From: Lachnospiraceae bacterium
GTDB taxonomy: Bacteria; Bacillota_A; Clostridia; Lachnospirales; Lachnospiraceae
NCBI GenBank assembly: GCA_009911175.1
Contig: QXWX01000025.1
Coordinates: 1-64,000 of the forward strand
Direction: 5' to 3'
Length of the DNA: 64,000 bases
The position numbers were made by a program, and so were the translations under genes. The first letter of the stretch is position 1, and the number at the start of each line of letters is the position of its first letter. Below, in pieces: positions 1 through 64,000 of this stretch. The notes under the pieces were generated by a model. The model had not been told where the DNA came from. It made no database searches and saw nothing but the letters and a program-made list of their open reading frames with translations.

Positions 1-37
1 CCAAGTAGCTTCCCCGTGTCAGAGAGAAGCTGCTTGG
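1..37. terminator. stem-loop at window edge
   Basis: An 11-bp stem with one G-U pair (positions 1-11 with 27-37) is followed by T-rich sequence around 46-56. It could end a gene lying left of the window. There is no immediate U-tract, so the call is tentative. Confidence 0.35.
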
Positions 38-56
38 TATACTCATTTTTAATTTT

Positions 57-77
57 GGTCAGGGTCTGACCAGTAAC
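57..77. repeat. short palindrome, GGTCAG...CTGACC followed by AGTAAC
   Basis: GGTCAG (57-62) and CTGACC (66-71) form a 6-bp stem, followed by AGTAAC. The same parts (TGGTCAG stem plus CAGTAAC) occur in the palindromic repeats at 24298-24350 and 52914-52956, so this may be a truncated member of that family. Confidence 0.35.
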
Positions 78-206
78 ATCCCGTATTTATAATATTGACA
101 AACCGATTCTTTGGTTATATTCTATATCCATGAGATGGTTTTCCGATCTGAGGGGGAGGACTGTCTTCAAATCCTCATATTTTTTAGTTATTGCGAGGTG
201 AAACAA

Positions 207-383
207 ATGATGCATGTTTTTTACTGCATAAAATGCAAAAGATATCACTACACGAACAATCAGGCACGGGCCGTTTGCTGCGGCCAGCCCATGTATCATG
301 TGGATATCGAATTTACAGATTTTGTGAAAATGGATCTGGATGAGCGGAGAGAAGCTCTTAAAATTTATGCATTAGCAGACTAA
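207..383 (+). CDS. small zinc-ribbon-like protein, unknown function
   Basis: This 58-aa ORF has the ribosome binding site GAGGTG at 194-199, ahead of an ATG-ATG pair at 207/210. The longer upstream reading has no such signal. The protein begins MMHVFYCIKCKRY and carries a CxxC pair near residue 10 and a CC pair near residue 30 (AVCCGQPMY), an arrangement that could bind zinc. The C-terminal half is charged and helical. I do not recognise a named family. It stands alone on the plus strand and faces the 3' end of the sleC fragment, with strong hairpins between them. It is probably a real small gene, given the good RBS and the cysteine pattern, but no role can be assigned. Confidence 0.55.
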   Translation: MMHVFYCIKCKRYHYTNNQARAVCCGQPMYHVDIEFTDFVKMDLDERREALKIYALAD

Positions 384-452
384 CACGCCTTCCGGCTCAG
401 GACAGGATACGCTTGACAGGAGCCGGATGAAAAAACCGACTGTACGGTCGGA

Positions 453-509
453 AAAAGATCTGCGCGGCGCTTTTCGGGGGGAACCGGGGGAGCGCCGCGC
501 AGATCTTTT
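453..509. terminator. strong bidirectional hairpin
   Basis: Two perfect 19-nt arms (453-471 and 491-509) pair around a 19-nt G-rich loop. The outer ends are A4 and T4, so it can act as an intrinsic terminator in both directions, between the zinc-ribbon gene and the converging sleC 3' end. Confidence 0.7.
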
Positions 510-552
510 GCTCTATAGGAAAATGACTGCTTATGCAGCCGCGCTTCGGCGC

Positions 553-579
553 AAGTGTGCGTTAAAACGCACACTTTTT
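553..579 (+). terminator. intrinsic terminator, plus strand
   Basis: AAGTGTGCG (553-561) pairs with CGCACACTT (568-576) and runs into a T-tract. It is the second hairpin in this convergent gap. Confidence 0.6.
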
Positions 580-593
580 CATACCATCGTATA

Positions 594-622
594 CAGAAAG
601 GCTGCCAGTGGCAGGCTTTCTG
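594..622 (-). terminator. hairpin just downstream of sleC
   Basis: CAGAAAG (594-600) pairs with CTTTCTG (616-622), with a further CTGCC/GGCAG stem inside. It starts 13 nt beyond the sleC stop codon and is the probable sleC terminator. Confidence 0.5.
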
Positions 623-634
623 TATCTAACTGTT

Positions 635-1221
635 TCAGGTCAATTCGGCGATCCGGGATACCCCTACATAGATTTCCGATATTTTGTACCAGGTCCGGTA
701 ATCTACCGTGCCGGTCTGGGGAAGCCCGAACACCGACTGGAATACCCGGACGGCTTCCGAAGTCGCCGGGCCGTACATTCCATCCACCTGGATACTCGGT
801 ATGGCAGGGTATGCCCCGGCGATGACATTGATCTGTTCCTGGAGCTGCCGGACCTTATCGCCGCTGGAGCCGTTTTCCAGCACATAGCCGGGCCAGGAGG
901 AGGGAACGCCGGAGATCTCCTGCGCGGTATTGATATACATGTTATCCCCATAATAATACCGCAGGATCTCAATTGCGGAGTAGCCCTGTTCTCCCAGGGA
1001 CATAGACCCCCACTGCTGCATCCAGTTGGGGCAGGACACCCTTTGGCCATCGCAGTACTGGGTCAGGATCGGCTGCCGGACATTGGGCCGGGACAGATAA
1101 TTTGCAAAAAGCTCATCCACGATCACGGAAATCGTATTAAAGTAGTTCCGCTCCGGGATCCATTTGTGGTCAAATGCGGTAGAAGAGGTGATCGTGAAAT
1201 CGTAACCCCGGTTCCGGTACC
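635..1221 (-). CDS. sleC: interrupted spore cortex-lytic enzyme SleC, 3' part
   Basis: This is the C-terminal 194 residues of a SleC-type cortex-lytic enzyme, cut off from its start by the element at 1222-10481. It reads YRNRGYDFTITSS onward to a TGA at 635-637. It holds the second half of the SpoIID-like catalytic region and a C-terminal peptidoglycan-binding domain (about residues 352-420 of the rejoined protein, with DGMYGPAT and AVRVFQ motifs). Eleven codons before the Tyr (a GTG-initiated MLPVESSVVSG) belong to the element, not to SleC, so an independent start there would make a meaningless N-terminus. In the SleC family the enzyme is stored in the spore as a zymogen, is activated by Csp proteases, and degrades cortex at germination. 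As it stands, this fragment should not be functional. Joined to 10478-11187 it completes a 430-residue protein. Confidence 0.88.
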
Positions 1222-1240
1222 CCGAAACCACCGATGATTC
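1218..1240. other. left attachment site (core TACC plus arm)
   Basis: The shared core TACC is at 1218-1221. The element-side arm TGATTC is at 1235-1240, 13 bases inside the core. The right end mirrors this exactly, so the two arms form an inverted repeat when the element is circular. Confidence 0.7.
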
Positions 1241-1276
1241 TACAGGGAGCACTCTGTGGAGTGCTGTTTTCGGCAG

Positions 1277-1543
1277 CTACCGTGTTCCCTCAGAGGCTTC
1301 CGCGCCGTCGATCAGATAATCGTATGACACATGGAAGATCTCCTTTAATGCCTTCAATTCCAGATCAGTTACATACCGTTTATTTGTTTCAATTCTTGTG
1401 ATCACATTTTTATCCATATCATATCCGGCAAGCTGAAGCCGGTAGGCCAAGTCACGCTGAGAATAATTGCTTTTCTTACGAAGCTCGATCAGATGTTTGC
1501 CGACAAGATTTTTCTCCCCTGTCTGTGTTCTTGGTTTTGGCAT
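1277..1543 (-). CDS. XRE-family helix-turn-helix regulator
   Basis: This is an 88-aa protein starting MPKPRTQTGEKN. The start is fixed by AAGGAGG at 1551-1557, 7 nt before the ATG at 1543; an upstream in-frame Met lacks a ribosome binding site. Residues from about 15 to 70 form a Cro/CI-type HTH (LIELRKKSNYSQRDLAYRLQ, then the recognition-helix stretch NVITRIETNKRYVTDLELKALKEIF). It lies just inside the left end of the element, transcribed toward the sleC 3' fragment and divergently from the GH51 gene. It may control element genes or recombinase activity. That is inference from position; nothing in its sequence shows a target. Confidence 0.8.
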   Translation of the reverse strand: MPKPRTQTGEKNLVGKHLIELRKKSNYSQRDLAYRLQLAGYDMDKNVITRIETNKRYVTDLELKALKEIFHVSYDYLIDGAEASEGTR

Positions 1544-1795
1544 AATAAATCCTCCTTTTTCTTGTCTCACTTTCAGCACCTTGCAATGATTTTACTAACG
1601 TTCATGTATGCGAAAGGTTGTAAAAATGAGACGGTCTGATATTTTTAAGAGTACAAAATACCATAGAAAAATCCCTGCCAAAAGCGATGGGAAAATGCCG
1701 CAACATAAACGTAACATAAACCGTCCGGAAAGTGATTTCAAAGTTTTCGTTTACATGCAGTCAGGGTATGGACCGGAAAGAAGTTTGTAAAATTC

Positions 1796-1824
1796 TTGAA
1801 AAAAGGGGCGCTTTTTCCTATAAT
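1796..1824 (+). promoter_or_regulatory. sigma-A promoter for the GH51 gene
   Basis: TTGAAA (1796-1801) is separated by 17 bases from TATAAT (1819-1824). The predicted leader is very short: the AGGAGG ribosome binding site at 1832-1837 begins almost at the expected transcript start. The rest of the 1544-1795 gap is A/T-rich and shows no other gene. Confidence 0.75.
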
Positions 1825-1846
1825 AAAGCTACAGGAGGATACGAGC

Positions 1847-3361
1847 ATGAGAGAAACAAAGATGACGATCGACAAGGCATACAAGGTTTCACCGGTGGAT
1901 CCTAGAATTTTCGGCTCTTTTATCGAGCATTTGGGCAGAGCCGTATACGGCGGGATCTATCAGCCCGGGCACGTGAGCGCAGACGGGGATGGGTTTCGGC
2001 AGGACGTACTGGAACTGGTGAGGGAACTGCGCGTACCAGTGGTGCGCTATCCGGGAGGCAACTATGTGTCTAATTTTTTCTGGGAGGACAGCGTCGGGCC
2101 GGCCCAGGAACGCAAGCCCAGGCTGGATCTGGCCTGGAGGAGCCTGGAGCCGAATACCTTCGGGCTGGGAGAATTTGTGAAATGGGCCGGCAAGGCCGGT
2201 TCGGATGTGATGATGGCGGTAAACCTGGGGACCAGGGGGACAAAGGATGCCTGCAATCTGCTGGAATACTGCAATCACCCTTCCGGGACAAAATACAGCG
2301 ACCTCCGGAGAAAACACGGCGCGGAAGATCCCTATCACATCAAGCTGTGGTGCCTGGGAAATGAGATGGACGGAGAGTGGCAGCTGGGCCACAAGAATAT
2401 GCAGGAATACGGAAGGCTCTCGGAGGAAACGGCCAAAGCCATGAAGCTGATGGATCCTTCCATTGAGCTGGTTTCCTGCGGCAGCTCCTTTATGGGAATG
2501 CCGACATTTCCGCAGTGGGAGGCCACCACGCTGGAATGTAATTATGATTATGTGGATTATATTTCCCTTCACCAGTATTATGGAAATGAAGCTCAGGACA
2601 GCGCCGATTTTCTGGCTCTTTCGGATGATATGGAGAAATTCATCCATACGGTGGTGTCGGTCTGCGATTTTGTGAAGGCAAAAAAACGCGGCAGCAGGAA
2701 GATCAATCTCAGCTTTGACGAGTGGAACGTGTGGTATCATTCGAAAGACGAAGAAATGGACATCACACAGAATCATCCCTGGCAGATTGGTCCCCGTCTC
2801 CTGGAGGATCATTATAACTTTGAAGACGCGCTGGTGGTGGGGCTGATGCTGATCACGCTGCTCAAACATGCGGACAGGGTAAAGATCGCGTGTCTGGCGC
2901 AGCTTGTCAATGTCATCGCGCCGATCATGACCGACGCGCAGGGCGGTGCATGGAAGCAGACGATTTTTTATCCTTTCCTGCATGCTTCCGCCTATGGCAG
3001 GGGAACGGTCATTGAGACGATCATTGACACCCCTCTTCATCAGACCAGCGGACACGGGGCAGTGACCGATGTAGTCAGCGTGGCGGTGTATCAGGAGGAA
3101 AAAGAGGAGCTTACAGTTTTTGCGGTGAACAGGAATCTGGAAGAGGACCAGCACATGAGTATAGACCTGAGAAGCTTTGAGGGATATGGGATTTTGGAAA
3201 AGCTGGAGCTGGTTTCGGAGGATCTGAAGGCGGAGAACTCCCTGTTTGAAGAAAAGGTGGCTCCTATCCGGGATACAAATGTCAGGATGGACGGACAGAG
3301 AGCGGAGACGGTGCTGAAAAAGGCATCCTGGAATGTGATCCGGTTCGGAAAGTCAGAATAG
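1847..3361 (+). CDS. GH51 alpha-L-arabinofuranosidase
   Basis: This 504-aa intracellular retaining glycosidase removes terminal alpha-L-arabinofuranosyl groups from arabino-oligosaccharides. The ATG at 1847 follows AGGAGG at 1832-1837. GH51 hallmarks are visible: VRYPGGNYVSNFFWEDSVGP near residue 66, the acid/base Glu173 in WCLGNEMDG, and the nucleophile Glu292 in LSFDEWNVWY. Length and spacing match bacterial GH51 enzymes such as Geobacillus AbfA. A small beta-sandwich domain follows the (beta/alpha)8 barrel, and there is no signal peptide. It is the first cargo gene of the sleC element and has its own promoter and a downstream hairpin, so it is transcribed independently. No arabinan transporter or other arabinose gene lies beside it, so it looks like a stand-alone metabolic passenger. 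Confidence 0.93.
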   Translation: MRETKMTIDKAYKVSPVDPRIFGSFIEHLGRAVYGGIYQPGHVSADGDGFRQDVLELVRELRVPVVRYPGGNYVSNFFWEDSVGPAQERKPRLDLAWRSLEPNTFGLGEFVKWAGKAGSDVMMAVNLGTRGTKDACNLLEYCNHPSGTKYSDLRRKHGAEDPYHIKLWCLGNEMDGEWQLGHKNMQEYGRLSEETAKAMKLMDPSIELVSCGSSFMGMPTFPQWEATTLECNYDYVDYISLHQYYGNEAQDSADFLALSDDMEKFIHTVVSVCDFVKAKKRGSRKINLSFDEWNVWYHSKDEEMDITQNHPWQIGPRLLEDHYNFEDALVVGLMLITLLKHADRVKIACLAQLVNVIAPIMTDAQGGAWKQTIFYPFLHASAYGRGTVIETIIDTPLHQTSGHGAVTDVVSVAVYQEEKEELTVFAVNRNLEEDQHMSIDLRSFEGYGILEKLELVSEDLKAENSLFEEKVAPIRDTNVRMDGQRAETVLKKASWNVIRFGKSE

Positions 3362-3376
3362 AATACGAAAGAAAGG

Positions 3377-3406
3377 GCGCGGCCGGAACATGGCTGCGTC
3401 TTTTTT
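3377..3406 (+). terminator. terminator after the GH51 gene
   Basis: An 8-bp stem (3377-3384 with 3392-3399, two G-U pairs) runs directly into T6 at 3401-3406. The following 150 bases up to the marR promoter are A-rich and show no gene. Confidence 0.6.
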
Positions 3407-3557
3407 GATGAAAGCGCGCGGAAAAAAGCAGCATCTCAGAGCGATTCGTAAGAGACGCGGAAGCCGGCAGGAAATATAAAAACACAGCGCATAATTCGAT
3501 ATCAAACTAAATTATAGATAAAAAGTATAAAAAAATCATGAAATAAAGAGTCCTGTA

Positions 3558-3604
3558 TTGACAAATATTGTGAATAAACATAAAATAACCGTTAGACGTC
3601 TAAC
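3558..3604 (+). promoter_or_regulatory. marR-ABC promoter with palindromic operator
   Basis: TTGACA (3558-3563), 17 bases, TAAAAT (3581-3586). Just downstream, over the expected start point, is the perfect 14-bp palindrome GTTAGACGTCTAAC (3591-3604). A palindrome here is the usual place for autorepression by the MarR protein encoded next. Confidence 0.8.
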
Positions 3605-3627
3605 TAAATGAGAGGAGGAGAGACAGG

Positions 3628-4092
3628 ATGGATATGAATGTGGATCATATGCAGACTCTGGGAGTGCTGGCCCAGGTGACACACCTGAGCAGCTGCCACG
3701 CAAAGGAGATGTTCGGAAAGTATGATTTAAAGCCGGGCCATGCGGGAATATTATTTGTATTGAATCAGGAAGGGGAGCTGTCCCAGAGAGAGCTTGCCAA
3801 AAAGATGAACCTGACGCCCCCCACCATCACCTCAGTCATCCAGAAGATGGAAAAGCTGGAGTATATCCGGCGCAAGCCGGACGAAAAGGATCAGCGGGTC
3901 CTGCGGCTTTGCGTTACGGAGAAGGGGAAGGCTTTTATTGATGACATCTGCAGGGTAGGGAAACAGATTGAGGAAATGGTGTTCCGGGGAATGAGTATGG
4001 AGGAGACTCTGCTGCTGAAGCGCCTGCTCGTACAGGTCCGGGATAACCTGATGGAAGGTCAGGATCCTTCCGCCTTGCGGCCGCCGATGTGA
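3628..4092 (+). CDS. MarR-family transcriptional regulator
   Basis: This 154-aa winged-helix regulator has its ATG after GAGGAGG. The HTH and wing are clear: QRELAKKMNLTPPTITSVIQKMEKLEYIRRKPDEKDQRVLRLCVTEKGKA (about residues 55-105), with the DxRxx-type wing (DEKDQR). It probably represses its own operon through the palindrome at 3591-3604 until a ligand, likely a toxic small molecule, is bound. The two ABC exporter genes follow 37 bp downstream in the same direction. MarR-linked pairs of this type commonly act in drug or host-compound efflux; the substrate cannot be read from the sequence. Confidence 0.9.
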   Translation: MDMNVDHMQTLGVLAQVTHLSSCHAKEMFGKYDLKPGHAGILFVLNQEGELSQRELAKKMNLTPPTITSVIQKMEKLEYIRRKPDEKDQRVLRLCVTEKGKAFIDDICRVGKQIEEMVFRGMSMEETLLLKRLLVQVRDNLMEGQDPSALRPPM

Positions 4093-4129
4093 TGGCGCGA
4101 AGTGACCAACTTGTGAAAGGAGACGAACG

Positions 4130-6391
4130 ATGCGAAAATTATTTCAATATATGGGGATGTACTGGAAAACGGTGCTCCTTGTGTTCCTGATCCTGATCGT
4201 GCAGGCATATTGTGATCTGTCCCTGCCGGCCTACACCTCGGACATTGTCAACGTGGGCATCCAGCAGGGCGGGATCAGTGAGCCGGTTCCGAAAGCTGTT
4301 TCCCGGGAAGGGATGGAACAGATCCTGATCTTCCTTCCGGATCCGGAGGACCAGGAGAAGGTATGGGATGCCTATGAGGAGGATTCCCATGTCTATGACA
4401 AAGCGGCATTTGTCTTAAAGGACAGCATGCAGAAAGAGGCAGAAGAGGGCGGTGAAGCCTATGACGAGCTCTCGGAGATCCTGAGCCTGCCTATGATGCT
4501 CATTCAGGGTTTTTCCTCCGGAAGCGATACCACGGAGCAGATCCAGGCACAGCTTATGGCAGGAATCCCTGCGGAAATGGTGCCGGAGGACGGGGATTTA
4601 TTCGATATCCTTGGAATGCTCCCTCCAGAGCAGGTGGAGCAGATGCTGGAAGAGATCCGAAGCCAGACGGCGGATATGCCGGAAACGATCCTGGAGCAGG
4701 CGGCCATCTCTTATGTGAAAACAGCCTATCAGGAGCTGGGAATGGATCTGGATCGACTGCAGCTCGGATATCTCACAAGGACCGGAGCGAAGATGATCGG
4801 GCTCGCCTTTCTGGGCATGCTCTCCAGCGTCATGGTAGGACTTCTGGCCTCCAGAGTAGGAGCGGCTTCCGGGCGGGATCTGCGGGGAAAAGTATTCCGT
4901 AAGGTGGTGGGCTTTTCTAACAATGAATTTGACCAGTTTTCCACGGCCTCTCTCATCACCCGGAGCACCAACGACATCCAGCAGATCCAGATGCTCATGG
5001 TCATGCTGCTGCGCATGGTACTGTATGCGCCGATCCTGGCGGCAGGGGGGATCTACCAGGTATTCCGGACCAATGTGTCCATGTCCTGGATCATTGGGCT
5101 GGCAGTCCTCCTGATCGGGCTTGTGATCCTGCTGCTCTTTACGGTAGCCATGCCCAAGTTTAAGATCATGCAGAAGCTGGTAGACCGGCTGAATCTGGTG
5201 ACAAGGGAGATCCTGACCGGGCTTTCCGTGATCCGGGCATTCAGCACGGAAAAGCATGAGGAAAAACGGTTTGACACGGCGAATCTGGATCTGACCAGGA
5301 CGAACCTGTTTGTCAATCGGGCCATGACCTTTATGATGCCTTTGATGATGATCATTATGAACGGTGTCTCAGTCCTGATCATCTGGACCGGGGCACACGG
5401 AATCAACGAGGGGCAGATGCAGGTCGGGGATATGATGGCATTTATCCAGTACACCATGCAGATCATCATGAGCTTCCTGATGCTGTGCATGATCTCCATA
5501 ATGCTGCCCAGAGCGGCTGTGGCGGCGGAGCGTGTGGATGAAGTGCTGACCAGCGAGACGTTGATCCACGATCCGAAGGAACCTGAGCGGCTTCCGGAAA
5601 AAACAGAAGGAGTGCTGCGCTTTGACCGCGTATCCTTCCGGTATCCGGGGGCCGATGAGGATGTGCTCCACGATATCACATTTACGGCAAAGCCGGGCGA
5701 GACGACAGCCATCATCGGAAGCACCGGAAGCGGAAAATCCACCCTGGTTAATCTAATCCCCCGTTTTTACGATGTGACAGAGGGCTCCATCACCCTGGAC
5801 GGCATCGATATCCGGGAGATTCGCCAGCATGATCTGCGGGAAAAGCTGGGCTATGTGCCTCAGAAGGGAGTGCTGTTCTCCGGGACCATCGGCTCCAACA
5901 TCCTGTTCGGGAATCAAAAAGGGTCCGACGGGGAAATGCAGGAGGCTGCGGAGATCGCTCAGGCCATGGAATTTATCGAAACGAAGCCGGACCGGTTTGA
6001 AAGTTCCATCTCCCAGGGCGGGGCAAATGTTTCCGGCGGGCAGAAGCAGCGCCTGTCCATCGCGAGAGCGGTGGCAAAGCATCCGGATGTATTCATTTTT
6101 GACGACAGCTTTTCCGCGCTGGACTATAAGACCGATGTGACACTGCGGAAGGCTCTGAAGGAAAAGACAGAAAACAGTACGGTCCTGATCGTGGCGCAGC
6201 GGATCAGCACCATTCTCCATGCGGAGCAGATCATTGTACTGGACGATGGAGAAGTGGCGGGGATCGGCACCCACAGGGAGCTTTTGAGGGACTGTGAAGT
6301 ATACCGGCAGATTGCGGAATCCCAATTGTCGGAACAGGAGCTTGCCGAAACAGGAATCAATTCCGGAAAGGAGGAACTGACCCATGAGTAG
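4130..6391 (+). CDS. ABC exporter half-transporter A (degenerate catalytic site)
   Basis: This 753-aa membrane-plus-ATPase protein is one half of a heterodimeric type IV ABC exporter. TM1 (about residues 12-32) is followed by an unusually long outside loop (about 35-215) before TM2, then the remaining TM helices to about 470. In the nucleotide-binding domain the Walker A is IIGSTGSGKST (about 528), the signature is VSGGQKQR (about 633), and the Walker B is VFIFDDSFSALD (about 653). Asp replaces the usual catalytic Glu after the Walker B Asp. That is typical of the subunit bearing the degenerate site in heterodimers such as BmrC/BmrD or LmrC/LmrD. It overlaps the next gene by 8 bp, which suggests coupled translation and assembly. 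Confidence 0.92.
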   Translation: MRKLFQYMGMYWKTVLLVFLILIVQAYCDLSLPAYTSDIVNVGIQQGGISEPVPKAVSREGMEQILIFLPDPEDQEKVWDAYEEDSHVYDKAAFVLKDSMQKEAEEGGEAYDELSEILSLPMMLIQGFSSGSDTTEQIQAQLMAGIPAEMVPEDGDLFDILGMLPPEQVEQMLEEIRSQTADMPETILEQAAISYVKTAYQELGMDLDRLQLGYLTRTGAKMIGLAFLGMLSSVMVGLLASRVGAASGRDLRGKVFRKVVGFSNNEFDQFSTASLITRSTNDIQQIQMLMVMLLRMVLYAPILAAGGIYQVFRTNVSMSWIIGLAVLLIGLVILLLFTVAMPKFKIMQKLVDRLNLVTREILTGLSVIRAFSTEKHEEKRFDTANLDLTRTNLFVNRAMTFMMPLMMIIMNGVSVLIIWTGAHGINEGQMQVGDMMAFIQYTMQIIMSFLMLCMISIMLPRAAVAAERVDEVLTSETLIHDPKEPERLPEKTEGVLRFDRVSFRYPGADEDVLHDITFTAKPGETTAIIGSTGSGKSTLVNLIPRFYDVTEGSITLDGIDIREIRQHDLREKLGYVPQKGVLFSGTIGSNILFGNQKGSDGEMQEAAEIAQAMEFIETKPDRFESSISQGGANVSGGQKQRLSIARAVAKHPDVFIFDDSFSALDYKTDVTLRKALKEKTENSTVLIVAQRISTILHAEQIIVLDDGEVAGIGTHRELLRDCEVYRQIAESQLSEQELAETGINSGKEELTHE

Positions 6392-8222
6392 AGAGCAGAG
6401 AAGAGGGCCTGTGGGCCGGGGGCACGGCCATGGGATGAGGCCGGGAGAAAAAGCGAAGGATTTTAAGGGCACCATCAAAAAGCTGGTCCGCTACATGAGC
6501 ATCTACAAAATTCAGATGCTGTTTGTACTGATCTTTGCGGTGGGCGGCACGATCTTCAATATCCTGGGGCCGAAGATCCTGGGGAAGGCGACGACAGAGA
6601 TTTTCAACGGCCTGGTCAGCAGGGTATCCGGAACCGGCGGCATGGATTTTGAAAAGATTGGACGGATCCTGCTGCTGACGCTGGGACTCTATGGGGTGAG
6701 CGCGCTATTTTCCTTTATCCAGGGATATATCATGACCGGGATCTCCCAGAAGACGACCTACCGCTTCCGAAAGGCGATCTCGGAGAAGATCAACCGGATG
6801 CCTATGAGTTACTTTGACAAAATGACCTATGGGGAGGTCCTTTCTCGGGTCACGAACGACGTGGATACGCTGGGGCAGAGCCTGAATCAGAGCGCCACAC
6901 AGATGATCACCTCCGTGACCCAGATGGTGGGCGTGCTGATCATGATGCTTTCCATCAGTCCGCTGATGACACTGGTCGCGCTTCTGATGCTGCCGGTTTC
7001 CGTTGCCATGATCTCCCTTATCATGGCCAAATCCCAGAAATATTTCCGGGGACAGCAGGAGTTTCTGGGAAATGTAAACGGCCAGGTGGAGGAGGTCTAT
7101 TCGGGCCACAATATCATCAAGGCGTTTAACAAGGAAGAGGAGACAATAGAAACCTTTGAAAAGACGAACCAGCAGCTGTATGATTCTGCGTGGAAATCTC
7201 AGTTCTTGTCCGGCATGATGATGCCCATCATGCAGTTTGTGGGCAATCTGGGCTATGTGGGAGTGGCCATCCTGGGCGGCTATCTGGCCATCAAGCAGGC
7301 CATTGAGGTGGGGGATATCCAGTCCTTTACCCAGTATGTGCGGAACTTCACCCAGCCCATCCAGCAGGTGGCACAGGTGGCGAACATGCTGCAGTCCACC
7401 GCGGCGGCTTCGGAGCGTGTCTTTGCGTTTCTGGAGGAAGAGGAGGAGGACCAGACCGTGCCGGATCCGGTATCCGTGGACGGCCTTCTGGGAAATGTAG
7501 AATTTTCCCATGTGCATTTCGGCTATGATCCGGAGAAAACCATCATCCATGATTTTTCCGCAAAGGTCACGGAAGGGCAGAAGATTGCCATCGTAGGTCC
7601 CACCGGAGCCGGAAAGACCACCATGATCAAGCTCCTGATGCGGTTCTATGACGTGAACAGCGGGGCCATCCTGATTGACGGCCACAATGTCCGGGACTTT
7701 AACCGCAGCGAGCTCCGCATGATGTTCGGTATGGTACTGCAGGATACCTGGCTGTTCCACGGCAGCATCCGGGACAATATCCGGTATGGGAAGCTGAATG
7801 CCACCGACGAGGAAGTGGTCGCGGCGGCGAAGGCAGCCAGAGTGCACCGGTTTGTACAGACTCTGCCGGGCGGGTATGATATGGAATTGAATGAGGAAGC
7901 CAGCAATGTGTCCCAGGGACAGAAGCAGCTCCTGACCATTGCCAGGGCCATTCTGGCAGATCCGAAGATCCTGATCCTGGATGAGGCCACCAGCTCCGTG
8001 GATACCCGGACGGAGATACAGATTCAGAAGGCTATGGACACCCTGATGAGGGGAAGGACCAGCTTTGTGATCGCCCATCGGCTCTCCACCATCCGGGACG
8101 CGGACCTGATCCTGGTCATGAAGGACGGAGATATCGTGGAACAGGGAAATCACGAGGAATTGATCGCAAAGGGCGGATTCTATGCGGAATTGTATAATTC
8201 CCAGTTTGAGAAGACGGCATAA
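6384..8222 (+). CDS. ABC exporter half-transporter B (canonical site)
   Basis: This 612-aa protein is the partner of the preceding subunit. A glycine/histidine/arginine-rich N-terminus of about 25 residues leads into six TM helices, then an ATPase domain with Walker A IVGPTGAGKTT (about 402), signature VSQGQKQLL (about 508) and Walker B ILILDEATSSVD (about 528) with the catalytic Glu intact. One degenerate and one canonical subunit together indicate a heterodimeric exporter of the multidrug type. The ATG overlaps the end of the upstream gene. The 180-bp gap after it holds an AGCCAGCT/AGCTGGCT inverted repeat but no clear U-tract terminator. Confidence 0.92.
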   Translation: MSREQRRGPVGRGHGHGMRPGEKAKDFKGTIKKLVRYMSIYKIQMLFVLIFAVGGTIFNILGPKILGKATTEIFNGLVSRVSGTGGMDFEKIGRILLLTLGLYGVSALFSFIQGYIMTGISQKTTYRFRKAISEKINRMPMSYFDKMTYGEVLSRVTNDVDTLGQSLNQSATQMITSVTQMVGVLIMMLSISPLMTLVALLMLPVSVAMISLIMAKSQKYFRGQQEFLGNVNGQVEEVYSGHNIIKAFNKEEETIETFEKTNQQLYDSAWKSQFLSGMMMPIMQFVGNLGYVGVAILGGYLAIKQAIEVGDIQSFTQYVRNFTQPIQQVAQVANMLQSTAAASERVFAFLEEEEEDQTVPDPVSVDGLLGNVEFSHVHFGYDPEKTIIHDFSAKVTEGQKIAIVGPTGAGKTTMIKLLMRFYDVNSGAILIDGHNVRDFNRSELRMMFGMVLQDTWLFHGSIRDNIRYGKLNATDEEVVAAAKAARVHRFVQTLPGGYDMELNEEASNVSQGQKQLLTIARAILADPKILILDEATSSVDTRTEIQIQKAMDTLMRGRTSFVIAHRLSTIRDADLILVMKDGDIVEQGNHEELIAKGGFYAELYNSQFEKTA

Positions 8223-8404
8223 GGATCGGGCCGACAGAGGGCAGAGCAGCCAGCTCCGGCATCCGTAAGAAAAAAGGAAGCGCAAATGTAAAACACATTG
8301 ATTCAGGCAGCTGGCTTTGCAGAAGGAGGAATAGAATCTGGCTTTGGGAAATAGTTATAGTAGAAAAGCTCTGTCAGAGATATGCGGGAGATTCAGGAGA
8401 AGTT

Positions 8405-8596
8405 ATGTCTGAGAATGAATATCGGCAGGTTTGCATGGACGTAGAGGGCATCAATGTGATTTTGGAATTTCCGGCGGAACAGCCATCTGGACAGGAAGGA
8501 GAACGCTCGGGAATCGAGTCAGGAGATGAAGAGCAGTTGAAACAGGAAATCCGGGAAATCCTGACCAGTGTATTGCTGGAAAAAATGAAATTATGA
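8405..8596 (+). CDS. small acidic protein next to the recombinase
   Basis: This 63-aa protein starts at the ATG at 8405 with AGGAG at 8395-8399. It is rich in Glu and Gln (EEQLKQEIREILTSVLLEKMKL at the C-terminus looks like one amphipathic helix). I do not recognise a family. It sits between the exporter genes and the recombinase, and a hairpin begins 25 bp downstream. Small helical proteins beside serine integrases are often recombination directionality factors, so this is a candidate excision factor, but no sequence motif supports that directly. Confidence 0.6.
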   Translation: MSENEYRQVCMDVEGINVILEFPAEQPSGQEGERSGIESGDEEQLKQEIREILTSVLLEKMKL

Positions 8597-8620
8597 TTTT
8601 TCTGCGTTACTATTCATGGT

Positions 8621-8656
8621 GGGGCAGTCGGAAAATGTGGATTTTTCGACTGCCCC
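8621..8656. terminator. hairpin between small ORF and recombinase
   Basis: GGGGCAGTCG (8621-8630) pairs with CGACTGCCCC (8647-8656), with A4/T4 inside the stem. It lies 74 bp before the recombinase start, so it may insulate the recombinase from upstream transcription. Its left half closely resembles the left end of the repeat at 35111-35210. Confidence 0.55.
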
Positions 8657-8710
8657 ATTGCATTTCAGGAATAGGACGTGCCTCAAAATAATAGGAATAT
8701 TAGAAACCGG

Positions 8711-8731
8711 ATCACTGTGCCAGGCAGTGAT
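8711..8731. promoter_or_regulatory. inverted repeat over the recombinase start codon
   Basis: ATCACTG (8711-8717) and CAGTGAT (8725-8731) are perfect 7-bp arms around a 7-base spacer. The second arm includes the first two bases of the ATG at 8730. In RNA it would hide the start, and in DNA it could be an operator. No strong ribosome binding site precedes the ATG, so the recombinase may be poorly translated by default. Confidence 0.5.
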
Positions 8732-10400
8732 GGAAAAGGAAGCGGATCGTTCTGTGAAGCGTGTCAGAATGCTGCTGCGGGTCAGCTCCAATCAGCAGCT
8801 GGAAGCAGACGGGGACCTGTCGGTCCAAAGACAGATCGTGCTGGATTATATCGGACAGCACGAGGACTGGGTGGCGGATGAAAAAGAATACTTTGAGGGG
8901 AGTAGAAGCGGCTACAAACATGCGGTCTCCAAAAGGGAAACACTCCAGGAGGCGCTGGAGGATGCCAGGAAGCGGGAATATGAGATCCTGGCGGCTTATA
9001 AGGATGACCGGGTGGGAAGGCGCATGTGGGAGATGGGAGCCTATATCATGGCTTTAAAAAGCTGCGGGGTAGATGTTTATACGGTAAAGGACGGATGCAT
9101 CAGCCCGGAGGCGGATGATATTATGGGGCAGATGATACTGGCCCTCCGCTATGGAAATGCCCAGAAGAGCAGCTCGGATACCGGGATGCGGGTAAAGGAT
9201 ACGGCCCAGAAGCTGGTGCAGAAGGGAAAATTCATGGGCGGGGCGGCGCCTTACGGATATGAGCTCGTACTGTCCGGGGAGCTGAGCAAGCATGGGCGTG
9301 CCCTGCACACCTTGAAGATCGTTCCGCGGCAGGCGGAGACGGTAAAGCACATCTATTCATTGTCTTTGAATCAGGAATACGGCTCTGTGAAAATCGCAAA
9401 CATTTTAAATGAAGATCCCTGTTACAGACAGCTTGCGCCCCGGGATGTGTGGAAGGCCGGAACGATCACCAGTATTCTGACCAATCCCGTGTATGCAGGC
9501 TATACGGCATATAAAAGGCGGGAACGGATCAATGGAACATACCATCGTCTGGACCAGTCGGACTGGATCAGGGCAGAAGCGCCCAATGAGGAAATCCGGA
9601 TCATTGAGGAGGATATATGGAACCGGGTACAGGAAAAAAGAAAGAGAAGGTCGGACCGATACCAAAAGAAGCGGGAGGACCAGGCGGTTTCTGTGATCAG
9701 AAGGAATGACGGGATGCTCCCTCTGATTGATGTGAGTTACTGCGGATACTGCGGGGGGAAGCTTATCAACGGGAGCCGGTACCATTACTGGACGATCAAA
9801 GGTACCGGGGAAAGGAGATCCAGCAGGACTCCGATGTACCGATGCCGGAATGGGGATGGAATGGCAGATCATCCGACAGCACTGTTCCATGCGGAGAGGA
9901 TGGAAAGGGCGGTATTCCAATGTCTTGGGGAATATATTGAGAGACTTCTGGAAAACGAGGATGCTGACGCTGCTGTTTTTGAAAAGCTGAAAACCAGAAA
10001 AAAAATTGCGGAAGCAGAATGGAAGAAGGAAGAGGCGTTACTGCGAAAACTGCAAAAAGGGATCGAAGTGATGGAAGGAAAGATCCCGGACGCGATCACA
10101 GGCGAGTGCGGATTTACGGCGGAAGAGCTGGCGGAAGCCGTCAGAAGCCAGAGAAACAAAGTGCTGGAGCAGGAGCAGGCGGTACAAAGGAGCAGGGAAA
10201 GGCGAAGCAAGCTGGAAGAAAATGCAGGGAAGCGGGAAGAAATCCGGAAAGCAATCCCTCCTTGGAAACAGATTTTTCAGGAAGCGGATTCCGATACGAA
10301 ACGGATTTTAGTTCAAAGGCTGGTAGAACGGATCCAGGTGATGCGGGAGCAGATTCGGATCCGTTTTAAGGAATTGTCAGGAAAGAACTTGTTAATTTGA
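8730..10400 (+). CDS. large serine recombinase (site-specific integrase/excisionase)
   Basis: This is a 556-aa enzyme if started at the ATG at 8730; longer upstream readings run through the hairpin at 8621-8656. The resolvase catalytic domain starts RMLLRVSSNQQ, with the nucleophile probably Ser19, and continues through YKDDRVGRR. The Recombinase domain follows (GKFMGGAAPYGYEL near residue 165, ILTNPVYAGYTAYKRRER near 250-270). Next comes a zinc-ribbon-like region (YCGYCGGKL near 336, YRCRNGDG near 370), then a long charged coiled coil (about 415-490) and a C-terminal helix. This is the architecture of large serine integrases, including the SpoIVCA enzymes that excise skin elements. It lies 78 bp from the right attachment core and is the obvious agent for inserting and removing this element. 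Directional control would need a partner. Confidence 0.93.
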   Translation: MEKEADRSVKRVRMLLRVSSNQQLEADGDLSVQRQIVLDYIGQHEDWVADEKEYFEGSRSGYKHAVSKRETLQEALEDARKREYEILAAYKDDRVGRRMWEMGAYIMALKSCGVDVYTVKDGCISPEADDIMGQMILALRYGNAQKSSSDTGMRVKDTAQKLVQKGKFMGGAAPYGYELVLSGELSKHGRALHTLKIVPRQAETVKHIYSLSLNQEYGSVKIANILNEDPCYRQLAPRDVWKAGTITSILTNPVYAGYTAYKRRERINGTYHRLDQSDWIRAEAPNEEIRIIEEDIWNRVQEKRKRRSDRYQKKREDQAVSVIRRNDGMLPLIDVSYCGYCGGKLINGSRYHYWTIKGTGERRSSRTPMYRCRNGDGMADHPTALFHAERMERAVFQCLGEYIERLLENEDADAAVFEKLKTRKKIAEAEWKKEEALLRKLQKGIEVMEGKIPDAITGECGFTAEELAEAVRSQRNKVLEQEQAVQRSRERRSKLEENAGKREEIRKAIPPWKQIFQEADSDTKRILVQRLVERIQVMREQIRIRFKELSGKNLLI

Positions 10401-10458
10401 CGGCGTATAAATGTTTAGCTGCAAAGAAGATGATCGCAGGCGCAAAAGGTTTCACCAT

Positions 10459-10481
10459 GAATCAGCATTGATCACGCTACC
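10459..10481. other. right attachment site (arm plus core TACC)
   Basis: GAATCA at 10459-10464 lies 13 bases from the core TACC at 10478-10481. Paired with the left end, the circle junction would read GAATCA-N13-TACC-N13-TGATTC, and 12 of the 19 arm positions match as an inverted repeat. Confidence 0.7.
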
Positions 10482-11187
10482 ATTCCGTATACACCCGGTT
10501 CAGGGTAAAGGACATGATCGCCAGCACATTTGCGCGGATGGAAGCCTCGGGCCAGGTGGCGTAGATTTCCGAGGAGGCTACATTTTTGATGTAGTCCCGG
10601 TATTTCACATAATAATTCTGTGCCGTAGTGTCCCGGGGCGAACCGTCATGCACCACGATATACTCCGGCACGACCACCCTGCTCAGTACGATCTCCCCGG
10701 ATTCATTGGTGGGCTTGATCTCGTCCTCCGCAATTTTCGGGGGATATTCCCCGTACAGGGTATGGGCAGGGATGACAAAGACCTCTTCTCCTGTATCCGC
10801 TGGCGTCAGCGGACGGAGCCGTACATTCTGGATTGCCGTGACATCAGGCAGGATCTCGGCTCCGGAAATGCTGACCGGCTCAAAGCCAGGTGCCCGCACA
10901 TCCAGCGTATATTCCGCGTAAGGCTGGGCTTCGATGGACGGATCCAGGCTGTATTCCAGCGGAGGCGCATTCAGTTCGATGGTTTCAGTCTGCCCGGAGC
11001 TGTCTGTGTTCAGCTCCTCCAGCGTGCTGTCCGGAACCCCGGTGTAGGATACGGAGATCACCGCGTCGGACACGGGATAGGAATCCACATCCGAGGTCAC
11101 ATTGATCTGCAGCAATCCCCTTTCAATCTGATCACGCCTTGCCGCGTCATTTTCCGCATTTTCCTGCATTGCCTTAATATAAACCAT
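10477..11187 (-). CDS. sleC: interrupted spore cortex-lytic enzyme SleC, 5' part
   Basis: This is the N-terminal 236 codons of a SleC-type protein. The ATG at 11187 is preceded by AGGGGG at 11193-11198. The first ~170 residues resemble a propeptide region with beta-rich repeats. From VVVPEYIVVHDG (about residue 171) onward the sequence matches mature SleC as I recall it, including KNVASSEIYATWPEASIRAN with candidate catalytic Glu207. The frame ends at ...NRVYTEW followed by TAG, and that stop lies in the element. The next expected residues, Y-K/R-x-R-G-Y, begin the fragment at 1221. Expression in the mother cell or forespore would be expected for this family. A CATATATT sequence about 45 bp upstream of the ATG is a weak candidate for a sporulation-sigma -10 element. 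Confidence 0.88.
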   Translation of the reverse strand: MVYIKAMQENAENDAARRDQIERGLLQINVTSDVDSYPVSDAVISVSYTGVPDSTLEELNTDSSGQTETIELNAPPLEYSLDPSIEAQPYAEYTLDVRAPGFEPVSISGAEILPDVTAIQNVRLRPLTPADTGEEVFVIPAHTLYGEYPPKIAEDEIKPTNESGEIVLSRVVVPEYIVVHDGSPRDTTAQNYYVKYRDYIKNVASSEIYATWPEASIRANVLAIMSFTLNRVYTEW

Positions 11188-11378
11188 AATTCCCCCTGTT
11201 TGAGATATGTTCTATATCAATATATGCAGTTCGGAGGGTTATTGTGTTGTGGCGCGGATAAGCCGTTGCTCCGTCCGGAAATACGGGAGTCCGGTTCTAA
11301 ATGGATGAGTTGTCAAAGAGTGACCCATAGCGCGGACGGAGCACCAGGTGAAAAACAAAAAAGGGGTCTTCTCAAAAA

Positions 11379-11419
11379 TGGTCAATGGGGTATAATGGAT
11401 ATAAACCGGTATGGTCAAT
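11379..11419 (+). promoter_or_regulatory. candidate tetR promoter with direct repeats
   Basis: The -10 hexamer TATAAT lies at 11391-11396 with only a weak -35. The 9-mer ATGGTCAAT occurs on both sides of it (11379-11387 and 11411-11419). These repeats could be operator half-sites for the downstream TetR protein. The rest of 11188-11482 shows no gene. Confidence 0.4.
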
Positions 11420-11482
11420 AAAAGAGACTGCCGCATTTTAATTCTGCGGTAATGGTTGCTTGCACATAATGGAGGAGTTGCC

Positions 11483-12091
11483 ATGAATGAAAAATTTTTT
11501 GCGCTGCCGGAAGAAAAACAGCAGAGAATCCTGAATGCCGGCTACCGTGTATTTTCTCAGAATTCTTATAAGAAGAGCCCCATGAGTGAGATCGCGGACG
11601 AGGCTGGGATCAGCAAGTCCCTGCTGTTTCATTATTTCCGCAATAAGAAGGAGCTGTACCTGTTTCTCTGGGACACCTGCGCAGAGATGACGATCCGATA
11701 TCTGGAACAATACGGATGCTACGAACAGACGGATCTTTTTGAAATGCTCTATCGGGGGATGCAGGCCAAGATCCGGCTCATGCATCGTTATCCCTATATC
11801 GGCAATTATGCGATGAAGGTGTTCTATGAAAGGGATCCGGAGGTCAGTACGGAGATCCAGGAGAGCTACAAAAGGTATAAGGACATCAAAGCAAACAGCA
11901 CTCTTCTCAATCTGGATCCGAAGCAGTTTCGGGAAGGGATCGACTTGTCCATGATGTATCAGGAAATGTATCTGGCATCGCTTGGGTATCTCTGGGAATT
12001 TATGCAGAACGAGGAGATGGATGTGGATCAGATGGAAGCGGATTTTACGAAAATGTTTGAATTTTGGAAGAAGACCTATCTGAGGGAGTGA
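11483..12091 (+). CDS. TetR-family transcriptional regulator
   Basis: This 202-aa protein starts at the ATG at 11483 with GGAGGAG at 11471-11477. The N-terminal HTH is clear: ILNAGYRVFSQNSYKKSPMSEIADEAGISKSLLFHYFRNKKELYLFLWD (about residues 16-64). The C-terminal helices form the ligand and dimer domain. It precedes an ABC-2 exporter pair by about 105 bp on the same strand and probably controls it. These genes lie just outside the sleC element, beyond the sleC 5' end. Confidence 0.9.
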   Translation: MNEKFFALPEEKQQRILNAGYRVFSQNSYKKSPMSEIADEAGISKSLLFHYFRNKKELYLFLWDTCAEMTIRYLEQYGCYEQTDLFEMLYRGMQAKIRLMHRYPYIGNYAMKVFYERDPEVSTEIQESYKRYKDIKANSTLLNLDPKQFREGIDLSMMYQEMYLASLGYLWEFMQNEEMDVDQMEADFTKMFEFWKKTYLRE

Positions 12092-12196
12092 AGGCTCGGC
12101 AAAAGCAGTGTGCCGGAATATGCGCAGCTGGCAGGCTGCATCAGGAAACAGAGCCTGGTACCGCAGGAAGAAGATTCATTCGAAAGGAGATGCGAG

Positions 12197-13102
12197 ATGA
12201 ACGCGATTGAGATGAAAGGACTGACGAAATTCTATGGAAAATCCAGAGGGATCGTGGATTTGAACCTGACGGTTCCGGAGGGAGAATTTTTTGGATTTAT
12301 CGGTCCCAACGGAGCCGGGAAGAGTACCACGATCCGTACACTTCTGGGGCTGCTCCGAAGCTCCGGCGGCAGCGCCCGGATTTTTGGAAAGGACATTGCG
12401 GCAGAGAAAAGCAGTATACTGGCAGAGGTGGGCTATATGCCGTCGGAAGCCGTGTTTTATCCGGGAATGCGGGTCAGGGAGGTGATCCGGCTTTCCGCGG
12501 GCTTGCGGAAAAAGGATTGTGCGCAGGAGGCGGAGCAGCTATGCAGCCGGCTGGAGTTGGACGTATCCAAAAAGGTGGACGAGCTGTCATTCGGAAACCG
12601 GAAAAAGGTGTCCATCGTATGTGCCCTCCAGCATCACCCCGGGCTGTGCATCCTGGATGAGCCTACCAGCGGTCTGGATCCGCTGATGCAGAGGGAGTTT
12701 TTCGAGATATTAAAAGAGAGGAATGCCCAGGGAACCACCATCTTTTTATCCTCCCATGTGCTTTCGGAGATCCAGCGGAACTGCATCAGGGCAGCGATCA
12801 TCCGGGAAGGAAAGCTGATCGCCTGCGACAGTGTGGAAGCACTCTCCCGGACCAGCGCAAAACGGGTTCATGTCCAGGGCGAGCTCTCTCTGCCTCAATG
12901 GAAAGAGATGCGGGACCTGCGGCAGACCGGGAGCGGGATCAGCTTTTTGTACGGCGGAGAGATCCGCAGTCTTCTGCGGGTGCTGGCAGAGCAGGACATC
13001 ACAGATCTGACCATATCCGAGCCGGATCTGGAGGAGATCTTTCTGCATTATTATCTGGATCCTGCGGGAGACAGAGGAATGAACGGAGGTGAGGAAAAAT
13101 GA
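12197..13102 (+). CDS. ABC-2 type transporter ATP-binding protein
   Basis: This 301-aa cytoplasmic ATPase starts at the ATG at 12197 with AAAGGAG at 12184-12190; an earlier Met lacks a ribosome binding site. It has Walker A GPNGAGKST, signature LSFGNRKK (a variant of LSGGQ, as often seen in this subfamily), Walker B LCILDEPTSGLDP, and H-loop SSHVLSE. The last ~70 residues form the accessory domain common in ABC-2 ATPases. Its stop overlaps the start of the permease gene in an ATGA, so the two are translated together as one exporter. Confidence 0.92.
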   Translation: MNAIEMKGLTKFYGKSRGIVDLNLTVPEGEFFGFIGPNGAGKSTTIRTLLGLLRSSGGSARIFGKDIAAEKSSILAEVGYMPSEAVFYPGMRVREVIRLSAGLRKKDCAQEAEQLCSRLELDVSKKVDELSFGNRKKVSIVCALQHHPGLCILDEPTSGLDPLMQREFFEILKERNAQGTTIFLSSHVLSEIQRNCIRAAIIREGKLIACDSVEALSRTSAKRVHVQGELSLPQWKEMRDLRQTGSGISFLYGGEIRSLLRVLAEQDITDLTISEPDLEEIFLHYYLDPAGDRGMNGGEEK

Positions 13103-13884
13103 TCATGATCCGGCATGAATTAAAGCAAAACAGGATTTCTCTGGCAGCGTGGACGGCGGCAGTGGGCTTTCTGCTTGTAATCTGCATCCTGATCTTTCCG
13201 GAGATGAAGGAAGAGATGGACGGAGTCAGCGATATGTTTGCCTCCATGGGGAGCTTTACCGAGGCATTTGGGATGGACAAGATCAGCTTCGGCACGCTGA
13301 CCGGGTTCTATGCCGTAGAATGCGGAAACATCCTGGGGCTTGGCGGGGCATTTTTTTCGGCGCTCTGCGGGGTGTCCATACTGGCAAAGGAGGAAAAAGA
13401 CCATACGGCGGAATTTCTCCTGACCCATCCGGTCAGCCGTGCCCGGATCGTGACCTGCAAGCTGGTCGCGGCGGGGCTGCAGATTGTGATCCTGAATGCG
13501 GTTATTTATGCGGCTTCCATCGGCTCCATCGCGGTGATTGGGGAGGAGATTCCCTGGAAAGAGGTGTCGCTTCTGCATCTGGCCTATCTGCTGCTGCAGA
13601 TCGAGATTACGGCGGTCTGCTTCGGGATCTCCGCCTTTCTAAGGCATGGAGGTATGGGGATCGGGCTTGGCGCGGCGGCCGTCCTGTATTTTCTGAACCT
13701 GATCGCCAATATCACCGACAGCGCGGAATTTCTACGGTATATCACACCCTTCGGGTATGCGGAAGGCTCGGATATTGTGACCAGCGTGAGTCTGGAATGG
13801 GGGCTGGTCGCGCTGGGGCTGGCATATGGAGCCGCGGGGATTGCGGCGGCATATATGAAGTACTGCAGGAAGGATATTGCGTAA
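13099..13884 (+). CDS. ABC-2 type transporter permease
   Basis: This 261-aa membrane protein has about six TM segments, including LAAWTAAVGFLLVICILIF near the start and paired hydrophobic stretches to the C-terminus. The ABC-2 segment AKEEKDHTAEFLLTHPVSR, on the cytoplasmic side after TM2, is the typical cue for this family. It overlaps the ATPase gene by 4 bp (ATGA). The substrate is unknown. Linkage to TetR suggests inducible export of a toxic compound or a lipid-linked molecule. Confidence 0.88.
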   Translation: MIMIRHELKQNRISLAAWTAAVGFLLVICILIFPEMKEEMDGVSDMFASMGSFTEAFGMDKISFGTLTGFYAVECGNILGLGGAFFSALCGVSILAKEEKDHTAEFLLTHPVSRARIVTCKLVAAGLQIVILNAVIYAASIGSIAVIGEEIPWKEVSLLHLAYLLLQIEITAVCFGISAFLRHGGMGIGLGAAAVLYFLNLIANITDSAEFLRYITPFGYAEGSDIVTSVSLEWGLVALGLAYGAAGIAAAYMKYCRKDIA

Positions 13885-13932
13885 AAGGATCCGGCGGATG
13901 TGTGCCTGGAAATCGCTTTCGGTAAGGCATGT

Positions 13933-15342
13933 TCAGACACGCTCTAATACAGTTTGGATATTTTCCTTCATTTTTTCGGATAAAAGAGCATACTGTACCA
14001 GATCTTCTTCACTGAAGTCCTTAAAACGAGCATGGTCATAGTCATTCTGTGCAGCGGCCAGATCTTCCATGATCTGGTCAGCTTCGGGCAGAAGCGTGAT
14101 CCGGATCTGTCTGCGGCGGGATCTGGAAACAGATCCGAAAGCCTGGGGATCGGCGGTGCTTTCCGCAGGATCCGAAGGAGGAATGCGGTCTGCCCTGGAG
14201 GTCCCGTCCGTCCGCCGGATCTCCTCCACCTTGAGAAGCCCCCGCGCGGACAGCTTCTGCAGGGTCAGCGAAAGCGCTCTGCGGGAAATATTTGCAAAAT
14301 CAGCAAGCTCCGCCCGGGTGGTGATCTGATGAGGCTGGCTCAGGCAGAAAAGCAGGCTGGCCTCGGCTACGGTCAGACCGTTCTTTCGGGCCGCGGTTTC
14401 CAGATAATATTCCAGAAGCTTCCGATTTCGGTAGACCTCCATCAGGATGCCCTCCCCGGCGATCGCCTCGCTGCAGACCTTGGTGTGCTCTTCCCCCAGT
14501 TTTTTGCTGCCCGGCAGGATGGCAGGAGGAACCATGCCGTCCCCGGCGGCATCCACAAGAAAGCGGTAGACCTGGAGCCGTTTCTTTTCATAATCCGTTT
14601 CGTCAAAAACTAGTTTATAGAAATTATTGTAGTATTCAAATACCATCAGCTTCATTCTCACGGTATTGGTGATGCTAGCGCCCTGGCTGGCTAGAGAACC
14701 TTTTGTCTTGACATAGTAGTAAATGGGGGCGTGCAGGGCATAGAAGGCTTTCCCATGGCGGATATATTCCAGATTGAACATAAAATCCTCGCACCAGCTG
14801 ATGGTCACATCCATGCGCAGGCGGTATTTCTCCACAATCTCTCTGCGGTACAGCTTGTTCCAGAGTACGCCGTAATAAAAATCCGCAGGATTTTCCATCA
14901 TATGCGACGCAAACTCCTCTCGTGTCATTACGGAATCCTCTTCGATGTCCCCTTTCTGGGACAGACGTTCTCCCACAACCCGGTAAAAATCAGCGATCAC
15001 CAGATCGCAGCAGTGCTCCTCGGCGGCACGCACGAACAGCTTGGTAGCGTCCGGCGTGATCCAGTCGTCGCTGTCGAGAAATTGAAGATAGGTTCCCCGC
15101 GCCCGGTCAATGGCCTGGTTGCGGCTGTCGGATACTCCGGTGTTTTCCTTGTGGATCACACGGACCCGGGAGTCCTGTTCGGCGTAACTGTCACAGATGC
15201 TGCCGCAGGAATCCGTGCTGCCGTCATTGACCAGCAGAAGCTCAAAATCCGTATATTCCTGGTTCAGGATGCTGTCAATGCAGCGTGCAAGATGCTTTTC
15301 GGCATTGTATATAGGAACAATAATACTTACGGTTGGGGTCAT
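13933..15342 (-). CDS. GT2 glycosyltransferase fused to a MarR-like winged helix
   Basis: This is a 469-aa protein. Residues 1 to about 220 are a family 2 glycosyltransferase: VSIIVPIYNAEKHLARCIDS, then LLVNDGSTD, and the metal-binding FLDSDDW near 89-93. A linking helical region follows (about 230-310). Residues about 315-469 resemble a MarR protein, with TTRAELADFANISRRALSLTLQKLSARGLLKVEE as HTH, RRRQIRITLLPEADQ after the wing, and a terminal dimerisation helix. A Ser/Pro-rich insert (about 378-408) sits in the wing. The start has AAGGAG upstream on the minus strand. It stands alone, convergent with the ABC-2 operon. A sugar transferase joined to a DNA-binding domain is unusual. The winged helix may instead bind protein or act as a dimeriser. 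Confidence 0.82.
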   Translation of the reverse strand: MTPTVSIIVPIYNAEKHLARCIDSILNQEYTDFELLLVNDGSTDSCGSICDSYAEQDSRVRVIHKENTGVSDSRNQAIDRARGTYLQFLDSDDWITPDATKLFVRAAEEHCCDLVIADFYRVVGERLSQKGDIEEDSVMTREEFASHMMENPADFYYGVLWNKLYRREIVEKYRLRMDVTISWCEDFMFNLEYIRHGKAFYALHAPIYYYVKTKGSLASQGASITNTVRMKLMVFEYYNNFYKLVFDETDYEKKRLQVYRFLVDAAGDGMVPPAILPGSKKLGEEHTKVCSEAIAGEGILMEVYRNRKLLEYYLETAARKNGLTVAEASLLFCLSQPHQITTRAELADFANISRRALSLTLQKLSARGLLKVEEIRRTDGTSRADRIPPSDPAESTADPQAFGSVSRSRRRQIRITLLPEADQIMEDLAAAQNDYDHARFKDFSEEDLVQYALLSEKMKENIQTVLERV

Positions 15343-15507
15343 GGGTGTACTCTCCTTTACTGTAGGTCTCTTTGAATATCATTGTATGCGGAAAAGCTGC
15401 AGGGGCAGATTTCCTGTGTGGTTACAGATATTTTAGCAGATTTGTAAAGAAATGGAAACGGCGGTTTTCAAAAAGTTGATTCAGCAAAAATATGCGGAAA
15501 TGTTTTG

Positions 15508-15536
15508 TTGTGAACCGCATCAAAATATAGTAGAAT
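15508..15536 (+). promoter_or_regulatory. promoter of the yqeC operon
   Basis: TTGTGA (15508-15513), 17 bases, TAGAAT (15531-15536). It lies in the divergent gap after the glycosyltransferase gene; the rest of 15343-15507 shows no gene. Confidence 0.55.
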
Positions 15537-15572
15537 AATCAAATAAGCAGGTAAATCGATTGAGGTATGCAA

Positions 15573-16322
15573 ATGATTGGTGAGATAGTATATGGAAATC
15601 TGATATCAAAACAAACATTGTTGGAAGCATTTGATCTTGCAGAGACAACGGCTCCGAGAATTTCTGCAGTTGGTGCAGGCGGGAAAACCACTACATTAAA
15701 ACGGCTGGCGGCAGAATATACAGATATGGGAAGGAAGCCGATTGTTACAACCACCACACATCTGTTTAGAGAAGATTCTCCGTTATTTTTGGAAGATCCG
15801 TCTGTGGGGGAGATCCTTGCGCTTCTGGACAAAGAGGGTTGTATATTTGCAGGCGGGAAGGCAGGGAATGGAAAGATAAAGAGCCTTCCCGAGGAGGTTC
15901 TGGAAGCGGTTTTAAAGCTTCCGAATCCTGTTTTGATCGAAGCGGATGGGGCGAAAATGCTTCCTGTGAAATTCCCGGCAGACCACGAACCGGTCATTCT
16001 GCCGCAGACCACCCATATTTTGTACATATGCGGCATGGACGCACCCGGAAGAAAAATAAAAGAGGTCTGCTTCCGGGCAGATCTTCTGGCAGATTTTTTG
16101 GGGAAGTCCCCGGAGGAACTGCTGACAACGCAGGATATTGCGGCTCTTGCACAGAGCAGGCTGGCAGGAAGGAAAGGGGAAGGGGATGGGATGCGGTATG
16201 CAGTTGTCCTGAATAAGGCAGATACCCGAAAGCGGCGCGACGCGGCGTTGGAAGTCTGGGAGGCAATGGATCGCAGGAAGGAGATTCGGGTGATTGTTAC
16301 TGCGAATGGATGGGTCGTATGA
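15573..16322 (+). CDS. yqeC: YqeC-family selenium-dependent hydroxylase accessory protein
   Basis: This protein is about 249 aa. Starts at 15567 and 15573 are both possible; GAGG at 15562-15565 is better spaced for 15573. It has a P-loop-like ISAVGAGGKTTTLKRLA near residue 30, VLIEADGAKMLPVK near 120 and VVLNKADT near 210, all typical of the YqeC family (putative selenium-dependent hydroxylase accessory protein). Members accompany molybdenum hydroxylases and their cofactor genes. No hydroxylase is in this window. Its TGA overlaps the ATG of the next gene (ATGA at 16319-16322), and mocA follows beyond that gene, so it heads a three-gene operon. Confidence 0.85.
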   Translation: MIGEIVYGNLISKQTLLEAFDLAETTAPRISAVGAGGKTTTLKRLAAEYTDMGRKPIVTTTTHLFREDSPLFLEDPSVGEILALLDKEGCIFAGGKAGNGKIKSLPEEVLEAVLKLPNPVLIEADGAKMLPVKFPADHEPVILPQTTHILYICGMDAPGRKIKEVCFRADLLADFLGKSPEELLTTQDIAALAQSRLAGRKGEGDGMRYAVVLNKADTRKRRDAALEVWEAMDRRKEIRVIVTANGWVV

Positions 16323-19258
16323 ATATTGAAGCATATAATCTGGATTCTCTTAGAAAACTGGTCCGAGATCTCCAGGCAGAAAATGAAGGATTAAAAAAAT
16401 TATTGGATAAAGCAGAAATACCATACGCCAAAAGTGAAGTGTTTTCTGAAATTCCAGCCGATTCCGAAGAATATGATCTGGACCAGGGCGGAAGGATCCA
16501 ATCACAATATATTGACAAGGAGATGGCCAACCGCTTTTTCGCCATGTTTTGGGGCAGAAAAGACGTGTTTGCGAAACGGTCGAAAAATGGAAACTATTAT
16601 CCCCAGTGTGCCAATCGCTGGAATCCGATCTGTCCTGCAAATAACAGCGGCAAGCTGCAATGCGGAAAGTGTGATTTTTCCAGCTTCGAACCGTTGACTC
16701 AGGGAATGCTCATAAAGCATCTGATCGGTTACAAAGAGGACGGTACGGATGTATTGGGGGTGTATCCATTGCTGCCGGATGGTCATTGCAGATTCCTTGT
16801 GTTCGATTTTGATAATCACGAAAAGGGAGCAGAAAAAGAGGATTATGCCAATACGGACAATGAGTGGCATGATGAAGTAGATGCTCTGCGTCTGATCTGC
16901 CGGCAAAATAAGATTGATGCATTGGTGGAGCGCTCCCGTTCCGGACGGGGAGCACATATCTGGATCTTTTTTCAAAAACCGATCCCTGCCGCGACGGCAA
17001 GAAGCTTTGGGCTTCTGCTTCTTGATCAAGGCGTGTCCACGATCAATCTGAAGTCGTTCCGATTCTATGACAGGATGTATCCATCTCAGGACAAAACGGA
17101 TTCCATTGGAAATCTCATTGCGCTTCCGCTGCAGGGACGGGCGCTTAAGAATGGAAACAGTGCCTTTGTTGATGAGCATTGGAATGCGTATCCGGATCAG
17201 TGGAAAAAATTATTGAATACCCGGAAGCTGACCCAGGAGGAAGTGGAACAATCAATATCACAGTGGCAGGGAGATCTGTTTATACGAAAGGACAGCTCCG
17301 ATTATATAAAAAGTATAAATCGCCCCAAACCATGGAAACGTCAGGAAGATTTCCGGGAATCGGATGTGGTCGGAAAACTGCACATCGTACTTGCAGACGG
17401 AATCTATGTAGATGCCCTGAATTTAAAGCCTTATCTGCAAAATCAGATACGCTGCATGGCCGTATTCGATAACCCGGTCTACTATAAGAAAAAACGATTT
17501 GGCTATTCGAATTATTACAATTTCAGTACGGTGTATATGGGGAAGGACGTGGACGGATATATCAAAATACCGCGCGGATTATTGGAAACGTTGATCGAAA
17601 AATGCAAAAAAGGCGGGATCAGATATGATATATCGGATCACAGGGAAAAAGGGCGGCCGATTCGCGTGGAATTCCAGGGGGAACTGCGGATGCGGCAGGG
17701 CCTGGCGGCACAGCAGATGCTGGTTTATGAAAATGGGATTCTGAGTGCGGCCACTGCTTTTGGTAAGACAGTTGTGTGCAGCTATTTGATCGCTCAGCGG
17801 AAAGTAAACACTCTGATTCTTCTGGAAAGTAAAGACCTGCTTTTTCAATGGGAAAATGAGTTGCAGCATTTTCTTAAGGTGAACGAAACGCTCCCGACAT
17901 ATCAGACCAAAACCGGGAAAGTGAAAACAAGAAGCAGTGTCATTGGAAAATTGGGGAGCGGCAAAGACACCATGACAGGTATCATTGATATTGCAATGGT
18001 CGGATCGCTATATAAAAAAGGAAATTTTCATGAGAAGCTATATTCTTATGGAATGGTCATCATGGATGAATGCCATCATGCCGCGTCTCCTACTGCGCAG
18101 GAAATCCTGAAAAGGATCAATGCAAGATATGTATATGGCGTTTCGGCAACGCCTATGCGAAGTGATAATCTGGAAAAAATCAATTTTATGCTTCTGGGAC
18201 CAATCCGATACAAGTACACAGCGCTGGAAAGAACCATGGAACAGGGCATAGAACACCTTGTGATTCCGCGTTATACAAGAGTCATCTACACGGGAGGCGG
18301 GAAACCGGGCATTAACGCTTTGTATGCATTTATCAGCAGTCACGAGTGGCGGAATCAACAAATCGCAGAAGATGTGAGATCCTGTGTAAAGCTCGGGAGA
18401 ACGCCTGTCATACTGACCAGATATAAAGAGCAGGCAAAATGGATATATGAGAATGTCAGACAGGCGGCGGATCAGGCTTTCCTGTTATATGGAGGCAATA
18501 CAGATAAAGAAAACGAAGCTGTCAGAATGCAGATCGAGAAAATTCCGCGGGATCAATCCATGATATTGGTCGCCACAGGACAAAAGATCGGTGAAGGCTT
18601 TGACTGTCCGAGACTGGATACGCTGATGCTTGCGGCACCGGTTTCCTATCAGGGAAGGCTGGAACAATATGTGGGCCGGCTGAATCGGGATTATGAGGGA
18701 AAGCAGGACGTTGTGGTATATGATTACATAGATTCCCATATTCCCCAATTTCACAATATGTATTTAAAACGGCTTAGGACATACAAGAAAATCGGGTTTC
18801 AGATTTCAGCAGATGCGGCGCAGAGGAAGCAGGAGGCTGGGGCAATCTATGATTCAGGAAACTATACGGCTGTGTTCGAACAGGATCTGATCGAGGCGGA
18901 AAAAGAGATTATCATTTCCAGCCCACAGATCACGCAGGATAAGGTGGAACGGCTGATCTATTTGATGAAGCCCCGGCAGGAAGCGGGAGTTGACATAACC
19001 GTTATCACAGAAAATCCGGAATCGGATGCATTTCATAATGCGGATTTCACATATACGCTGATTGAAGAAATGAAAGGCTGCGGGATCCATACGAAAATTG
19101 CGGACGGGGAAGCGGGACACTTTGCTGTTATCGACCAGTCTCTTGTATGGCATGGCGGTATGAATCTTCTTGGAAAAGAGGACGCATGGGATAACCTGAT
19201 CAGGGTGAGAGATGAAAGGGCAGTAGAAGAACTGCTGGAAATGGTGGAGGAAAGATGA
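16319..19258 (+). CDS. TOTE-type primase-helicase-PLD protein
   Basis: This is a 979-aa multidomain protein. The ATG at 16319 overlaps the yqeC stop. In order: a coiled coil (about 8-35); a Cys cluster (CANRWNPICP, then CGKC, about 97-120); an archaeo-eukaryotic primase domain with FDFDNH (about 161-166), RSGRGAHIW and ALPLQGRA; an SF2 helicase with ATAFGKT (about 478), MDECHH (about 582), SATPMR and GRLNRD; and a C-terminal phospholipase-D-like domain whose core reads GHFAVIDQSLVWHGGMNLL. The HKD His/Lys positions look altered, so nuclease activity is doubtful. Primase, helicase and PLD in one chain is the pattern described for TOTE conflict proteins, thought to act against or for mobile DNA. 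Its position inside a cofactor operon, coupled at both ends by ATGA, is odd. Confidence 0.88.
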   Translation: MNIEAYNLDSLRKLVRDLQAENEGLKKLLDKAEIPYAKSEVFSEIPADSEEYDLDQGGRIQSQYIDKEMANRFFAMFWGRKDVFAKRSKNGNYYPQCANRWNPICPANNSGKLQCGKCDFSSFEPLTQGMLIKHLIGYKEDGTDVLGVYPLLPDGHCRFLVFDFDNHEKGAEKEDYANTDNEWHDEVDALRLICRQNKIDALVERSRSGRGAHIWIFFQKPIPAATARSFGLLLLDQGVSTINLKSFRFYDRMYPSQDKTDSIGNLIALPLQGRALKNGNSAFVDEHWNAYPDQWKKLLNTRKLTQEEVEQSISQWQGDLFIRKDSSDYIKSINRPKPWKRQEDFRESDVVGKLHIVLADGIYVDALNLKPYLQNQIRCMAVFDNPVYYKKKRFGYSNYYNFSTVYMGKDVDGYIKIPRGLLETLIEKCKKGGIRYDISDHREKGRPIRVEFQGELRMRQGLAAQQMLVYENGILSAATAFGKTVVCSYLIAQRKVNTLILLESKDLLFQWENELQHFLKVNETLPTYQTKTGKVKTRSSVIGKLGSGKDTMTGIIDIAMVGSLYKKGNFHEKLYSYGMVIMDECHHAASPTAQEILKRINARYVYGVSATPMRSDNLEKINFMLLGPIRYKYTALERTMEQGIEHLVIPRYTRVIYTGGGKPGINALYAFISSHEWRNQQIAEDVRSCVKLGRTPVILTRYKEQAKWIYENVRQAADQAFLLYGGNTDKENEAVRMQIEKIPRDQSMILVATGQKIGEGFDCPRLDTLMLAAPVSYQGRLEQYVGRLNRDYEGKQDVVVYDYIDSHIPQFHNMYLKRLRTYKKIGFQISADAAQRKQEAGAIYDSGNYTAVFEQDLIEAEKEIIISSPQITQDKVERLIYLMKPRQEAGVDITVITENPESDAFHNADFTYTLIEEMKGCGIHTKIADGEAGHFAVIDQSLVWHGGMNLLGKEDAWDNLIRVRDERAVEELLEMVEER

Positions 19259-19839
19259 AAGTATGTTTGATTTATCTGGCGGCCGGGAACAGCCGCCGAT
19301 TCGGTTCCAACAAGCTTTTGTATGAACTGGAGGGGCGGCCTCTGTATCGGCACTTATTGGACAGGCTGGTCAGCCTCAGCAGGCAACATGCCGACTGGGA
19401 AGTGATCGTGGTGACACAATATCCACAGATATATGATGAAGTACGCGCGGGAAATATTCGTGCCATATTCTCACCGGACAGCCAGAAAGGGGTATCCTAT
19501 TCCATCCGTGCAGGTCTGGAAGCTGCGGCAGATGCACAGGCCTGTGCGTTTTTTGTGGCGGACCAGCCCTGTTTTGCAGAAGAGAGCGCAGAGGCCTTTT
19601 TGGAATATATGGAAAGGAACCGGGCAGAGCTTGGCTGTGTGACATGCGGGGACCAGACCGGAAATCCGGCCTGGTTTTCCCGAAACTATTTTCCGGAATT
19701 GTTGGAATTGAAAGAAGACCAGGGGGGACGGAAGGTTCTGAAAAAGCATCTGGATCAAATCCTATATTTTCCCATTTTGGATGTCGGGGAACTGCAGGAT
19801 GTGGATACATTACCACAAAATAATAAAAAGCTGTCTTAG
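19255..19839 (+). CDS. mocA: MocA-like molybdenum cofactor nucleotidyltransferase
   Basis: This 194-aa protein is of the MobA/MocA NTP-transferase fold. The nucleotide-binding start is IYLAAGNSRRFGSNKLLYELEG, with FFVADQPCF near residue 97 carrying the metal-binding Asp, and GNPAWFSRNYFPEL near 140. MocA attaches CMP to molybdopterin for hydroxylases, and YqeC-linked homologues are thought to serve selenium-dependent molybdenum hydroxylases. The start overlaps the preceding stop (ATGA at 19255-19258). It is the last gene of the yqeC operon. The A/T-rich gap after it (19840-20055) shows only the next promoter. Confidence 0.85.
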   Translation: MKVCLIYLAAGNSRRFGSNKLLYELEGRPLYRHLLDRLVSLSRQHADWEVIVVTQYPQIYDEVRAGNIRAIFSPDSQKGVSYSIRAGLEAAADAQACAFFVADQPCFAEESAEAFLEYMERNRAELGCVTCGDQTGNPAWFSRNYFPELLELKEDQGGRKVLKKHLDQILYFPILDVGELQDVDTLPQNNKKLS

Positions 19840-19957
19840 AAGCAATCTGATATATACAAAATGAAAAATATAAAAAGAGTCAAGATAGGTAACAGCATAA
19901 AATTTTTCCCCAATAGTCCATAAAAACTTTTCTATAGGATAAGATTTTTGATAAATC

Positions 19958-19987
19958 TTGTCAGAACCGCACAGAATATGCTATACT
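19958..19987 (+). promoter_or_regulatory. promoter of the DUF2156 gene
   Basis: TTGTCA (19958-19963), 18 bases, TATACT (19982-19987). The predicted transcript starts about 60 bases before the ATG at 20056. Confidence 0.6.
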
Positions 19988-20055
19988 GACAAATGTGCGC
20001 CGCCCCCGCTGGAAAATTCTGGGGCAGGGCACAGAAAAGAGATGGAGAATGAAAA

Positions 20056-20994
20056 ATGGAAGAGATACTGTTTAAAAGGCCGGAACTGGAGGATCAGGAG
20101 ATCATTGCCCCGTATTTTGAGAAGGCTCCGAGCAGAAGCTGTGAGCGGACCTTTGCGAATGTTTACCTCTGGTCCAGGCACTATCATGTACAATATGCGG
20201 TCATAGAAGGCGCTCTGGTCTTTCGGGATGACGGAGAGAAGCTTGCGTTCGCCTACCCGGCAGGAGAACCGGAGGCCGTGAAGCGGGCGCTGGAATACCT
20301 GATGCGATACACAGAGGAACAGAAGGCTCCCTTTATACTTTACAATGTCACGGAAGAAAATTTTGCCCAGATGGAGGCATGGTATCCGGGGCAGTTTCAG
20401 ATCGAGTACCTCCGGGATGAAGCGGACTATGTATATGAGACGGAGAAGCTTGCCACCCTGGCGGGAAAGAAGCTGCACGGCAAACGCAATCACATCAATA
20501 AGTTCAAGTCCTTGTATCCGGACTGGAGTTATGAGCCGATTACCGGGAAAAATGCGGAAGAATGCTTTCAGATGGCCCTGGAATGGCGTAACGAGAACGG
20601 CTGTGAGGAGGACCTGGAAAAAAACGCGGAGATGTGTGTGACTCTGAATTTCCTGCGTCTGTTCCAGGAACTGGGGATGAAGGGCGGCCTGATCCGGGTA
20701 GAGGGCAAAGTGGTGGCCTTCTGTGTCGGAGAGCCGGTCTGCGAGGATACCTTTGTAGTGCATGTGGAGAAAGCGTTTGCGGAAGTGGAAGGGGCCTACC
20801 CAATGATCAACCAGCAGTTTGTACAGCATGAATGCATGGAGTATCAATATGTAAACCGGGAGGAAGACACTGGAGCGGAGGGACTGAGGAAATCCAAGCT
20901 TTCCTATCATCCGGCATTTCTTGTAGAAAAAGGGATCGTGACCCGGAAGGCATACCCAAGGGCATCCCATTATAGCCATTCGGCCGTTTCATAA
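20056..20994 (+). CDS. DUF2156 (LPG synthase C-terminal-like) protein
   Basis: This 312-aa protein resembles the C-terminal catalytic domain of phosphatidylglycerol lysyltransferases (a GNAT-like double fold). Recognisable stretches are ERTFANVYLWSRHY near residue 30, the LHGKRNHINKFKSLYPDW block near 143-160 and the closing LRKSKLSYHPAFLVEKG. It has no membrane helices, so it is a soluble stand-alone version. Such proteins in clostridia are of unknown substrate, with aminoacyl transfer a reasonable guess from the fold. It is monocistronic, with its own promoter. Confidence 0.82.
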   Translation: MEEILFKRPELEDQEIIAPYFEKAPSRSCERTFANVYLWSRHYHVQYAVIEGALVFRDDGEKLAFAYPAGEPEAVKRALEYLMRYTEEQKAPFILYNVTEENFAQMEAWYPGQFQIEYLRDEADYVYETEKLATLAGKKLHGKRNHINKFKSLYPDWSYEPITGKNAEECFQMALEWRNENGCEEDLEKNAEMCVTLNFLRLFQELGMKGGLIRVEGKVVAFCVGEPVCEDTFVVHVEKAFAEVEGAYPMINQQFVQHECMEYQYVNREEDTGAEGLRKSKLSYHPAFLVEKGIVTRKAYPRASHYSHSAVS

Positions 20995-21109
20995 GGTATG
21001 ACCGCGAGACAGGGAGATCACCTGCCGGGAATAGAATTTTAGCAATCGGAATCAGATCATGAGCGGGAGAACAATAGATTCGGTCCTGCGGAAAAAGGAG
21101 ACAGATACG

Positions 21110-22303
21110 ATGATTTCAAAAAAGATGGAAAATATGGTGGCAAACAGTTCTGCAATCCGTGCAATGTTCGAAGAGGGCAACCGCCTTGCAAAGCTCTACG
21201 GCAAGGAAAACGTATATGATTTCAGCCTGGGAAATCCCAATGTCCCCGCGCCAGCGGCAGTGAAACAGGCCATCCTGGAGATTCTGCAGGAGGAGGATCC
21301 GGTGGCGCTTCATGGCTACACCAACAGCAATGCAGGATATGAGGATGTGAGACAGGCTGTGGCACAATCCTTGAATGAGCGGTTCGGCACTGCATTTGCG
21401 GCGAAGAACATTACCATGACCGTGGGGGCGGCCGGCGGGCTGAATGTGATCTTAAAGTCCCTGCTGAATCCGGGGGACGAGGTCATTGTATTTGCGCCCT
21501 ATTTCGGAGAATACCGGAGCTATACCAGCAATTACGACGGCGTCCTGGTGGAGATCTCTCCCAATACCGTGGATTTCCAGCCCAAGCTGGATGAGTTTGA
21601 AGAGAAGATCACGAAAAAGACAAAGGCCGTGATCGTCAATACGCCCAACAATCCCACCGGAGTCGTTTATTCTGAGGAGACGATCCGGAGGATGGCATCC
21701 ATTCTGGAAGCAAAGCAAAAGGAATATGGAACGGAGATCTATCTGATCTCAGACGAGCCGTACCGGGAGCTTGCATATGACGGTGCAAAGGTCCCCTATC
21801 TGACAAAATATTATGCAAACACGGTGGTAGGATATTCCTACAGCAAATCCCTGTCGCTTCCCGGGGAGCGAATCGGATATCTGGTGATCCCCGATGAAGC
21901 GGCGGACAGCGAGGCGCTGATCAGCGCGGCCAATGTGGCGACCAGGATCCTGGGATTTGTGAATGCGCCGACACTGCAGCAGAAGGTGGTCAAATACTGC
22001 CTGAACGAAAAGACGGATATTTCCTTCTATGACCGGAACCGGGAGACACTATACAACGGCCTGAGAGAACTGGGCTTTGAGTGCGTCAAGCCGGAGGGAG
22101 CGTTTTACCTTTTCGTAAAATCTCCGGTTACGGATGAAAAGGCATTCTGCGCGGCGGCAAAAAAATATAATATTCTGATTGTTCCGGGAAGCTCCTTTGG
22201 ATGTCCCGGATATGTCAGACTGGCCTATTGTGTGTCCCATGAAACGATCGTAAATTCCCTGCCCAGATTCGCAGAGCTGGCGAAGGAATATGACTGCAGA
22301 TGA
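21110..22303 (+). CDS. PLP-dependent class I/II aminotransferase (aspartate aminotransferase-like)
   Basis: This protein is 397 aa. The ATG at 21110 has AAAGGAG about 13 bases upstream. Fold type I signatures are ANITM-type glycine stretch TVGAAGGLNVIL, VNTPNNPTG near residue 180, SDEPYRELAYD near 217 and the PLP-lysine in YSYSKSLSLPGERIGYL near 245. It resembles clostridial aspartate/aromatic aminotransferases (pyridoxal phosphate-dependent aminotransferase). The substrate cannot be fixed from sequence alone. A hisC gene follows about 180 bp downstream on the same strand, so the two may be co-transcribed. Confidence 0.9.
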   Translation: MISKKMENMVANSSAIRAMFEEGNRLAKLYGKENVYDFSLGNPNVPAPAAVKQAILEILQEEDPVALHGYTNSNAGYEDVRQAVAQSLNERFGTAFAAKNITMTVGAAGGLNVILKSLLNPGDEVIVFAPYFGEYRSYTSNYDGVLVEISPNTVDFQPKLDEFEEKITKKTKAVIVNTPNNPTGVVYSEETIRRMASILEAKQKEYGTEIYLISDEPYRELAYDGAKVPYLTKYYANTVVGYSYSKSLSLPGERIGYLVIPDEAADSEALISAANVATRILGFVNAPTLQQKVVKYCLNEKTDISFYDRNRETLYNGLRELGFECVKPEGAFYLFVKSPVTDEKAFCAAAKKYNILIVPGSSFGCPGYVRLAYCVSHETIVNSLPRFAELAKEYDCR

Positions 22304-22481
22304 TCCGATGCGAAGCGGCGCGATAGCGATAGTCTGTATGGCAGACGAGCTGGAGGTCTGCTGTCAGGAAAAGGAATGATACAATATATGAGCCGTACCG
22401 CAGGATACACCCAGACTTGGACTGCCTGGAAAAGGAATGACAGTCCAACACAAACAGACAGAATAACAGGAGATGAGATCA

Positions 22482-23558
22482 GTGGAAACCAATCCCGGAA
22501 TCATAAAGAATATACGAAAAGTAGACCCTTATGTACCAGGCGAGCAGCCTCAGCGTAAGGTGATTAAATTGAATACCAACGAAAATCCGTATCCGCCCGC
22601 CCCTGGGGTGGAGCGCGCTCTGCGGGAAATGGATGCGGATAGGTTCAGGTTATACCCGGATCCTTCCGCAAATGACCTGGTGTCCGCATTGGCGGAGCAT
22701 TACGGGGTAGGCATGGATCAGGTGTTTGTTGGCGTCGGATCGGACGATGTGCTGTCCATGTGCTTTCTGACCTTTTTTAACTCCGAAAAGCCCATACTTT
22801 TCCCGGATATTACGTATTCCTTCTATAAAGTCTGGGCAGAATTATATCGGATTCCTTATGAATGCCCGAAGCTGGATGAAAATTTTCGGATCGTGAAGGA
22901 AGATTATTACCGGGAAAACGGCGGGGTGATCTTTCCCAACCCCAATGCGCCTACGGCTATCTATGAGGAGCTTGGATTCGTAGAGGACATTCTTATCCAT
23001 AATCCGGATTCGGTCGTGATCGTGGACGAGGCATATATTGACTTCGCGGGAAAATCCGCGCTGGAGCTGATCGGCCGATACAGCAACCTGATCGTTGTCC
23101 AGACCTTTTCCAAAGCCCGCTCCATGGCCGGCATGCGGATCGGATATGCGATCAGCAGCCCTGCACTGATCCGGTATCTCAACAATGTGAAATATTCCTT
23201 CAATTCCTATACCATGAATCAGACGTCTATTGTCTGCGGAACGGAGGCGGTGAAGGATCGGGCATATTTTGAGAAGACCACAAAAAAAATCGTGGAAACC
23301 AGGGAATGGGCGAAGGAAGAGCTTCGGAGGTTAGAATTCGAATTTCCAGATTCCAGGGCAAATTTCATCTTTGCAAGACATCCCCGGTATGATGCCGGGG
23401 AACTGTTCGAGGCATTGAAGAAACAGGACATCTATGTGCGCCACTGGGACAGCGAACGGATCCGCCAGTATCTGCGGATCACCGTGGGAACCAGGGAAGA
23501 GATGGAGGCGCTGTTCGCGGCGCTGAGAGCGTATATGTGTTATACTCACGGCCGATGA
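22482..23558 (+). CDS. hisC: histidinol-phosphate aminotransferase
   Basis: This PLP enzyme converts imidazole-acetol phosphate and glutamate to histidinol phosphate and 2-oxoglutarate. It is 358 aa from the GTG at 22482; an ATG at 22473 is also in frame, but AGGAG at 22468-22472 touches that ATG and is well spaced for the GTG. HisC features are LNTNENPYPPAPGV, VFVGVGSDDVL, PNPNAPT, IVDEAYIDFAG and the PLP-lysine motif TFSKARSMAGMRIGY. A small TTGGACTG/CAGTCCAA hairpin (22417-22448) lies in the leader. No other his genes are nearby, so it may also serve related aromatic substrates. Confidence 0.9.
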   Translation: METNPGIIKNIRKVDPYVPGEQPQRKVIKLNTNENPYPPAPGVERALREMDADRFRLYPDPSANDLVSALAEHYGVGMDQVFVGVGSDDVLSMCFLTFFNSEKPILFPDITYSFYKVWAELYRIPYECPKLDENFRIVKEDYYRENGGVIFPNPNAPTAIYEELGFVEDILIHNPDSVVIVDEAYIDFAGKSALELIGRYSNLIVVQTFSKARSMAGMRIGYAISSPALIRYLNNVKYSFNSYTMNQTSIVCGTEAVKDRAYFEKTTKKIVETREWAKEELRRLEFEFPDSRANFIFARHPRYDAGELFEALKKQDIYVRHWDSERIRQYLRITVGTREEMEALFAALRAYMCYTHGR

Positions 23559-23572
23559 AATCTGCCGTGAGT
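23544..23572. terminator. hairpin across the hisC end
   Basis: ACTCACGGC (23544-23552) pairs perfectly with GCCGTGAGT (23564-23572). It lacks a U-tract. The 23573-23784 gap has two more imperfect inverted repeats (GCAGCCGC/GCGGCTGT and ATTATA.../...TATAAT) and no gene. Confidence 0.4.
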
Positions 23573-23784
23573 ATTGCGCCAGCCGCAGCCGCGAAGCGAC
23601 ATATTTCCTTATGCGGCTGTGCGCATCAATTATATTGTGCGGCAGATTTATCTGGCGTGCAGTATAATATGCCGTATCGCAGTCTCTGCTTTTTCCCGTA
23701 CGGGAAAGGGATTCGAAACATACAGAGACAGCGATTTCTGAATCTGACATAAAACAGCAAAAACAGCAGGAGAGAATTTAGAAG

Positions 23785-24294
23785 ATGAAAGAAGCACTGA
23801 TCAGTTGGTTCATAGATAATTTAGGCGGAAAAGTCGGAAAAGAAGTGATCTTGTTTATCATTTCCATGGTTCCGATCCTGGAGCTTCGAGGGGGGCTTTT
23901 GGCCGCGGGACCGGCAGTATTGGACGTACCCATGTGGGAAGCGATCCCCATCTGCATCGTCGGAAACCTGATCCCGATCCCCTTCATCCTCCTTTTGATC
24001 ACCAGGATCTTTAACTGGATGAAGGGCACGAAACGGCTGAAACCGCTGGTAGAGAAGCTGGAAAAAAAGGCCATGAGCAAGAGCGCCAACATTGAAAAAT
24101 ATGAGTTCTGGGGACTGGTTGCCTTTGTGGGGATCCCGCTTCCGGGCACCGGAGCCTGGACAGGTTCCCTGATTGCGGCATTAATCGGAATCCGCTTTCG
24201 GAAGGCGTTTCCGGCGATCGTGCTGGGAGTGTTTGTGGCGGCATTTTTGATGACGGTGCTGTCTTATGCGGTACTTGGCGGGATTTTTGTATAA
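23785..24294 (+). CDS. small multidrug export family membrane protein (COG2426-like)
   Basis: This 169-aa integral membrane protein has about four TM segments. Family cues are SMVPILELRGGLLAAGP near residue 30, NLIPIPFILLLITRIF near 55 and AFVGIPLPGTGAWTGSLIAALIGI near 110-133. The paired ELRGG and PLPGTGAWTGS motifs characterise the family called putative small multi-drug export protein. Transport has not been shown for most members. It has a ribosome binding site (CAGGAGAG) before the ATG and is followed at once by a palindromic repeat that may end transcription. Confidence 0.82.
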   Translation: MKEALISWFIDNLGGKVGKEVILFIISMVPILELRGGLLAAGPAVLDVPMWEAIPICIVGNLIPIPFILLLITRIFNWMKGTKRLKPLVEKLEKKAMSKSANIEKYEFWGLVAFVGIPLPGTGAWTGSLIAALIGIRFRKAFPAIVLGVFVAAFLMTVLSYAVLGGIFV

Positions 24295-24297
24295 GTC

Positions 24298-24350
24298 GTT
24301 ACATGTCACACCCTGACCAATCACCACGCTGATTGGTCAGGAACAGTAAC
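24298..24350. repeat. palindromic intergenic repeat, copy 1
   Basis: It contains a perfect 11-bp stem, CTGACCAATCA (24313-24323) with TGATTGGTCAG (24330-24340), flanked by GTTACATGTCACA and GAACAGTAAC. The first 43 bases match 52914-52956 at all but two positions. Confidence 0.75.
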
Positions 24351-24389
24351 ACTTATAGTGTTAGGAATCCGGCTGATGAAATCCACCCG

Positions 24390-24418
24390 TTGACACCGGT
24401 TTGAAATATCCGTATAAT
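24390..24418 (+). promoter_or_regulatory. full-consensus sigma-A promoter
   Basis: TTGACA (24390-24395), 17 bases, TATAAT (24413-24418) is an exact match to consensus at both hexamers. It drives the membrane-anchored protein at 24519, possibly continuing toward ispG. Confidence 0.85.
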
Positions 24419-24518
24419 AAAGGAAAAGACGGCGCGGAACGATATAGAACAACCGTCGTGTATTGCCGGTTTTCTGGCAAGCAGCGGCCAAATGTTCCGC
24501 CGGGAGGGAAGTTGCGGC

Positions 24519-24956
24519 ATGATTGCGGAAAATGATGAGAAAAAAAGAAGTAAGCTCTGGAGAATTGCGATGACCGTTTCATCGGTATTGATCATTGTCA
24601 TCGCCGTATTTTTTGGATATACGCTTTTTACTTCGAATCCGTTGGAGGGAAGATGGGTGAACGAAGGCAGCGGCCTTGTCATGCGGATCCAGGGCAACGG
24701 ATCTGCGTCCATCGAATGGCCGGATGAATCGGACGGCGCGGTAGAACTGCAGTATCATGTGGATCTGAAATCCAAAATATTCACCTTGTATCAGGGAGAG
24801 GAAAACGGGACCTCGCAGGCGGTCTATGATACGTCGGCAGAATCCGGTTTTGCCGCGGAGAACATGGAAGGAAGCTATGACTACAGCTTGGAACAGGGAG
24901 AATTGACACTGACAGAACGGGAGTATGGTGATCAGATGGTATTTGAAAAAGAGTAG
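24519..24956 (+). CDS. membrane-anchored extracytoplasmic protein, unknown
   Basis: This 145-aa protein starts at the ATG at 24519 behind GGGAGGGAAG. A basic N-terminus (NDEKKRSKLWR) leads into one TM helix (about residues 16-37, IAMTVSSVLIIVIAVFFGYTLF). A ~105-residue outside domain follows, with alternating hydrophobic residues (GRWVNEGSGLVMRIQGNGSASIEW), probably a small beta-barrel or lipocalin-like fold. I recognise no named family. Its strong consensus promoter suggests abundant expression. Confidence 0.7.
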   Translation: MIAENDEKKRSKLWRIAMTVSSVLIIVIAVFFGYTLFTSNPLEGRWVNEGSGLVMRIQGNGSASIEWPDESDGAVELQYHVDLKSKIFTLYQGEENGTSQAVYDTSAESGFAAENMEGSYDYSLEQGELTLTEREYGDQMVFEKE

Positions 24957-25094
24957 GATAACGCATGGAGGGATAAACAGCTTTGTATGTTCGGGAAGCT
25001 CCGGATATGCAGGGCTGTTTTGTGTCATGGAATATACCTCAAGGCATCCTATTTATGGCTGTTTTATAAGATATCGGAAAGGAGACAATAGAAC

Positions 25095-26153
25095 ATGCTG
25101 AGACAGAACACAAAGGAAATCCGGATCGGAGACGTGGTGATCGGAGGAAATCATCCGGTGGCGATCCAGTCTATGACCAATACAAAGACCGAGGATATCA
25201 AAGGAACCGTAGAGCAGATCCACAGGCTGGAGGCGGCAGGCTGTGAGATCGTGCGCTGTACCGTTCCCACACTGGAAGCGGCTGAGGCACTGCGGGAGAT
25301 CAAAAAAAATATTCAGATCCCTCTGGTGGCGGATATCCATTTTGACTATCGGATGGCGATTGTGGCCATTGAGAACGGAGCCGACAAGATTCGGATCAAT
25401 CCGGGCAATATCGGTGGAGAGGAGCGCCTGAGGGCCGTCGTCGATAAGGCGAAGGAGCATGAGATTCCCATCCGGGTCGGCGTCAACAGCGGTTCCCTGG
25501 AAAAAACACTTTTGGAAAAATATGGTGCAGTGACGGCCGAAGGAATCGTAGAGAGCGCGCTGGATAAAGTGCGGATGATTGAGGAGATGGGGTATGATAA
25601 TCTGGTGGTCAGCATCAAATCCTCCGATGTCATGATGTGCGTGAAAGCCCACGAGTTGATCGCAGAGCAGTGTCCATATCCGCTGCATGTGGGAATCACG
25701 GAGGCAGGGACGGTCTACTCCGGAAATATCAAATCCTCGATAGGCCTTGGGATCATTCTCTATGAAGGCATCGGAAACACGATCCGGGTGTCCCTGACCG
25801 GCGATCCGTCGGAAGAGATCCGATCCGCAAAGCTGATCTTGAAGACCCTGGGGCTTCGCAAGGGCGGTATTGAGGTGGTATCCTGTCCTACCTGCGGCAG
25901 AACCCAGATCGACCTGATCGGGCTTGCAAATCAGGTGGAGAAGATGGTTCAGGAATTTCCGCTGGATCTCAAGGTAGCAGTCATGGGATGCGTCGTGAAC
26001 GGCCCGGGAGAAGCCCGGGAAGCAGATATCGGGATCGCGGGCGGCAAGGGCGAAGGACTTCTGATCAAAAAGGGAGAGGTCGTGAAAAAGGTAAAGGAAG
26101 AGGAACTTCTGGAAACGTTGCGCCGGGAATTACAGAACTGGGAAAATGAGTGA
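25095..26153 (+). CDS. ispG: 4-hydroxy-3-methylbut-2-enyl diphosphate synthase IspG
   Basis: This 352-aa iron-sulfur enzyme carries out the penultimate step of the MEP isoprenoid pathway. The TIM-barrel part includes IQSMTNTKTEDIKGT and VADIHFDYRMA. The [4Fe-4S] ligands are in VSCPTCGRTQ (CxxC, near residue 262) and MGCVVNGPGEAREADIG (near 297). Length is normal. GAAAGGAG precedes the ATG. polC follows after 15 bases, an order common in clostridia. Confidence 0.96.
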   Translation: MLRQNTKEIRIGDVVIGGNHPVAIQSMTNTKTEDIKGTVEQIHRLEAAGCEIVRCTVPTLEAAEALREIKKNIQIPLVADIHFDYRMAIVAIENGADKIRINPGNIGGEERLRAVVDKAKEHEIPIRVGVNSGSLEKTLLEKYGAVTAEGIVESALDKVRMIEEMGYDNLVVSIKSSDVMMCVKAHELIAEQCPYPLHVGITEAGTVYSGNIKSSIGLGIILYEGIGNTIRVSLTGDPSEEIRSAKLILKTLGLRKGGIEVVSCPTCGRTQIDLIGLANQVEKMVQEFPLDLKVAVMGCVVNGPGEAREADIGIAGGKGEGLLIKKGEVVKKVKEEELLETLRRELQNWENE

Positions 26154-26168
26154 CAGGAGCTGATCAAT

Positions 26169-29100
26169 TTGGAACAAGTAGGAACCGCAAAATTATTTTT
26201 TGATGTATTTCCCACTCTGAAAGTGGAGGACTCTGTCCGTATGCTGTTTTCGGATGTGGAAGTGAAGAAGATCACCACCAATTCCGCACGGGATTTTCTG
26301 CACGTTTACATATTCAGCCGCCATCTGTTTCAGAAGAAGCAGATCTGGCACATGGAGCACAAGATCAAGGAGCAGCTGTTCGGAACCTCCATGGTCCATA
26401 TTCATATAGAAGAAGAATACAGCCTGTCCGAGCAGTACACCCCCGCCGCCCTGATGGCGGAGTACCGGGAGAGCATTTCCCAGGAACTGCGGGACAGCAG
26501 CGTGCTGGCGGCCAATATGTTCGACCAGGCACAGCTTCGATTTGAGGAGGGGCAGATCTGCTGTCTGGAGCTGGCGGATACCATTGTATCCGAAGGAAGA
26601 CGGGAGCAGATCCTGGAGCTTCTGGACGAGGTGTTCAATCGGCGCTGCGGCATTCCGACCGAGTTCCGCGTCACCTACCGGGAGAAAAAGGAAAGTAAGA
26701 CACGGGAGTTTGAGGAACAGCGGATCCAGCGGGAGATCAACGCCATTTTCCAGAGGAATAAAAGTATTCACGGGGAAATGGATCCTGACGGGATGGGTTC
26801 CGGAGACCCCTCCAACGGCAGCGATTTTGCGGCGCCCTGGGAGGAACCTGGCAGTGTTTCCGGTGCTGCCTCAGACCGGGCGGGCGACTCGGATGCAGCC
26901 AGAGACCAGGGCAGGGGAACCAAAACGGCCTGGAATGCAGCAGGAGCTGCAGCCGGAAAGAACGGAACAGCAAATGGTGCCGCAGCCGGGAAAAATGGAA
27001 ATGCAAACGGAAGAAATGGAAGCGCGAACGGGACGGCTGCCGGCAGGAATGGAAGCGCGGGTGCGGCTGCTGCCGGAAAGAGCAATGCGTCGGGCAGAGG
27101 CGGCTTTTCCTATGGCCAGGGGAAAAACGGCTTTCGGAAGGACTCCGGCAGGGATTATGTGCGCCCCTTAAAGCAGGGAGACGCGCCGGGCCTGATCTAC
27201 GGAAGGGACTTTGAGGACGAGCCTTTGCGGCTGGATCAGGTGGCCACGGAGATGGGAGAGATTACTCTCCACGGCAAGGTCATCAGCTTTGAGACCCGGG
27301 AGATCCGGAATGAACGGACCATCATCATTTTTTCGATTACGGATTTTACGGATACCATTACCGTGAAAATGTTTGTCCGCAACGAACAGCTTGCAGAGTT
27401 GTTAGGCGACCTGAAAAAGGGCGCGTTTTTGAAGATCAAGGGCATCACCACCATTGACAAATATGACGGGGAGCTGACTATCGGCTCCATCACCGGGATC
27501 AAGAAGACCGGGGATTTTACCGTGTCCAGGCAGGACTTAAGCCCCATTAAGCGCGTGGAGCTCCACTGCCATACGAAAATGAGCGATATGGACGGGGTCT
27601 CCGAGGTCAAGGATATCGTAGGCCGCGCCCACAAGTGGGGGCATCCTGCCATTGCGGTCACGGACCATGGGACTGCCCAGGCATTTCCGGACGCCAACCA
27701 CTATATCGAGCGATTGGACAAGGCAGACCCGTTCAAGGTCATTTACGGTGTGGAAGGCTATGTGGTGGACGACCTGACCGAGATCGCTGTGGGCGCCGGG
27801 GAGGAAAGCCTGGATGATACCTTTGTGGTATTCGACCTGGAGACCACGGGATTCAGCGCCATCAAGGACAAGATCATCGAGATCGGGGCGGTAAAGGTAG
27901 TCAAAGGAGAGATCGTGGATTCTTTCAGTACCTTCGTCAATCCACGGCGGCCCATTCCTTTTGAGATCACCAAGCTGACCAGTATCACGGATGAGATGGT
28001 CATGGAATATCCGGACATTGAGACCATTCTGCCCCAATTTCTGGAATTTGTGGGGGACGCGGTGCTGGTGGCTCACAATGCGGGCTTTGACGTGGGATTT
28101 ATCGAGCAGAACTGCAGGTATCAGGACATTGAACCCCATTTTATCTCCGTGGATACCGTCGCCCTGGCCCGGGTACTGCTGCCCACTTTATCAAAATATA
28201 AGCTGAATGTGGTGGCAAAAGCGCTGAACATTTCCCTGGAAAATCATCACCGGGCGGTGGATGACGCGGGAGCCACGGCAGAGATTTTTGTAAAGTTCGT
28301 GCAGATGCTCAAAGACAGAGACATTACCACCCTGAAAGGCATCAACCAGTTTGGAAATACCAACGAGGACGCGATCCGCAAGCTCCCCACCTACCATATT
28401 ATCATCTTGGTGAAAAATGACATCGGCCGTTATAACCTGTACCAGCTGATCTCTGCCTCCAACCTGAAATATTTTGCCCGTCGGCCCAGGATTCCGAAAA
28501 GCCTGCTGAACCAGCACAGGGAAGGGCTGATCATCGGAAGCGCCTGCGAGGCCGGAGAACTGTTTCAGGCGATCCTGAATCAAAAATCCCAGGAGACCAT
28601 CGCTAAGCTGGCGGATTTTTATGATTATTATGAGATCCAGCCCCTGGGGAACAACCATTTCATGCTGGAGAGCGAAAAGCTGCCGGACATTCAGACCGAG
28701 GAGGATCTGAAAAATTTAAACCGTCAGATCCTGGAGCTGGGAGACCAGTTTAAAAAGCCGGTTGTGGCCACCTGCGACGTGCATTTCCTGGATCCGGAGG
28801 ACGAGGTGTACCGCCGGATCATCATGGCCGGAAAGGGGTTCAGCGACGCGGACAATCAGGCCCCGCTGTATCTGCGGACAACCGAGGAAATGCTGGGGGA
28901 ATTTGAATATCTGGGTTCCGCGAAGGCCTATGAGGTGGTGGTGGAAAATTCCAACAAGATCGCGGCCATGGTGGAGAAGATCGCACCGGTGAACCCCAAC
29001 AAGTGCCCGCCGGTCATCCAGGATTCGGACCAGAAGCTGCGGGATATCTGCTACAAAAAGGCCCACGAGGTCTACGGGGACGATCTGCCGGTGCAGGTGT

Positions 29101-30938
29101 CCTCCCGGCTGGAAAGAGAATTGAATTCCATCATTTCCAACGGCTACGCGGTGATGTATATCATTGCCCAGAAGCTGGTGTGGAAATCCGTTGCGGACGG
29201 CTACCTGGTGGGCTCCCGGGGATCGGTAGGCTCCTCCTTTGTAGCCACCATGGCGGGAATCACGGAGGTAAATCCCTTAAGCCCTCACTATTATTGTAAA
29301 AAATGCCATTACAGCGAGTTTGAGTCGGAGGAAGTGAAGGCTTATTCTGGCTGCTGCGGATTTGATATGCCGGATAAGATCTGCCCGGACTGCGGGAAAA
29401 TGCTTGTCAAGGACGGATATGACATTCCGTTCGAGACGTTCCTGGGCTTCAAGGGGGATAAGGAGCCGGATATTGACCTGAATTTCTCCGGGGACTACCA
29501 GTCCAAGGCCCACAAGTACACAGAGGTGCTGTTCGGGGAAGGCTATACCTTCAAGGCCGGGACCATCGGCACGCTGGCGGACAAGACGGCCTATGGATAT
29601 GTACGCCGGTATTATGAGGAGAAGAACCAGCGGAAGCGGAAATGTGAGATCGAGCGGATCAGCCAGGGTTGCACCGGAGTGCGCAGAAGCACGGGCCAGC
29701 ATCCGGGCGGGATCGTGGTGCTGCCCCACGGCCATAATATCAATGAATTTACTCCGGTGCAGCATCCGGCAAATGATGTGACCACAGACATCGTGACCAC
29801 CCATTTTGACTACCATTCCATTGACCACAACCTGCTGAAGCTGGACATCCTGGGACACGATGATCCTACCATGATCAAGATGCTGGAGGAATACATTACC
29901 TCGGAATCCCTGGAAAATGACTACAATGAGGAGCACCCCTTTGTGGCCACCCAGATCCCTCTGGACGACCAGGAGGTATTATCCCTGTTCCACGGCACCC
30001 AGGCCCTGGGGATCAAGCCGGAGGACATCGAAGGATGCAAGCTGGGGTGCTTAGGCATTCCGGAATTTGGAACCGATTTTGCCATGAGCATGGTCATTGA
30101 GGCCAATCCCCAGTCTCTGTCGGATCTGATCCGGCTGGCGGGATTGTCCCACGGAACCGACGTATGGCTGGGAAATGCCCAGGATCTGATCCGTTCCGGT
30201 ACGGCCACCATTTCCACGGCCATCTGTACTCGTGACGATATTATGATCTACCTGATCAACCAGGGCGTGGACAGCGCGCTGTCCTTTACCATCATGGAAA
30301 GCGTCCGGAAGGGAAAGGGGCTCAAAGACGAATGGATCGCGGCCATGAAGGAAAAAAATGTGCCGGACTGGTATATCGGGTCCTGCAAAAAGATCAAGTA
30401 CATGTTCCCGAAAGCCCATGCGGCCGCCTATGTCATGATGGCGTACCGGATCGCGTACTGCAAGATCAACTATCCGCTGGCCTATTACGGGGCGTATTTC
30501 AGCATCCGGGCGGATGCCTTTTCCTATGAGCTGATGTGCCAGGGGAAGGAGAAGCTGAACTACTACATCAAGGATTATAAAAAACGGTCGGATACACTGA
30601 CCAACAAGGAGCAGGATACTTTGAAGGACATGCGCCTTGTGCAGGAAATGTATGCCCGGGGGCTGGATTTTACGCCCATTGACCTGTACCGGGCCAAGGC
30701 GAAGCAGTTCCAGATCGTGGACGGGAAGCTGATGCCCTCCTTCGCCAGCATCGAAGGCATGGGGGAAAAAGCGGCGGAAGCGGTGGAGCTGGCGGCCAAG
30801 GACGGAGCATTTCTGTCTCTGGATGACTTCCGGGAGCGGACCAAAGTCAGCGTGACCGTGATCGACCTGATGTCGGATCTGGGGCTCTTCGGAGACCTGC
30901 CCCAGAGCAACCAGCTGTCGTTGTTTGACCTGGCATAA
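26169..30938 (+). CDS. polC: DNA polymerase III alpha subunit, PolC type
   Basis: This 1,589-aa replicative polymerase with built-in 3'-5' exonuclease starts at TTG (26169) behind AGGAG at 26156-26160. In order: N-terminal domains (1 to about 195); a low-complexity insert (about 197-335) of repeated KNG/NGSA/AAGK units; an OB fold (about 355-455); a PHP domain with ELHCHTKMSDMDG (about 463); an exonuclease beginning VFDLETTGF (about 553) with HNAGFDVGF and HRAVDDAG; and the polymerase core with GSRGSVGSSF and PDIDLNFSGDY (about 1100). It then has the thumb and a C-terminal HhH/beta-binding part ending QLSLFDLA. PolC is usually near 1,430-1,460 aa; most of the excess is the Gly/Ala/Asn insert. 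Confidence 0.97.
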   Translation: MEQVGTAKLFFDVFPTLKVEDSVRMLFSDVEVKKITTNSARDFLHVYIFSRHLFQKKQIWHMEHKIKEQLFGTSMVHIHIEEEYSLSEQYTPAALMAEYRESISQELRDSSVLAANMFDQAQLRFEEGQICCLELADTIVSEGRREQILELLDEVFNRRCGIPTEFRVTYREKKESKTREFEEQRIQREINAIFQRNKSIHGEMDPDGMGSGDPSNGSDFAAPWEEPGSVSGAASDRAGDSDAARDQGRGTKTAWNAAGAAAGKNGTANGAAAGKNGNANGRNGSANGTAAGRNGSAGAAAAGKSNASGRGGFSYGQGKNGFRKDSGRDYVRPLKQGDAPGLIYGRDFEDEPLRLDQVATEMGEITLHGKVISFETREIRNERTIIIFSITDFTDTITVKMFVRNEQLAELLGDLKKGAFLKIKGITTIDKYDGELTIGSITGIKKTGDFTVSRQDLSPIKRVELHCHTKMSDMDGVSEVKDIVGRAHKWGHPAIAVTDHGTAQAFPDANHYIERLDKADPFKVIYGVEGYVVDDLTEIAVGAGEESLDDTFVVFDLETTGFSAIKDKIIEIGAVKVVKGEIVDSFSTFVNPRRPIPFEITKLTSITDEMVMEYPDIETILPQFLEFVGDAVLVAHNAGFDVGFIEQNCRYQDIEPHFISVDTVALARVLLPTLSKYKLNVVAKALNISLENHHRAVDDAGATAEIFVKFVQMLKDRDITTLKGINQFGNTNEDAIRKLPTYHIIILVKNDIGRYNLYQLISASNLKYFARRPRIPKSLLNQHREGLIIGSACEAGELFQAILNQKSQETIAKLADFYDYYEIQPLGNNHFMLESEKLPDIQTEEDLKNLNRQILELGDQFKKPVVATCDVHFLDPEDEVYRRIIMAGKGFSDADNQAPLYLRTTEEMLGEFEYLGSAKAYEVVVENSNKIAAMVEKIAPVNPNKCPPVIQDSDQKLRDICYKKAHEVYGDDLPVQVSSRLERELNSIISNGYAVMYIIAQKLVWKSVADGYLVGSRGSVGSSFVATMAGITEVNPLSPHYYCKKCHYSEFESEEVKAYSGCCGFDMPDKICPDCGKMLVKDGYDIPFETFLGFKGDKEPDIDLNFSGDYQSKAHKYTEVLFGEGYTFKAGTIGTLADKTAYGYVRRYYEEKNQRKRKCEIERISQGCTGVRRSTGQHPGGIVVLPHGHNINEFTPVQHPANDVTTDIVTTHFDYHSIDHNLLKLDILGHDDPTMIKMLEEYITSESLENDYNEEHPFVATQIPLDDQEVLSLFHGTQALGIKPEDIEGCKLGCLGIPEFGTDFAMSMVIEANPQSLSDLIRLAGLSHGTDVWLGNAQDLIRSGTATISTAICTRDDIMIYLINQGVDSALSFTIMESVRKGKGLKDEWIAAMKEKNVPDWYIGSCKKIKYMFPKAHAAAYVMMAYRIAYCKINYPLAYYGAYFSIRADAFSYELMCQGKEKLNYYIKDYKKRSDTLTNKEQDTLKDMRLVQEMYARGLDFTPIDLYRAKAKQFQIVDGKLMPSFASIEGMGEKAAEAVELAAKDGAFLSLDDFRERTKVSVTVIDLMSDLGLFGDLPQSNQLSLFDLA

Positions 30939-30976
30939 AAAAGCTCGAATCCGGATATTGCACAAAAAACTTAGGC

Positions 30977-31005
30977 TTGTAAACAGGATAGTAAAATGAT
31001 ATGAT
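30977..31005 (+). promoter_or_regulatory. glyA promoter
   Basis: TTGTAA (30977-30982), 17 bases, TATGAT (31000-31005). The leader to the ATG at 31088 is about 75 bases and shows no strong structure. Confidence 0.7.
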
Positions 31006-31087
31006 GTGAATGCTGCAACAATATTTTTTGGAATGCAGTGTATGTTTGCATATGGATTCTAATTCGAGAGATGTGGAGGAAACGAGA

Positions 31088-32323
31088 ATGTACGATTTTG
31101 AAGAGATCAGGAAAACAGACGGTGAGATCGCGGATGCCATCCGGGCGGAGATGGACCGTCAGAATTCTCATATCGAGCTGATCGCGTCTGAGAACTGGGT
31201 GAGCCAGGCTGTGATGGCGGCGATGGGAAGCCCCCTGACCAACAAATACGCGGAAGGCTATCCGGGGAAGAGATATTACGGCGGATGCCAGTGCGTGGAT
31301 GTGGTAGAGGATATCGCCAGGGAGCGGGCAAAGAAGCTGTTCGGCTGTGAATATGTCAACGTGCAGCCCCATTCCGGAGCCCAGGCGAATATGGCGGCCA
31401 TGTTCGCCATGTTAGAACCGGGAGACAAGATCATGGGAATGAACCTGGATCACGGCGGACACCTGACCCACGGCTCTCCGGTGAACCTGTCCGGAAAATA
31501 TTTTGACGTGACCTTTTACGGTGTAAATGATAACGGCGTAATCGACTACGACAATGTATTAAAGATCGCGAAGGAGTGCCGTCCGAAGCTGATCGTGGCG
31601 GGGGCCAGCGCATATGCCAGAACCATTGACTTCAAAAGGTTCCGCGAGATCGCGGATGAAGTGGGCGCTTACCTGATGGTGGATATTGCCCATATCGCCG
31701 GCCTGGTTGCCACAGGACTGCATCCAAGCCCGATCCCCTATGCTCATGTGACCACCACCACGACCCACAAGACCCTTCGGGGGCCAAGGGGAGGCATGAT
31801 CCTGAGCAGCGAGGAGATGAATAAAAAGTTCAACTTTAATAAGGCCGTGTTCCCGGGAACACAGGGAGGTCCGCTGATGCATGTGATCGCGGCCAAGGCA
31901 GTCTGCTTCCAGGAGGCGCTGCAGCCGGAATACAAGGCCTATATGGAACAGGTCGTAAAGAATGCGAAGGCACTGTGCAAAAACCTGCAGGCACGGGGAA
32001 TCAAGATCGTATCCGGAGATACGGACAACCACCTGATGCTGGTAGACCTGACGGAAAAGGATCTCAGCGGAAAAGAGTTGGAGAAGCGTCTGGATGATGC
32101 CCATGTAACGGCAAATAAAAATACCATTCCCAATGACCCCCGCTCTCCGTTCGTGACAAGTGGTGTGAGACTGGGGACTCCGGCCGTGACGACCCGCGGC
32201 ATGGTGGAAGAGGATATGGAAAAGATCGCGGAGATCATTTCCCTGGTGATCGAGAGCGAAGATAACGTGGAGAAGGCGAAAGCCATGGTGGCGGAGCTGA
32301 CTGCAAAGTATCCGCTATGCTAA
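31088..32323 (+). CDS. glyA: serine hydroxymethyltransferase
   Basis: This 411-aa PLP enzyme interconverts serine and glycine with tetrahydrofolate and supplies one-carbon units. The ATG at 31088 follows GAGGAAACG. Diagnostic stretches are [70 protein letters not shown] and the PLP-lysine region [14 protein letters not shown]. Length is normal. It is a single gene with its own promoter and a very strong terminator. Confidence 0.97.
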
Positions 32324-32354
32324 TATAAAGATATTTAAAATGATAGTCTGAGTT

Positions 32355-32398
32355 GGGGCTGCGGGGAAATAATATTTCCCCGCAGCCCCGAGCGTTTT
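32355..32398 (+). terminator. glyA terminator
   Basis: A perfect 16-bp stem (32355-32370 with 32374-32389) has a 3-base loop, with a short T-run at 32395-32398. It also ends at the stop codon of the LysR remnant on the other strand. Confidence 0.75.
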
Positions 32399-32528
32399 AG
32401 CTTTCATTCTGTTCGATTAGTACAGCATTGCGAATCTGCTCCACAAATAATCTTACCGGTTTGGAATAAACCTGATGCCGTTTCCAGATGATATTCAGCT
32501 GTCCTGTGGCAGAAGGATTAATCTCACT
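32397..32528 (-). pseudogene. LysR-type regulator, C-terminal remnant
   Basis: The minus strand reads EINPSATGQLNIIWKRHQVYSKPVRLFVEQIRNAVL and ends at a TAA (32397-32399), with an in-frame stop just upstream. The pattern of a short strand, W-K-R-H, then a final amphipathic helix resembles the last ~45 residues of LysR-family effector domains. No HTH, start codon or ribosome binding site remains. It appears to be the tail of a deleted regulator gene. Confidence 0.55.
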
Positions 32529-32561
32529 TTACACGAACAAAAGTTTGTAAAGAGAAAAGAC

Positions 32562-32590
32562 TTGACAACACATTTTTTTTCGGTTAAGAT
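32562..32590 (+). promoter_or_regulatory. ylxM-ffh promoter
   Basis: TTGACA (32562-32567), 17 bases, TAAGAT (32585-32590). The ribosome binding site AGAGGTG lies only a few bases after the expected start, so the leader is very short. Confidence 0.75.
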
Positions 32591-32607
32591 AGCAGAGGTG
32601 ATGAGCA

Positions 32608-32958
32608 ATGGATGAGATTTTACAACAGGCACTGCTGTATGATTTTTATGGAGAGCTTCTCAATGACCACCAGAAGGAGATTTATGAGCAGTTTATCCTG
32701 GAGGATCTTTCCTTAAGCGAGATTGCGGAAGCGGAAGGGATCAGCAGGCAGGGGGTTCATGACCTGGTGAAGCGATGTCAGAAGGCTTTGGAAGGATATG
32801 AGACCAGGCTGCATCTGGTCAGACGGTTCCTCTCCATCAAGGAGAAGGTCCGTGAGATGGAGACGCTTCTGGATACCGCCGAACTGACGAAGGAGAACCA
32901 GGGAGAGTTGCGGCGGCAGTTCCGGGAGCTTTCTGATTCGATCCTGGAAGTGCTGTAG
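32608..32958 (+). CDS. ylxM: YlxM family DNA-binding protein (SRP operon)
   Basis: This 116-aa protein of the UPF0122 family resembles sigma-factor region 4: YEQFILEDLSLSEIAEAEGISRQGVHDLVKRCQKALEGYE (about residues 30-70). It is nearly always encoded just before ffh. In streptococci the YlxM protein binds SRP RNA and stimulates the SRP GTPases. It leads the ffh operon, with ffh 146 bp downstream. Confidence 0.92.
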   Translation: MDEILQQALLYDFYGELLNDHQKEIYEQFILEDLSLSEIAEAEGISRQGVHDLVKRCQKALEGYETRLHLVRRFLSIKEKVREMETLLDTAELTKENQGELRRQFRELSDSILEVL

Positions 32959-33104
32959 GATTGCCGCATGCCCGTCAGGAAAAAGGATGCTGCATGTACC
33001 GCACGATCCATACAATAACCTGGAAACCGCAGGAACACAGAAGATTTCAGTGACTGATCATGTATAGAAATGTTCATCCGACAGGATGACAGAGGAGTTG
33101 GACA

Positions 33105-34463
33105 ATGGCATTTGACAGCTTAACGGAAAAACTTCAAAACGTATTTAAAAATCTCCGCAGCAAGGGACGGCTCACCGAGGAGGATGTAAAGGCGGCCTTA
33201 AAGGAAGTCAAGATGGCGCTTCTGGAGGCGGATGTCAACTTCAAGGTGGTCAAGGGATTCGTCAAGGATGTCCAGGAGAGGGCCATCGGGCAGGACGTGA
33301 TGAACGGACTGAATCCGGGCCAGATGGTCATCAAGATCGTGAATGAAGAGCTGGTGTCCCTGATGGGCTCGGAGACCACCGAGATCCGGCAGCAGCCGGG
33401 GAGTGCCGCGACTGTGATCATGATGGCAGGCCTCCAGGGCGCAGGTAAGACGACTACCACGGCAAAGCTTGCGGGCAAGTTCAAGCTGAAGGGCAAAAAG
33501 CCGCTTCTGGTGGCATGCGATGTATACAGGCCCGCCGCTATCAAGCAGCTGCAGATCAACGGAGAGAAGCAGGGCGTAGAGGTCTTTTCCATGGGCGACA
33601 AGGTGAAGCCTGCGGATATCGCGAAGGCGGCGCTGGAGCATGGAGCAAAGAACGGCAACAACATCATCATTCTGGATACGGCCGGCCGGCTCCATATCGA
33701 TGAAGATATGATGGCCGAACTTCAGGAGATCAAGGAAGCAGTCACCGTACACCAGACGATCTTGGTGGTAGACGCCATGACCGGGCAGGATGCGGTCAAC
33801 GTAGCAAAAAGCTTCCATGAAAAGATAGGGATTGATGGCGTAATCGTCACCAAGCTGGACGGCGATACCCGAGGCGGCGCCGCGCTGTCCATCAAGGCCG
33901 TGACCGGAAGGCCTATCCTCTATGTGGGTATGGGCGAGAAGCTTTCTGACCTGGAGCAGTTTTATCCGGATCGGATGGCATCCCGGATCCTGGGCATGGG
34001 CGATGTCCTGACGCTGATCGAAAAGGCGGGGGCAGAGCTGGACGAGGAAAAGGCCCGGAAGATGACGGAAAAGATGAAGAAAGCCCAGTTTGATTATGAG
34101 GACTATCTGGAAAGCATGAACCAGATGAAGAAAATGGGCGGACTTTCCGGTGTCATGAGCATGATGCCGGGGCTGGGAGGAGCCATGGGCGGCAGGTCGA
34201 AAATGCCGGATCTGGATTCCGAAGAGAATGAGAAGCGGATGGCCAGGATGGAGGCCATGATCTATTCCATGACGCCGGAGGAACGGCGCAATCCGGATCT
34301 CATCAATCTTCCGAGAAAGCATAGGATCGCAAAGGGTGCCGGAGTGGATATCTCAGAGGTGAACCGCATGGTGAAGCAGTTCAACGAAACCCGGAAGATG
34401 ATGAAGAAGCTTCCGGGACTTATGGGCGGTGGTAAAAAAGGCAGGTTTCGGCTTCCTTTTTAA
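33105..34463 (+). CDS. ffh: signal recognition particle protein Ffh
   Basis: This 452-aa SRP54 homologue delivers ribosome-nascent chain complexes to FtsY. The N domain covers about 1-85. The GTPase domain has G1 GLQGAGKTTTTAKLAGK (about 105), LDTAGRLHID, and TKLDGDTRGGAALS (about 248). The methionine-rich M domain (about 300-445) binds SRP RNA and signal peptides, with MARMEAMIYSMTPEERRNP and a Gly/Met-rich linker. Length is normal. The ribosomal genes follow on the same strand. Confidence 0.97.
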   Translation: MAFDSLTEKLQNVFKNLRSKGRLTEEDVKAALKEVKMALLEADVNFKVVKGFVKDVQERAIGQDVMNGLNPGQMVIKIVNEELVSLMGSETTEIRQQPGSAATVIMMAGLQGAGKTTTTAKLAGKFKLKGKKPLLVACDVYRPAAIKQLQINGEKQGVEVFSMGDKVKPADIAKAALEHGAKNGNNIIILDTAGRLHIDEDMMAELQEIKEAVTVHQTILVVDAMTGQDAVNVAKSFHEKIGIDGVIVTKLDGDTRGGAALSIKAVTGRPILYVGMGEKLSDLEQFYPDRMASRILGMGDVLTLIEKAGAELDEEKARKMTEKMKKAQFDYEDYLESMNQMKKMGGLSGVMSMMPGLGGAMGGRSKMPDLDSEENEKRMARMEAMIYSMTPEERRNPDLINLPRKHRIAKGAGVDISEVNRMVKQFNETRKMMKKLPGLMGGGKKGRFRLPF

Positions 34464-34564
34464 CACATAAATGATCTGGCAGTCAGACCTCTGGTTTTGA
34501 CCGGCGGATCGAAAAAGAATATGACAAACAAAAATAAAAACAAGAAAGAATGAGGTGCAAGACA

Positions 34565-34810
34565 ATGGCAGTAAAGATCAGGTTAAAGAGAATGGGAAAG
34601 AAGAAGGCTCCTTTTTATAGAATCGTTGTAGCGGATTCCAGATCCCCGAGAGACGGCAAGTTCATTGAGGAGATCGGAACCTACGACCCGAACCAGGAGC
34701 CCAGCCTGTTCAAGGTGAATGAAGACGCGGCCAAGAAGTGGCTGAACAACGGCGCGCAGCCGACAGAGGTTGTAGGCAAGCTGTTCAAACTGGCAGGAAT
34801 TGAAAAATAA
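34565..34810 (+). CDS. rpsP: 30S ribosomal protein S16
   Basis: This is an 81-aa protein starting [20 protein letters not shown], the standard S16 N-terminus. GAGGTG lies at 34551-34556; five codons upstream of this Met are not part of S16. It has the family motif [21 protein letters not shown]. It belongs to the rpsP-khpA-rimM-trmD-rplS order conserved in Firmicutes. Confidence 0.97.
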
Positions 34811-34863
34811 TCGAATCTGTACTGAACAGAGACAAAGAATCTGATCCGCGGAGGTACGCGCGC

Positions 34864-35094
34864 ATGAAAGAATTAGTAGAAGTAATCATCAAAGCATTGG
34901 TGGACAACCCGGACGGCGTTACCGTTACGGAAAGACAGGACGGCAGGACGACTGTCCTGGAGGTTCGTGTTGCGGACGGTGACATGGGAAAGGTCATCGG
35001 CAAGCAGGGACGTATTGCCAAGGCGATCCGTTCCGTTGTCAAGGCGGCTGCGGCCAGGGATGACAAACGAGTGGTTGTGGACATTATCCAATAG
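34864..35094 (+). CDS. khpA: KH-domain RNA-binding protein KhpA
   Basis: This 76-aa single KH domain protein has the GxxG loop in VIGKQGRIAKAIRSVVKAAA (about residues 43-62). KhpA pairs with KhpB (Jag) and binds many RNAs. GGAGG lies 9 bases before the ATG. It sits between rpsP and rimM as in most Firmicutes. Confidence 0.94.
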   Translation: MKELVEVIIKALVDNPDGVTVTERQDGRTTVLEVRVADGDMGKVIGKQGRIAKAIRSVVKAAAARDDKRVVVDIIQ

Positions 35095-35110
35095 GAGCGC
35101 AGTAAAGTTG

Positions 35111-35216
35111 GGGGTTGTCGGAAAATACAGATTTCTCAAAAGATATTGTTATGCGGTATGATAAATCACAGCAGTATCTTGCGGTTATACGGCTGTTTTC
35201 CGACAGCCCCTTTTTT
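35111..35216. repeat. 100-bp repeat with 15-bp terminal inverted repeats
   Basis: The ends GGGGTTGTCGGAAAA (35111-35125) and TTTTCCGACAGCCCC (35196-35210) are inverted copies differing at one position, which pairs as G-U. T6 follows at 35211-35216. It separates khpA from rimM and could act as an attenuator or terminator. Its left end is very similar to 8621-8647. Confidence 0.6.
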
Positions 35217-35234
35217 ATAAAACAGGAGTGTGGC

Positions 35235-35741
35235 ATGGAGCAGTTTTTTCAAGTGGGGGTTATTACCTCCACACACGGGATCCGCGGTGAGGTCAAGGTA
35301 TTTCCGACCACCAGTGATCCGCAGCGTTTTCGGAAGCTGAAAGAAGTGATACTGGCTTCGGAAAAGGAACAGGTTTCTCTGGAGATTCAGAGCGTCCGGT
35401 TTTCCAAGCAGTTTGTCATCGTAAGGTTCCGGGGGATTGATGATATCAACGAGGTGGAAAAATATAAAGGGCGGCAGCTTCTTGTAGCCCGGAAGGATGC
35501 CGCAAAGCTGGAGAAGGACGAGTACTATATTGCCGACCTGCTGGGCATGGATGTGGTGACAGACGACGGGGAGAAGGGAATCCTCAAAGACGTGATTGAG
35601 ACCGGGGCCAATGAAGTCTATGCAGTGCAGTTTGAAACATCAGGGGAAGTACTCATTCCCGCGATCCGGGACTGTATCCTGGACGTCGATGTGGAAGCGG
35701 GAAGCATGCGGGTACATTTATTGGAAGGGCTGAAAGAATGA
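35235..35741 (+). CDS. rimM: 16S rRNA processing protein RimM
   Basis: This 168-aa protein assists 30S head assembly and 16S maturation. The ATG at 35235 follows CAGGAGTG; upstream in-frame codons lie within the repeat and are not RimM-like. The N-terminal barrel begins FFQVGVITSTHGIRGEVKVFPTT. The PRC-barrel domain includes YYIADLLGMDV and VLIPAIRDCILDVDVEAGSMRVHLLEGL. It overlaps trmD by 4 bp (ATGA). Confidence 0.96.
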   Translation: MEQFFQVGVITSTHGIRGEVKVFPTTSDPQRFRKLKEVILASEKEQVSLEIQSVRFSKQFVIVRFRGIDDINEVEKYKGRQLLVARKDAAKLEKDEYYIADLLGMDVVTDDGEKGILKDVIETGANEVYAVQFETSGEVLIPAIRDCILDVDVEAGSMRVHLLEGLKE

Positions 35742-36490
35742 ATTTTTATATACTGACATTATTTCCCGACATGGTATCACAGGGACTGAATACCAGCATC
35801 ATCGGACGGGCTGCCGGGCGGGGGCTGTTATCCATCCGGACCGTCAATATCCGGGACTATGCGTTTAATAAGCATCAGAGCGTGGATGATTACCCCTACG
35901 GAGGCGGAGCCGGAATGCTGATGCAGGCGGAGCCGGTATACCTGGCATACGAGGCGGCGGCGGCGGAGATCCGGACGCGGCGGCAGGGGTGCGGGGAGCA
36001 GGAGAGGAAGCCCAGAGTGGTGTACCTTTCTCCCCAGGGAGCGGTATTCAATCAGTGCATGGCAGAGGAACTGGCAAAGGAAGAGGACCTGATCTTTCTC
36101 TGTGGACACTATGAGGGGATCGACGAGCGGGTGCTGGAAGAGATCGTGACCGATCAGGTGTCCATTGGGGATTATGTGCTGACCGGCGGCGAGCTCCCGG
36201 CCATGGTCATGGTGGATACGATCTCACGTCTGGTGCCGGGAGTGCTCCACAACGATGTGTCTGCGGAATCGGAATCGTTCCAGGACAATCTGCTGGAGCA
36301 TCCTCAGTATTCCCGGCCGGAGGTGTGGCATGGAAAACGGGTGCCGGAGGTGCTTTTATCCGGACATCACGCCAATATCCTGAAATGGAAGCGGGAGCAG
36401 TCCATCCTCCGTACGAAGGAGCGGCGGCCCGACCTGCTGGAACGCTGTGCTTTGACGGAACAGGAAAAAGTCTGGATTGGAAAAATGTGA
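35738..36490 (+). CDS. trmD: tRNA (guanine-37-N1) methyltransferase
   Basis: This 250-aa SPOUT-class enzyme methylates G37 of tRNAs and so prevents +1 frameshifting. Family features are LTLFPDMV, DDYPYGGGAGMLMQ near residue 48, FLCGHYEGIDERV near 118, DQVSIGDYVLTGGELPA near 138 and SQD-like DNLLEHPQYSRP near 190. It starts inside the rimM stop (ATGA). Confidence 0.97.
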   Translation: MNFYILTLFPDMVSQGLNTSIIGRAAGRGLLSIRTVNIRDYAFNKHQSVDDYPYGGGAGMLMQAEPVYLAYEAAAAEIRTRRQGCGEQERKPRVVYLSPQGAVFNQCMAEELAKEEDLIFLCGHYEGIDERVLEEIVTDQVSIGDYVLTGGELPAMVMVDTISRLVPGVLHNDVSAESESFQDNLLEHPQYSRPEVWHGKRVPEVLLSGHHANILKWKREQSILRTKERRPDLLERCALTEQEKVWIGKM

Positions 36491-36640
36491 CGGAAATGCT
36501 TGCAAGTTGCGAAAAAATGTGATAACATACAATAGTTGTGAAAAGAAGAGCGATGGTCCTCTGGCACAGGGAGACAGAAATCAAAAGAGAATTTTCCCAA
36601 AAGGAGTGTTAAGAACGTCAAATAAACAGGAGGTCACACA

Positions 36641-36988
36641 ATGAACGATATTATCAAAAATATTGAAGCTGAGCAGTTAAAAGAGAATGCTCCCGAGTTT
36701 CACGTCGGCGATACGGTAAAGGTATACGCAAAGATCAAGGAAGGAAACCGCGAAAGGATCCAGGTGTTCGAAGGAACCGTGCTCAAAAGACAGGGCGGCG
36801 GTGTCAGAGAGACATTTACAGTGAGAAAGAATTCCAACGGTGTCGGCGTAGAGAAGACTTGGCCGCTTCATTCTCCTCATGTTGAGAAGGTGGAAGTGAT
36901 CCGCAGAGGTAAGGTAAGGAGAGCAAAGCTGAACTACCTGCGCGGCCGTGTCGGCAAGAGAGCAAAGGTAAAAGAGTTAGTAAAATAG
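36641..36988 (+). CDS. rplS: 50S ribosomal protein L19
   Basis: This 115-aa protein shows [30 protein letters not shown] and ends [20 protein letters not shown], typical of L19. GGAGGTCACAC precedes the ATG. A 150-bp gap separates it from trmD. It probably has its own leader or promoter there (TACAAT at 36528-36533), though no good -35 is visible. Confidence 0.97.
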
Positions 36989-37000
36989 TAAGGAAGAGTG

Positions 37001-37036
37001 AGGGACAATTACAGAGCTTGTAGTTTGTCCCTTTTC
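37001..37036 (+). terminator. rplS terminator
   Basis: AGGGACAA (37001-37008) pairs with TTGTCCCT (37025-37032), followed by a short T-run. Confidence 0.7.
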
Positions 37037-37092
37037 TATATATATGCAAGCCGGCTTTTCGGGACGGAAAAAAGGACGGAGGGCAGGATTGA

Positions 37093-37731
37093 ATGAAGAA
37101 AAGAGAGATCCGGAAAAAAAGAAGGAGACAAAGGACAAAGCAGCAGGCACAGCGCAAGCCGAAGCTGCATTTCCCGAATGAAGGGATACACATCGATAAA
37201 GAACGCGTTAAAAAATCGTTTCTTCTCCTGCTGGAGATCGGAGCTGCCTGCCTTCTGGCGTATTCGCTGGTGCTGTTCTACGGGCAGCGGGTCAGCAACG
37301 CGGGAGATTCCATGAGCCCCATCCTGAAAAACGGGGACGTGGTGCTGGTGGACCGCCTCATCTACAATGCGGTCAAGCCGAAGCGGGGGGATATCATCGT
37401 ATTCAAGCCGGCCGGAAATGAAAACGCGCACTATCTGATCAAGCGGGTGGCTGCCCTTCCCGGGGAGACGATCCAGATCAAAAACGGCAGCATTTACATT
37501 GACGGGGAGGAGCATACGGAAGGAATCTATGTTTCTGATCTGTCCTCCGCCGGACTTGCCGCGGAGCCTGTCGAGCTGGGGAGTAACGAGTACTTCGTGA
37601 TAGGGGATAATCACGAGGGAAGCGACGACAGCCGGACGGCAGATGTGGGAAATGTAAAGCGCGGCGACATTTTCGGAAAGGTGTGGTTCGTGATCAGCCC
37701 GGGAGACAATTTCGGAAGGATCAGGGATTGA
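37093..37731 (+). CDS. lepB: signal peptidase I (first of two)
   Basis: This 212-aa type I signal peptidase has a very basic N-terminus (KKREIRKKRRRQRTKQQAQRKPK), one TM helix (about 40-58) and then the outside protease domain. The catalytic Ser is in GDSMSPIL (about residue 73), the general-base Lys is in YLIKRVAALPGE (about 118), and the box GDNHEGSDDSR lies near 179. It cleaves signal peptides of exported proteins. A second, more ordinary paralogue lies 1 kb downstream with rbgA between them. Confidence 0.93.
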   Translation: MKKREIRKKRRRQRTKQQAQRKPKLHFPNEGIHIDKERVKKSFLLLLEIGAACLLAYSLVLFYGQRVSNAGDSMSPILKNGDVVLVDRLIYNAVKPKRGDIIVFKPAGNENAHYLIKRVAALPGETIQIKNGSIYIDGEEHTEGIYVSDLSSAGLAAEPVELGSNEYFVIGDNHEGSDDSRTADVGNVKRGDIFGKVWFVISPGDNFGRIRD

Positions 37732-37768
37732 AGCGGTTACAGGCGGCACAGATTTAGGAGGAAAGAAC

Positions 37769-38620
37769 ATGCATTTTCAGTGGTATCCGGGTCATATGAC
37801 AAAAGCGAAACGGATGATGCAGGAAAATATCAAGCTGATCGATCTTATCATCGAACTGGTGGATGCCAGGATTCCCTTAAGCAGCCGGAATCCGGACATT
37901 GATGAGCTGGGAAAGAATAAGGCAAGACTGATCCTGCTGAATAAAGCGGATCTGGCGGAAGAGAAATGGAACACGGCCTGGATCGAATATTTTCAGAAAA
38001 AAGGATTTTCTGCGGTAAAGGTCAATTCGAAAAAGGGCGGCGGAATGAAGTCCATCCAGGAGGTGATCCAGGAGGCCTGCCGGGAAAAGACGGAGCGAGA
38101 CAGAAAGCGCGGTATCCTGAACCGGCCGGTGCGTGCCATGGTGGTCGGTATCCCCAATGTGGGCAAGTCCACATTCATCAATGCTCTGGCCGGAAAAGCC
38201 TGCGCAAAGACCGGGAATAAGCCGGGGGTGACCAAAGGAAAGCAGTGGATCCGGCTGAATAAGAACGTGGAGCTGTTAGATACGCCGGGGATTCTGTGGC
38301 CCAGGTTTGAGGATCAGACCGTGGGGCTGCGTCTGGCATTTATCGGTTCCATCAAGGATGAGATCCTGCAGTCGGAGGAGCTTTCGGCGGAACTGATGCA
38401 GTTTTTGGTGAAAAGCTATCCGGGTATCCTGGCAGAAAAGTATGGGATCAAGGAATCCGAAGATGGATTTGAAGATCTGCGGGGCGTGGCAGAAAGCCGG
38501 CACTGCCTTTTGAAGGGGAATGAATTGGATCTGGAGAAGGCGTCAAAGCTATTGCTGGATGATTTCCGGAACGGCAGGCTTGGAAGGATCACGCTGGAAT
38601 ATCCGGAAGAATTTGCCTGA
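37769..38620 (+). CDS. rbgA: ribosome biogenesis GTPase RbgA (YlqF)
   Basis: This 283-aa circularly permuted GTPase is needed for late 50S assembly in Firmicutes. The motif order is permuted: G4 LLNKADLAEE (about residue 50) comes before G1 GIPNVGKSTFINALAG (about 126) and G3 LLDTPGILWPRF (about 170). The N-terminus FQWYPGHMTKAKRMM is diagnostic. AGGAGG precedes the ATG. It is flanked by the two signal peptidase genes. Confidence 0.96.
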   Translation: MHFQWYPGHMTKAKRMMQENIKLIDLIIELVDARIPLSSRNPDIDELGKNKARLILLNKADLAEEKWNTAWIEYFQKKGFSAVKVNSKKGGGMKSIQEVIQEACREKTERDRKRGILNRPVRAMVVGIPNVGKSTFINALAGKACAKTGNKPGVTKGKQWIRLNKNVELLDTPGILWPRFEDQTVGLRLAFIGSIKDEILQSEELSAELMQFLVKSYPGILAEKYGIKESEDGFEDLRGVAESRHCLLKGNELDLEKASKLLLDDFRNGRLGRITLEYPEEFA

Positions 38621-38721
38621 ACCGCGGGATGCGGATCAGCAGGTCGGGAACGGATATGTAAAAGCCTGTCGGGGGAAAGAATACGAAAGTGAAAAGGAAT
38701 CGGAAAGAGGAGATTCAGGAT

Positions 38722-39276
38722 ATGAAAGAGGAAAGTAATGAGAAAAGTATATTGCGGGAGCTGGGGAGCTGGCTGCTGTACCTGCTGTTCGTATTGGTGT
38801 TTTCCTATGTGATCATCACCTATGTGGGGCAGCGCACCCGTGTGGACGGACAGTCTATGGAGACGACACTGTACAATAACGACAATCTGCTGGTAGATAA
38901 GCTTTCTTATCGGTTCCGGGATCCGAAACGGTTTGAGATCGTCGTATTTCCATACCAGTACAGGGAAAATACCTATTATATCAAGCGGATCATCGGACTG
39001 CCGGGAGAGACCGTGCAGGTGATTGACGGTTATGTGTATATCGACGGGGAGCAGCTTGACGAGCATTATGGAAATGAACTGATGGAGAACCCGGGGATTG
39101 CCGCGGAGCCGCTGATGCTGGAAGAGGATCAATATTTTGTCCTTGGAGACAACCGGAACCACAGCTCCGACAGCAGGGATCCCAGCGTGGGAGTGATTCG
39201 GCGGGAGAATCTGCTGGGCAGGGCCTGGATTCGAATCTGGCCTTTTGAGCGGTTTGGAGCGATCAAGCATGAATAA
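38722..39276 (+). CDS. lepB: signal peptidase I (second)
   Basis: This 184-aa signal peptidase I starts at the ATG at 38722, behind GAGGAG at 38707-38712. It has one TM helix (about 17-35), the catalytic Ser in DGQSMETTL (about 48), the Lys in YYIKRIIGLPGE (about 90) and GDNRNHSSDSRDPSVG near 145. It overlaps rnhB by 8 bp. Having two LepB proteins may reflect different substrates. Confidence 0.94.
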   Translation: MKEESNEKSILRELGSWLLYLLFVLVFSYVIITYVGQRTRVDGQSMETTLYNNDNLLVDKLSYRFRDPKRFEIVVFPYQYRENTYYIKRIIGLPGETVQVIDGYVYIDGEQLDEHYGNELMENPGIAAEPLMLEEDQYFVLGDNRNHSSDSRDPSVGVIRRENLLGRAWIRIWPFERFGAIKHE

Positions 39277-40027
39277 GAAGATCGCAGAGATCAGAAAAGA
39301 ACTGGAACAGGCACAAAAAGAGGAACGAAGCAGGCTTCTGGAGCAATATGCCTCCGACACAAGGGCCGGGGTAAAAAGCCTTCTGGAAAAATACCGTAAG
39401 CAGGAGGAAAAGCTCTCTGCGGAGCGGAAACGGATGGAGGCAATGCGGGAATTTGAACGGCAGTATGCACATTGTACATATATCTGCGGGATTGATGAGG
39501 CTGGGAGAGGCCCGCTGGCAGGCCCGGTGGCGGCCGCGGCGGTGATTCTTCCAAAGGACTGCGAGATCCTGTATCTGAACGATTCCAAGAAGCTGTCCCC
39601 AAAACGCCGGGAAGCATTATATGATGAGATCCTGGAAAAGGCCGTTGCCGCAGGCATCGGGCTGGTCGAGGCGTCCCGGATCGATGAGATCAATATCCTG
39701 CAGGCGACGTATGAAGCTATGCGTCTGGCGGTCGGGAAGCTGGGGATCGTGCCGGAGGTATTGCTGAATGACGCGGTGACGATCCCGGAGCTTGACCTGG
39801 AGCAGGTGCCTATCATCAAGGGAGATGCCAGGAGTGTCTCCATCGCCGCGGCCAGCATCCTGGCAAAGGTGACCAGGGACCGGCTGATGACAGAGTACGA
39901 CAACATGTATCCTCAGTATGGGTTTGCGGTACATAAGGGATACGGTACGGCTGCCCATATAGAAGCATTGAAAACATACGGCCCGTGCCCGGTCCACCGG
40001 AACACATTTATCAAAGGGATCGTATGA
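39269..40027 (+). CDS. rnhB: ribonuclease HII
   Basis: This 252-aa enzyme removes ribonucleotides from DNA and RNA-DNA hybrids. The N-terminal ~65 residues are a charged coiled coil (EIRKELEQAQKEERSRLLEQ) that precedes the catalytic domain in clostridial members. The core starts CGIDEAGRGPLAGPVAAAAV with the DEAG acidic residues, then LNDSKKLSPKRRE, LLNDAVTIPEL and IAAASILAKVTRDR. Its ATG lies inside the end of lepB. Confidence 0.96.
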   Translation: MNKKIAEIRKELEQAQKEERSRLLEQYASDTRAGVKSLLEKYRKQEEKLSAERKRMEAMREFERQYAHCTYICGIDEAGRGPLAGPVAAAAVILPKDCEILYLNDSKKLSPKRREALYDEILEKAVAAGIGLVEASRIDEINILQATYEAMRLAVGKLGIVPEVLLNDAVTIPELDLEQVPIIKGDARSVSIAAASILAKVTRDRLMTEYDNMYPQYGFAVHKGYGTAAHIEALKTYGPCPVHRNTFIKGIV

Positions 40028-40116
40028 AAAGCATGTTATCAGAACGCGCGCTTTATCAGAACGCGTTTGTATCGGGAACGGCATGGACGCAGGAATGATT
40101 TTCAGACAGGGGGATT

Positions 40117-40473
40117 ATGGCACAAAACAAGCGAAAAACGGGAGCGGCCTATGAACAGGCGGCGGGATACTATCTGGAGCAGCAGGGGTATGTGATCCTC
40201 CAGTACAACTACAGGTGCCGTGTCGGGGAGATCGACCTGATCGCGCAGGATGGGGACTGCCTAGTGTTCTGCGAGGTCAAGTACCGCAGAAGCGGGAGCT
40301 GGGGGAATCCTCTGGAAGCTGTGGATGCAAGGAAGCAGTACCGGATCTCCCGGTGCGCCCGGTATTATATGATGGAAAAACGGCTGGGAGACATTCCCTG
40401 CAGGTATGATGTGATCGGAATCGAAGGTTCCCGGATCACGCTGATCAAAAATGCCTTTGAGGGCGGTTCATAA
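40117..40473 (+). CDS. yraN: YraN family (UPF0102) putative endonuclease
   Basis: This 118-aa protein has an archaeal Holliday-junction-resolvase-like nuclease fold: GAAYEQAAGYYLEQQGYVIL, then VGEIDLIAQDGDCLVFCEVKYRRS with the E...D...ExK catalytic pattern (about residues 38-60). The biological role is not settled. It usually follows rnhB, as here. Confidence 0.94.
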   Translation: MAQNKRKTGAAYEQAAGYYLEQQGYVILQYNYRCRVGEIDLIAQDGDCLVFCEVKYRRSGSWGNPLEAVDARKQYRISRCARYYMMEKRLGDIPCRYDVIGIEGSRITLIKNAFEGGS

Positions 40474-40488
40474 AAGAAAGGAAACCGG

Positions 40489-41409
40489 ATGAGTTTAGGT
40501 ATAAGATATCAGAATCAGAATAAAATATTCAGAGAAGTAGAGAAGGAAACTCCATTTTTGGAATATCCGCTGCTGGCGGATACAGGTGTCGTGAGGCATG
40601 GGTTCTCCACCCGCCTTGGGGGAGTCAGCGAAGGCTGCTTTTCCTCCCTGAATCTGGGCTTCCACCGGGGGGACCGGGAAGAAGCGGTGCAGGAAAATTT
40701 CCGGCGGATCGCGGCTTCCATGGGGGTGCGTTGTGAGGATATGGTCCTGTCCCGGCAGACCCACACCACCAATGTATGGGTGGTGACAGAGGAGGACCGG
40801 GGGATGGGGATGACCTGTTCCATGGAATACAGCAAACGGGCATCCGAAAATCCTGGCCGCAGTGCTTCCGGGGGCTTTCAGCTGGAGGCAAACGGGAAGC
40901 TGGAAGGGGTGGACGGCCTGGTGACGAATATTCCGGGAATCTGTCTGGTCACATTTTACGCCGACTGTGTGCCGCTGTTTTTTGTAGATCCGGTCAAAAA
41001 GGTGATCGGGCTGAGCCACTCCGGATGGCGGGGCACCGTGGGAAAGATCGGCAGAGTGACGGTAGAGCTGATGCAGCAGCAGTACGGCTGTGAACCTTGC
41101 GATATCCTGGCTGCTGTGGGCCCTTCTGTCTGCAGGGACTGTTATGAGGTCAGCGGGGATGTGATCGAGCGGTTTCGGGAAAGCTTTGCGGAAAAGTATT
41201 GGAAAGACCTGTTCTATCAGAAGGAAAACGGAAAATACCAGCTGGATCTGTGGAAGGCGAATGAGATCATCTTTGCGGAGGCCGGGATCCTTCCGGAGCA
41301 TACGGCAGTGACGAATGTATGTACGCACTGCAACAGCGAGATATTATATTCCCACCGGACGGCCGGAAATGAGCGGGGGAGCCTGGCAGCATTTTTGGCA
41401 TTGTACTGA
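40489..41409 (+). CDS. pgeF: polyphenol oxidase family purine nucleoside phosphorylase (YfiH/PgeF)
   Basis: This 306-aa protein is of the laccase-domain/YlmD family. Members are zinc enzymes acting on purine nucleosides, and the E. coli homologue also edits peptidoglycan precursors. Conserved parts are HGFSTRLGGVS, SLNLGFHRGD, RQTHTTNV (metal His), FYADCVPLFFVDP (Cys) and GLSHSGWRGTVGKI (His), with AVGPSVCRDCYEV near residue 205. Starts MSLGIRYQNQNK, with GAAAGGAAACCGG before the ATG. Confidence 0.93.
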   Translation: MSLGIRYQNQNKIFREVEKETPFLEYPLLADTGVVRHGFSTRLGGVSEGCFSSLNLGFHRGDREEAVQENFRRIAASMGVRCEDMVLSRQTHTTNVWVVTEEDRGMGMTCSMEYSKRASENPGRSASGGFQLEANGKLEGVDGLVTNIPGICLVTFYADCVPLFFVDPVKKVIGLSHSGWRGTVGKIGRVTVELMQQQYGCEPCDILAAVGPSVCRDCYEVSGDVIERFRESFAEKYWKDLFYQKENGKYQLDLWKANEIIFAEAGILPEHTAVTNVCTHCNSEILYSHRTAGNERGSLAAFLALY

Positions 41410-41510
41410 GCGACAGATATGTCATTCAGTATCATATGACGCGAACAGCCGCAAGAGGAATTATGCCGCTTTGCGGCTGCGGATGGTACCTGGCAGAAGG
41501 GAGGCGGACT

Positions 41511-42434
41511 ATGGATTCTACAGTTGTGGACTCTACGGTGGAGATCCTGCAGGAATCAGCCGAACAATCGGCAGAAAAGGTACAGACACAGATGAATGAT
41601 TTCGTTGTTTTTATCCAGGAACACATTCCTAATTTTATCGAATTTGGAATCCGGCTGCTGATTGCAGTCCTGATCTTTTCCGTGGGACGGCTTTTGATCA
41701 AATGGATCCGCAAACGGATCCGGAATTCTCTGAATCGGTCAAGCGCGGATGCGGGATTGACCCAGTTTACGGATTCTTTTTTGAAAATATCCCTTTATAT
41801 CGTTCTGATTTTGATTGTCGCGGCCAATCTGGGGATTGAGATCTCATCGATCTCTATGCTGTTTGCGTCGGCAGGCGTGGGAATCTCCCTGTCGCTGCAG
41901 CAGACGCTGTCCAACTTTGCGGGCGGCGTGCTGATTTTGCTGCTCAAGCCCTTTGTGGTGGGAGACTATATCATCGAAGACACCAACAAGGATGAGGGAA
42001 CAGTCAAGGAAATCCAGACCTTTTATACAAAGCTGACCACGGTGGACAATAAAACCATTGTGATCCCCAATGGGATCCTGGCAAACAACAGCCTGACCAA
42101 TGTGACGGCAAAGGCTGAGCGGCAGCTGGATCTGCGGATCGGAATCTCCTACGATTCCGACCTGAAAAAGGCAAAGCAGCTGCTGGAACAGATGCTCAAG
42201 GAAATTCCCAGCATTATGCAGGATGAGAACCTTTACGTATTCGTGGATTCCCTTGGCGAGAGCTCGGTGGTGCTTGGCATCCGGGGATGGGTGAAAACAG
42301 ACGAGTACTGGACCACACGGTGGGATCTGCTGGAGCGGATCAAGCTGACCTTTGATGAGGAAGGAATCGTGATCCCATACAACCAGCTTACGGTCCATCT
42401 GGATGAAAAGGCTGAATCCGGTTCTCATGCCTGA
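41511..42434 (+). CDS. mscS: small-conductance mechanosensitive channel (MscS family)
   Basis: This is a 307-aa protein. The ATG at 41511 follows GGGAGG. An acidic N-terminus of ~40 residues is followed by three TM segments. The pore helix is ASAGVGISLSLQQTLSNFAGGVLILLLKPFVVGDYI, with the Gly/Ala packing of TM3, followed by the beta domain (TVDNKTIVIPNGILANNSLTNVTA) and a C-terminal alpha/beta domain. It opens under membrane tension to release solutes on osmotic downshock. Confidence 0.93.
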   Translation: MDSTVVDSTVEILQESAEQSAEKVQTQMNDFVVFIQEHIPNFIEFGIRLLIAVLIFSVGRLLIKWIRKRIRNSLNRSSADAGLTQFTDSFLKISLYIVLILIVAANLGIEISSISMLFASAGVGISLSLQQTLSNFAGGVLILLLKPFVVGDYIIEDTNKDEGTVKEIQTFYTKLTTVDNKTIVIPNGILANNSLTNVTAKAERQLDLRIGISYDSDLKKAKQLLEQMLKEIPSIMQDENLYVFVDSLGESSVVLGIRGWVKTDEYWTTRWDLLERIKLTFDEEGIVIPYNQLTVHLDEKAESGSHA

Positions 42435-42473
42435 GCGGAACTGCGGAAGATTCGAGATGCTATGAAAAGTCAT

Positions 42474-42511
42474 TGTTATTGTTCACACCTTGACCGGGCA
42501 CTCACAGTAAC
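42474..42511. repeat. short palindromic repeat, copy with GTTATTGTTCACACC end
   Basis: GTTATTGTTCACACC at the left and CAGTAAC at the right enclose TTGACCGGGCACT. The ends resemble those of the repeats at 52764 and 58506. It lies after mscS, just before the tRNA promoter. Confidence 0.45.
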
Positions 42512-42550
42512 AAGATATTTTGATTTTTTCAGAATTTTTGAAAAAAGTAG

Positions 42551-42579
42551 TTGAAATTTGTATAAAAAGTAGTTATAAT
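42551..42579 (+). promoter_or_regulatory. tRNA-Thr promoter
   Basis: TTGAAA (42551-42556), 17 bases, TATAAT (42574-42579), about 25 bases before the mature tRNA 5' end. Confidence 0.85.
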
Positions 42580-42604
42580 AGTAAAGGTTCGTTTGTTGAG
42601 CCTT

Positions 42605-42677
42605 GCCGAAATAGCTCAGTTGGTAGAGCACTTCACTCGTAATGAAGGGGTCGTCGGTTCGAGTCCGATTTTCGGCT
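42605..42677 (+). tRNA. tRNA-Thr (anticodon CGT)
   Basis: The cloverleaf reads clearly. The acceptor stem is GCCGAAA with TTTCGGC, the D arm is GCTC...GAGC, the anticodon stem is CTTCA/TGAAG around the loop CTCGTAA (anticodon CGT, reading ACG codons), and the T arm has loop TTCGAGT. The discriminator base is T and no CCA is encoded. Confidence 0.95.
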
Positions 42678-42743
42678 TTTTCCGGAGAAGCTTTTTCTGC
42701 GTTTCCGGAAAACTCCTTTGTATTATTTTGAATCAGTATTTTG

Positions 42744-42777
42744 AAAAAGCATTTCCAATATCAGGAAATGCTTTTTT
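42744..42777 (+). terminator. terminator after tRNA-Thr
   Basis: AAAAAGCATTTCC (42744-42756) pairs with GGAAATGCTTTTT (42764-42776), a 13-bp stem whose 3' arm is itself the T-run. Confidence 0.75.
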
Positions 42778-42857
42778 ATTTACAGACATGTAGAAATCAG
42801 CAGGCAGTTGCTTACAGGCTTTGCTTGATGAATCACTGGAAAAATCAAAAAAGTGCT

Positions 42858-42889
42858 TGACAACTATCAAATGTTAGATTATACTAACC
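42858..42889 (+). promoter_or_regulatory. feo promoter with metalloregulator-like operator
   Basis: TTGACA (42858-42863), 17 bases, TATACT (42881-42886). The inverted repeat GTTAGATTATACTAAC (42874-42889) covers the -10. A near copy (13 of 16 bases) lies before feoB at 43438-43453. The TTAG...CTAA form resembles DtxR/IdeR/MntR-type boxes. Confidence 0.7.
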
Positions 42890-42933
42890 AATGTAAGTGA
42901 TAAGATTAATCCATTACAGAAAGAAGATGAGTG

Positions 42934-43149
42934 ATGATGCCTTTATCAATGGTGAAGCAGGGGGTGCCGAACAGGATACACAGGATCGGCGGAAAGGAAG
43001 ATACGAGACGTTTCATTGAGAACCTTGGGTTTGTAGCCGGAGCGGAGGTGACAGTCGTATCGGTAACAGACGGCAATATGATCGTGAATGTGAAGGATTC
43101 CCGCGTGGCGATCGGCAGAGATATGGCAAACAAGATCATGGTTGTATGA
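42934..43149 (+). CDS. feoA: FeoA-domain protein (first)
   Basis: This 71-aa SH3-like FeoA protein supports ferrous iron uptake by FeoB. It has the family pattern HRIGGKEDTRRFIENLGFVAGAEVTVVS and ends VAIGRDMANKIMV. Start choice among the GTG-ATG-ATG run at 42931-42939 is uncertain, as only a weak AGAAAGAAG ribosome site is seen. It follows the candidate iron-regulated promoter. Confidence 0.88.
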   Translation: MMPLSMVKQGVPNRIHRIGGKEDTRRFIENLGFVAGAEVTVVSVTDGNMIVNVKDSRVAIGRDMANKIMVV

Positions 43150-43199
43150 AAGCCGTGTAAAGGATTGTATGAAAAAAGAGATCAGGAGGAGAAGAGGTC

Positions 43200-43418
43200 A
43201 TGACATTGAGAGAAGTTCCATGCGGCCAGACTGTAAAAGTCGCGAAGCTGACCGGAGAAGGGCCGGTCAAGAGACGGATCATGGACATGGGGATTACAAA
43301 GGGAGTTCAGGTTTTTGTAAGAAAGGTTGCCCCCTTGGGAGATCCGGTGGAGATTACAGTAAGGGGATATGAATTATCTGTCCGCAAGGCGGACGCAGAG
43401 ATGATCGTTGTGGAGTAG
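43200..43418 (+). CDS. feoA: FeoA-domain protein (second)
   Basis: This is a 72-aa FeoA protein beginning MTLREVPCGQTVKVAKLTGEGPVKRRIMDMGITKGVQVFVRKVAPLGDP. AGGAGGAGAAG precedes the ATG. The GDPVEITVRGYELSVRKADAEMI end is the canonical FeoA C-terminus and is closer to the family norm than the first copy. Two FeoA proteins before FeoB are common in clostridia. Confidence 0.92.
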   Translation: MTLREVPCGQTVKVAKLTGEGPVKRRIMDMGITKGVQVFVRKVAPLGDPVEITVRGYELSVRKADAEMIVVE

Positions 43419-43437
43419 TCTTATTTTTTGAACAGTG

Positions 43438-43453
43438 GTTAGTTAATACTAAT
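43438..43453 (+). promoter_or_regulatory. second copy of the feo operator-like repeat
   Basis: GTTAGTTAATACTAAT has TTAGT/ACTAA arms around TAAT. It matches the site at 42874-42889 in 13 of 16 positions and lies 76 bp before feoB. Confidence 0.6.
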
Positions 43454-43528
43454 TTTCAATAGATAAAACTGTACAAAGATAGCTGTCGCTAAATCATTTA
43501 TTAGAGAATCAGTAGGAGGAAGGAAACA

Positions 43529-45685
43529 ATGGCGATTAAAATTGCTTTGGCGGGAAATCCGAACAGCGGAAAGACCACATTATTTAATGCGTTGACCGGA
43601 TCCAACCAGTTTGTCGGAAACTGGCCTGGGGTTACGGTAGAGAAGAAGGAAGGAAAACTGAAAGGGAAAAAAGATGTGATCATCATGGATCTTCCGGGAA
43701 TCTACTCTTTATCTCCCTATACCCTGGAGGAAGTGGTCGCGAGAAATTATCTGATCAATGAAAAGCCGGATGCGATCCTGAATATCGTGGACGGGACCAA
43801 TATCGAACGGAACCTGTATCTGAGCACGCAGCTGATGGAGCTGGGGATCCCGGTGGTTATGGCAGTCAACATGATGGATCTGGTGGAGAAGAACGGCGAC
43901 AGGATCCATGTGGAAAAGCTGGCAAAGAAACTGGGCTGTGAGGTGGTGGAAATCTCCGCGCTGAAAGGCAGCGGAATCCAGGCCGCGGCAGACAGGGCGG
44001 TCCTCGTAGCATCCGCGAAGAAGCCGTCTGTGCCGGTACATACCTTTGCGCAAAATGTGGAGGCGGTGCTTTCTTCGGTAGAAAGCAAACTGGGAGCCGA
44101 AGTGCCGGATGCGCAAAAACGATTTTTTGCAGTGAAATTACTGGAAAAAGATGATAAAATAGTAGAGCAGATGCAAAGCGTACCGGATATTTCCGCTGAG
44201 ATCGCGCAGATTGAAGAAGAGATGGATGATGATACGGAAAGCATTATCACCAATGAGCGGTATACGTATATTTCTTCCATTATCGGGGAATGCTGTACCA
44301 AGCATGCGGCGGGCGGCGAGCTGACGACTTCCGATAAGATTGACCGTATTGTGACCAACCGTTTTCTGGCGCTTCCGATCTTCGGCCTGATCATGTTTGC
44401 GGTATACTATGTGTCGGTTACAACCGTGGGAGCATTTGTGACAGACTGGACGAATGATGTGCTGTTCGGTGAGATCATCCCGCCTGCGATCGAAGGTGTG
44501 CTGACGGCTTTGAACTGCGCGGACTGGCTGCAGGGGCTGATCCTGGACGGGATCGTGGCCGGTGTAGGCGGCGTCCTTGGATTCGTTCCCCAGATGCTGG
44601 TATTGTTTTTATTTCTGGCATTTCTGGAAAGCTGCGGGTACATGGCAAGGGTTGCCTTTATCATGGACCGGATCTTCCGCAAATTCGGCCTTTCTGGAAA
44701 ATCCTTCATCCCTATGCTGATCGGATCGGGCTGCGGGGTTCCGGGAATCATGGCTTCCCGTACCATTGAAAATGACCGGGACCGGAAGATGACGGTCATT
44801 ACCACCACATTTATTCCCTGCGGGGCAAAGATGCCGATCATTGCCCTGATAGCCGGGGCGTTGTTCGGCGGGGCAGCCTGGGTAGCGCCGAGCGCGTACT
44901 TTCTCGGGGTTGCGGCTGTAATCTGCTCCGGGATCATTTTGAAAAAGACAAGGATGTTCGCGGGAGATCCGGCACCCTTCGTGATGGAACTTCCGGCCTA
45001 TCATATGCCCACCCCGGGCAATGTGCTGCGGAGCATGTGGGAGCGTGGCTGGTCCTTCATTAAAAAGGCCGGAACCATCATCCTGCTTTCTGCGATCGCA
45101 GTATGGTTTGCATCATACTTTGGATGGGTAGACGGGCAGTTTAGGATGCTGGACGGCATGGAACTGGATCACAGCATTCTGGCTTCTATCGGAAACCTGT
45201 TCGCGTGGATCTTCGTACCTCTGGGATGGGGAGACTGGAGAGCGGCAGTGGCAGCCATCACAGGGCTGGTAGCCAAGGAAAATGTAGTCGGAACATTCGG
45301 GATCCTCTATGGACTGGAAGAGGTGGCGGAAGACGGCGCGGAGATTTGGAGCACCCTTGCGGGAAGCATGTCCGCCCTTGCAGGATATTCCTTCCTGGTG
45401 TTCAATCTGCTCTGCGCTCCCTGCTTTGCGGCAATGGGAGCCATCAAGCGGGAGATGAACAACGCAAAATGGTTCTGGTTCGCAATCGGTTACCAGTGCC
45501 TGCTGGCTTATGCTGTGGCGCTCTGCGTATACCAGATCGGTATGCTCGTGACAGGCGGAGGCTTCGGAATCTTTACGATCATCGCATTTGTCCTGACGGC
45601 AGGTTTTGTCTATCTGCTTTTTAGACCGTACCGGGAAAGCGTTTCGCTGCATGTGAATCTGCGGAAGGCAGCGGGAGCAAGATAG
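43529..45685 (+). CDS. feoB: ferrous iron transporter FeoB
   Basis: This 718-aa membrane transporter has an N-terminal G domain: G1 LAGNPNSGKTTLFNALTG, G3 DLPGIYSLSPYT, G4 VNMMDL. A helical insertion domain follows (about 170-270). The transport domain has two Gate regions, the first with SCGYMARVAFIMDR and GSGCGVPGIMASRT (near 400) and the second with PCFAAMGAIKREM (near 640). It imports Fe(II) under anaerobic conditions. AGGAGG precedes the ATG. Confidence 0.97.
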   Translation: MAIKIALAGNPNSGKTTLFNALTGSNQFVGNWPGVTVEKKEGKLKGKKDVIIMDLPGIYSLSPYTLEEVVARNYLINEKPDAILNIVDGTNIERNLYLSTQLMELGIPVVMAVNMMDLVEKNGDRIHVEKLAKKLGCEVVEISALKGSGIQAAADRAVLVASAKKPSVPVHTFAQNVEAVLSSVESKLGAEVPDAQKRFFAVKLLEKDDKIVEQMQSVPDISAEIAQIEEEMDDDTESIITNERYTYISSIIGECCTKHAAGGELTTSDKIDRIVTNRFLALPIFGLIMFAVYYVSVTTVGAFVTDWTNDVLFGEIIPPAIEGVLTALNCADWLQGLILDGIVAGVGGVLGFVPQMLVLFLFLAFLESCGYMARVAFIMDRIFRKFGLSGKSFIPMLIGSGCGVPGIMASRTIENDRDRKMTVITTTFIPCGAKMPIIALIAGALFGGAAWVAPSAYFLGVAAVICSGIILKKTRMFAGDPAPFVMELPAYHMPTPGNVLRSMWERGWSFIKKAGTIILLSAIAVWFASYFGWVDGQFRMLDGMELDHSILASIGNLFAWIFVPLGWGDWRAAVAAITGLVAKENVVGTFGILYGLEEVAEDGAEIWSTLAGSMSALAGYSFLVFNLLCAPCFAAMGAIKREMNNAKWFWFAIGYQCLLAYAVALCVYQIGMLVTGGGFGIFTIIAFVLTAGFVYLLFRPYRESVSLHVNLRKAAGAR

Positions 45686-45708
45686 AAGTACAAGGATAGA
45701 AGCACAGG

Positions 45709-45773
45709 ATTGGCTGCTGTCTGTTTCGGACAGCAGCGTATGCGGAAAATCTGTCGGCGACAGGTTTTCTGCA
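45709..45773. other. two stem-loops between feoB and its small partner
   Basis: CTGCTGTC pairs with GACAGCAG around 45714-45733, and GCGGAAAATCTGTC pairs imperfectly with GACAGGTTTTCTGC at about 45740-45772. Neither is followed by a T-run, so they may stabilise or partly attenuate the feoB transcript. Confidence 0.4.
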
Positions 45774-45809
45774 TTGTAAATTGGATTAAAATCATAGGAG
45801 AGGATGCAT

Positions 45810-45965
45810 ATGGGAACTGTTTTGGTCGGTCTGATCCTGGCTGGGATTGTGGCACTGATCATCCGAAGCATGATCCGCGATAAGAAAAATGGGAAATCCA
45901 TCCACTGCGGCGGAGATTGCAAATACTGCGGTGGTCATTGCGGGCACAGTGAGACAGAGCGTTAG
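45810..45965 (+). CDS. FeoB-associated Cys-rich membrane protein
   Basis: This 51-aa protein has one N-terminal TM helix (GTVLVGLILAGIVALIIRSMI), a basic stretch (RDKKNGK) and a Cys/His-rich tail, HCGGDCKYCGGHCGHSE. This matches the small FeoB-associated family found downstream of clostridial feoB genes. AGGAGAGG lies 7 bases before the ATG. The cysteines could bind or pass iron, which is inference. Confidence 0.88.
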   Translation: MGTVLVGLILAGIVALIIRSMIRDKKNGKSIHCGGDCKYCGGHCGHSETER

Positions 45966-45976
45966 AATATGAAGAA

Positions 45977-46019
45977 GTCCTTATGGAGCTGAGAAACATG
46001 CTCCATAAGGACTTTTTTT
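45977..46019. terminator. strong terminator ending the feo operon
   Basis: GTCCTTATGGAGC (45977-45989) pairs perfectly with GCTCCATAAGGAC (46000-46012), followed by T7. It also serves as a boundary for the convergent S1-domain gene. Confidence 0.85.
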
Positions 46020-46057
46020 CATACTGCCTTTGATGGATCAAACAGAACTCCGCTGCA

Positions 46058-46813
46058 TTACAGCTTCAGGTTTTTGAACAGATCTCCAAGGCTGGTTCCG
46101 ATATTCTCGGACTTTGGAATCTCGACCTTTTCCGAAACATCCTCCGCGGCGGTCTCCAGGGCCTTCATGCTCAGGCTGATCTTGCCTTCCTTGATCCCGA
46201 TGACCTTGACCTTGACCTCGTCGCCCACCTTCAGTACATCGGACGGAGTCTTTACCCGCTTTTGGGAAATCTGGGATACATGTACCAAGCCGGAAAGATT
46301 GTTCTCCAGCTTGATGAACGCGCCGTAATTCTGCAGCGTCTCTACAACACCGTCCATGACCGTGCCTACCTTGACGCTGGCGATCTGATCCTGGCGCGCT
46401 TTCTTTTCTTTTGCCCTTAAAATATCACGGGCGGAGAGTACAAGGCGGTTGTTCGCCTGATCCGCGTCGATGACATGGACCTCGATCTCCTTGAGCAGGT
46501 AGTCCTCCAGATCCTCCACATAGGACAGGGACAGCTTGGAAGCGGGGACGAATCCGCGCAGGCCTTCCACCATGGCGATGACGCCGCCGTTCACAACACC
46601 TTCTATCTTTACCGGGAGGACGGTCTTCTCTTCCATATACTTCTTGACCAGATTCCAGGGATTGGCATCATCCAGATGTTCCTCATAGTCTGCCATGCTC
46701 TCGGCAGGTGCTTCTGCGGCCTGAGCTGCCTCTTCGGCAGCACCGCCGTTCACGGCTTCCTCGGGCTGTACATTTTCAGGGGTCATTTCTTCGGTTTTTA
46801 ATTCTTCATTCAT
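46058..46813 (-). CDS. S1 RNA-binding domain protein (RpsA-like)
   Basis: This 251-aa protein has an acidic N-terminal tail of ~45 residues (rich in Glu, Ala, Pro) followed by two S1 domains. The first covers about 62-130 (VKIEGVVNGGVIAMVEGLRGFVPASKLS); the second covers about 150-218 (GTVMDGVVETLQNYGAFIKLENNLSGLVHVSQIS). It is a short relative of ribosomal protein S1, as is usual in Firmicutes where full S1 is often missing, and may aid mRNA binding on the 30S. It is a single gene, convergent with feo. Confidence 0.9.
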   Translation of the reverse strand: MNEELKTEEMTPENVQPEEAVNGGAAEEAAQAAEAPAESMADYEEHLDDANPWNLVKKYMEEKTVLPVKIEGVVNGGVIAMVEGLRGFVPASKLSLSYVEDLEDYLLKEIEVHVIDADQANNRLVLSARDILRAKEKKARQDQIASVKVGTVMDGVVETLQNYGAFIKLENNLSGLVHVSQISQKRVKTPSDVLKVGDEVKVKVIGIKEGKISLSMKALETAAEDVSEKVEIPKSENIGTSLGDLFKNLKL

Positions 46814-46984
46814 GGTTACACCTCAACGTATCTTTCTATAATTTGTAATATCTATGGCACAAGTATAACATATGTTTGACTAAAAAAACAACTAATCTTG
46901 CAAATTCAAGTGACGAAATTCAAAAATAATGTTACACTGTTAGATAAAGGCTGTGAAAAGTAATAGAAAGGCTTGGTACAATTT

Positions 46985-48640
46985 ATGGAAAAAGGTGTAA
47001 TCAACAACAAGATCTATGTGGTAGGGCACAAGAACCCGGATACGGACTCCGTCTGTTCTGCCATCGCCTATGCCCAGCTTCGGACGGAGCTGACCGGAGA
47101 GCGGCATAACGCGAGGCGGGCAGGGCAGCTGAATGAAGAGACCCAGTATGTGCTGGATTATTTCAACGTGAAGGCCCCCGCGCTGCTGACAGACCTGCGG
47201 GTGCAGGTGAAGGATGTGGCCATGCGCGAGGTGGAAGGGATGCGCGGTTCGGTCTCCATCAAGTCCGCATGGGCCAGGATGAAGGAGGAGAATCTGAAAA
47301 CCCTTCCGGTGACGAGGGATGGCAAGCTGGAGGGGTTGATCACCATCGGAGATATCGCAACCTCCTACATGGATGTGTATGACAGCACGATCCTTGCAAC
47401 CTCCCGGACCCAGTACCGCAACATCGCCACCTGCATTGAGGGGGAGATCGTCACGGGAAATCCGCACAGCTATATGTCCAACGGTAAGGTGGGGATCGTG
47501 GCCTCCAGCCGGAAGCTGATGGCGGAGTTTGTGGAGCCGGAAGACCTGGTGATCCTGGGCAACCGGAAGGAGGTACAGCAGATGGCCATTGACATGGGGG
47601 TCAGCTGTATGATCGTTTCCACCGGAGCGGAGCTGGACGAAGGTATCCTGGAGCAGGCCAAAGAGAAGGAGATCGTGATCATTACCACGGAACAGGACAC
47701 ATTTACCGTGGCGAGGCTGATCAACCAGAGCATTCCGATCCGGCATTTTATGAGCGGCAAGGACGGGCTGGTCTCCTTTAAGATGCGGGATTATGTGGAT
47801 GATGTCAAGGAAGTCATGATGAGGAACCGTTTCCGCGATTTTCCGGTGCTGGACAATAAGGGCAAATTCCTTGGATTCATTTCCAGACGGAGACTTTTAA
47901 ACTGCCGGAAGAAGCAGGTGATCCTGGTGGACCACAATGAAAAGAGCCAGGCAGTCAACGGGATCGAACAGGCGGATGTGCTGGAGATCATTGACCACCA
48001 CAGACTGAGCAGCATTGAGACCATGGGGCCGGTCTTTTTCCGTAACCAGCCGGTAGGATGTACGGCAACCATCGTGTACCAGATGTACCAGGAGAATGGC
48101 GTGAAGGTATCCGCTACCATTGCCGGGCTTCTGTGCGCGGCCATTATTTCGGATACCCTGATGTTTCGGTCTCCCACCTGCACTCCGCTGGATGAGCAGT
48201 CCGCAAGGCAGCTTGCGGAGCTGGCAGAGGTAGATATCGAGATGCTGGCCCAGGCCATGTTCCGCGCAGGCAGCAACCTGAAAGGAAAGACGGCGGAGGA
48301 GATCTGCTTTTTGGATTTCAAGCAGTTTACGGTCAACGACATGGTATTCGGTGTGGGGCAGGTGAACTCCATGAGCGAAGAGGAGCTCTCGGAGATCAAG
48401 GAAAAGGTCATGCCGCATCTGGAAAAGGCAAGGACCAACCACAGTCTGAATATGATCTTTTTCATGCTGACTAACATTATCACGGAATCCTCCGAGCTAC
48501 TCTGCGCCGGGCCGGAAGCCAGAGAGAAGCTGATCAACGCCTTCGACCTGCGCGCGGAGATGGAGGAGCTGCATTTAAAGGGAGTCGTATCCAGGAAAAA
48601 GCAGCTGGTACCCGCTCTGGTGGAAGCGCTGCAGCAGTAG
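46985..48640 (+). CDS. CBS-containing manganese-dependent inorganic pyrophosphatase
   Basis: This protein is 551 aa from the ATG at 46985; a TTG at 46973 is possible but too near its ribosome site. It is a family II pyrophosphatase of the DHH superfamily with an inserted regulatory block: N-terminal VVGHKNPDTDSVCSAIAYA (metal site); CBS1 (about 70-125); a DRTGG-like domain; CBS2 (about 255-310); then IIDHHRLSSIE (DHH, about 336), and C-terminal DHHA2 with SRKKQLVPALVEAL. Clostridial CBS-PPases of this length are inhibited by AMP/ADP and activated by ATP or diadenosine polyphosphates through the insert. It stands alone. Confidence 0.94.
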   Translation: MEKGVINNKIYVVGHKNPDTDSVCSAIAYAQLRTELTGERHNARRAGQLNEETQYVLDYFNVKAPALLTDLRVQVKDVAMREVEGMRGSVSIKSAWARMKEENLKTLPVTRDGKLEGLITIGDIATSYMDVYDSTILATSRTQYRNIATCIEGEIVTGNPHSYMSNGKVGIVASSRKLMAEFVEPEDLVILGNRKEVQQMAIDMGVSCMIVSTGAELDEGILEQAKEKEIVIITTEQDTFTVARLINQSIPIRHFMSGKDGLVSFKMRDYVDDVKEVMMRNRFRDFPVLDNKGKFLGFISRRRLLNCRKKQVILVDHNEKSQAVNGIEQADVLEIIDHHRLSSIETMGPVFFRNQPVGCTATIVYQMYQENGVKVSATIAGLLCAAIISDTLMFRSPTCTPLDEQSARQLAELAEVDIEMLAQAMFRAGSNLKGKTAEEICFLDFKQFTVNDMVFGVGQVNSMSEEELSEIKEKVMPHLEKARTNHSLNMIFFMLTNIITESSELLCAGPEAREKLINAFDLRAEMEELHLKGVVSRKKQLVPALVEALQQ

Positions 48641-48652
48641 TGATACATAAAC

Positions 48653-48700
48653 AGAACGTTACTGTTCATACAGTACCCTGGGTATCCGCCAGGGGGGTGT
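48653..48700. repeat. partial repeat with GTTACTGTTCATAC
   Basis: GTTACTGTTCATAC resembles the terminal repeat of the 58506 element. It is followed by a CCCTGG...CCAGGG hairpin that may end the pyrophosphatase transcript. Confidence 0.4.
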
Positions 48701-48727
48701 ATTCTATATTATAGAAGGAATGGATTT

Positions 48728-49387
48728 ATGGGCAAGCAAATATGGAAGCCGGGGAATATGCTGTATCCTCTTCCGGCTGTGATGGTGAGCACAGGGGATA
48801 CAAAAGGAAACACCAATATACTGACCATAGCCTGGACCGGGACTGTCTGCACCAATCCTGCCATGGCATATATCTCCGTGCGTCCGGAGCGCTATTCTTA
48901 CGGAATGTTGCGGGAAACCGGGGAATTTGTCATCAACCTGACCACGGAGAAACTGGCATGGGCCGCGGATTACTGCGGCGTCCGGTCGGGCCGGGACGTG
49001 GACAAGTGGAAGGAGACAAGGCTCCACAGGGGGAAGGCAGAGGCGCTTGACTTTGCGCCCCTGATCCGGGAATCCCCGGTGAATCTGGAATGCCGGGTAA
49101 CGGAGGTGAAGGAGCTGGGCAGCCACCATATGTTTCTGGCGGAAGTGAAGGCGGTCCATGCAGACGAAGCTTATCTGGACAAAAGCGGACGCCTGGAGCT
49201 GAACCGTGCCGGACTGCTGGTGTATTCCCACGGGGAATATCTGGCGGCCGGGAAAAAGCTGGGCACCTTCGGCTACAGCGTGAAAAAGAAAGCGCCGGAG
49301 CAGAAGCGGGCCGTCCAAAGGAAAAAAGCGACAGCGCATAAGAAGAGAACGGAACATAAGAAAACATCCAATCGGAAAGCAACATAA
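48728..49387 (+). CDS. flavin reductase family protein with basic tail
   Basis: This 219-aa FMN-binding split-barrel protein is of the flavin reductase-like family: ALPAVMVSTGDTKGNTNILTIAWTG-type start, then TNPAMAYISVRPERYSYGMLRETGEFVINL and CGVRSGRDVDKW. The fold ends near residue 185. The last ~35 residues are almost all Lys, Arg, Ala, Thr and His (KKKAPEQKRAVQRKK...), a tail not needed for the fold that could bind nucleic acid or membranes. The physiological substrate is unknown. It is monocistronic. Confidence 0.85.
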   Translation: MGKQIWKPGNMLYPLPAVMVSTGDTKGNTNILTIAWTGTVCTNPAMAYISVRPERYSYGMLRETGEFVINLTTEKLAWAADYCGVRSGRDVDKWKETRLHRGKAEALDFAPLIRESPVNLECRVTEVKELGSHHMFLAEVKAVHADEAYLDKSGRLELNRAGLLVYSHGEYLAAGKKLGTFGYSVKKKAPEQKRAVQRKKATAHKKRTEHKKTSNRKAT

Positions 49388-49479
49388 TTGCATATTTTTG
49401 CACGGATTTTATATGGATTTCAACAGTAGGGACATCTATAATAAAATCTGAGGAAACAAACCAGAAAGTGAGGACTTTG

Positions 49480-50655
49480 ATGATCATGAAAGAAAAATTG
49501 CTGAAAAAATTTGCGGAACTCTTTGGAAATGCGGACGGAGTCGGCTTTTATTTTTCTCCGGGGCGTGTCAATCTGATCGGAGAGCATACGGATTATAACG
49601 GAGGACATGTATTTCCATGTGCGCTGACGATTGGTACATACGGCATTGCGCGGAAGCGTACGGACCGCAAAATCCATTTTTACTCGATGAATCTGGATCG
49701 TTTCGGGGTTGTAGAAGCTTCTCTGGATGAATTGATCAATAAAGATGCTTACGGCTGGGCAAATTATCCTCTCGGCGTGGCGTGGGCATTTCAGGAAAAG
49801 GGCCATACGCTGGATACCGGCTTTGATATGGTGATCTGGGGCAACATTCCCAACGGAAGCGGACTTTCGTCCTCTGCGTCTCTGGAGGTGCTGACCGGCG
49901 TGATCCTCAGCAGCCTGTATCACATCACCGATCTGAGTATGGTAGATATCGCGCTGATCGGTCAGTATTCGGAAAATCATTTCAACGGCTGCAACTGCGG
50001 GATCATGGATCAGTTTGCGGTGGCCATGGGAAAGAAGGACAATGCTATCTTCCTGGATACCAGCACCCTGCATTATGAGTATGCGCCTGTCAAGCTAAAA
50101 GATGCGCGGATCGTCATTGTGAACAGCAAGGTGAAGCACAGCCTGGTGGATTCTGCGTACAACGACCGCCGTCAGGAATGTACGGACGCGCTTGCCGCAT
50201 TGAAGACGGTTGCGGACATCAAGACGCTGGGCGACCTGACCGTAGAGGAATTTGAGAAATATAAGCATGTTCTGACCGATCCGATCCTGGAAAAGAGGGC
50301 AAGGCATGCGGTTGCGGAGAACCAGCGCACCATTGAGGCGGTTGCCGCATTGAAGGCGGACAACATCGCGCGGTTCGGAGAGCTGATGAACCAGTCTCAT
50401 GTATCCCTGCGGGATGACTATGAGGTTTCCTGTGAGGAGATCGATATTCTGGTAGATCTGGCCTGGAAGATTCCCGGCGTGATCGGATCCAGAATTACCG
50501 GAGGCGGCTTCGGCGGCTGCACCGTGAGCATTGTGGAAAATGACGCGGTAGATGATTTCATCCGTTCCATCGGAGCTTCCTACAAGGAAAAGGTGGGACA
50601 CGAGGCGGAATTTTATACCGTAGATATCGGGGAAGGCGCAGGCGAACTGAAATAA
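49480..50655 (+). CDS. galK: galactokinase
   Basis: This 391-aa GHMP kinase phosphorylates galactose at C1 (Leloir pathway). The ATG at 49480 follows GTGAGGAC; Mets at 49468 and 49486 are alternatives. It has the galactokinase signature PGRVNLIGEHTDYNGGHVFPCAL, the GHMP motif GSGLSSSASLEVL (near residue 130), and a C-terminal SRITGGGFGGCTVSIV. galT follows 20 bp later, forming a gal operon. TATAAT at 49437-49442 may be its -10, though the -35 is unclear. Confidence 0.96.
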   Translation: MIMKEKLLKKFAELFGNADGVGFYFSPGRVNLIGEHTDYNGGHVFPCALTIGTYGIARKRTDRKIHFYSMNLDRFGVVEASLDELINKDAYGWANYPLGVAWAFQEKGHTLDTGFDMVIWGNIPNGSGLSSSASLEVLTGVILSSLYHITDLSMVDIALIGQYSENHFNGCNCGIMDQFAVAMGKKDNAIFLDTSTLHYEYAPVKLKDARIVIVNSKVKHSLVDSAYNDRRQECTDALAALKTVADIKTLGDLTVEEFEKYKHVLTDPILEKRARHAVAENQRTIEAVAALKADNIARFGELMNQSHVSLRDDYEVSCEEIDILVDLAWKIPGVIGSRITGGGFGGCTVSIVENDAVDDFIRSIGASYKEKVGHEAEFYTVDIGEGAGELK

Positions 50656-50675
50656 CTTACAGATTGGAGAACGGT

Positions 50676-52172
50676 ATGATGAAATTATATGAAAATATCA
50701 AAAAGCTGGTTCAATACGGAATTAACACCGGGCTGACCCCGGAATGTGAACGGATCTATACAACGAATCTTCTTCTGGACCTCTTTCAGGAGAATGATTA
50801 TGAGGACAGCACCTGCGATCTGTCCAAGATTGTTCTGGAGGATGTTTTAAAGGAACTCCTGGACGAAGCATGCAGCCGCGGGATCATTGAGGACAGCGTG
50901 GTACACCGGGATCTTTTTGACACAAAGCTGATGAACTGCCTGATGCCCCGCCCGGCTCAGGTACAGAAAAGCTTCTGGGAGGACTATGCCGTTTCCCCGG
51001 AGCATGCGACGGAAAAGTATTACAAGTTCAGCCAGGACAGCGATTATATCCGCCGCTACCGTATCAAAAAGGACCGGAAGTGGACGGTGGATACGGACTA
51101 CGGCACACTGGACATCACCATCAATCTGTCCAAGCCGGAAAAGGACCCGAAGGCAATAGCCGCTGCCAGGAACGCAAAGAATTCCGCCTATCCGAAATGC
51201 CAGCTCTGTATGGAAAATGAAGGCTACGCGGGACGCGCCAACCACCCGGCCAGGGAGAATCACCGGATCATCCCGATCACCATCAACGAGTCCGCCTGGG
51301 GCTTCCAGTATTCGCCTTATGTATATTACAACGAGCACTGCATCGTATTCAACGGGGAGCATACTCCCATGAAGATCGACCGTGCCGCGTTTATTAAATT
51401 ATTTGATTTTGTAAAGCAGTTCCCCCATTATTTCCTGGGATCCAACGCGGACCTTCCCATTGTGGGAGGCTCCATCCTGAGCCATGACCATTTCCAGGGC
51501 GGGCATTATACCTTTGCCATGGCAAAGGCGCCTGTGGTGGAAAGCTTCACGGTAAAGGGATATGAGGACGTGACGGCAGGCATTGTAAAATGGCCCCTTT
51601 CCGTGATCCGTCTGCAGTGCGCCGACGAGACCCGGATCATTGATCTGGCGGAGTACATCCTGAAGGCATGGAGAGACTATACGGACGAGGCGGCGTTTAT
51701 CTTCGCGGAGACGGAAGGACAGCCCCACAATACGATTACGCCGATCGCGCGGAAGCGGGGAGAACTGTATGAATTGGATTTGACGCTGCGAAACAACATC
51801 ACTACGGAGGAGCATCCCCTGGGAGTCTATCATCCCCATGGGAAGCTGCATCATATCAAGAAGGAGAATATCGGCCTGATTGAGGTCATGGGCCTTGCCG
51901 TGCTTCCGGCGCGGCTGAAGGGAGAACTGGAGCTTTTAAAGGAATATATCCTGGAAGGAAAAGACATCCGCTCGGAGGAAAGCATTGAGAAGCATGCGGA
52001 CTGGGTGGAGGGATTTTTGCCACAGTATCCGGACGTGAACGCGGAAAACATAGAGGAGATACTTCAGAAAGAGGTGGGAAAGGTATTCTGCCAGGTATTG
52101 GAGGATGCCGGTGTATACAAATATACGCCGGAAGGGCTGGAAGCATTCCGCAGATTTATCGGAACGCTTTAA
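50676..52172 (+). CDS. galT: UDP-glucose-hexose-1-phosphate uridylyltransferase, GalT type 2
   Basis: This 498-aa enzyme moves UMP from UDP-glucose to galactose-1-phosphate. The ATG-ATG at 50676 follows TTGGAGA. It belongs to the long Firmicutes family, not the ~350-aa HIT-type enzyme of E. coli: SAYPKCQLCMENEGYAGRANHPARENHRIIP, SPYVYYNEHCIVF and GGSILSHDHFQGG (active-site His pair region near 275), then PLGVYHPHGKLHHIKKENIG. Directly downstream of galK. Confidence 0.95.
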   Translation: MMKLYENIKKLVQYGINTGLTPECERIYTTNLLLDLFQENDYEDSTCDLSKIVLEDVLKELLDEACSRGIIEDSVVHRDLFDTKLMNCLMPRPAQVQKSFWEDYAVSPEHATEKYYKFSQDSDYIRRYRIKKDRKWTVDTDYGTLDITINLSKPEKDPKAIAAARNAKNSAYPKCQLCMENEGYAGRANHPARENHRIIPITINESAWGFQYSPYVYYNEHCIVFNGEHTPMKIDRAAFIKLFDFVKQFPHYFLGSNADLPIVGGSILSHDHFQGGHYTFAMAKAPVVESFTVKGYEDVTAGIVKWPLSVIRLQCADETRIIDLAEYILKAWRDYTDEAAFIFAETEGQPHNTITPIARKRGELYELDLTLRNNITTEEHPLGVYHPHGKLHHIKKENIGLIEVMGLAVLPARLKGELELLKEYILEGKDIRSEESIEKHADWVEGFLPQYPDVNAENIEEILQKEVGKVFCQVLEDAGVYKYTPEGLEAFRRFIGTL

Positions 52173-52310
52173 AGATATAGAATGCTTGCAGGAACGGTTT
52201 GTGCCAAAAAACGTTTCGCTCCGTATGGAATCATTGCAATCATGCCGATATATAAATGTGGTTTGATTCATATGGTATATGGAATGAATGGCAAGTCTAA
52301 GAGGATTCGT

Positions 52311-52658
52311 ATGAGTTATCGTAACCTGGAAGCAGAACAGCTAGTTCCGCTGCGAGATGCATTGGAGGAGTTGATGTTATTCCTGTATAATTGGCAGGAT
52401 TGCGGTGTTCCGCACTTTTACCGCTATCTTGATTTTATGAAGAATAACATTGAGACCTGCATCTGTACACGGGAGGATCAGGGAGAGGGATTGATCTATC
52501 TCAGGATGCTCCTGCAGCGGGACTGGGATAAGGCGAATGATGAATATGTGGGAATTCCGTCCTGCGTGTTGTTCCAGGAAGGCCAGAGGGAACTGTTTCT
52601 GCAGTATCTTGGTCTGTTGGATGAGGTGGGAAGTTATTTTATTTTGGATACAGATTAA
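52311..52658 (+). CDS. hypothetical protein
   Basis: This protein is 115 aa from the ATG at 52311, which has AAGAGGAT at 52298-52305; the frame is open further upstream without a better start. It is soluble and helical, with an aromatic-rich centre (LFLYNWQDCGVPHFYRYLDFMKNNIETC) and acidic tail. I do not recognise it. It lies 140 bp after galT and ends before a terminator. Confidence 0.6.
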   Translation: MSYRNLEAEQLVPLRDALEELMLFLYNWQDCGVPHFYRYLDFMKNNIETCICTREDQGEGLIYLRMLLQRDWDKANDEYVGIPSCVLFQEGQRELFLQYLGLLDEVGSYFILDTD

Positions 52659-52703
52659 AAAATAGAATGAGTGAAAACCAGGAGTTCAGAAAAACTCTAA
52701 AAG

Positions 52704-52748
52704 GGCCGGCCCGTTTTCAGCTGCTTTCAGCGGAGGGTCGGTCTTTTT
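52704..52748 (+). terminator. terminator before the repeat cluster
   Basis: GGCCGGCCC (52704-52712) pairs with GGGTCGGTC (52735-52743) using two G-U pairs, followed by T5. Confidence 0.65.
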
Positions 52749-52763
52749 CTGCGTTGCTTTTCG

Positions 52764-53060
52764 GTTACTGTTCACGGTGCCTTGCGCTCTGCCACAAGAC
52801 ATCCGTCCAGTAAAATAGCGGCTGCAGGCATCCAGCCCTCGCCGTCAGGCGACTTTTCAATGGCTGGATGCGTTACAGTTCGCGGCCGGTCAGGCCGTGA
52901 ACTGTAACCCTTTGTTACATGTCACACACTGACCAATCACTACGCTGATTGGTCAGGAGGATGCACATAAAAGCTGGGATTCAGGCCGTCCATTGCCGCA
53001 GGCAATTTAAAATGACGGTCTGAGTTACAGGGCACGCCTGGTCAAGGTGTGACCTGTAAC
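52764..53060. repeat. cluster of palindromic intergenic repeats
   Basis: This roughly 300-bp stretch between a hypothetical gene and glnS contains no gene but at least four stem-loops. It begins with GTTACTGTTCAC (52764-52775). CATCCAGCC/GGCTGGATG form the next arm pair, then GTTACAGTTC...GAACTGTAAC (52872-52908). Next is the 43-bp unit matching 24298-24340 (52914-52956, stem 52929-52939 with 52946-52956). A GTTACAGG...CCTGTAAC hairpin follows (53024-53060). It looks like a mosaic of the same repeat family as at 58506. Confidence 0.75.
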
Positions 53061-53101
53061 AACCCTTTTCGTGAATCGTAACGAAAACCCTGCTTTCAGC
53101 C

Positions 53102-53130
53102 TTGCCGTTGTATACAAATTATGGTAAGAT
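53102..53130 (+). promoter_or_regulatory. glnS promoter
   Basis: TTGCCG (53102-53107), 17 bases, TAAGAT (53125-53130), about 50 bases before the ATG at 53182. Confidence 0.6.
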
Positions 53131-53181
53131 AGTGGGCAGAGATTTTGAGAGTATCTATAGAGAAAGACTGAGGAGGAAACC

Positions 53182-54849
53182 ATGGAAAACGAAGTTGTAT
53201 CCAAGAATTTTATAGAGCAGGAGATTGACAGGGACCTTGCGGAGGGCGTGTATGACAAGGTGTGCACCCGGTTCCCACCGGAACCCAACGGATATCTGCA
53301 TATCGGACATGCCAAGTCCATACTGTTGAATTATGGGCTGGCGCAGAAGTATCACGGAACCTTCAATATGCGTTTTGACGACACCAACCCTACCAAAGAG
53401 AAGGTGGAGTTCGTGGATTCGATCATGGAGGATATCCGCTGGCTGGGAGCGGAATGGGAGGACAGGCTGTACTTTGCGTCGGATTATTTTGATCAGATGT
53501 ATGACTGTGCCATCCGGCTGATCGAAAAAGGGAAAGCCTATGTCTGCGACTTGTCTGCGGAGGAGATCCGTGCATATCGGGGCACGCTGACAGAAGCCGG
53601 AAAGGACAGTCCTTACCGGGACCGTACGGTGGAAGAGAACCTGCGGCTCTTTGAAGAGATGCGTAAAGGGGCCTATCAGGACGGGGAGAAGGTGCTCCGG
53701 GCGAAGATCGACATGGCGTCTCCTAATATCAACATGCGCGACCCTGTGATCTACCGTGTAGCGCGCATGTCCCATCACAGGACCGGAGACAAGTGGCGCA
53801 TCTATCCCATGTATGATTTTGCGCACCCGATCGAGGACGCCATTGAGGGGATCACCCACTCCATCTGTACGCTGGAGTTTGAGGATCACCGCCCGCTGTA
53901 TGACTGGGTGGTAAGGGAATGTGAATTTAAAAATCCGCCCCGCCAGATTGAGTTTGCCAAGCTCTATCTTACCAATGTGGTGACGGGGAAGCGGTATATC
54001 AAGAAGCTGGTGGAGGACGGCATCGTGGACGGATGGGATGACCCCCGTCTGGTGTCTATCGCGGCGCTGCGCAGGCGCGGCTTTACCCCGGAGTCCATCA
54101 AGATGTTCATCGACATGTGCGGAGTGTCAAAGGCGCAGAGCTCTGTGGATTATGCCATGCTGGAATACTGCATCCGGGAAGACTTAAAGATGAAGAAGGC
54201 CCGTATGATGGCGGTGCTGGATCCCATCAAACTGATCATAGACAACTATCCGGAGGGCGAGACGGAATATCTGGAGGTTCCCAACAACCTGGAGAATGAA
54301 GCGCTGGGTACAAGGAAGGTCCCCTTCTGCCGGGAGTTGTATATAGAGCGTGAGGACTTTATGGAGGAGCCTCCGAAGAAGTATTTCCGACTCTTCCCGG
54401 GAAATGAAGTGCGCCTCATGTCCGCGTATTTTGTAAAATGCGAAAGCTTTGTGAAGGATGGAAATGGAAATGTGACCGAGGTTCATTGTACCTATGATCC
54501 GGAGACCAAAAGCGGCAGCGGATTTAGCGGGAGAAAGGTCAAGGGGACCATCCACTGGGTGGCGGCTCCTTACGCAAAGAAAGCGGAGATCCGCCTGTAT
54601 GAGAATCTGGTGGACGAGGAGAAGGGCGTTTATAATAAGGAGGACGGATCTCTGAATCTGAATCCGGATTCCCTCACGGTTTTGAAGGACTGTTTCGTAG
54701 AACCGGGATTTTCGGAGGCAAAGGCTTATGACAGCTTCCAGTTTGTAAGAACCGGGTATTTCTGCATTGACGCAAAGGATTCCGCTCCGGACGCGCTGGT
54801 ATTTAACCGGATCGTATCCCTGAAGAGTTCGTTTAAGCTGCCGAAGTAA
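53182..54849 (+). CDS. glnS: glutaminyl-tRNA synthetase
   Basis: This 555-aa class I synthetase attaches glutamine to tRNA-Gln. It has the bacterial/eukaryotic GlnRS start [13 protein letters not shown], the HIGH-type motif [16 protein letters not shown] (near residue 35), [17 protein letters not shown], and a C-terminal anticodon-binding double barrel with [15 protein letters not shown] and KVKGTIHWV. The [11 protein letters not shown] form and length distinguish it from GluRS. Many Firmicutes lack GlnS and use the GatCAB route, so its presence implies direct charging. Confidence 0.94.
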
Positions 54850-54870
54850 GATTAGGAGTTGTAGAAAAAG

Positions 54871-56331
54871 ATGAATGATCTGGCGATCAGTCTGGACGGA
54901 ACGTCGAAGACCCCGCTGTATGAGCAGATCTACCGCTATATCAAGCATGAGATCCAGACCGGAGGGATCAAAAGCGGGGATAAGCTGCCCTCCACCCGTG
55001 CATTGTGCCGGTATCTGGATGTCAGCAGGAGTACGGTGGAGCTTGCCTATGAGCAGCTCATATCCGAGGGCTATCTGGAATCGGAAGCCTGCCGGGGCTT
55101 CTTTGCCGCGGATGTGGAGGGCTTATATCAGCTGGAGCGCCCCAGCCCCGCGCATCCGGAGATTGACGGACAAAAAAAGAATTTTTATCCCTATGATTTT
55201 ACGCCCAACGGCGTGGATCTGAACAGCTTTCCCTACAATGCCTGGAGGAAGCTTTCCAAGGAAAGCCTGCTGGACGACCAGGCGGAGCTGTTCCGTCTGG
55301 GAAGTCCCCAGGGGGAATACGGGCTGCGCAGCGCCATCTGCAGTTATCTCCATCAGGCCAGAGGAGTCAACTGCGGACCGGAGCAGCTCATCATCGGGGC
55401 CGGCAATGACTATCTTTTGATGCTGCTTGCGACAGTGATTGGGCAGGACCATAAGGTGGCCTTCGAAAATCCCACATACCGGCAGGCTTACCGATTGTTT
55501 GAAAACCTGTCCTTCCGGATCTGTACGGTGGATATGGATGAAAAAGGGATGAACGCGCAGAAGCTGGAAGAGTCCGGCGCGGATATTGCGTTTGTGATGC
55601 CCTCCCACCAGTATCCTCTGGGGATCGTGATGCCGATCCGGCGCCGCATGGAGCTGCTGCGCTGGGCAGGGAAGCAGGAAGGGCGATACATCATTGAGGA
55701 TGACTACGACAGCGAGTTCCGGTATAAGGGAAAGCCGGTGCCCGCTCTCCAGGGGTATGACAGTCGGGAAAAGGTGATCTATATCGGGACATTTTCCAAG
55801 GCCATCGCGCCTGCCATCCGTATGAGCTACCTGGTCCTGCCCCGGCCTCTTTTGAAACGCTATCAGGAGAAAAGCGGATTTTTAAACTCCACGGTATCCA
55901 AGGTGGATCAGCTGATCCTGAAAAAATTCATTGAAGAGGGGTATTTTGAGCGGCATCTGAATAAGACCCGGGCACTGTATAAGAGCAGGCATGATACGCT
56001 CCTTTCCTGCCTAAAGAGCAGACTTTGCCGGACCGGAGGGGATATGCGGCAGGGGATTCGTCCGGGAAATGCCTGCAAAAACGAAGGCCCGTTGTTTCGG
56101 ATTTCTGGGGAGCATGCAGGAGTCCATCTTCTGCTCCATGTTCTGAACGGCATGACGGAGGAGGAACTGATCGGGCGGGCGGAAAAAAGGGGTGTACGGG
56201 TGTACGGACTTTCCGAGTATGATGTCGAGCCGCGGCCGGACGCGCCTGCAACGATCCTGCTGGGCTATGCGAACATGAGCGAGGAAAAGATCGTAGAAGC
56301 TGTGCGGATCCTGGAAGAAGAATGGATATGA
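54871..56331 (+). CDS. MocR/PdxR-type GntR regulator with aminotransferase domain
   Basis: This 486-aa protein has an N-terminal GntR winged helix (about 8-78: LYEQIYRYIKHEIQTGGIKSGDKLPSTRALCRYLDVSRSTVELAYEQLISEGYLES) and a fold-type I aminotransferase-like domain. The latter shows FTPNGVDLNSFPYNAWRKL, IGAGNDYLLML, MPSHQYPLGIVMP, IIEDDYDSEFRY and the PLP-lysine site IGTFSKAIAPAIRMSYLV. MocR proteins sense PLP or an amino-acid adduct; PdxR members control vitamin B6 synthesis. No pdx genes are adjacent. It starts 21 bp after glnS and may be co-transcribed with it. Confidence 0.92.
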   Translation: MNDLAISLDGTSKTPLYEQIYRYIKHEIQTGGIKSGDKLPSTRALCRYLDVSRSTVELAYEQLISEGYLESEACRGFFAADVEGLYQLERPSPAHPEIDGQKKNFYPYDFTPNGVDLNSFPYNAWRKLSKESLLDDQAELFRLGSPQGEYGLRSAICSYLHQARGVNCGPEQLIIGAGNDYLLMLLATVIGQDHKVAFENPTYRQAYRLFENLSFRICTVDMDEKGMNAQKLEESGADIAFVMPSHQYPLGIVMPIRRRMELLRWAGKQEGRYIIEDDYDSEFRYKGKPVPALQGYDSREKVIYIGTFSKAIAPAIRMSYLVLPRPLLKRYQEKSGFLNSTVSKVDQLILKKFIEEGYFERHLNKTRALYKSRHDTLLSCLKSRLCRTGGDMRQGIRPGNACKNEGPLFRISGEHAGVHLLLHVLNGMTEEELIGRAEKRGVRVYGLSEYDVEPRPDAPATILLGYANMSEEKIVEAVRILEEEWI

Positions 56332-56400
56332 CAGCTTGCGTGCCGAATTGTTTTCCGCGGTATGGAATGCGGCTCAAAAAAAGATTGTGATGAAAAAAGA

Positions 56401-56429
56401 TTGTAATTATGATTAAAAAGTATTAGAAT
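56401..56429 (+). promoter_or_regulatory. promoter of the acidic membrane protein gene
   Basis: TTGTAA (56401-56406), 17 bases, TAGAAT (56424-56429). Confidence 0.65.
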
Positions 56430-56473
56430 AGTAAATGATTTAGTCACGGTAGGGAAGAAAGGAGAGTTCTGTT

Positions 56474-56830
56474 TTGAAAAAGAATTTTAAATGGCTGACA
56501 GCCCTTGCTGTTGCGGGTACCGTAATCGGACTGATAATTGCTTATTTTATGCGGAAAAGCGATGAGATATCTGATTTTGATGAGGACGATTTTGATGAGG
56601 ACGATGATTTTGACCTGGACGGAGACTTAAAGCCTGTTTCCGAAAGGGAATATGTTCCGCTGAACAAAGCGGCCGACATTGCGGCGCGTAAAGCGGAGAC
56701 CGAAGCAGAAGAGAACGGTGATAAGGCCCGCGGGGACGCTTCCGGCGAGAAGGAGACGCCTGCGGCAGAAGAGTCCAGAGACCAGGAAGAAGCGGCCGAA
56801 GAGGATGCTTCTGAGAAGGTACAGATCTGA
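56474..56830 (+). CDS. acidic membrane-anchored small protein
   Basis: This 118-aa protein starts at TTG (56474) behind GAAAGGAGAG. One N-terminal TM helix (WLTALAVAGTVIGLIIAYFM, about 6-25) is followed by a run of Asp/Glu (FDEDDFDEDDDFDLDGDLK) and then a charged, Glu/Ala-rich disordered tail. This resembles small single-span proteins of unknown role in Lachnospiraceae. No enzymatic motif is seen. cls follows on the same strand. Confidence 0.7.
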   Translation: MKKNFKWLTALAVAGTVIGLIIAYFMRKSDEISDFDEDDFDEDDDFDLDGDLKPVSEREYVPLNKAADIAARKAETEAEENGDKARGDASGEKETPAAEESRDQEEAAEEDASEKVQI

Positions 56831-56929
56831 CATGATTGATGAGATCCCTGAGAGCCTTTGCTCCAAGGGATTTTATCTGTTTTTGCGCAGAGTTGGAATT
56901 TCTTGTGGTCCGCAATGAAAGGATGTTTT

Positions 56930-58501
56930 ATGGAGTACAATATTGCCGTAAAGGCAGGGAAAAAAGCAAAAAAGGGCGTGCTGCGCGTGATATTCAGCCG
57001 GACCGCGCTGATCCTGCTGCTGATCCTTCTGCAGCTGGCAACCTTTGCCGGACTGCTCACGATCCTGAAGGATTATATGGTCTATATTTATGGCGTGATT
57101 CTGGTAGTGCAGGCAGGTGTGATCATCTACATTATGAATGAGCAGACCTGTCCTGAATTCACCCGGACATGGATCCTTCTGATCCTGATCTTTCCAGTGT
57201 TCGGATGTGCCTTTTATGTCTACGCGAAGCTGGAGCTGGGCACCCATTTTGTGGGAGAGCAGCTGAAAAAGCGGCAGATGGAGACGTGGCCGTATCTCAA
57301 TCAAAAAAAGAGTATCCTGGAGGATCTGCGTTCCAGCAAGCCGGCCAACGCCAATCTGGCCCATTATATGAACCGGTCGCTTCATTTCCCGGTATACCGC
57401 AATACAAAGGCGACTTATTTCAGCTGCGGGGAGGAAAAATTTCCGGCTCTGATCGAACAGATGAAGCAGGCGAAGAGATTTATCTTTCTCGAATATTTTA
57501 TTGTAGCCGAGGGATATATGTGGGGCTCGATCCTGAAGGTTCTCAAGGAGAAGGCGGCACAGGGACTGGATGTGCGTTTTATGTACGACGGCATGTGCAG
57601 TATCTCGCTCCTTCCCTATAATTATCCGAAAATGATCGAAAAATACGGAATCCGCTGCAAGATGTTCAGTCCCATCCGCCCGGTGCTTACTACTGCGCAG
57701 AATAACCGGGATCACCGGAAGATCTGTGTCATAGACGGAAAAGTCGGGTTTACCGGGGGGATCAACCTGGGGGACGAGTACATCAACCGGCAGGAGAGGT
57801 TCGGTTACTGGAAGGATACCGCAGTTATGCTGGAGGGAGACGCGGTGCAGAGCCTGACTATGCTGTTTCTGCAGATGTGGAACGTGACGGAGCGTAAGCC
57901 GGAGCATTATGGACGGTATCTCACGAAGCCGGCGGGGAAGCTTCGCCGGGAGCTGGGCTTTGTGATGCCTTACGGGGACAGTCCCTTTGACCACGAGGAT
58001 GTGGGAGAGGAGGTGTACTGCCATATTCTGAACCATGCGAAAAAATATGTACATATCATGACCCCGTATCTGATCCTGGACAGCAAGATGATGGATGCGC
58101 TCTGCCGGGCGGCAAAGAGCGGGATCGATGTGAAGATCATCATGCCGGGGATTCCGGATAAGAAGTATGCGTTTGCTCTGGCAAAGACCTACTATAAAGA
58201 GCTGATCAAGGCAGGGGTAAAAATCTATGAATTTACACCCGGATTTGTGCACGCCAAGATTTTTGTGTCCGACAACGATACGGCCACCATCGGGACGATC
58301 AACCTGGATTACCGGAGCCTGTACCTGCATTTTGAGTGCGGTGTCTTTCTCTACAATAATCCGGTGGTGTGGGATGTGGAGCAGGATTTCCAGAATACAT
58401 TGAAGCAGTGCCGGAGGATCTGTGTGGCAGATTTAAAAAAGATCAGTCTCGGAATGAGCATCATGGGCAGGAGCCTGCGGATGATCGCGCCGCTGATGTA
58501 G
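56930..58501 (+). CDS. cls: cardiolipin synthase
   Basis: This protein is 523 aa. The ATG at 56930 has GAAAGGA at 56917-56923; in-frame codons further upstream lack a ribosome site. The N-terminal membrane segments are TALILLLILLQLATFAGLLTIL, YGVILVVQAGVIIYIMN and TWILLILIFPVFGCAFYVY. Two PLD catalytic motifs follow: HRKICVIDGKVGFTGGINLGDEYI (about 265-290) and HAKIFVSDNDTATIGTINLDYRS (about 440-463). It condenses two phosphatidylglycerols to cardiolipin and glycerol at the membrane. A weak hairpin with T4 (56844-56874) lies between it and the acidic protein gene. Confidence 0.94.
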   Translation: MEYNIAVKAGKKAKKGVLRVIFSRTALILLLILLQLATFAGLLTILKDYMVYIYGVILVVQAGVIIYIMNEQTCPEFTRTWILLILIFPVFGCAFYVYAKLELGTHFVGEQLKKRQMETWPYLNQKKSILEDLRSSKPANANLAHYMNRSLHFPVYRNTKATYFSCGEEKFPALIEQMKQAKRFIFLEYFIVAEGYMWGSILKVLKEKAAQGLDVRFMYDGMCSISLLPYNYPKMIEKYGIRCKMFSPIRPVLTTAQNNRDHRKICVIDGKVGFTGGINLGDEYINRQERFGYWKDTAVMLEGDAVQSLTMLFLQMWNVTERKPEHYGRYLTKPAGKLRRELGFVMPYGDSPFDHEDVGEEVYCHILNHAKKYVHIMTPYLILDSKMMDALCRAAKSGIDVKIIMPGIPDKKYAFALAKTYYKELIKAGVKIYEFTPGFVHAKIFVSDNDTATIGTINLDYRSLYLHFECGVFLYNNPVVWDVEQDFQNTLKQCRRICVADLKKISLGMSIMGRSLRMIAPLM

Positions 58502-58505
58502 GGAG

Positions 58506-58652
58506 GTTACTGTTCACACCCTTTGGGTGCTCCAGTAACAGTATCCAGCCTATTTTAAGTCGCCTTCGGCGAGAGGCTGGATATTATGGCAAATGTTACT
58601 TTATTGACCGGACGCCGCGCAGCAGGGTGCGCGACGCCGTGTGAACAGTAAC
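58506..58652. repeat. 147-bp MITE-like element with perfect 14-bp inverted ends
   Basis: The ends GTTACTGTTCACAC (58506-58519) and GTGTGAACAGTAAC (58639-58652) are perfect inverted repeats. Inside, ATCCAGCCT (58543-58551) pairs with AGGCTGGAT (58574-58582). The same GTTACTGTTCAC end and CCAGCC...GGCTGG arms occur in the 52764 cluster. It encodes nothing and lies between cls and the purA promoter. Confidence 0.8.
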
Positions 58653-58690
58653 GTAGGGAGGGCTCTGTCCTGAATTTTTACAAAAAATAT

Positions 58691-58719
58691 TTTACAGATC
58701 GGGGAAATTATAGTATAAT
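58691..58719 (+). promoter_or_regulatory. purA promoter
   Basis: TTTACA (58691-58696), 17 bases, TATAAT (58714-58719). The leader has no purine riboswitch-like structure that I can see. Confidence 0.75.
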
Positions 58720-58763
58720 GCTTACGGCGCTTTGGAGAAGGAGCGCTAAAAGGAGGATCTGAA

Positions 58764-60038
58764 ATGGTTAAAGCAGTAGTTGGAGCAAACTGGGGCGATG
58801 AAGGCAAGGGCAAGATTACCGATATGCTGGGGAAGGAATCGGATATCATTGTCCGGTTTCAGGGAGGTGCCAATGCAGGGCATACGATCGTGAATGATTA
58901 TGGCAAGTTTGCATTGCATACTCTGCCGTCAGGTGTGTTTTACAGCCATACAACGAGTGTGATCGGAAACGGGGTTGCGCTGGATATTCCCAGGCTGTGC
59001 GGGGAGATACAGTCTGTTGTGGACCGGGGAGTGCCGTCTCCGAAGATCTTGGTGTCCGACCGGGCGCAGATCGTGATGTCTTATCATAAGCTGTTTGACG
59101 CGTATGAGGAAGAACGTCTCGGCGGAAAGTCATTTGGCTCGACCAAGTCCGGGATCGCGCCCTTCTATTCCGATAAATTTGCGAAGATTGGCTTCCAGGT
59201 CAGCGAGCTTTATGACGAAGCGCTGCTCAGGGAAAAGTCCGTCCGTGTGGCGGAACAGAAAAATGTGTTCCTGGAGCATCTGTATCACAAACCTCTGATC
59301 GATCCGGACGCGTTATATCAGGAATTGATGGAATATAAAGAGATGATTGATCCGTATGTAGGCGATGTATCCCTGTTTTTGCACAATGCCTTAAAGGAGG
59401 GGAAGAATATCCTGCTGGAAGGACAGCTGGGTTCTTTAAAGGATCCGGACCATGGGATCTATCCGATGGTCACATCCTCGTCCACGCTGGCAGCATACGG
59501 CGCCATCGGCGCGGGGATCCCGCCCTATGAGATCAAACAGGTCATCACGGTGTGCAAGGCATACTCCAGCGCGGTAGGGGCCGGTGCATTTGTCAGTGAA
59601 TTGTTCGGTGACGAGGCGGAAGAACTCAGAAGACGGGGCGGAGACGGCGGAGAGTACGGCGCAACCACAGGGCGCCCCAGAAGAGTGGGCTGGTTTGACT
59701 GTGTGGCCTCCAAATACGGATGCAGGATGCAGGGCACGACAGACGTGGCATTTACAGTGCTGGATGTGCTGGGGTATCTGGATGAGATCCCGGTCTGCGT
59801 GGGCTATGAGATCAACGGTGAGGTGACGACGGACTTCCCGGTGACATACCTGCTGGATCAGGCAAAGCCGGTGCTGAAAAAGCTGCCGGGATGGAAATGC
59901 GATATCCGGGGCATCAAAACCTATGGGGATCTTCCGGAAAACTGCAGAAAATATATTGAATTTGTAGAGGAACAGATCGGATATCCGATCCGGATGATCA
60001 GCAATGGTCCGGGAAGAGAGGATATCATATACAGATAA
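58764..60038 (+). CDS. purA: adenylosuccinate synthetase
   Basis: This 424-aa enzyme makes adenylosuccinate from IMP, aspartate and GTP (first step to AMP). The N-terminal P-loop-like GANWGDEGKGKITDML holds the catalytic Asp, QGGANAGHTIVNDYGKFALHTLPSG holds the catalytic His, and GATTGRPRRVGWFDC lies near residue 300. AGGAGG precedes the ATG. It is a single gene with its own promoter and terminator. Confidence 0.97.
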   Translation: MVKAVVGANWGDEGKGKITDMLGKESDIIVRFQGGANAGHTIVNDYGKFALHTLPSGVFYSHTTSVIGNGVALDIPRLCGEIQSVVDRGVPSPKILVSDRAQIVMSYHKLFDAYEEERLGGKSFGSTKSGIAPFYSDKFAKIGFQVSELYDEALLREKSVRVAEQKNVFLEHLYHKPLIDPDALYQELMEYKEMIDPYVGDVSLFLHNALKEGKNILLEGQLGSLKDPDHGIYPMVTSSSTLAAYGAIGAGIPPYEIKQVITVCKAYSSAVGAGAFVSELFGDEAEELRRRGGDGGEYGATTGRPRRVGWFDCVASKYGCRMQGTTDVAFTVLDVLGYLDEIPVCVGYEINGEVTTDFPVTYLLDQAKPVLKKLPGWKCDIRGIKTYGDLPENCRKYIEFVEEQIGYPIRMISNGPGREDIIYR

Positions 60039-60105
60039 GGAATCGAAAAGAGGCTTCCTGCGCTTCGGCAGTCAAAAAGACTGCGGACGGAGGCAGGTGT
60101 CTTTC

Positions 60106-60155
60106 AGGCTGGACGGATATTCCCCTGTAAAGAGGAATGTTGTCCGGCCTTTTTT
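60106..60155 (+). terminator. purA terminator
   Basis: AGGCTGGAC (60106-60114) pairs with GTCCGGCCT (60142-60150), with a further ATATTCC/GGAATGT stem inside, ending in T6. Beyond it, 60156-60357 shows no gene; it has two TTAAGAATTG direct repeats (about 60214-60239) and a TATAAT at 60316-60321. Confidence 0.75.
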
Positions 60156-60357
60156 GCTTAACAGGAAGCTTTAATCTCCGCATCGGTTGAAAATAATACA
60201 GATGTTTTGTTAAGAATTGTTAGAAAAATTTAAGAATTGAGTCACTTGCTTGTCACATTTGACTGCTAAGATGATACAGAAATGAATAAAGAGGAATATT
60301 TCCGGGGGGAGGGCATATAATAGTAAAGCTGGGGTTTATGCGCACAGGAGGTAATTT

Positions 60358-60579
60358 ATGCAGCAGAAAATGAATAGAAAATCGGAGGATACCATGATAT
60401 CGATGGAAGAGTATTTGAGAAAACGGAATGTGATCAAAGGAAGAGAACCGGAAGAGCAGGAGCGCGGAAAGGATCTACATAGCAGAGGCAAGAAGGAGCC
60501 AAAAGGGGAGGAAGCCGGCAAAGGGAATAACGGACAGTGGTATTCCATGCTGGCGCTGGCAGAACTGATGCTGATCTGA
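60358..60579 (+). CDS. hypothetical charged small protein
   Basis: This 73-aa protein has a strong AGGAGG ribosome site before the ATG. It is highly charged (Lys, Glu, Arg, Gly), with a short hydrophobic end (WYSMLALAELMLI). It is unlikely to form a stable globular fold. No family is recognised. It ends one base before the convergent small membrane gene. The ribosome site and position support a real gene. Confidence 0.5.
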   Translation: MQQKMNRKSEDTMISMEEYLRKRNVIKGREPEEQERGKDLHSRGKKEPKGEEAGKGNNGQWYSMLALAELMLI

Positions 60580-60786
60580 TCAGTCATCATCATCCCGGTG
60601 GTTGAGCCGGGCAACGAGAATACAGGCATACAGCAGCACAGGCAGTAAGATCGTGGCTGCTACCGAGATCTTTAGCAGATCGTAGGACAGCGGGCTGTCT
60701 GACAGGGCAAAGATCAGAGTGCAAAGATACAAGGCGGCCAACAGGACGGCGCCGAGCAGGGCAAGAATTTGTTTGATATGTTTCAT
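60580..60786 (-). CDS. two-TM small membrane protein, unknown
   Basis: This 68-aa protein has two predicted membrane helices (ILALLGAVLLAALYLCTLIFAL and ISVAATILLPVLLYACILVARL) separated by a short loop (SDSPLSYDLLK), ending in an acidic tail (NHRDDDD). The minus-strand start follows AGGAGAATTCCCC. Similar small proteins are common in Lachnospiraceae, with no known role. Confidence 0.7.
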   Translation of the reverse strand: MKHIKQILALLGAVLLAALYLCTLIFALSDSPLSYDLLKISVAATILLPVLLYACILVARLNHRDDDD

Positions 60787-60963
60787 ATGGGGAATTCTCC
60801 TTTATTGGTATTCGAGCAGCGAAAAGGCTGACAGTGATCGTGTGACGATATAGTTTGAATTATATCTGAATTTGCTGGAAACTTCAATCAGAAAATGAAA
60901 AGGGCATGGACAGCATGAAGAGCTTCCGGTGCCATTTATTATGCATATAGATTAAAATAAGAG

Positions 60964-60992
60964 TTTACGTAAGAATAAAATTAGTATATAAT
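60964..60992 (+). promoter_or_regulatory. promoter of the SEC-C gene
   Basis: TTTACG (60964-60969), 17 bases, TATAAT (60987-60992). Confidence 0.7.
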
Positions 60993-61031
60993 GATTAAGC
61001 GATTTATTTTATGATGAAGGAGTTAAGTACG

Positions 61032-61547
61032 ATGAGTGATAAGAGTTTATTGGAACAATGGCGGGAGATGGCTTATGACCAGAAAAAGACGAGAGAGCAG
61101 TTAAAAAGCCTGTGGGATGCGTATTTTCAGGTGGAAAAGGGCGTTTATGAAAAGCTTTTGTCCGATCCGGACACGGAAGTAAAGGGGACGGTCAGGGAAC
61201 TGGCTGAAAAATATAACATGGATGTTATGACCATGGTCGGTTTTCTGGACGGCATCAATGACAGCCTGAAGGAGGCGAATCCGATCGAGACCATGGAGGA
61301 GGATACAGAGGTCAGCCTGGCCTTCGACAAGGAGAAGCTGTATAAGAATATGGTGGACGCAAGGGCGGACTGGCTCTATGAGCTGCCCCAGTGGAATGAC
61401 ATCTATGATGAAGAGACGAGAAAGCGTCTGTTCCTGGAGCAGAGAAAGTCCGGAACCATCCGCAAGGAAAAGAAGATCGGCCGGAATGACCCGTGTCCCT
61501 GCGGAAGCGGTAAAAAATACAAAAAGTGCTGCGGAAGAAATGTTTAA
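61032..61547 (+). CDS. SEC-C metal-binding domain protein
   Basis: This protein is 171 aa from the ATG at 61032, with AAGGAG at 61016-61021; an in-frame ATG at 61011 lies before that site. The N-terminal ~140 residues are helical ([38 protein letters not shown]). The C-terminus is the zinc-binding SEC-C motif [19 protein letters not shown], as at the end of SecA. The length and helical part match a family of stand-alone SEC-C proteins in clostridia whose role is unknown. Confidence 0.88.
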
Positions 61548-61636
61548 AAACAGCCGAATGATCATGATATACAAAGAATATAACACAGAAAAACGGGCAT
61601 AATGATACTGACTTTTATAATAAAGGAGGAATCATG

Positions 61637-61954
61637 ATGCCGGAATTAAAATGTACCGTACAGACATGCAGGCACAATAAGAATTTCCTGTGTGACCTGG
61701 ACCGGATCCAGGTCGGCGGGAGCGATGCCAAGCAGGCCAGGGAGACCTGCTGCGACAGCTTCCAGGAAAGATCGGGAGATACGTATTCCAATGTGACAGG
61801 AGAAGCTTCTGCTTCCACGAATATCCACTGCGAGGCGAAGGATTGTATGTACAATGAAAAGTGCGAATGCCATGCCGGGAAGATCAGCGTGGAGGGAAGC
61901 AATGCCTGCCGCTGCGAATCCACGGAATGCGCGACTTTTGACTGTAAAGGCTGA
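61637..61954 (+). CDS. tandem DUF1540 protein
   Basis: This 105-aa protein has two DUF1540 modules: CTVQTCRHNKNFLCDLDRIQVGG (about 5-27, with more cysteines to about 40) and HCEAKDCMYNEKCECHAGKISVEG (about 62-85, ending near CATFDCKG). Each has a C-x(4)-C-x(6-7)-C-x-C-like cysteine pattern likely to bind metal. AAAGGAGG precedes the ATG pair. DUF1540 proteins are common in spore-forming clostridia, and their function is unknown. Confidence 0.88.
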   Translation: MPELKCTVQTCRHNKNFLCDLDRIQVGGSDAKQARETCCDSFQERSGDTYSNVTGEASASTNIHCEAKDCMYNEKCECHAGKISVEGSNACRCESTECATFDCKG

Positions 61955-61998
61955 ACGTAGTGACCGGAAGCGTTTTTGGGCTGTGAAGAACAGCGCTG

Positions 61999-62040
61999 CG
62001 GGAAAATCCAGGAGAAACTCCGGATTTTCCCGTATTTTTT
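61999..62040 (+). terminator. terminator after the DUF1540 gene
   Basis: CGGGAAAATCC (61999-62009) pairs perfectly with GGATTTTCCCG (62022-62032), followed by A and T6. Confidence 0.85.
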
Positions 62041-62072
62041 CCGGCTGTATAAAAGGGATAGGAAGTTACAAT

Positions 62073-63452
62073 ATGAATCAGGATATGGATCAAAAAAATG
62101 AAAACGGCGAGGCAGCGGAGCAAAAAAGCGGATATTACATAAACCGCCCCAGCTTCGGCAGCAAGGAAAAGTCCAAGCTGCGGCAGCATCTTACGCGGGA
62201 GAAGTCATTGTTTATCGTGATCGTGCTGGTGATCATCTTTTATTTTACAATGCTGCGGCTGGATGATATTTCAAAGCTTTTGTGGATGGTCGTCCGTACG
62301 ATCAAGCCCATCATCTACGGACTAGCCATCGCTTATCTGCTGAATCCCATCATGAAGTTTGTGGAGCAGCATTTGAGTCAGTTTCTCAAAAAAAGATTTC
62401 CAAAATTTGAAAAGGTACACCAGGTCAGCAGAAGCGTGGGGATCCTGGCGGCAGTCATGTTTCTGATCGCTGTGATCGTAGCGCTGTGCAACATGATGAT
62501 TCCGGAGCTGTACCGGAGTATCCGGGATATGGCCGTGACGGTGCCGGGGCAGCTCAATGATGCCTTGGACTTCATTACGAAAACGCTGGCCGGGGATTCC
62601 ACCCTGGAGCAGATCTTTACCCGGACGCTGCGGGAGGTGACGGATCTGCTGCAGAACTGGATGAAGACGGACATGCTGACCCAGGCCAATGTGGTCATGA
62701 CAAATCTGACAGAGGGCGTTATCAATGTGGTCAGCGAGCTGTTCAATGCGATCATCGGAATTATCGTTTCGATTTATGTATTGTTCAGCAAGGAGACTTT
62801 TTCCATGCAGACAAAAAAGATCATCTATGCATTATTCCGTCCGTCCCAGGCGAACATGATCCTGCATCTGACGATCAAAAGCAACGAGATCTTCGGCGGC
62901 TTTATCATTGGAAAGATCATTGATTCCGCAATTATCGGGGTTCTGTGCTTTGTCAGTCTGTCCATACTGAAGATGCCGTATACGCTTTTGGTGAGCGTGA
63001 TCGTCGGCGTGACCAATGTGATCCCCTTTTTCGGGCCTTATATCGGCGCCATACCGAGCGCCATACTGATCATGCTGTCCGACCCGAAGATGGGTATCTA
63101 TTTTGCGATATTTATCCTGATCCTGCAGCAGCTGGACGGGAATATCATTGGACCCAAGATCCTGGGCAATTCCACTGGGTTATCCGCGTTCTGGGTGGTA
63201 TTTTCCATCCTGCTGGGTGGCGGACTGTTCGGTTTTGTGGGGATGATCCTGGGAGTACCTACCTTTGCCGTGATCTATTATATTGTACGGATGCTGATCA
63301 ACCACAGACTGGAGGAGAAGGCTCTCCCCATGGATACAAACTGCTATGATGAGTACAGCTACGTGGATTCGGACGGAACCTACGTACACTCCAATGAAAA
63401 TGAACTGAGGAAAGACGAGGAAAAGAAAAATGCCGATCAGAGTGCAAAATGA
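62073..63452 (+). CDS. AI-2E family transporter
   Basis: This 459-aa membrane protein starts at the ATG at 62073 behind TAGGAAG; the frame is open upstream but that part overlaps DUF1540 and a terminator. A hydrophilic N-terminus of ~45 residues precedes about eight TM segments. Family markers are [50 protein letters not shown] and [36 protein letters not shown]. Members export small molecules or ions, and the name is historical. A charged tail follows. It overlaps metA by 23 bp. Confidence 0.92.
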
Positions 63453-64000
63453 CCTGCCGATCAAAGAAGTCCTGGAACAGGAAAATATTTTTGTCATGGA
63501 TGAATACCGGGCGGCCCATCAGGAGATCCGTCCCATCAGCATCGGGCTTTTGAACCTGATGCCTTTAAAAGAAGATACGGAGCTGCAGATCCTGCGCTCC
63601 CTGTCCAATACGCCCCTGCAGACGGATGTGACATTTGTGCGGGTGTCCAGCCATGTGTCCAAGAACACGTCCACCAGCCATATTTACAAGTTTTATGAGC
63701 CCTTTGAGGCAATCAAAAAACAAAGGTTTGACGGATTCATCATCACCGGGGCTCCGGTGGAGCAGATGCCTTTTGAGGAAGTGGATTACTGGGAGGAGTT
63801 AAAGGAGATCATGGATTGGACCGTGACCAATGTAACCTCCACCCTGCATCTGTGCTGGGGAGCTCAGGCGGGGATCTACTATCACTATGGGATCGACAAG
63901 GCTCCCCTGGCGGAAAAAAAATTCGGGATCTTCCCGCATCACGTGCGGAACCGCAAGATCCCTCTGGTGAGAGGCTTTGACGATGTGTTTTACGCGCCCC
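63430..64000 (+). CDS. metA: homoserine O-acyltransferase MetA (partial, runs off window)
   Basis: The first 190 codons of a MetA-type enzyme, truncated by the window end. It begins [25 protein letters not shown], has [14 protein letters not shown] (about residues 39-52), [22 protein letters not shown] and [20 protein letters not shown], and the nucleophile Cys in [10 protein letters not shown] (about residue 141). It acylates homoserine in methionine synthesis; enzymes of this family may use acetyl- or succinyl-CoA depending on an active-site Gly/Glu. The ATG lies within the end of the upstream transporter gene, with GAGG upstream. Confidence 0.93.

Follow-up and report, generated by a model that had tools for sequence, protein, structure and literature searches.

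Intervening elements are known in sigK, spsM, spoVFB, gerE and yabG (as listed in PMC10747680), and in the literature we searched we found no earlier report of one in sleC; the author of the preliminary description of the DNA studied here was aware of none. The skin element in C. difficile sigK is outlined in PMC5025042 as having a recombinase (CD1231), a small acidic directionality factor (CD1234) and mother-cell timing. The gin element in gerE of B. cereus ATCC 10987 is presented as a non-prophage intervening element (PMC5595907), and for yin, in C. botulinum yabG, the account in PMC10747680 gives a recombinase, a small directionality-factor candidate, an excised circle and a sigma-K target gene. 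The same account names SPbeta in spsM and vfbin in spoVFB as intervening elements that interrupt sporulation genes in Bacillus, and SPbeta excision is reported to rebuild spsM (PMC4191935).

Here we consider the window, that is, the whole stretch of 64,000 nucleotides that was analysed, in which sleC of a Schaedlerella-like Lachnospiraceae gut bacterium is broken after codon 236 of 430 (Table 1). The N half runs into an in-frame TAG (10477-10479, minus strand) inside the element. In a related genome, G006, the intact ortholog (430 aa) reads VYTEW-YRNRGYDF through this point, with zero residues gained or lost at the join; the window N half had 82-83% identity to residues 1-236 of this ortholog, the C half had 90% identity to residues 237-430, and the uninterrupted relative has ...VYTEWYRNRGYDF..., which is exactly the predicted join. 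Since residues 19-429 of the G006 ortholog match PDB 9h68 ("Spore cortex-lytic enzyme pre-pro-form") with an E-value of 4.1e-132, we identify the interrupted gene as sleC; the full-length similarity to a known SleC was seen with the G006 protein, to which the window halves align over those same ranges. The comparison with related genomes that the preliminary description had called for turned up an intact sleC that reads through the join, and bore out a gene split by a 9.26-kb element, with halves and stops where they had been placed, GGTA (in the sense of sleC) at both breakpoints, and an in-frame 430-codon product, the length of the G006 protein. Its SpoIID-like region held up only in part: the match (residues 193-247, within which the break falls) scored below the curated cut-offs (PF08486, 21.2 bits vs 23; TIGR02669, 36.4 bits vs 83.3), whereas the SleC identity stands through the intact ortholog and PDB 9h68. 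Because the same split is found in G001 (with an N half 99% identical to that of the window), in G005 and in G008 (S. arabinosiphila DSM 106076, where it lies on a contig of 6.3 Mb), chance or misassembly is excluded as its explanation.

We refer to the insertion point of the window as site A. T was the first element base following TGG in 17 of the 17 distinct site-A junctions listed on the N side, and G was the last element base ahead of the C half in 17/17 on the C side; these counts omit single-genome duplicates (L054-L056, L058, L090, L166 and L167), the uninterrupted site A of L167, L169 (genome G424, in which sleC breaks near residue 249) and L053, which was unclear. The smallest core common to all relatives read is the dinucleotide GT, with G and T on either side of the junction, and the limits of the element were set accordingly.

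Table 1. Coordinates of the split sleC gene and its intervening element in the window.
Feature	Position	Strand	Remarks
sleC C half	638..1219	-	194 codons, stop 635-637; rest of catalytic region and PG_binding_1
Core dinucleotide GT, C-half junction	1219..1220	-	Last element base G
Intervening element	1220..10479		9,260 bp
Cargo, helix-turn-helix regulator	1277..1579	-	Domain scan
Cargo, alpha-L-arabinofuranosidase	1796..3361	+	Mostly missing in G001 element
Cargo, MarR regulator	3628..4092	+	Domain scan
Cargo, ABC transporter first gene	4130..6391	+	Domain scan
Cargo, ABC transporter second gene	6384..8222	+	Domain scan
Small acidic protein, 63 aa, VILEFP motif	8405..8596	+	Directly upstream of recombinase; candidate directionality factor
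Large serine recombinase (Resolvase and Recombinase domains)	8616..10400	+	Likely start ATG 8730
Core dinucleotide GT, N-half junction	10479..10480	-	First element base T
sleC N half	10480..11187	-	236 codons; propeptide side and start of SpoIID-like region
Sigma-K-like sleC promoter (predicted)	11219..11245	-	AC-N17-CATATATT

The window recombinase scored above cut-off against both PF00239 (51.7 bits) and PF07508 (62.4 bits), as expected of a large serine recombinase, and its likely start lies near the point where similarity to relatives begins. An RVSS motif, the serine of which we take to be catalytic, was present in all 20 readable relatives. The fdxN element is one of cyanobacterial heterocysts, and the best NCBIfam match of the recombinase was to XisF of this developmentally excised element; however, at 75.3 bits the match fell far short of the 375 set as cut-off for the family, and the window recombinase is not a member. 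A small protein precedes the recombinase in 24/24 readable elements (a count without L148 and L176, which are cut by contig ends), 17 of them with the strict motif, and we regard it as a candidate recombination directionality factor; its structure model was of low confidence (pLDDT 69). Besides the recombinase and the small ORF, which matched no family, the seven ORFs scanned in the window element encode the helix-turn-helix regulator, the arabinofuranosidase, the MarR regulator and the two ABC transporter genes, and Pfam identified none of them as a phage structural gene. Prophage-like gene content, typical but not universal among skin-type elements, is lacking in the window element; it does lie in the coding sequence of a sporulation/germination gene, encode its own site-specific recombinase and have a short common core that restores the frame exactly, the exact join being present in uninterrupted relatives. 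The best-ranked phage and plasmid matches were both remote (25% and 24%, respectively), so neither origin was accepted and no donor was found.

When three candidate recombinases per genome were scored in 396 Lachnospiraceae genomes, 17 of 17 window-type recombinases (E-value of 1e-80 or less) lay no more than ~1.1 kb from a sleC-family gene that is broken at site A, and insertion at the window's base recurs in many genera. At another point, near codon 304 (site B), sleC is interrupted by a second recombinase family, two genomes carry both elements, and unlike elements in relatives occupy either the exact base of the window or site B. These surveys show that sleC is interrupted repeatedly, mainly at two attachment sites; G130 was left out, being at a contig edge. 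The site-B family is not confined to sleC, with matches at an E-value of 1e-80 or less in 57/396 genomes, including G115, in which the sleC frame reads 466 aa. Among the site-B elements we found no consistent small ORF as a directionality-factor candidate, and sigma-E-like matches, present in 7/16, had no common position. In the main sleC of G333, the stretch of element that was read, close to the C half, has only a 50-codon recombinase fragment.

The four Schaedlerella-type genomes (window, G001, G008 and G005) have the same break and hold MarR/ABC cargo in common, and the split with its common cargo appears to predate their divergence. Between the window and G001 the C half differs by 9 synonymous and 1 nonsynonymous changes (P = 1.7e-5 under neutrality) and the N half by 16 and 3 (P = 6.7e-8), dN/dS for the C half of window and G008 is 0.020 at a dS of 0.84, and across all six pairs of the four genomes C-half dN/dS is 0.02-0.05 (dS 0.07-1.6). 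Judged by these substitution patterns, purifying selection acts strongly on each of the two halves while they are apart. Stops were flagged inside the half matches of G059, G073, G093, G104, G117, G255 and G359; because these matches run past a break, the stops may lie in the element. Of the protein clusters at 98% identity or more, 32/33 end at the break or no more than 39 residues beyond it, in element sequence, and the remaining cluster looks like a chimera. Among the best 120 of 7,988 proteins there was no intact allele of this species, the best N-half identity of any intact protein in that set being 83%; P0143, considered as an intact allele, joins the N half of this species to a foreign C half with 81% identity, and is likely a chimera. 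Apparently, then, the split looks fixed in this species.

The preliminary description had held that an intact second sleC elsewhere would make this copy dispensable and count against its reading. In part this is the case: an intact paralog exists in the nearest genome, G001 (44% identity, 615-aa frame), and similar intact paralogs occur in G005 and G008 (35-46% identity by half across the three). Because of these paralogs a dependence of germination on rearrangement is not established; the split copy need not be essential, and germination may not hang wholly on it. The same paralogs would suit a recent pseudogenisation in which the halves look intact merely for want of elapsed time, although the age of the split and the C-half dN/dS across all six pairs make this very improbable. 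They could also make up for a loss of sleC if the insertion were an ordinary integrative element that uses sleC as its attB, carries cargo and excises rarely, without regulation and for transfer only. Its ABC transporter, MarR and arabinofuranosidase genes fit that account, as does the exchange of cargo and recombinases between elements: the recombinase of G005 had 56% identity to that of the window and 75% to that of distant G446. We nevertheless think this account unlikely, given the strong selection on both halves of genomes with common cargo and the smallest elements (1.9-3.4 kb), which have the recombinase and at most two more ORFs of at least 100 codons.

A further alternative, that the C half is expressed alone from within the element and its product reassembles with that of the N half, draws on an in-frame ATG, GTG or TTG upstream in 20/25 C halves (25 of 26 loci, L175 being a locus without a C half). 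In none of the 25, that of the window included, did an in-frame start have a Shine-Dalgarno match of at least 5/6, start type and distance vary, and the break lies within the SpoIID-like match, all of which leave us giving this explanation scant credence.

Upstream of sleC, a sigma-K-like pattern was found in 51/97 regions (shuffle mean 3.0) and was missing from 9/30 split genes listed; C. difficile sleC belongs to the sigma-K regulon, according to PMC3789822. A sigma-E-like promoter precedes the small ORF in 8/24 elements (1.19 expected), the window small ORF having none of the exact pattern, and a sigK-like gene was uninterrupted in 9/9 genomes searched. A 19-base attP pattern for the circle junction was found in 0/12 same-genus genomes and matched once in viral contigs, in a contig similar neither to the window nor to sleC nor to the recombinase, which we set aside as a chance match and not an excised circle.

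Compared with the described systems, the window element resembles skin in that a serine-recombinase element breaks a sporulation gene (which skin rebuilds when it excises precisely) and in having a small acidic protein as factor or candidate (both for skin as outlined in PMC5025042); unlike skin, its target is a germination enzyme and not the regulator sigK, and the candidate factor lies directly upstream of the recombinase. It is like gin in being a non-prophage element in a sporulation gene (so described in PMC5595907) and differs in target gene and host, and in belonging to a family spread across many genera. SPbeta and vfbin likewise interrupt sporulation genes (as named in PMC10747680); SPbeta, however, is an active prophage, whereas the seven ORFs scanned in the window element gave no phage structural gene. 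With yin it has in common a recombinase, a small directionality-factor candidate and a sigma-K-type target gene (as given in PMC10747680). Whereas yin is prophage-like and, by that account, unique to one strain, the present insertion recurs across genomes and seems to be fixed in one species. In C. difficile, pre-pro-SleC is processed by YabG, which places the yin target in the same germination pathway as sleC.

The skin-type reading of the preliminary description is supported by the insertion site, the exact join in relatives, the internal recombinase and the conserved halves; developmental regulation of excision is what we infer. We consider it highly probable that a site-specific serine-recombinase element splits sleC and that its predicted excision at the GT core in the sporulating mother cell would rejoin the 430-codon gene exactly. 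In this mechanism the recombinase, with directionality supplied by the small protein encoded upstream of it, would recombine attL with attR during sporulation, the rebuilt sleC would then be transcribed from the sigma-K-like promoter, and the forespore chromosome would retain the element, which would therefore be inherited. The broader proposition, which we hold to be reasonably likely, is that programmed DNA splicing takes place at sleC in Lachnospiraceae, with one recombinase family dedicated to it and another acting at a different codon, and that these keep the germination enzyme in two or even three germline pieces that would be rebuilt in each sporulating mother cell.

Here it is the very enzyme of germination whose gene is interrupted, and the hosts are gut commensals, neither Bacillus nor a single pathogen strain; annotation pipelines may report sleC of such species as missing or broken. 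Many sets of recombinase, directionality factor and att sites are offered for testing. Recurrence at one base, a second family at another codon and two double carriers lend themselves, as a natural experiment, to asking how selfish DNA comes to be fixed as a tolerated "DNA intron". If the programmed-splicing proposition is true, the exit of gut commensals from dormancy would be tied to self-excising selfish DNA.

The two sleC pieces were placed on the minus strand 9,260 bp apart, in agreement with the preliminary description of a gene broken by an insert of about 9.26 kb, and the exact rejoined product of 430 codons proposed there had a counterpart in the intact ortholog of the same-genus genome G006, which is 430 aa long and reads VYTEWYRNRGYDF over the break. 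The G006 SleC matched the solved spore cortex-lytic enzyme pre-pro-form (PDB 9h68) over residues 19-429 (E 4.1e-132). A SpoIID-like region and a peptidoglycan-binding domain had also been claimed; the second held, PG_binding_1 scoring above its cut-off, and for the first, SpoIID models gave profile matches below cut-off only. Adjoining sleC at window positions 600-643 is a short dispersed repeat, and the first 23-44 bases of positions 600-1300 recur at 36 further sites in G001 (Lachnospiraceae bacterium isolate C84_6_DL94_Fmh), the genome nearest to the window.

Coordinates of the sleC pieces, a predicted promoter and a paralog interruption (window positions unless a genome is named)
Feature	Position	Strand	Remarks
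sleC codons 1-236	10480-11187	minus	N half
sleC codons 237-430	638-1219	minus	C half
Sigma-K-like promoter (predicted)	11219-11245		AC-N17-CATATATT; upstream of sleC
G333 paralog interruption	G333:C64 (locus L178, 9595-13023)		1.9-kb element; small ORF and recombinase

The window's split was also found in G001, G005 and G008 (S. arabinosiphila DSM 106076; 6.3-Mb contig), and since both the split and a MarR/ABC cargo are common to all four elements, the split appears to predate the divergence of these genomes. The arabinofuranosidase stretch is mostly missing from the G001 element. In a tblastn survey with the G006 SleC, which covered 134 loci and more than one locus for some genomes, breaks fell after residue 236 (site A, the window's) or near residue 304 (site B), except in rows that were ambiguous or truncated at a contig end, namely L052, L053, L125 (shift near residue 50). 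Searches for the C half gave matches in 16/16 split genomes and, in a second set, 17/17, with G130 matching at a contig edge only and G260 yielding nothing beyond the piece that precedes site B. G424 (L168, L169) is broken at a third position, near SleC residue 249, and neither recombinase family was found in the stretch read; a different element or an error in the assembly could account for this. Many relatives are draft assemblies, and in some the halves lie on different contigs far from contig ends; in the drafts G209, G117, G103 and G371 (~18 to 230 kb from half to contig end) the alternatives are very large elements, rearrangement or misassembly. In G336, an isolated match to SleC residues 380-429 (G336:C1:858839-858988) lies ~5.7 kb past the C half on its downstream side and is perhaps a duplication remnant.

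Counted as distinct junctions, with some rows dropped and later-obtained loci outside the count, the element began with T, directly after TGG, at 17/17 site-A N junctions and ended with G, directly ahead of the C half, at 17/17 site-A C junctions. The window junctions have GGTA in common; over all site-A junctions only G-T is shared, which fits a two-base recombination core. GAATC and GATTC, 17-21 bases each side of the core in the window, resemble attP arms. TGAC was common to 14/15 N and 15/15 C junctions at site B, where the arms differ from those of site A.

All ten site-A elements read end to end (the window, L040, L041, L042, L111, L118, L132, L134, L152, L159) carried the window-type recombinase, and all five such site-B elements (L045, L048, L049, L051, L138) another family. 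When three candidates were scored per genome across 396 Lachnospiraceae genomes (completeness 90% or higher), the window-type recombinase (E<=1e-80) was found in 17, each time no further than ~1.1 kb from a sleC-family piece with the site-A break (the G422 locus was read through its duplicate G099, with the same contig places; in G054 and G191 the C half alone was found). The site-B family is broader (57/396 genomes) and not all at sleC. In two genomes, G407 (L170) and G418 (L179), sleC is cut into three by one element at site A and another at site B, each bearing its own recombinase family. In G333 the window-type recombinase lies inside a 46%-identical SleC paralog broken at the site-A equivalent; the main sleC is split too, and the element part read near its C half has only a 50-codon recombinase fragment. 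G255 holds an additional intact copy. Fourteen measured site-A elements ranged from 1.9 kb (the G333 paralog) to 15.5 kb; one-contig assemblies gave a site-A span of ~18 kb (G336) and a site-B element of ~41 kb (G412).

Stops flagged in the recombinase matches of G333, G418 and G423 fall outside open frames of 539-600 aa, and the RVSS motif, whose serine we take to be the catalytic residue, is kept in 20/20 readable recombinases (two further ones are cut). Recombinase and SleC distances were only partially correlated (Spearman 0.54, permutation p 0.001, 22 taxa). Because the G005 recombinase is nearer to that of the distant G446 (75% identity) than to the window's (56%), these identities indicate that recombinases are exchanged among elements.

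A sigma-K-like pattern (AC-N15..17-CATANNNT), drawn from C. difficile boxes described in excerpts of PMC3789822, occurred upstream of sleC in 51/97 regions versus 3.0 on average over 100 shuffles (maximum 10), although the shuffles overstate independence as the 97 regions are related. Among the split genes printed it was present in 21/30, 18 of the 21 ending 28-34 bases before the start. A sigK-like gene was present and uninterrupted in 9/9 genomes, 7 above the family cut-off. Ahead of the recombinase, a small protein was found in 24/24 elements with readable upstream DNA (17 with the strict [LVI]EFP motif, 7 degenerate forms recognised by eye). ATA-N16-CATA, the sigma-E form mapped at C. difficile spoIIID (same excerpts), preceded it in 8/24 versus 1.19 expected, with 0/300 shuffles reaching 8 and 2 in an antisense control; the eight elements are related, and in some the match depends on the start chosen. 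It was not found upstream of the window small ORF. By comparison with the recombinase CD1231 and directionality factor CD1234 of the C. difficile skin element (PMC5025042, in part), the small protein would be the best available directionality-factor candidate. Downstream of the small ORF and ahead of the likely start of the recombinase, positions 8621-8656 of the window hold a hairpin (GGGGCAGTCG...CGACTGCCCC), possibly an attenuator or terminator.

Protein clusters with at least 98% identity to the N half numbered 33 among the best 120 of 5,906, and 32 of these stop at the break or at most 39 residues past it, in non-sleC sequence (55 contigs summed); the 33rd was rejected as an exception, being an apparent chimera. 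No intact allele of the window's sleC was present among the best 120 of 7,988 SleC proteins. Such a set of truncated clusters with no intact allele is what an element that is stably inherited, and whose excision is not passed on, would produce, and so would one that never excises; selection on the sleC halves speaks against the latter. Three public SleC-like proteins (P0161, P0185, P0003) contain internal duplications that may be errors of assembly. Between the window and G001 we counted 9 synonymous and 1 nonsynonymous change in the C half (P 1.7e-5) and 16 and 3 in the N half (P 6.7e-8); against G008 the C half had dN/dS 0.020 at dS 0.84, with values of 0.02-0.05 in all six C-half pairs of the four split genomes. 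An in-frame start codon of some kind lay upstream in 20/25 C halves, and a Shine-Dalgarno match of at least 5/6 accompanied such starts in 0/25, so that the C half has no convincing start of its own. This and the purifying selection, taken together, speak for regular expression of the two halves as a single protein. No excised product was seen when the attP pattern was sought in same-genus genomes and viral contigs.

Intervening elements are named for sigK, spsM, spoVFB and gerE, besides the paper's own yabG, in the part of PMC10747680 consulted. Judged by titles and abstract starts among the matches listed, open full-text literature held no description of an element in sleC; subscription papers and preprints fall mostly outside this, and absence of an earlier report is not proven. 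The intact second sleC that the preliminary description thought might make this copy dispensable was found in part: G001, G005 and G008 have intact paralogs (615-675-aa frames) that are only 35-46% identical by half. Because of these paralogs, germination may not depend on the split sleC copy alone.
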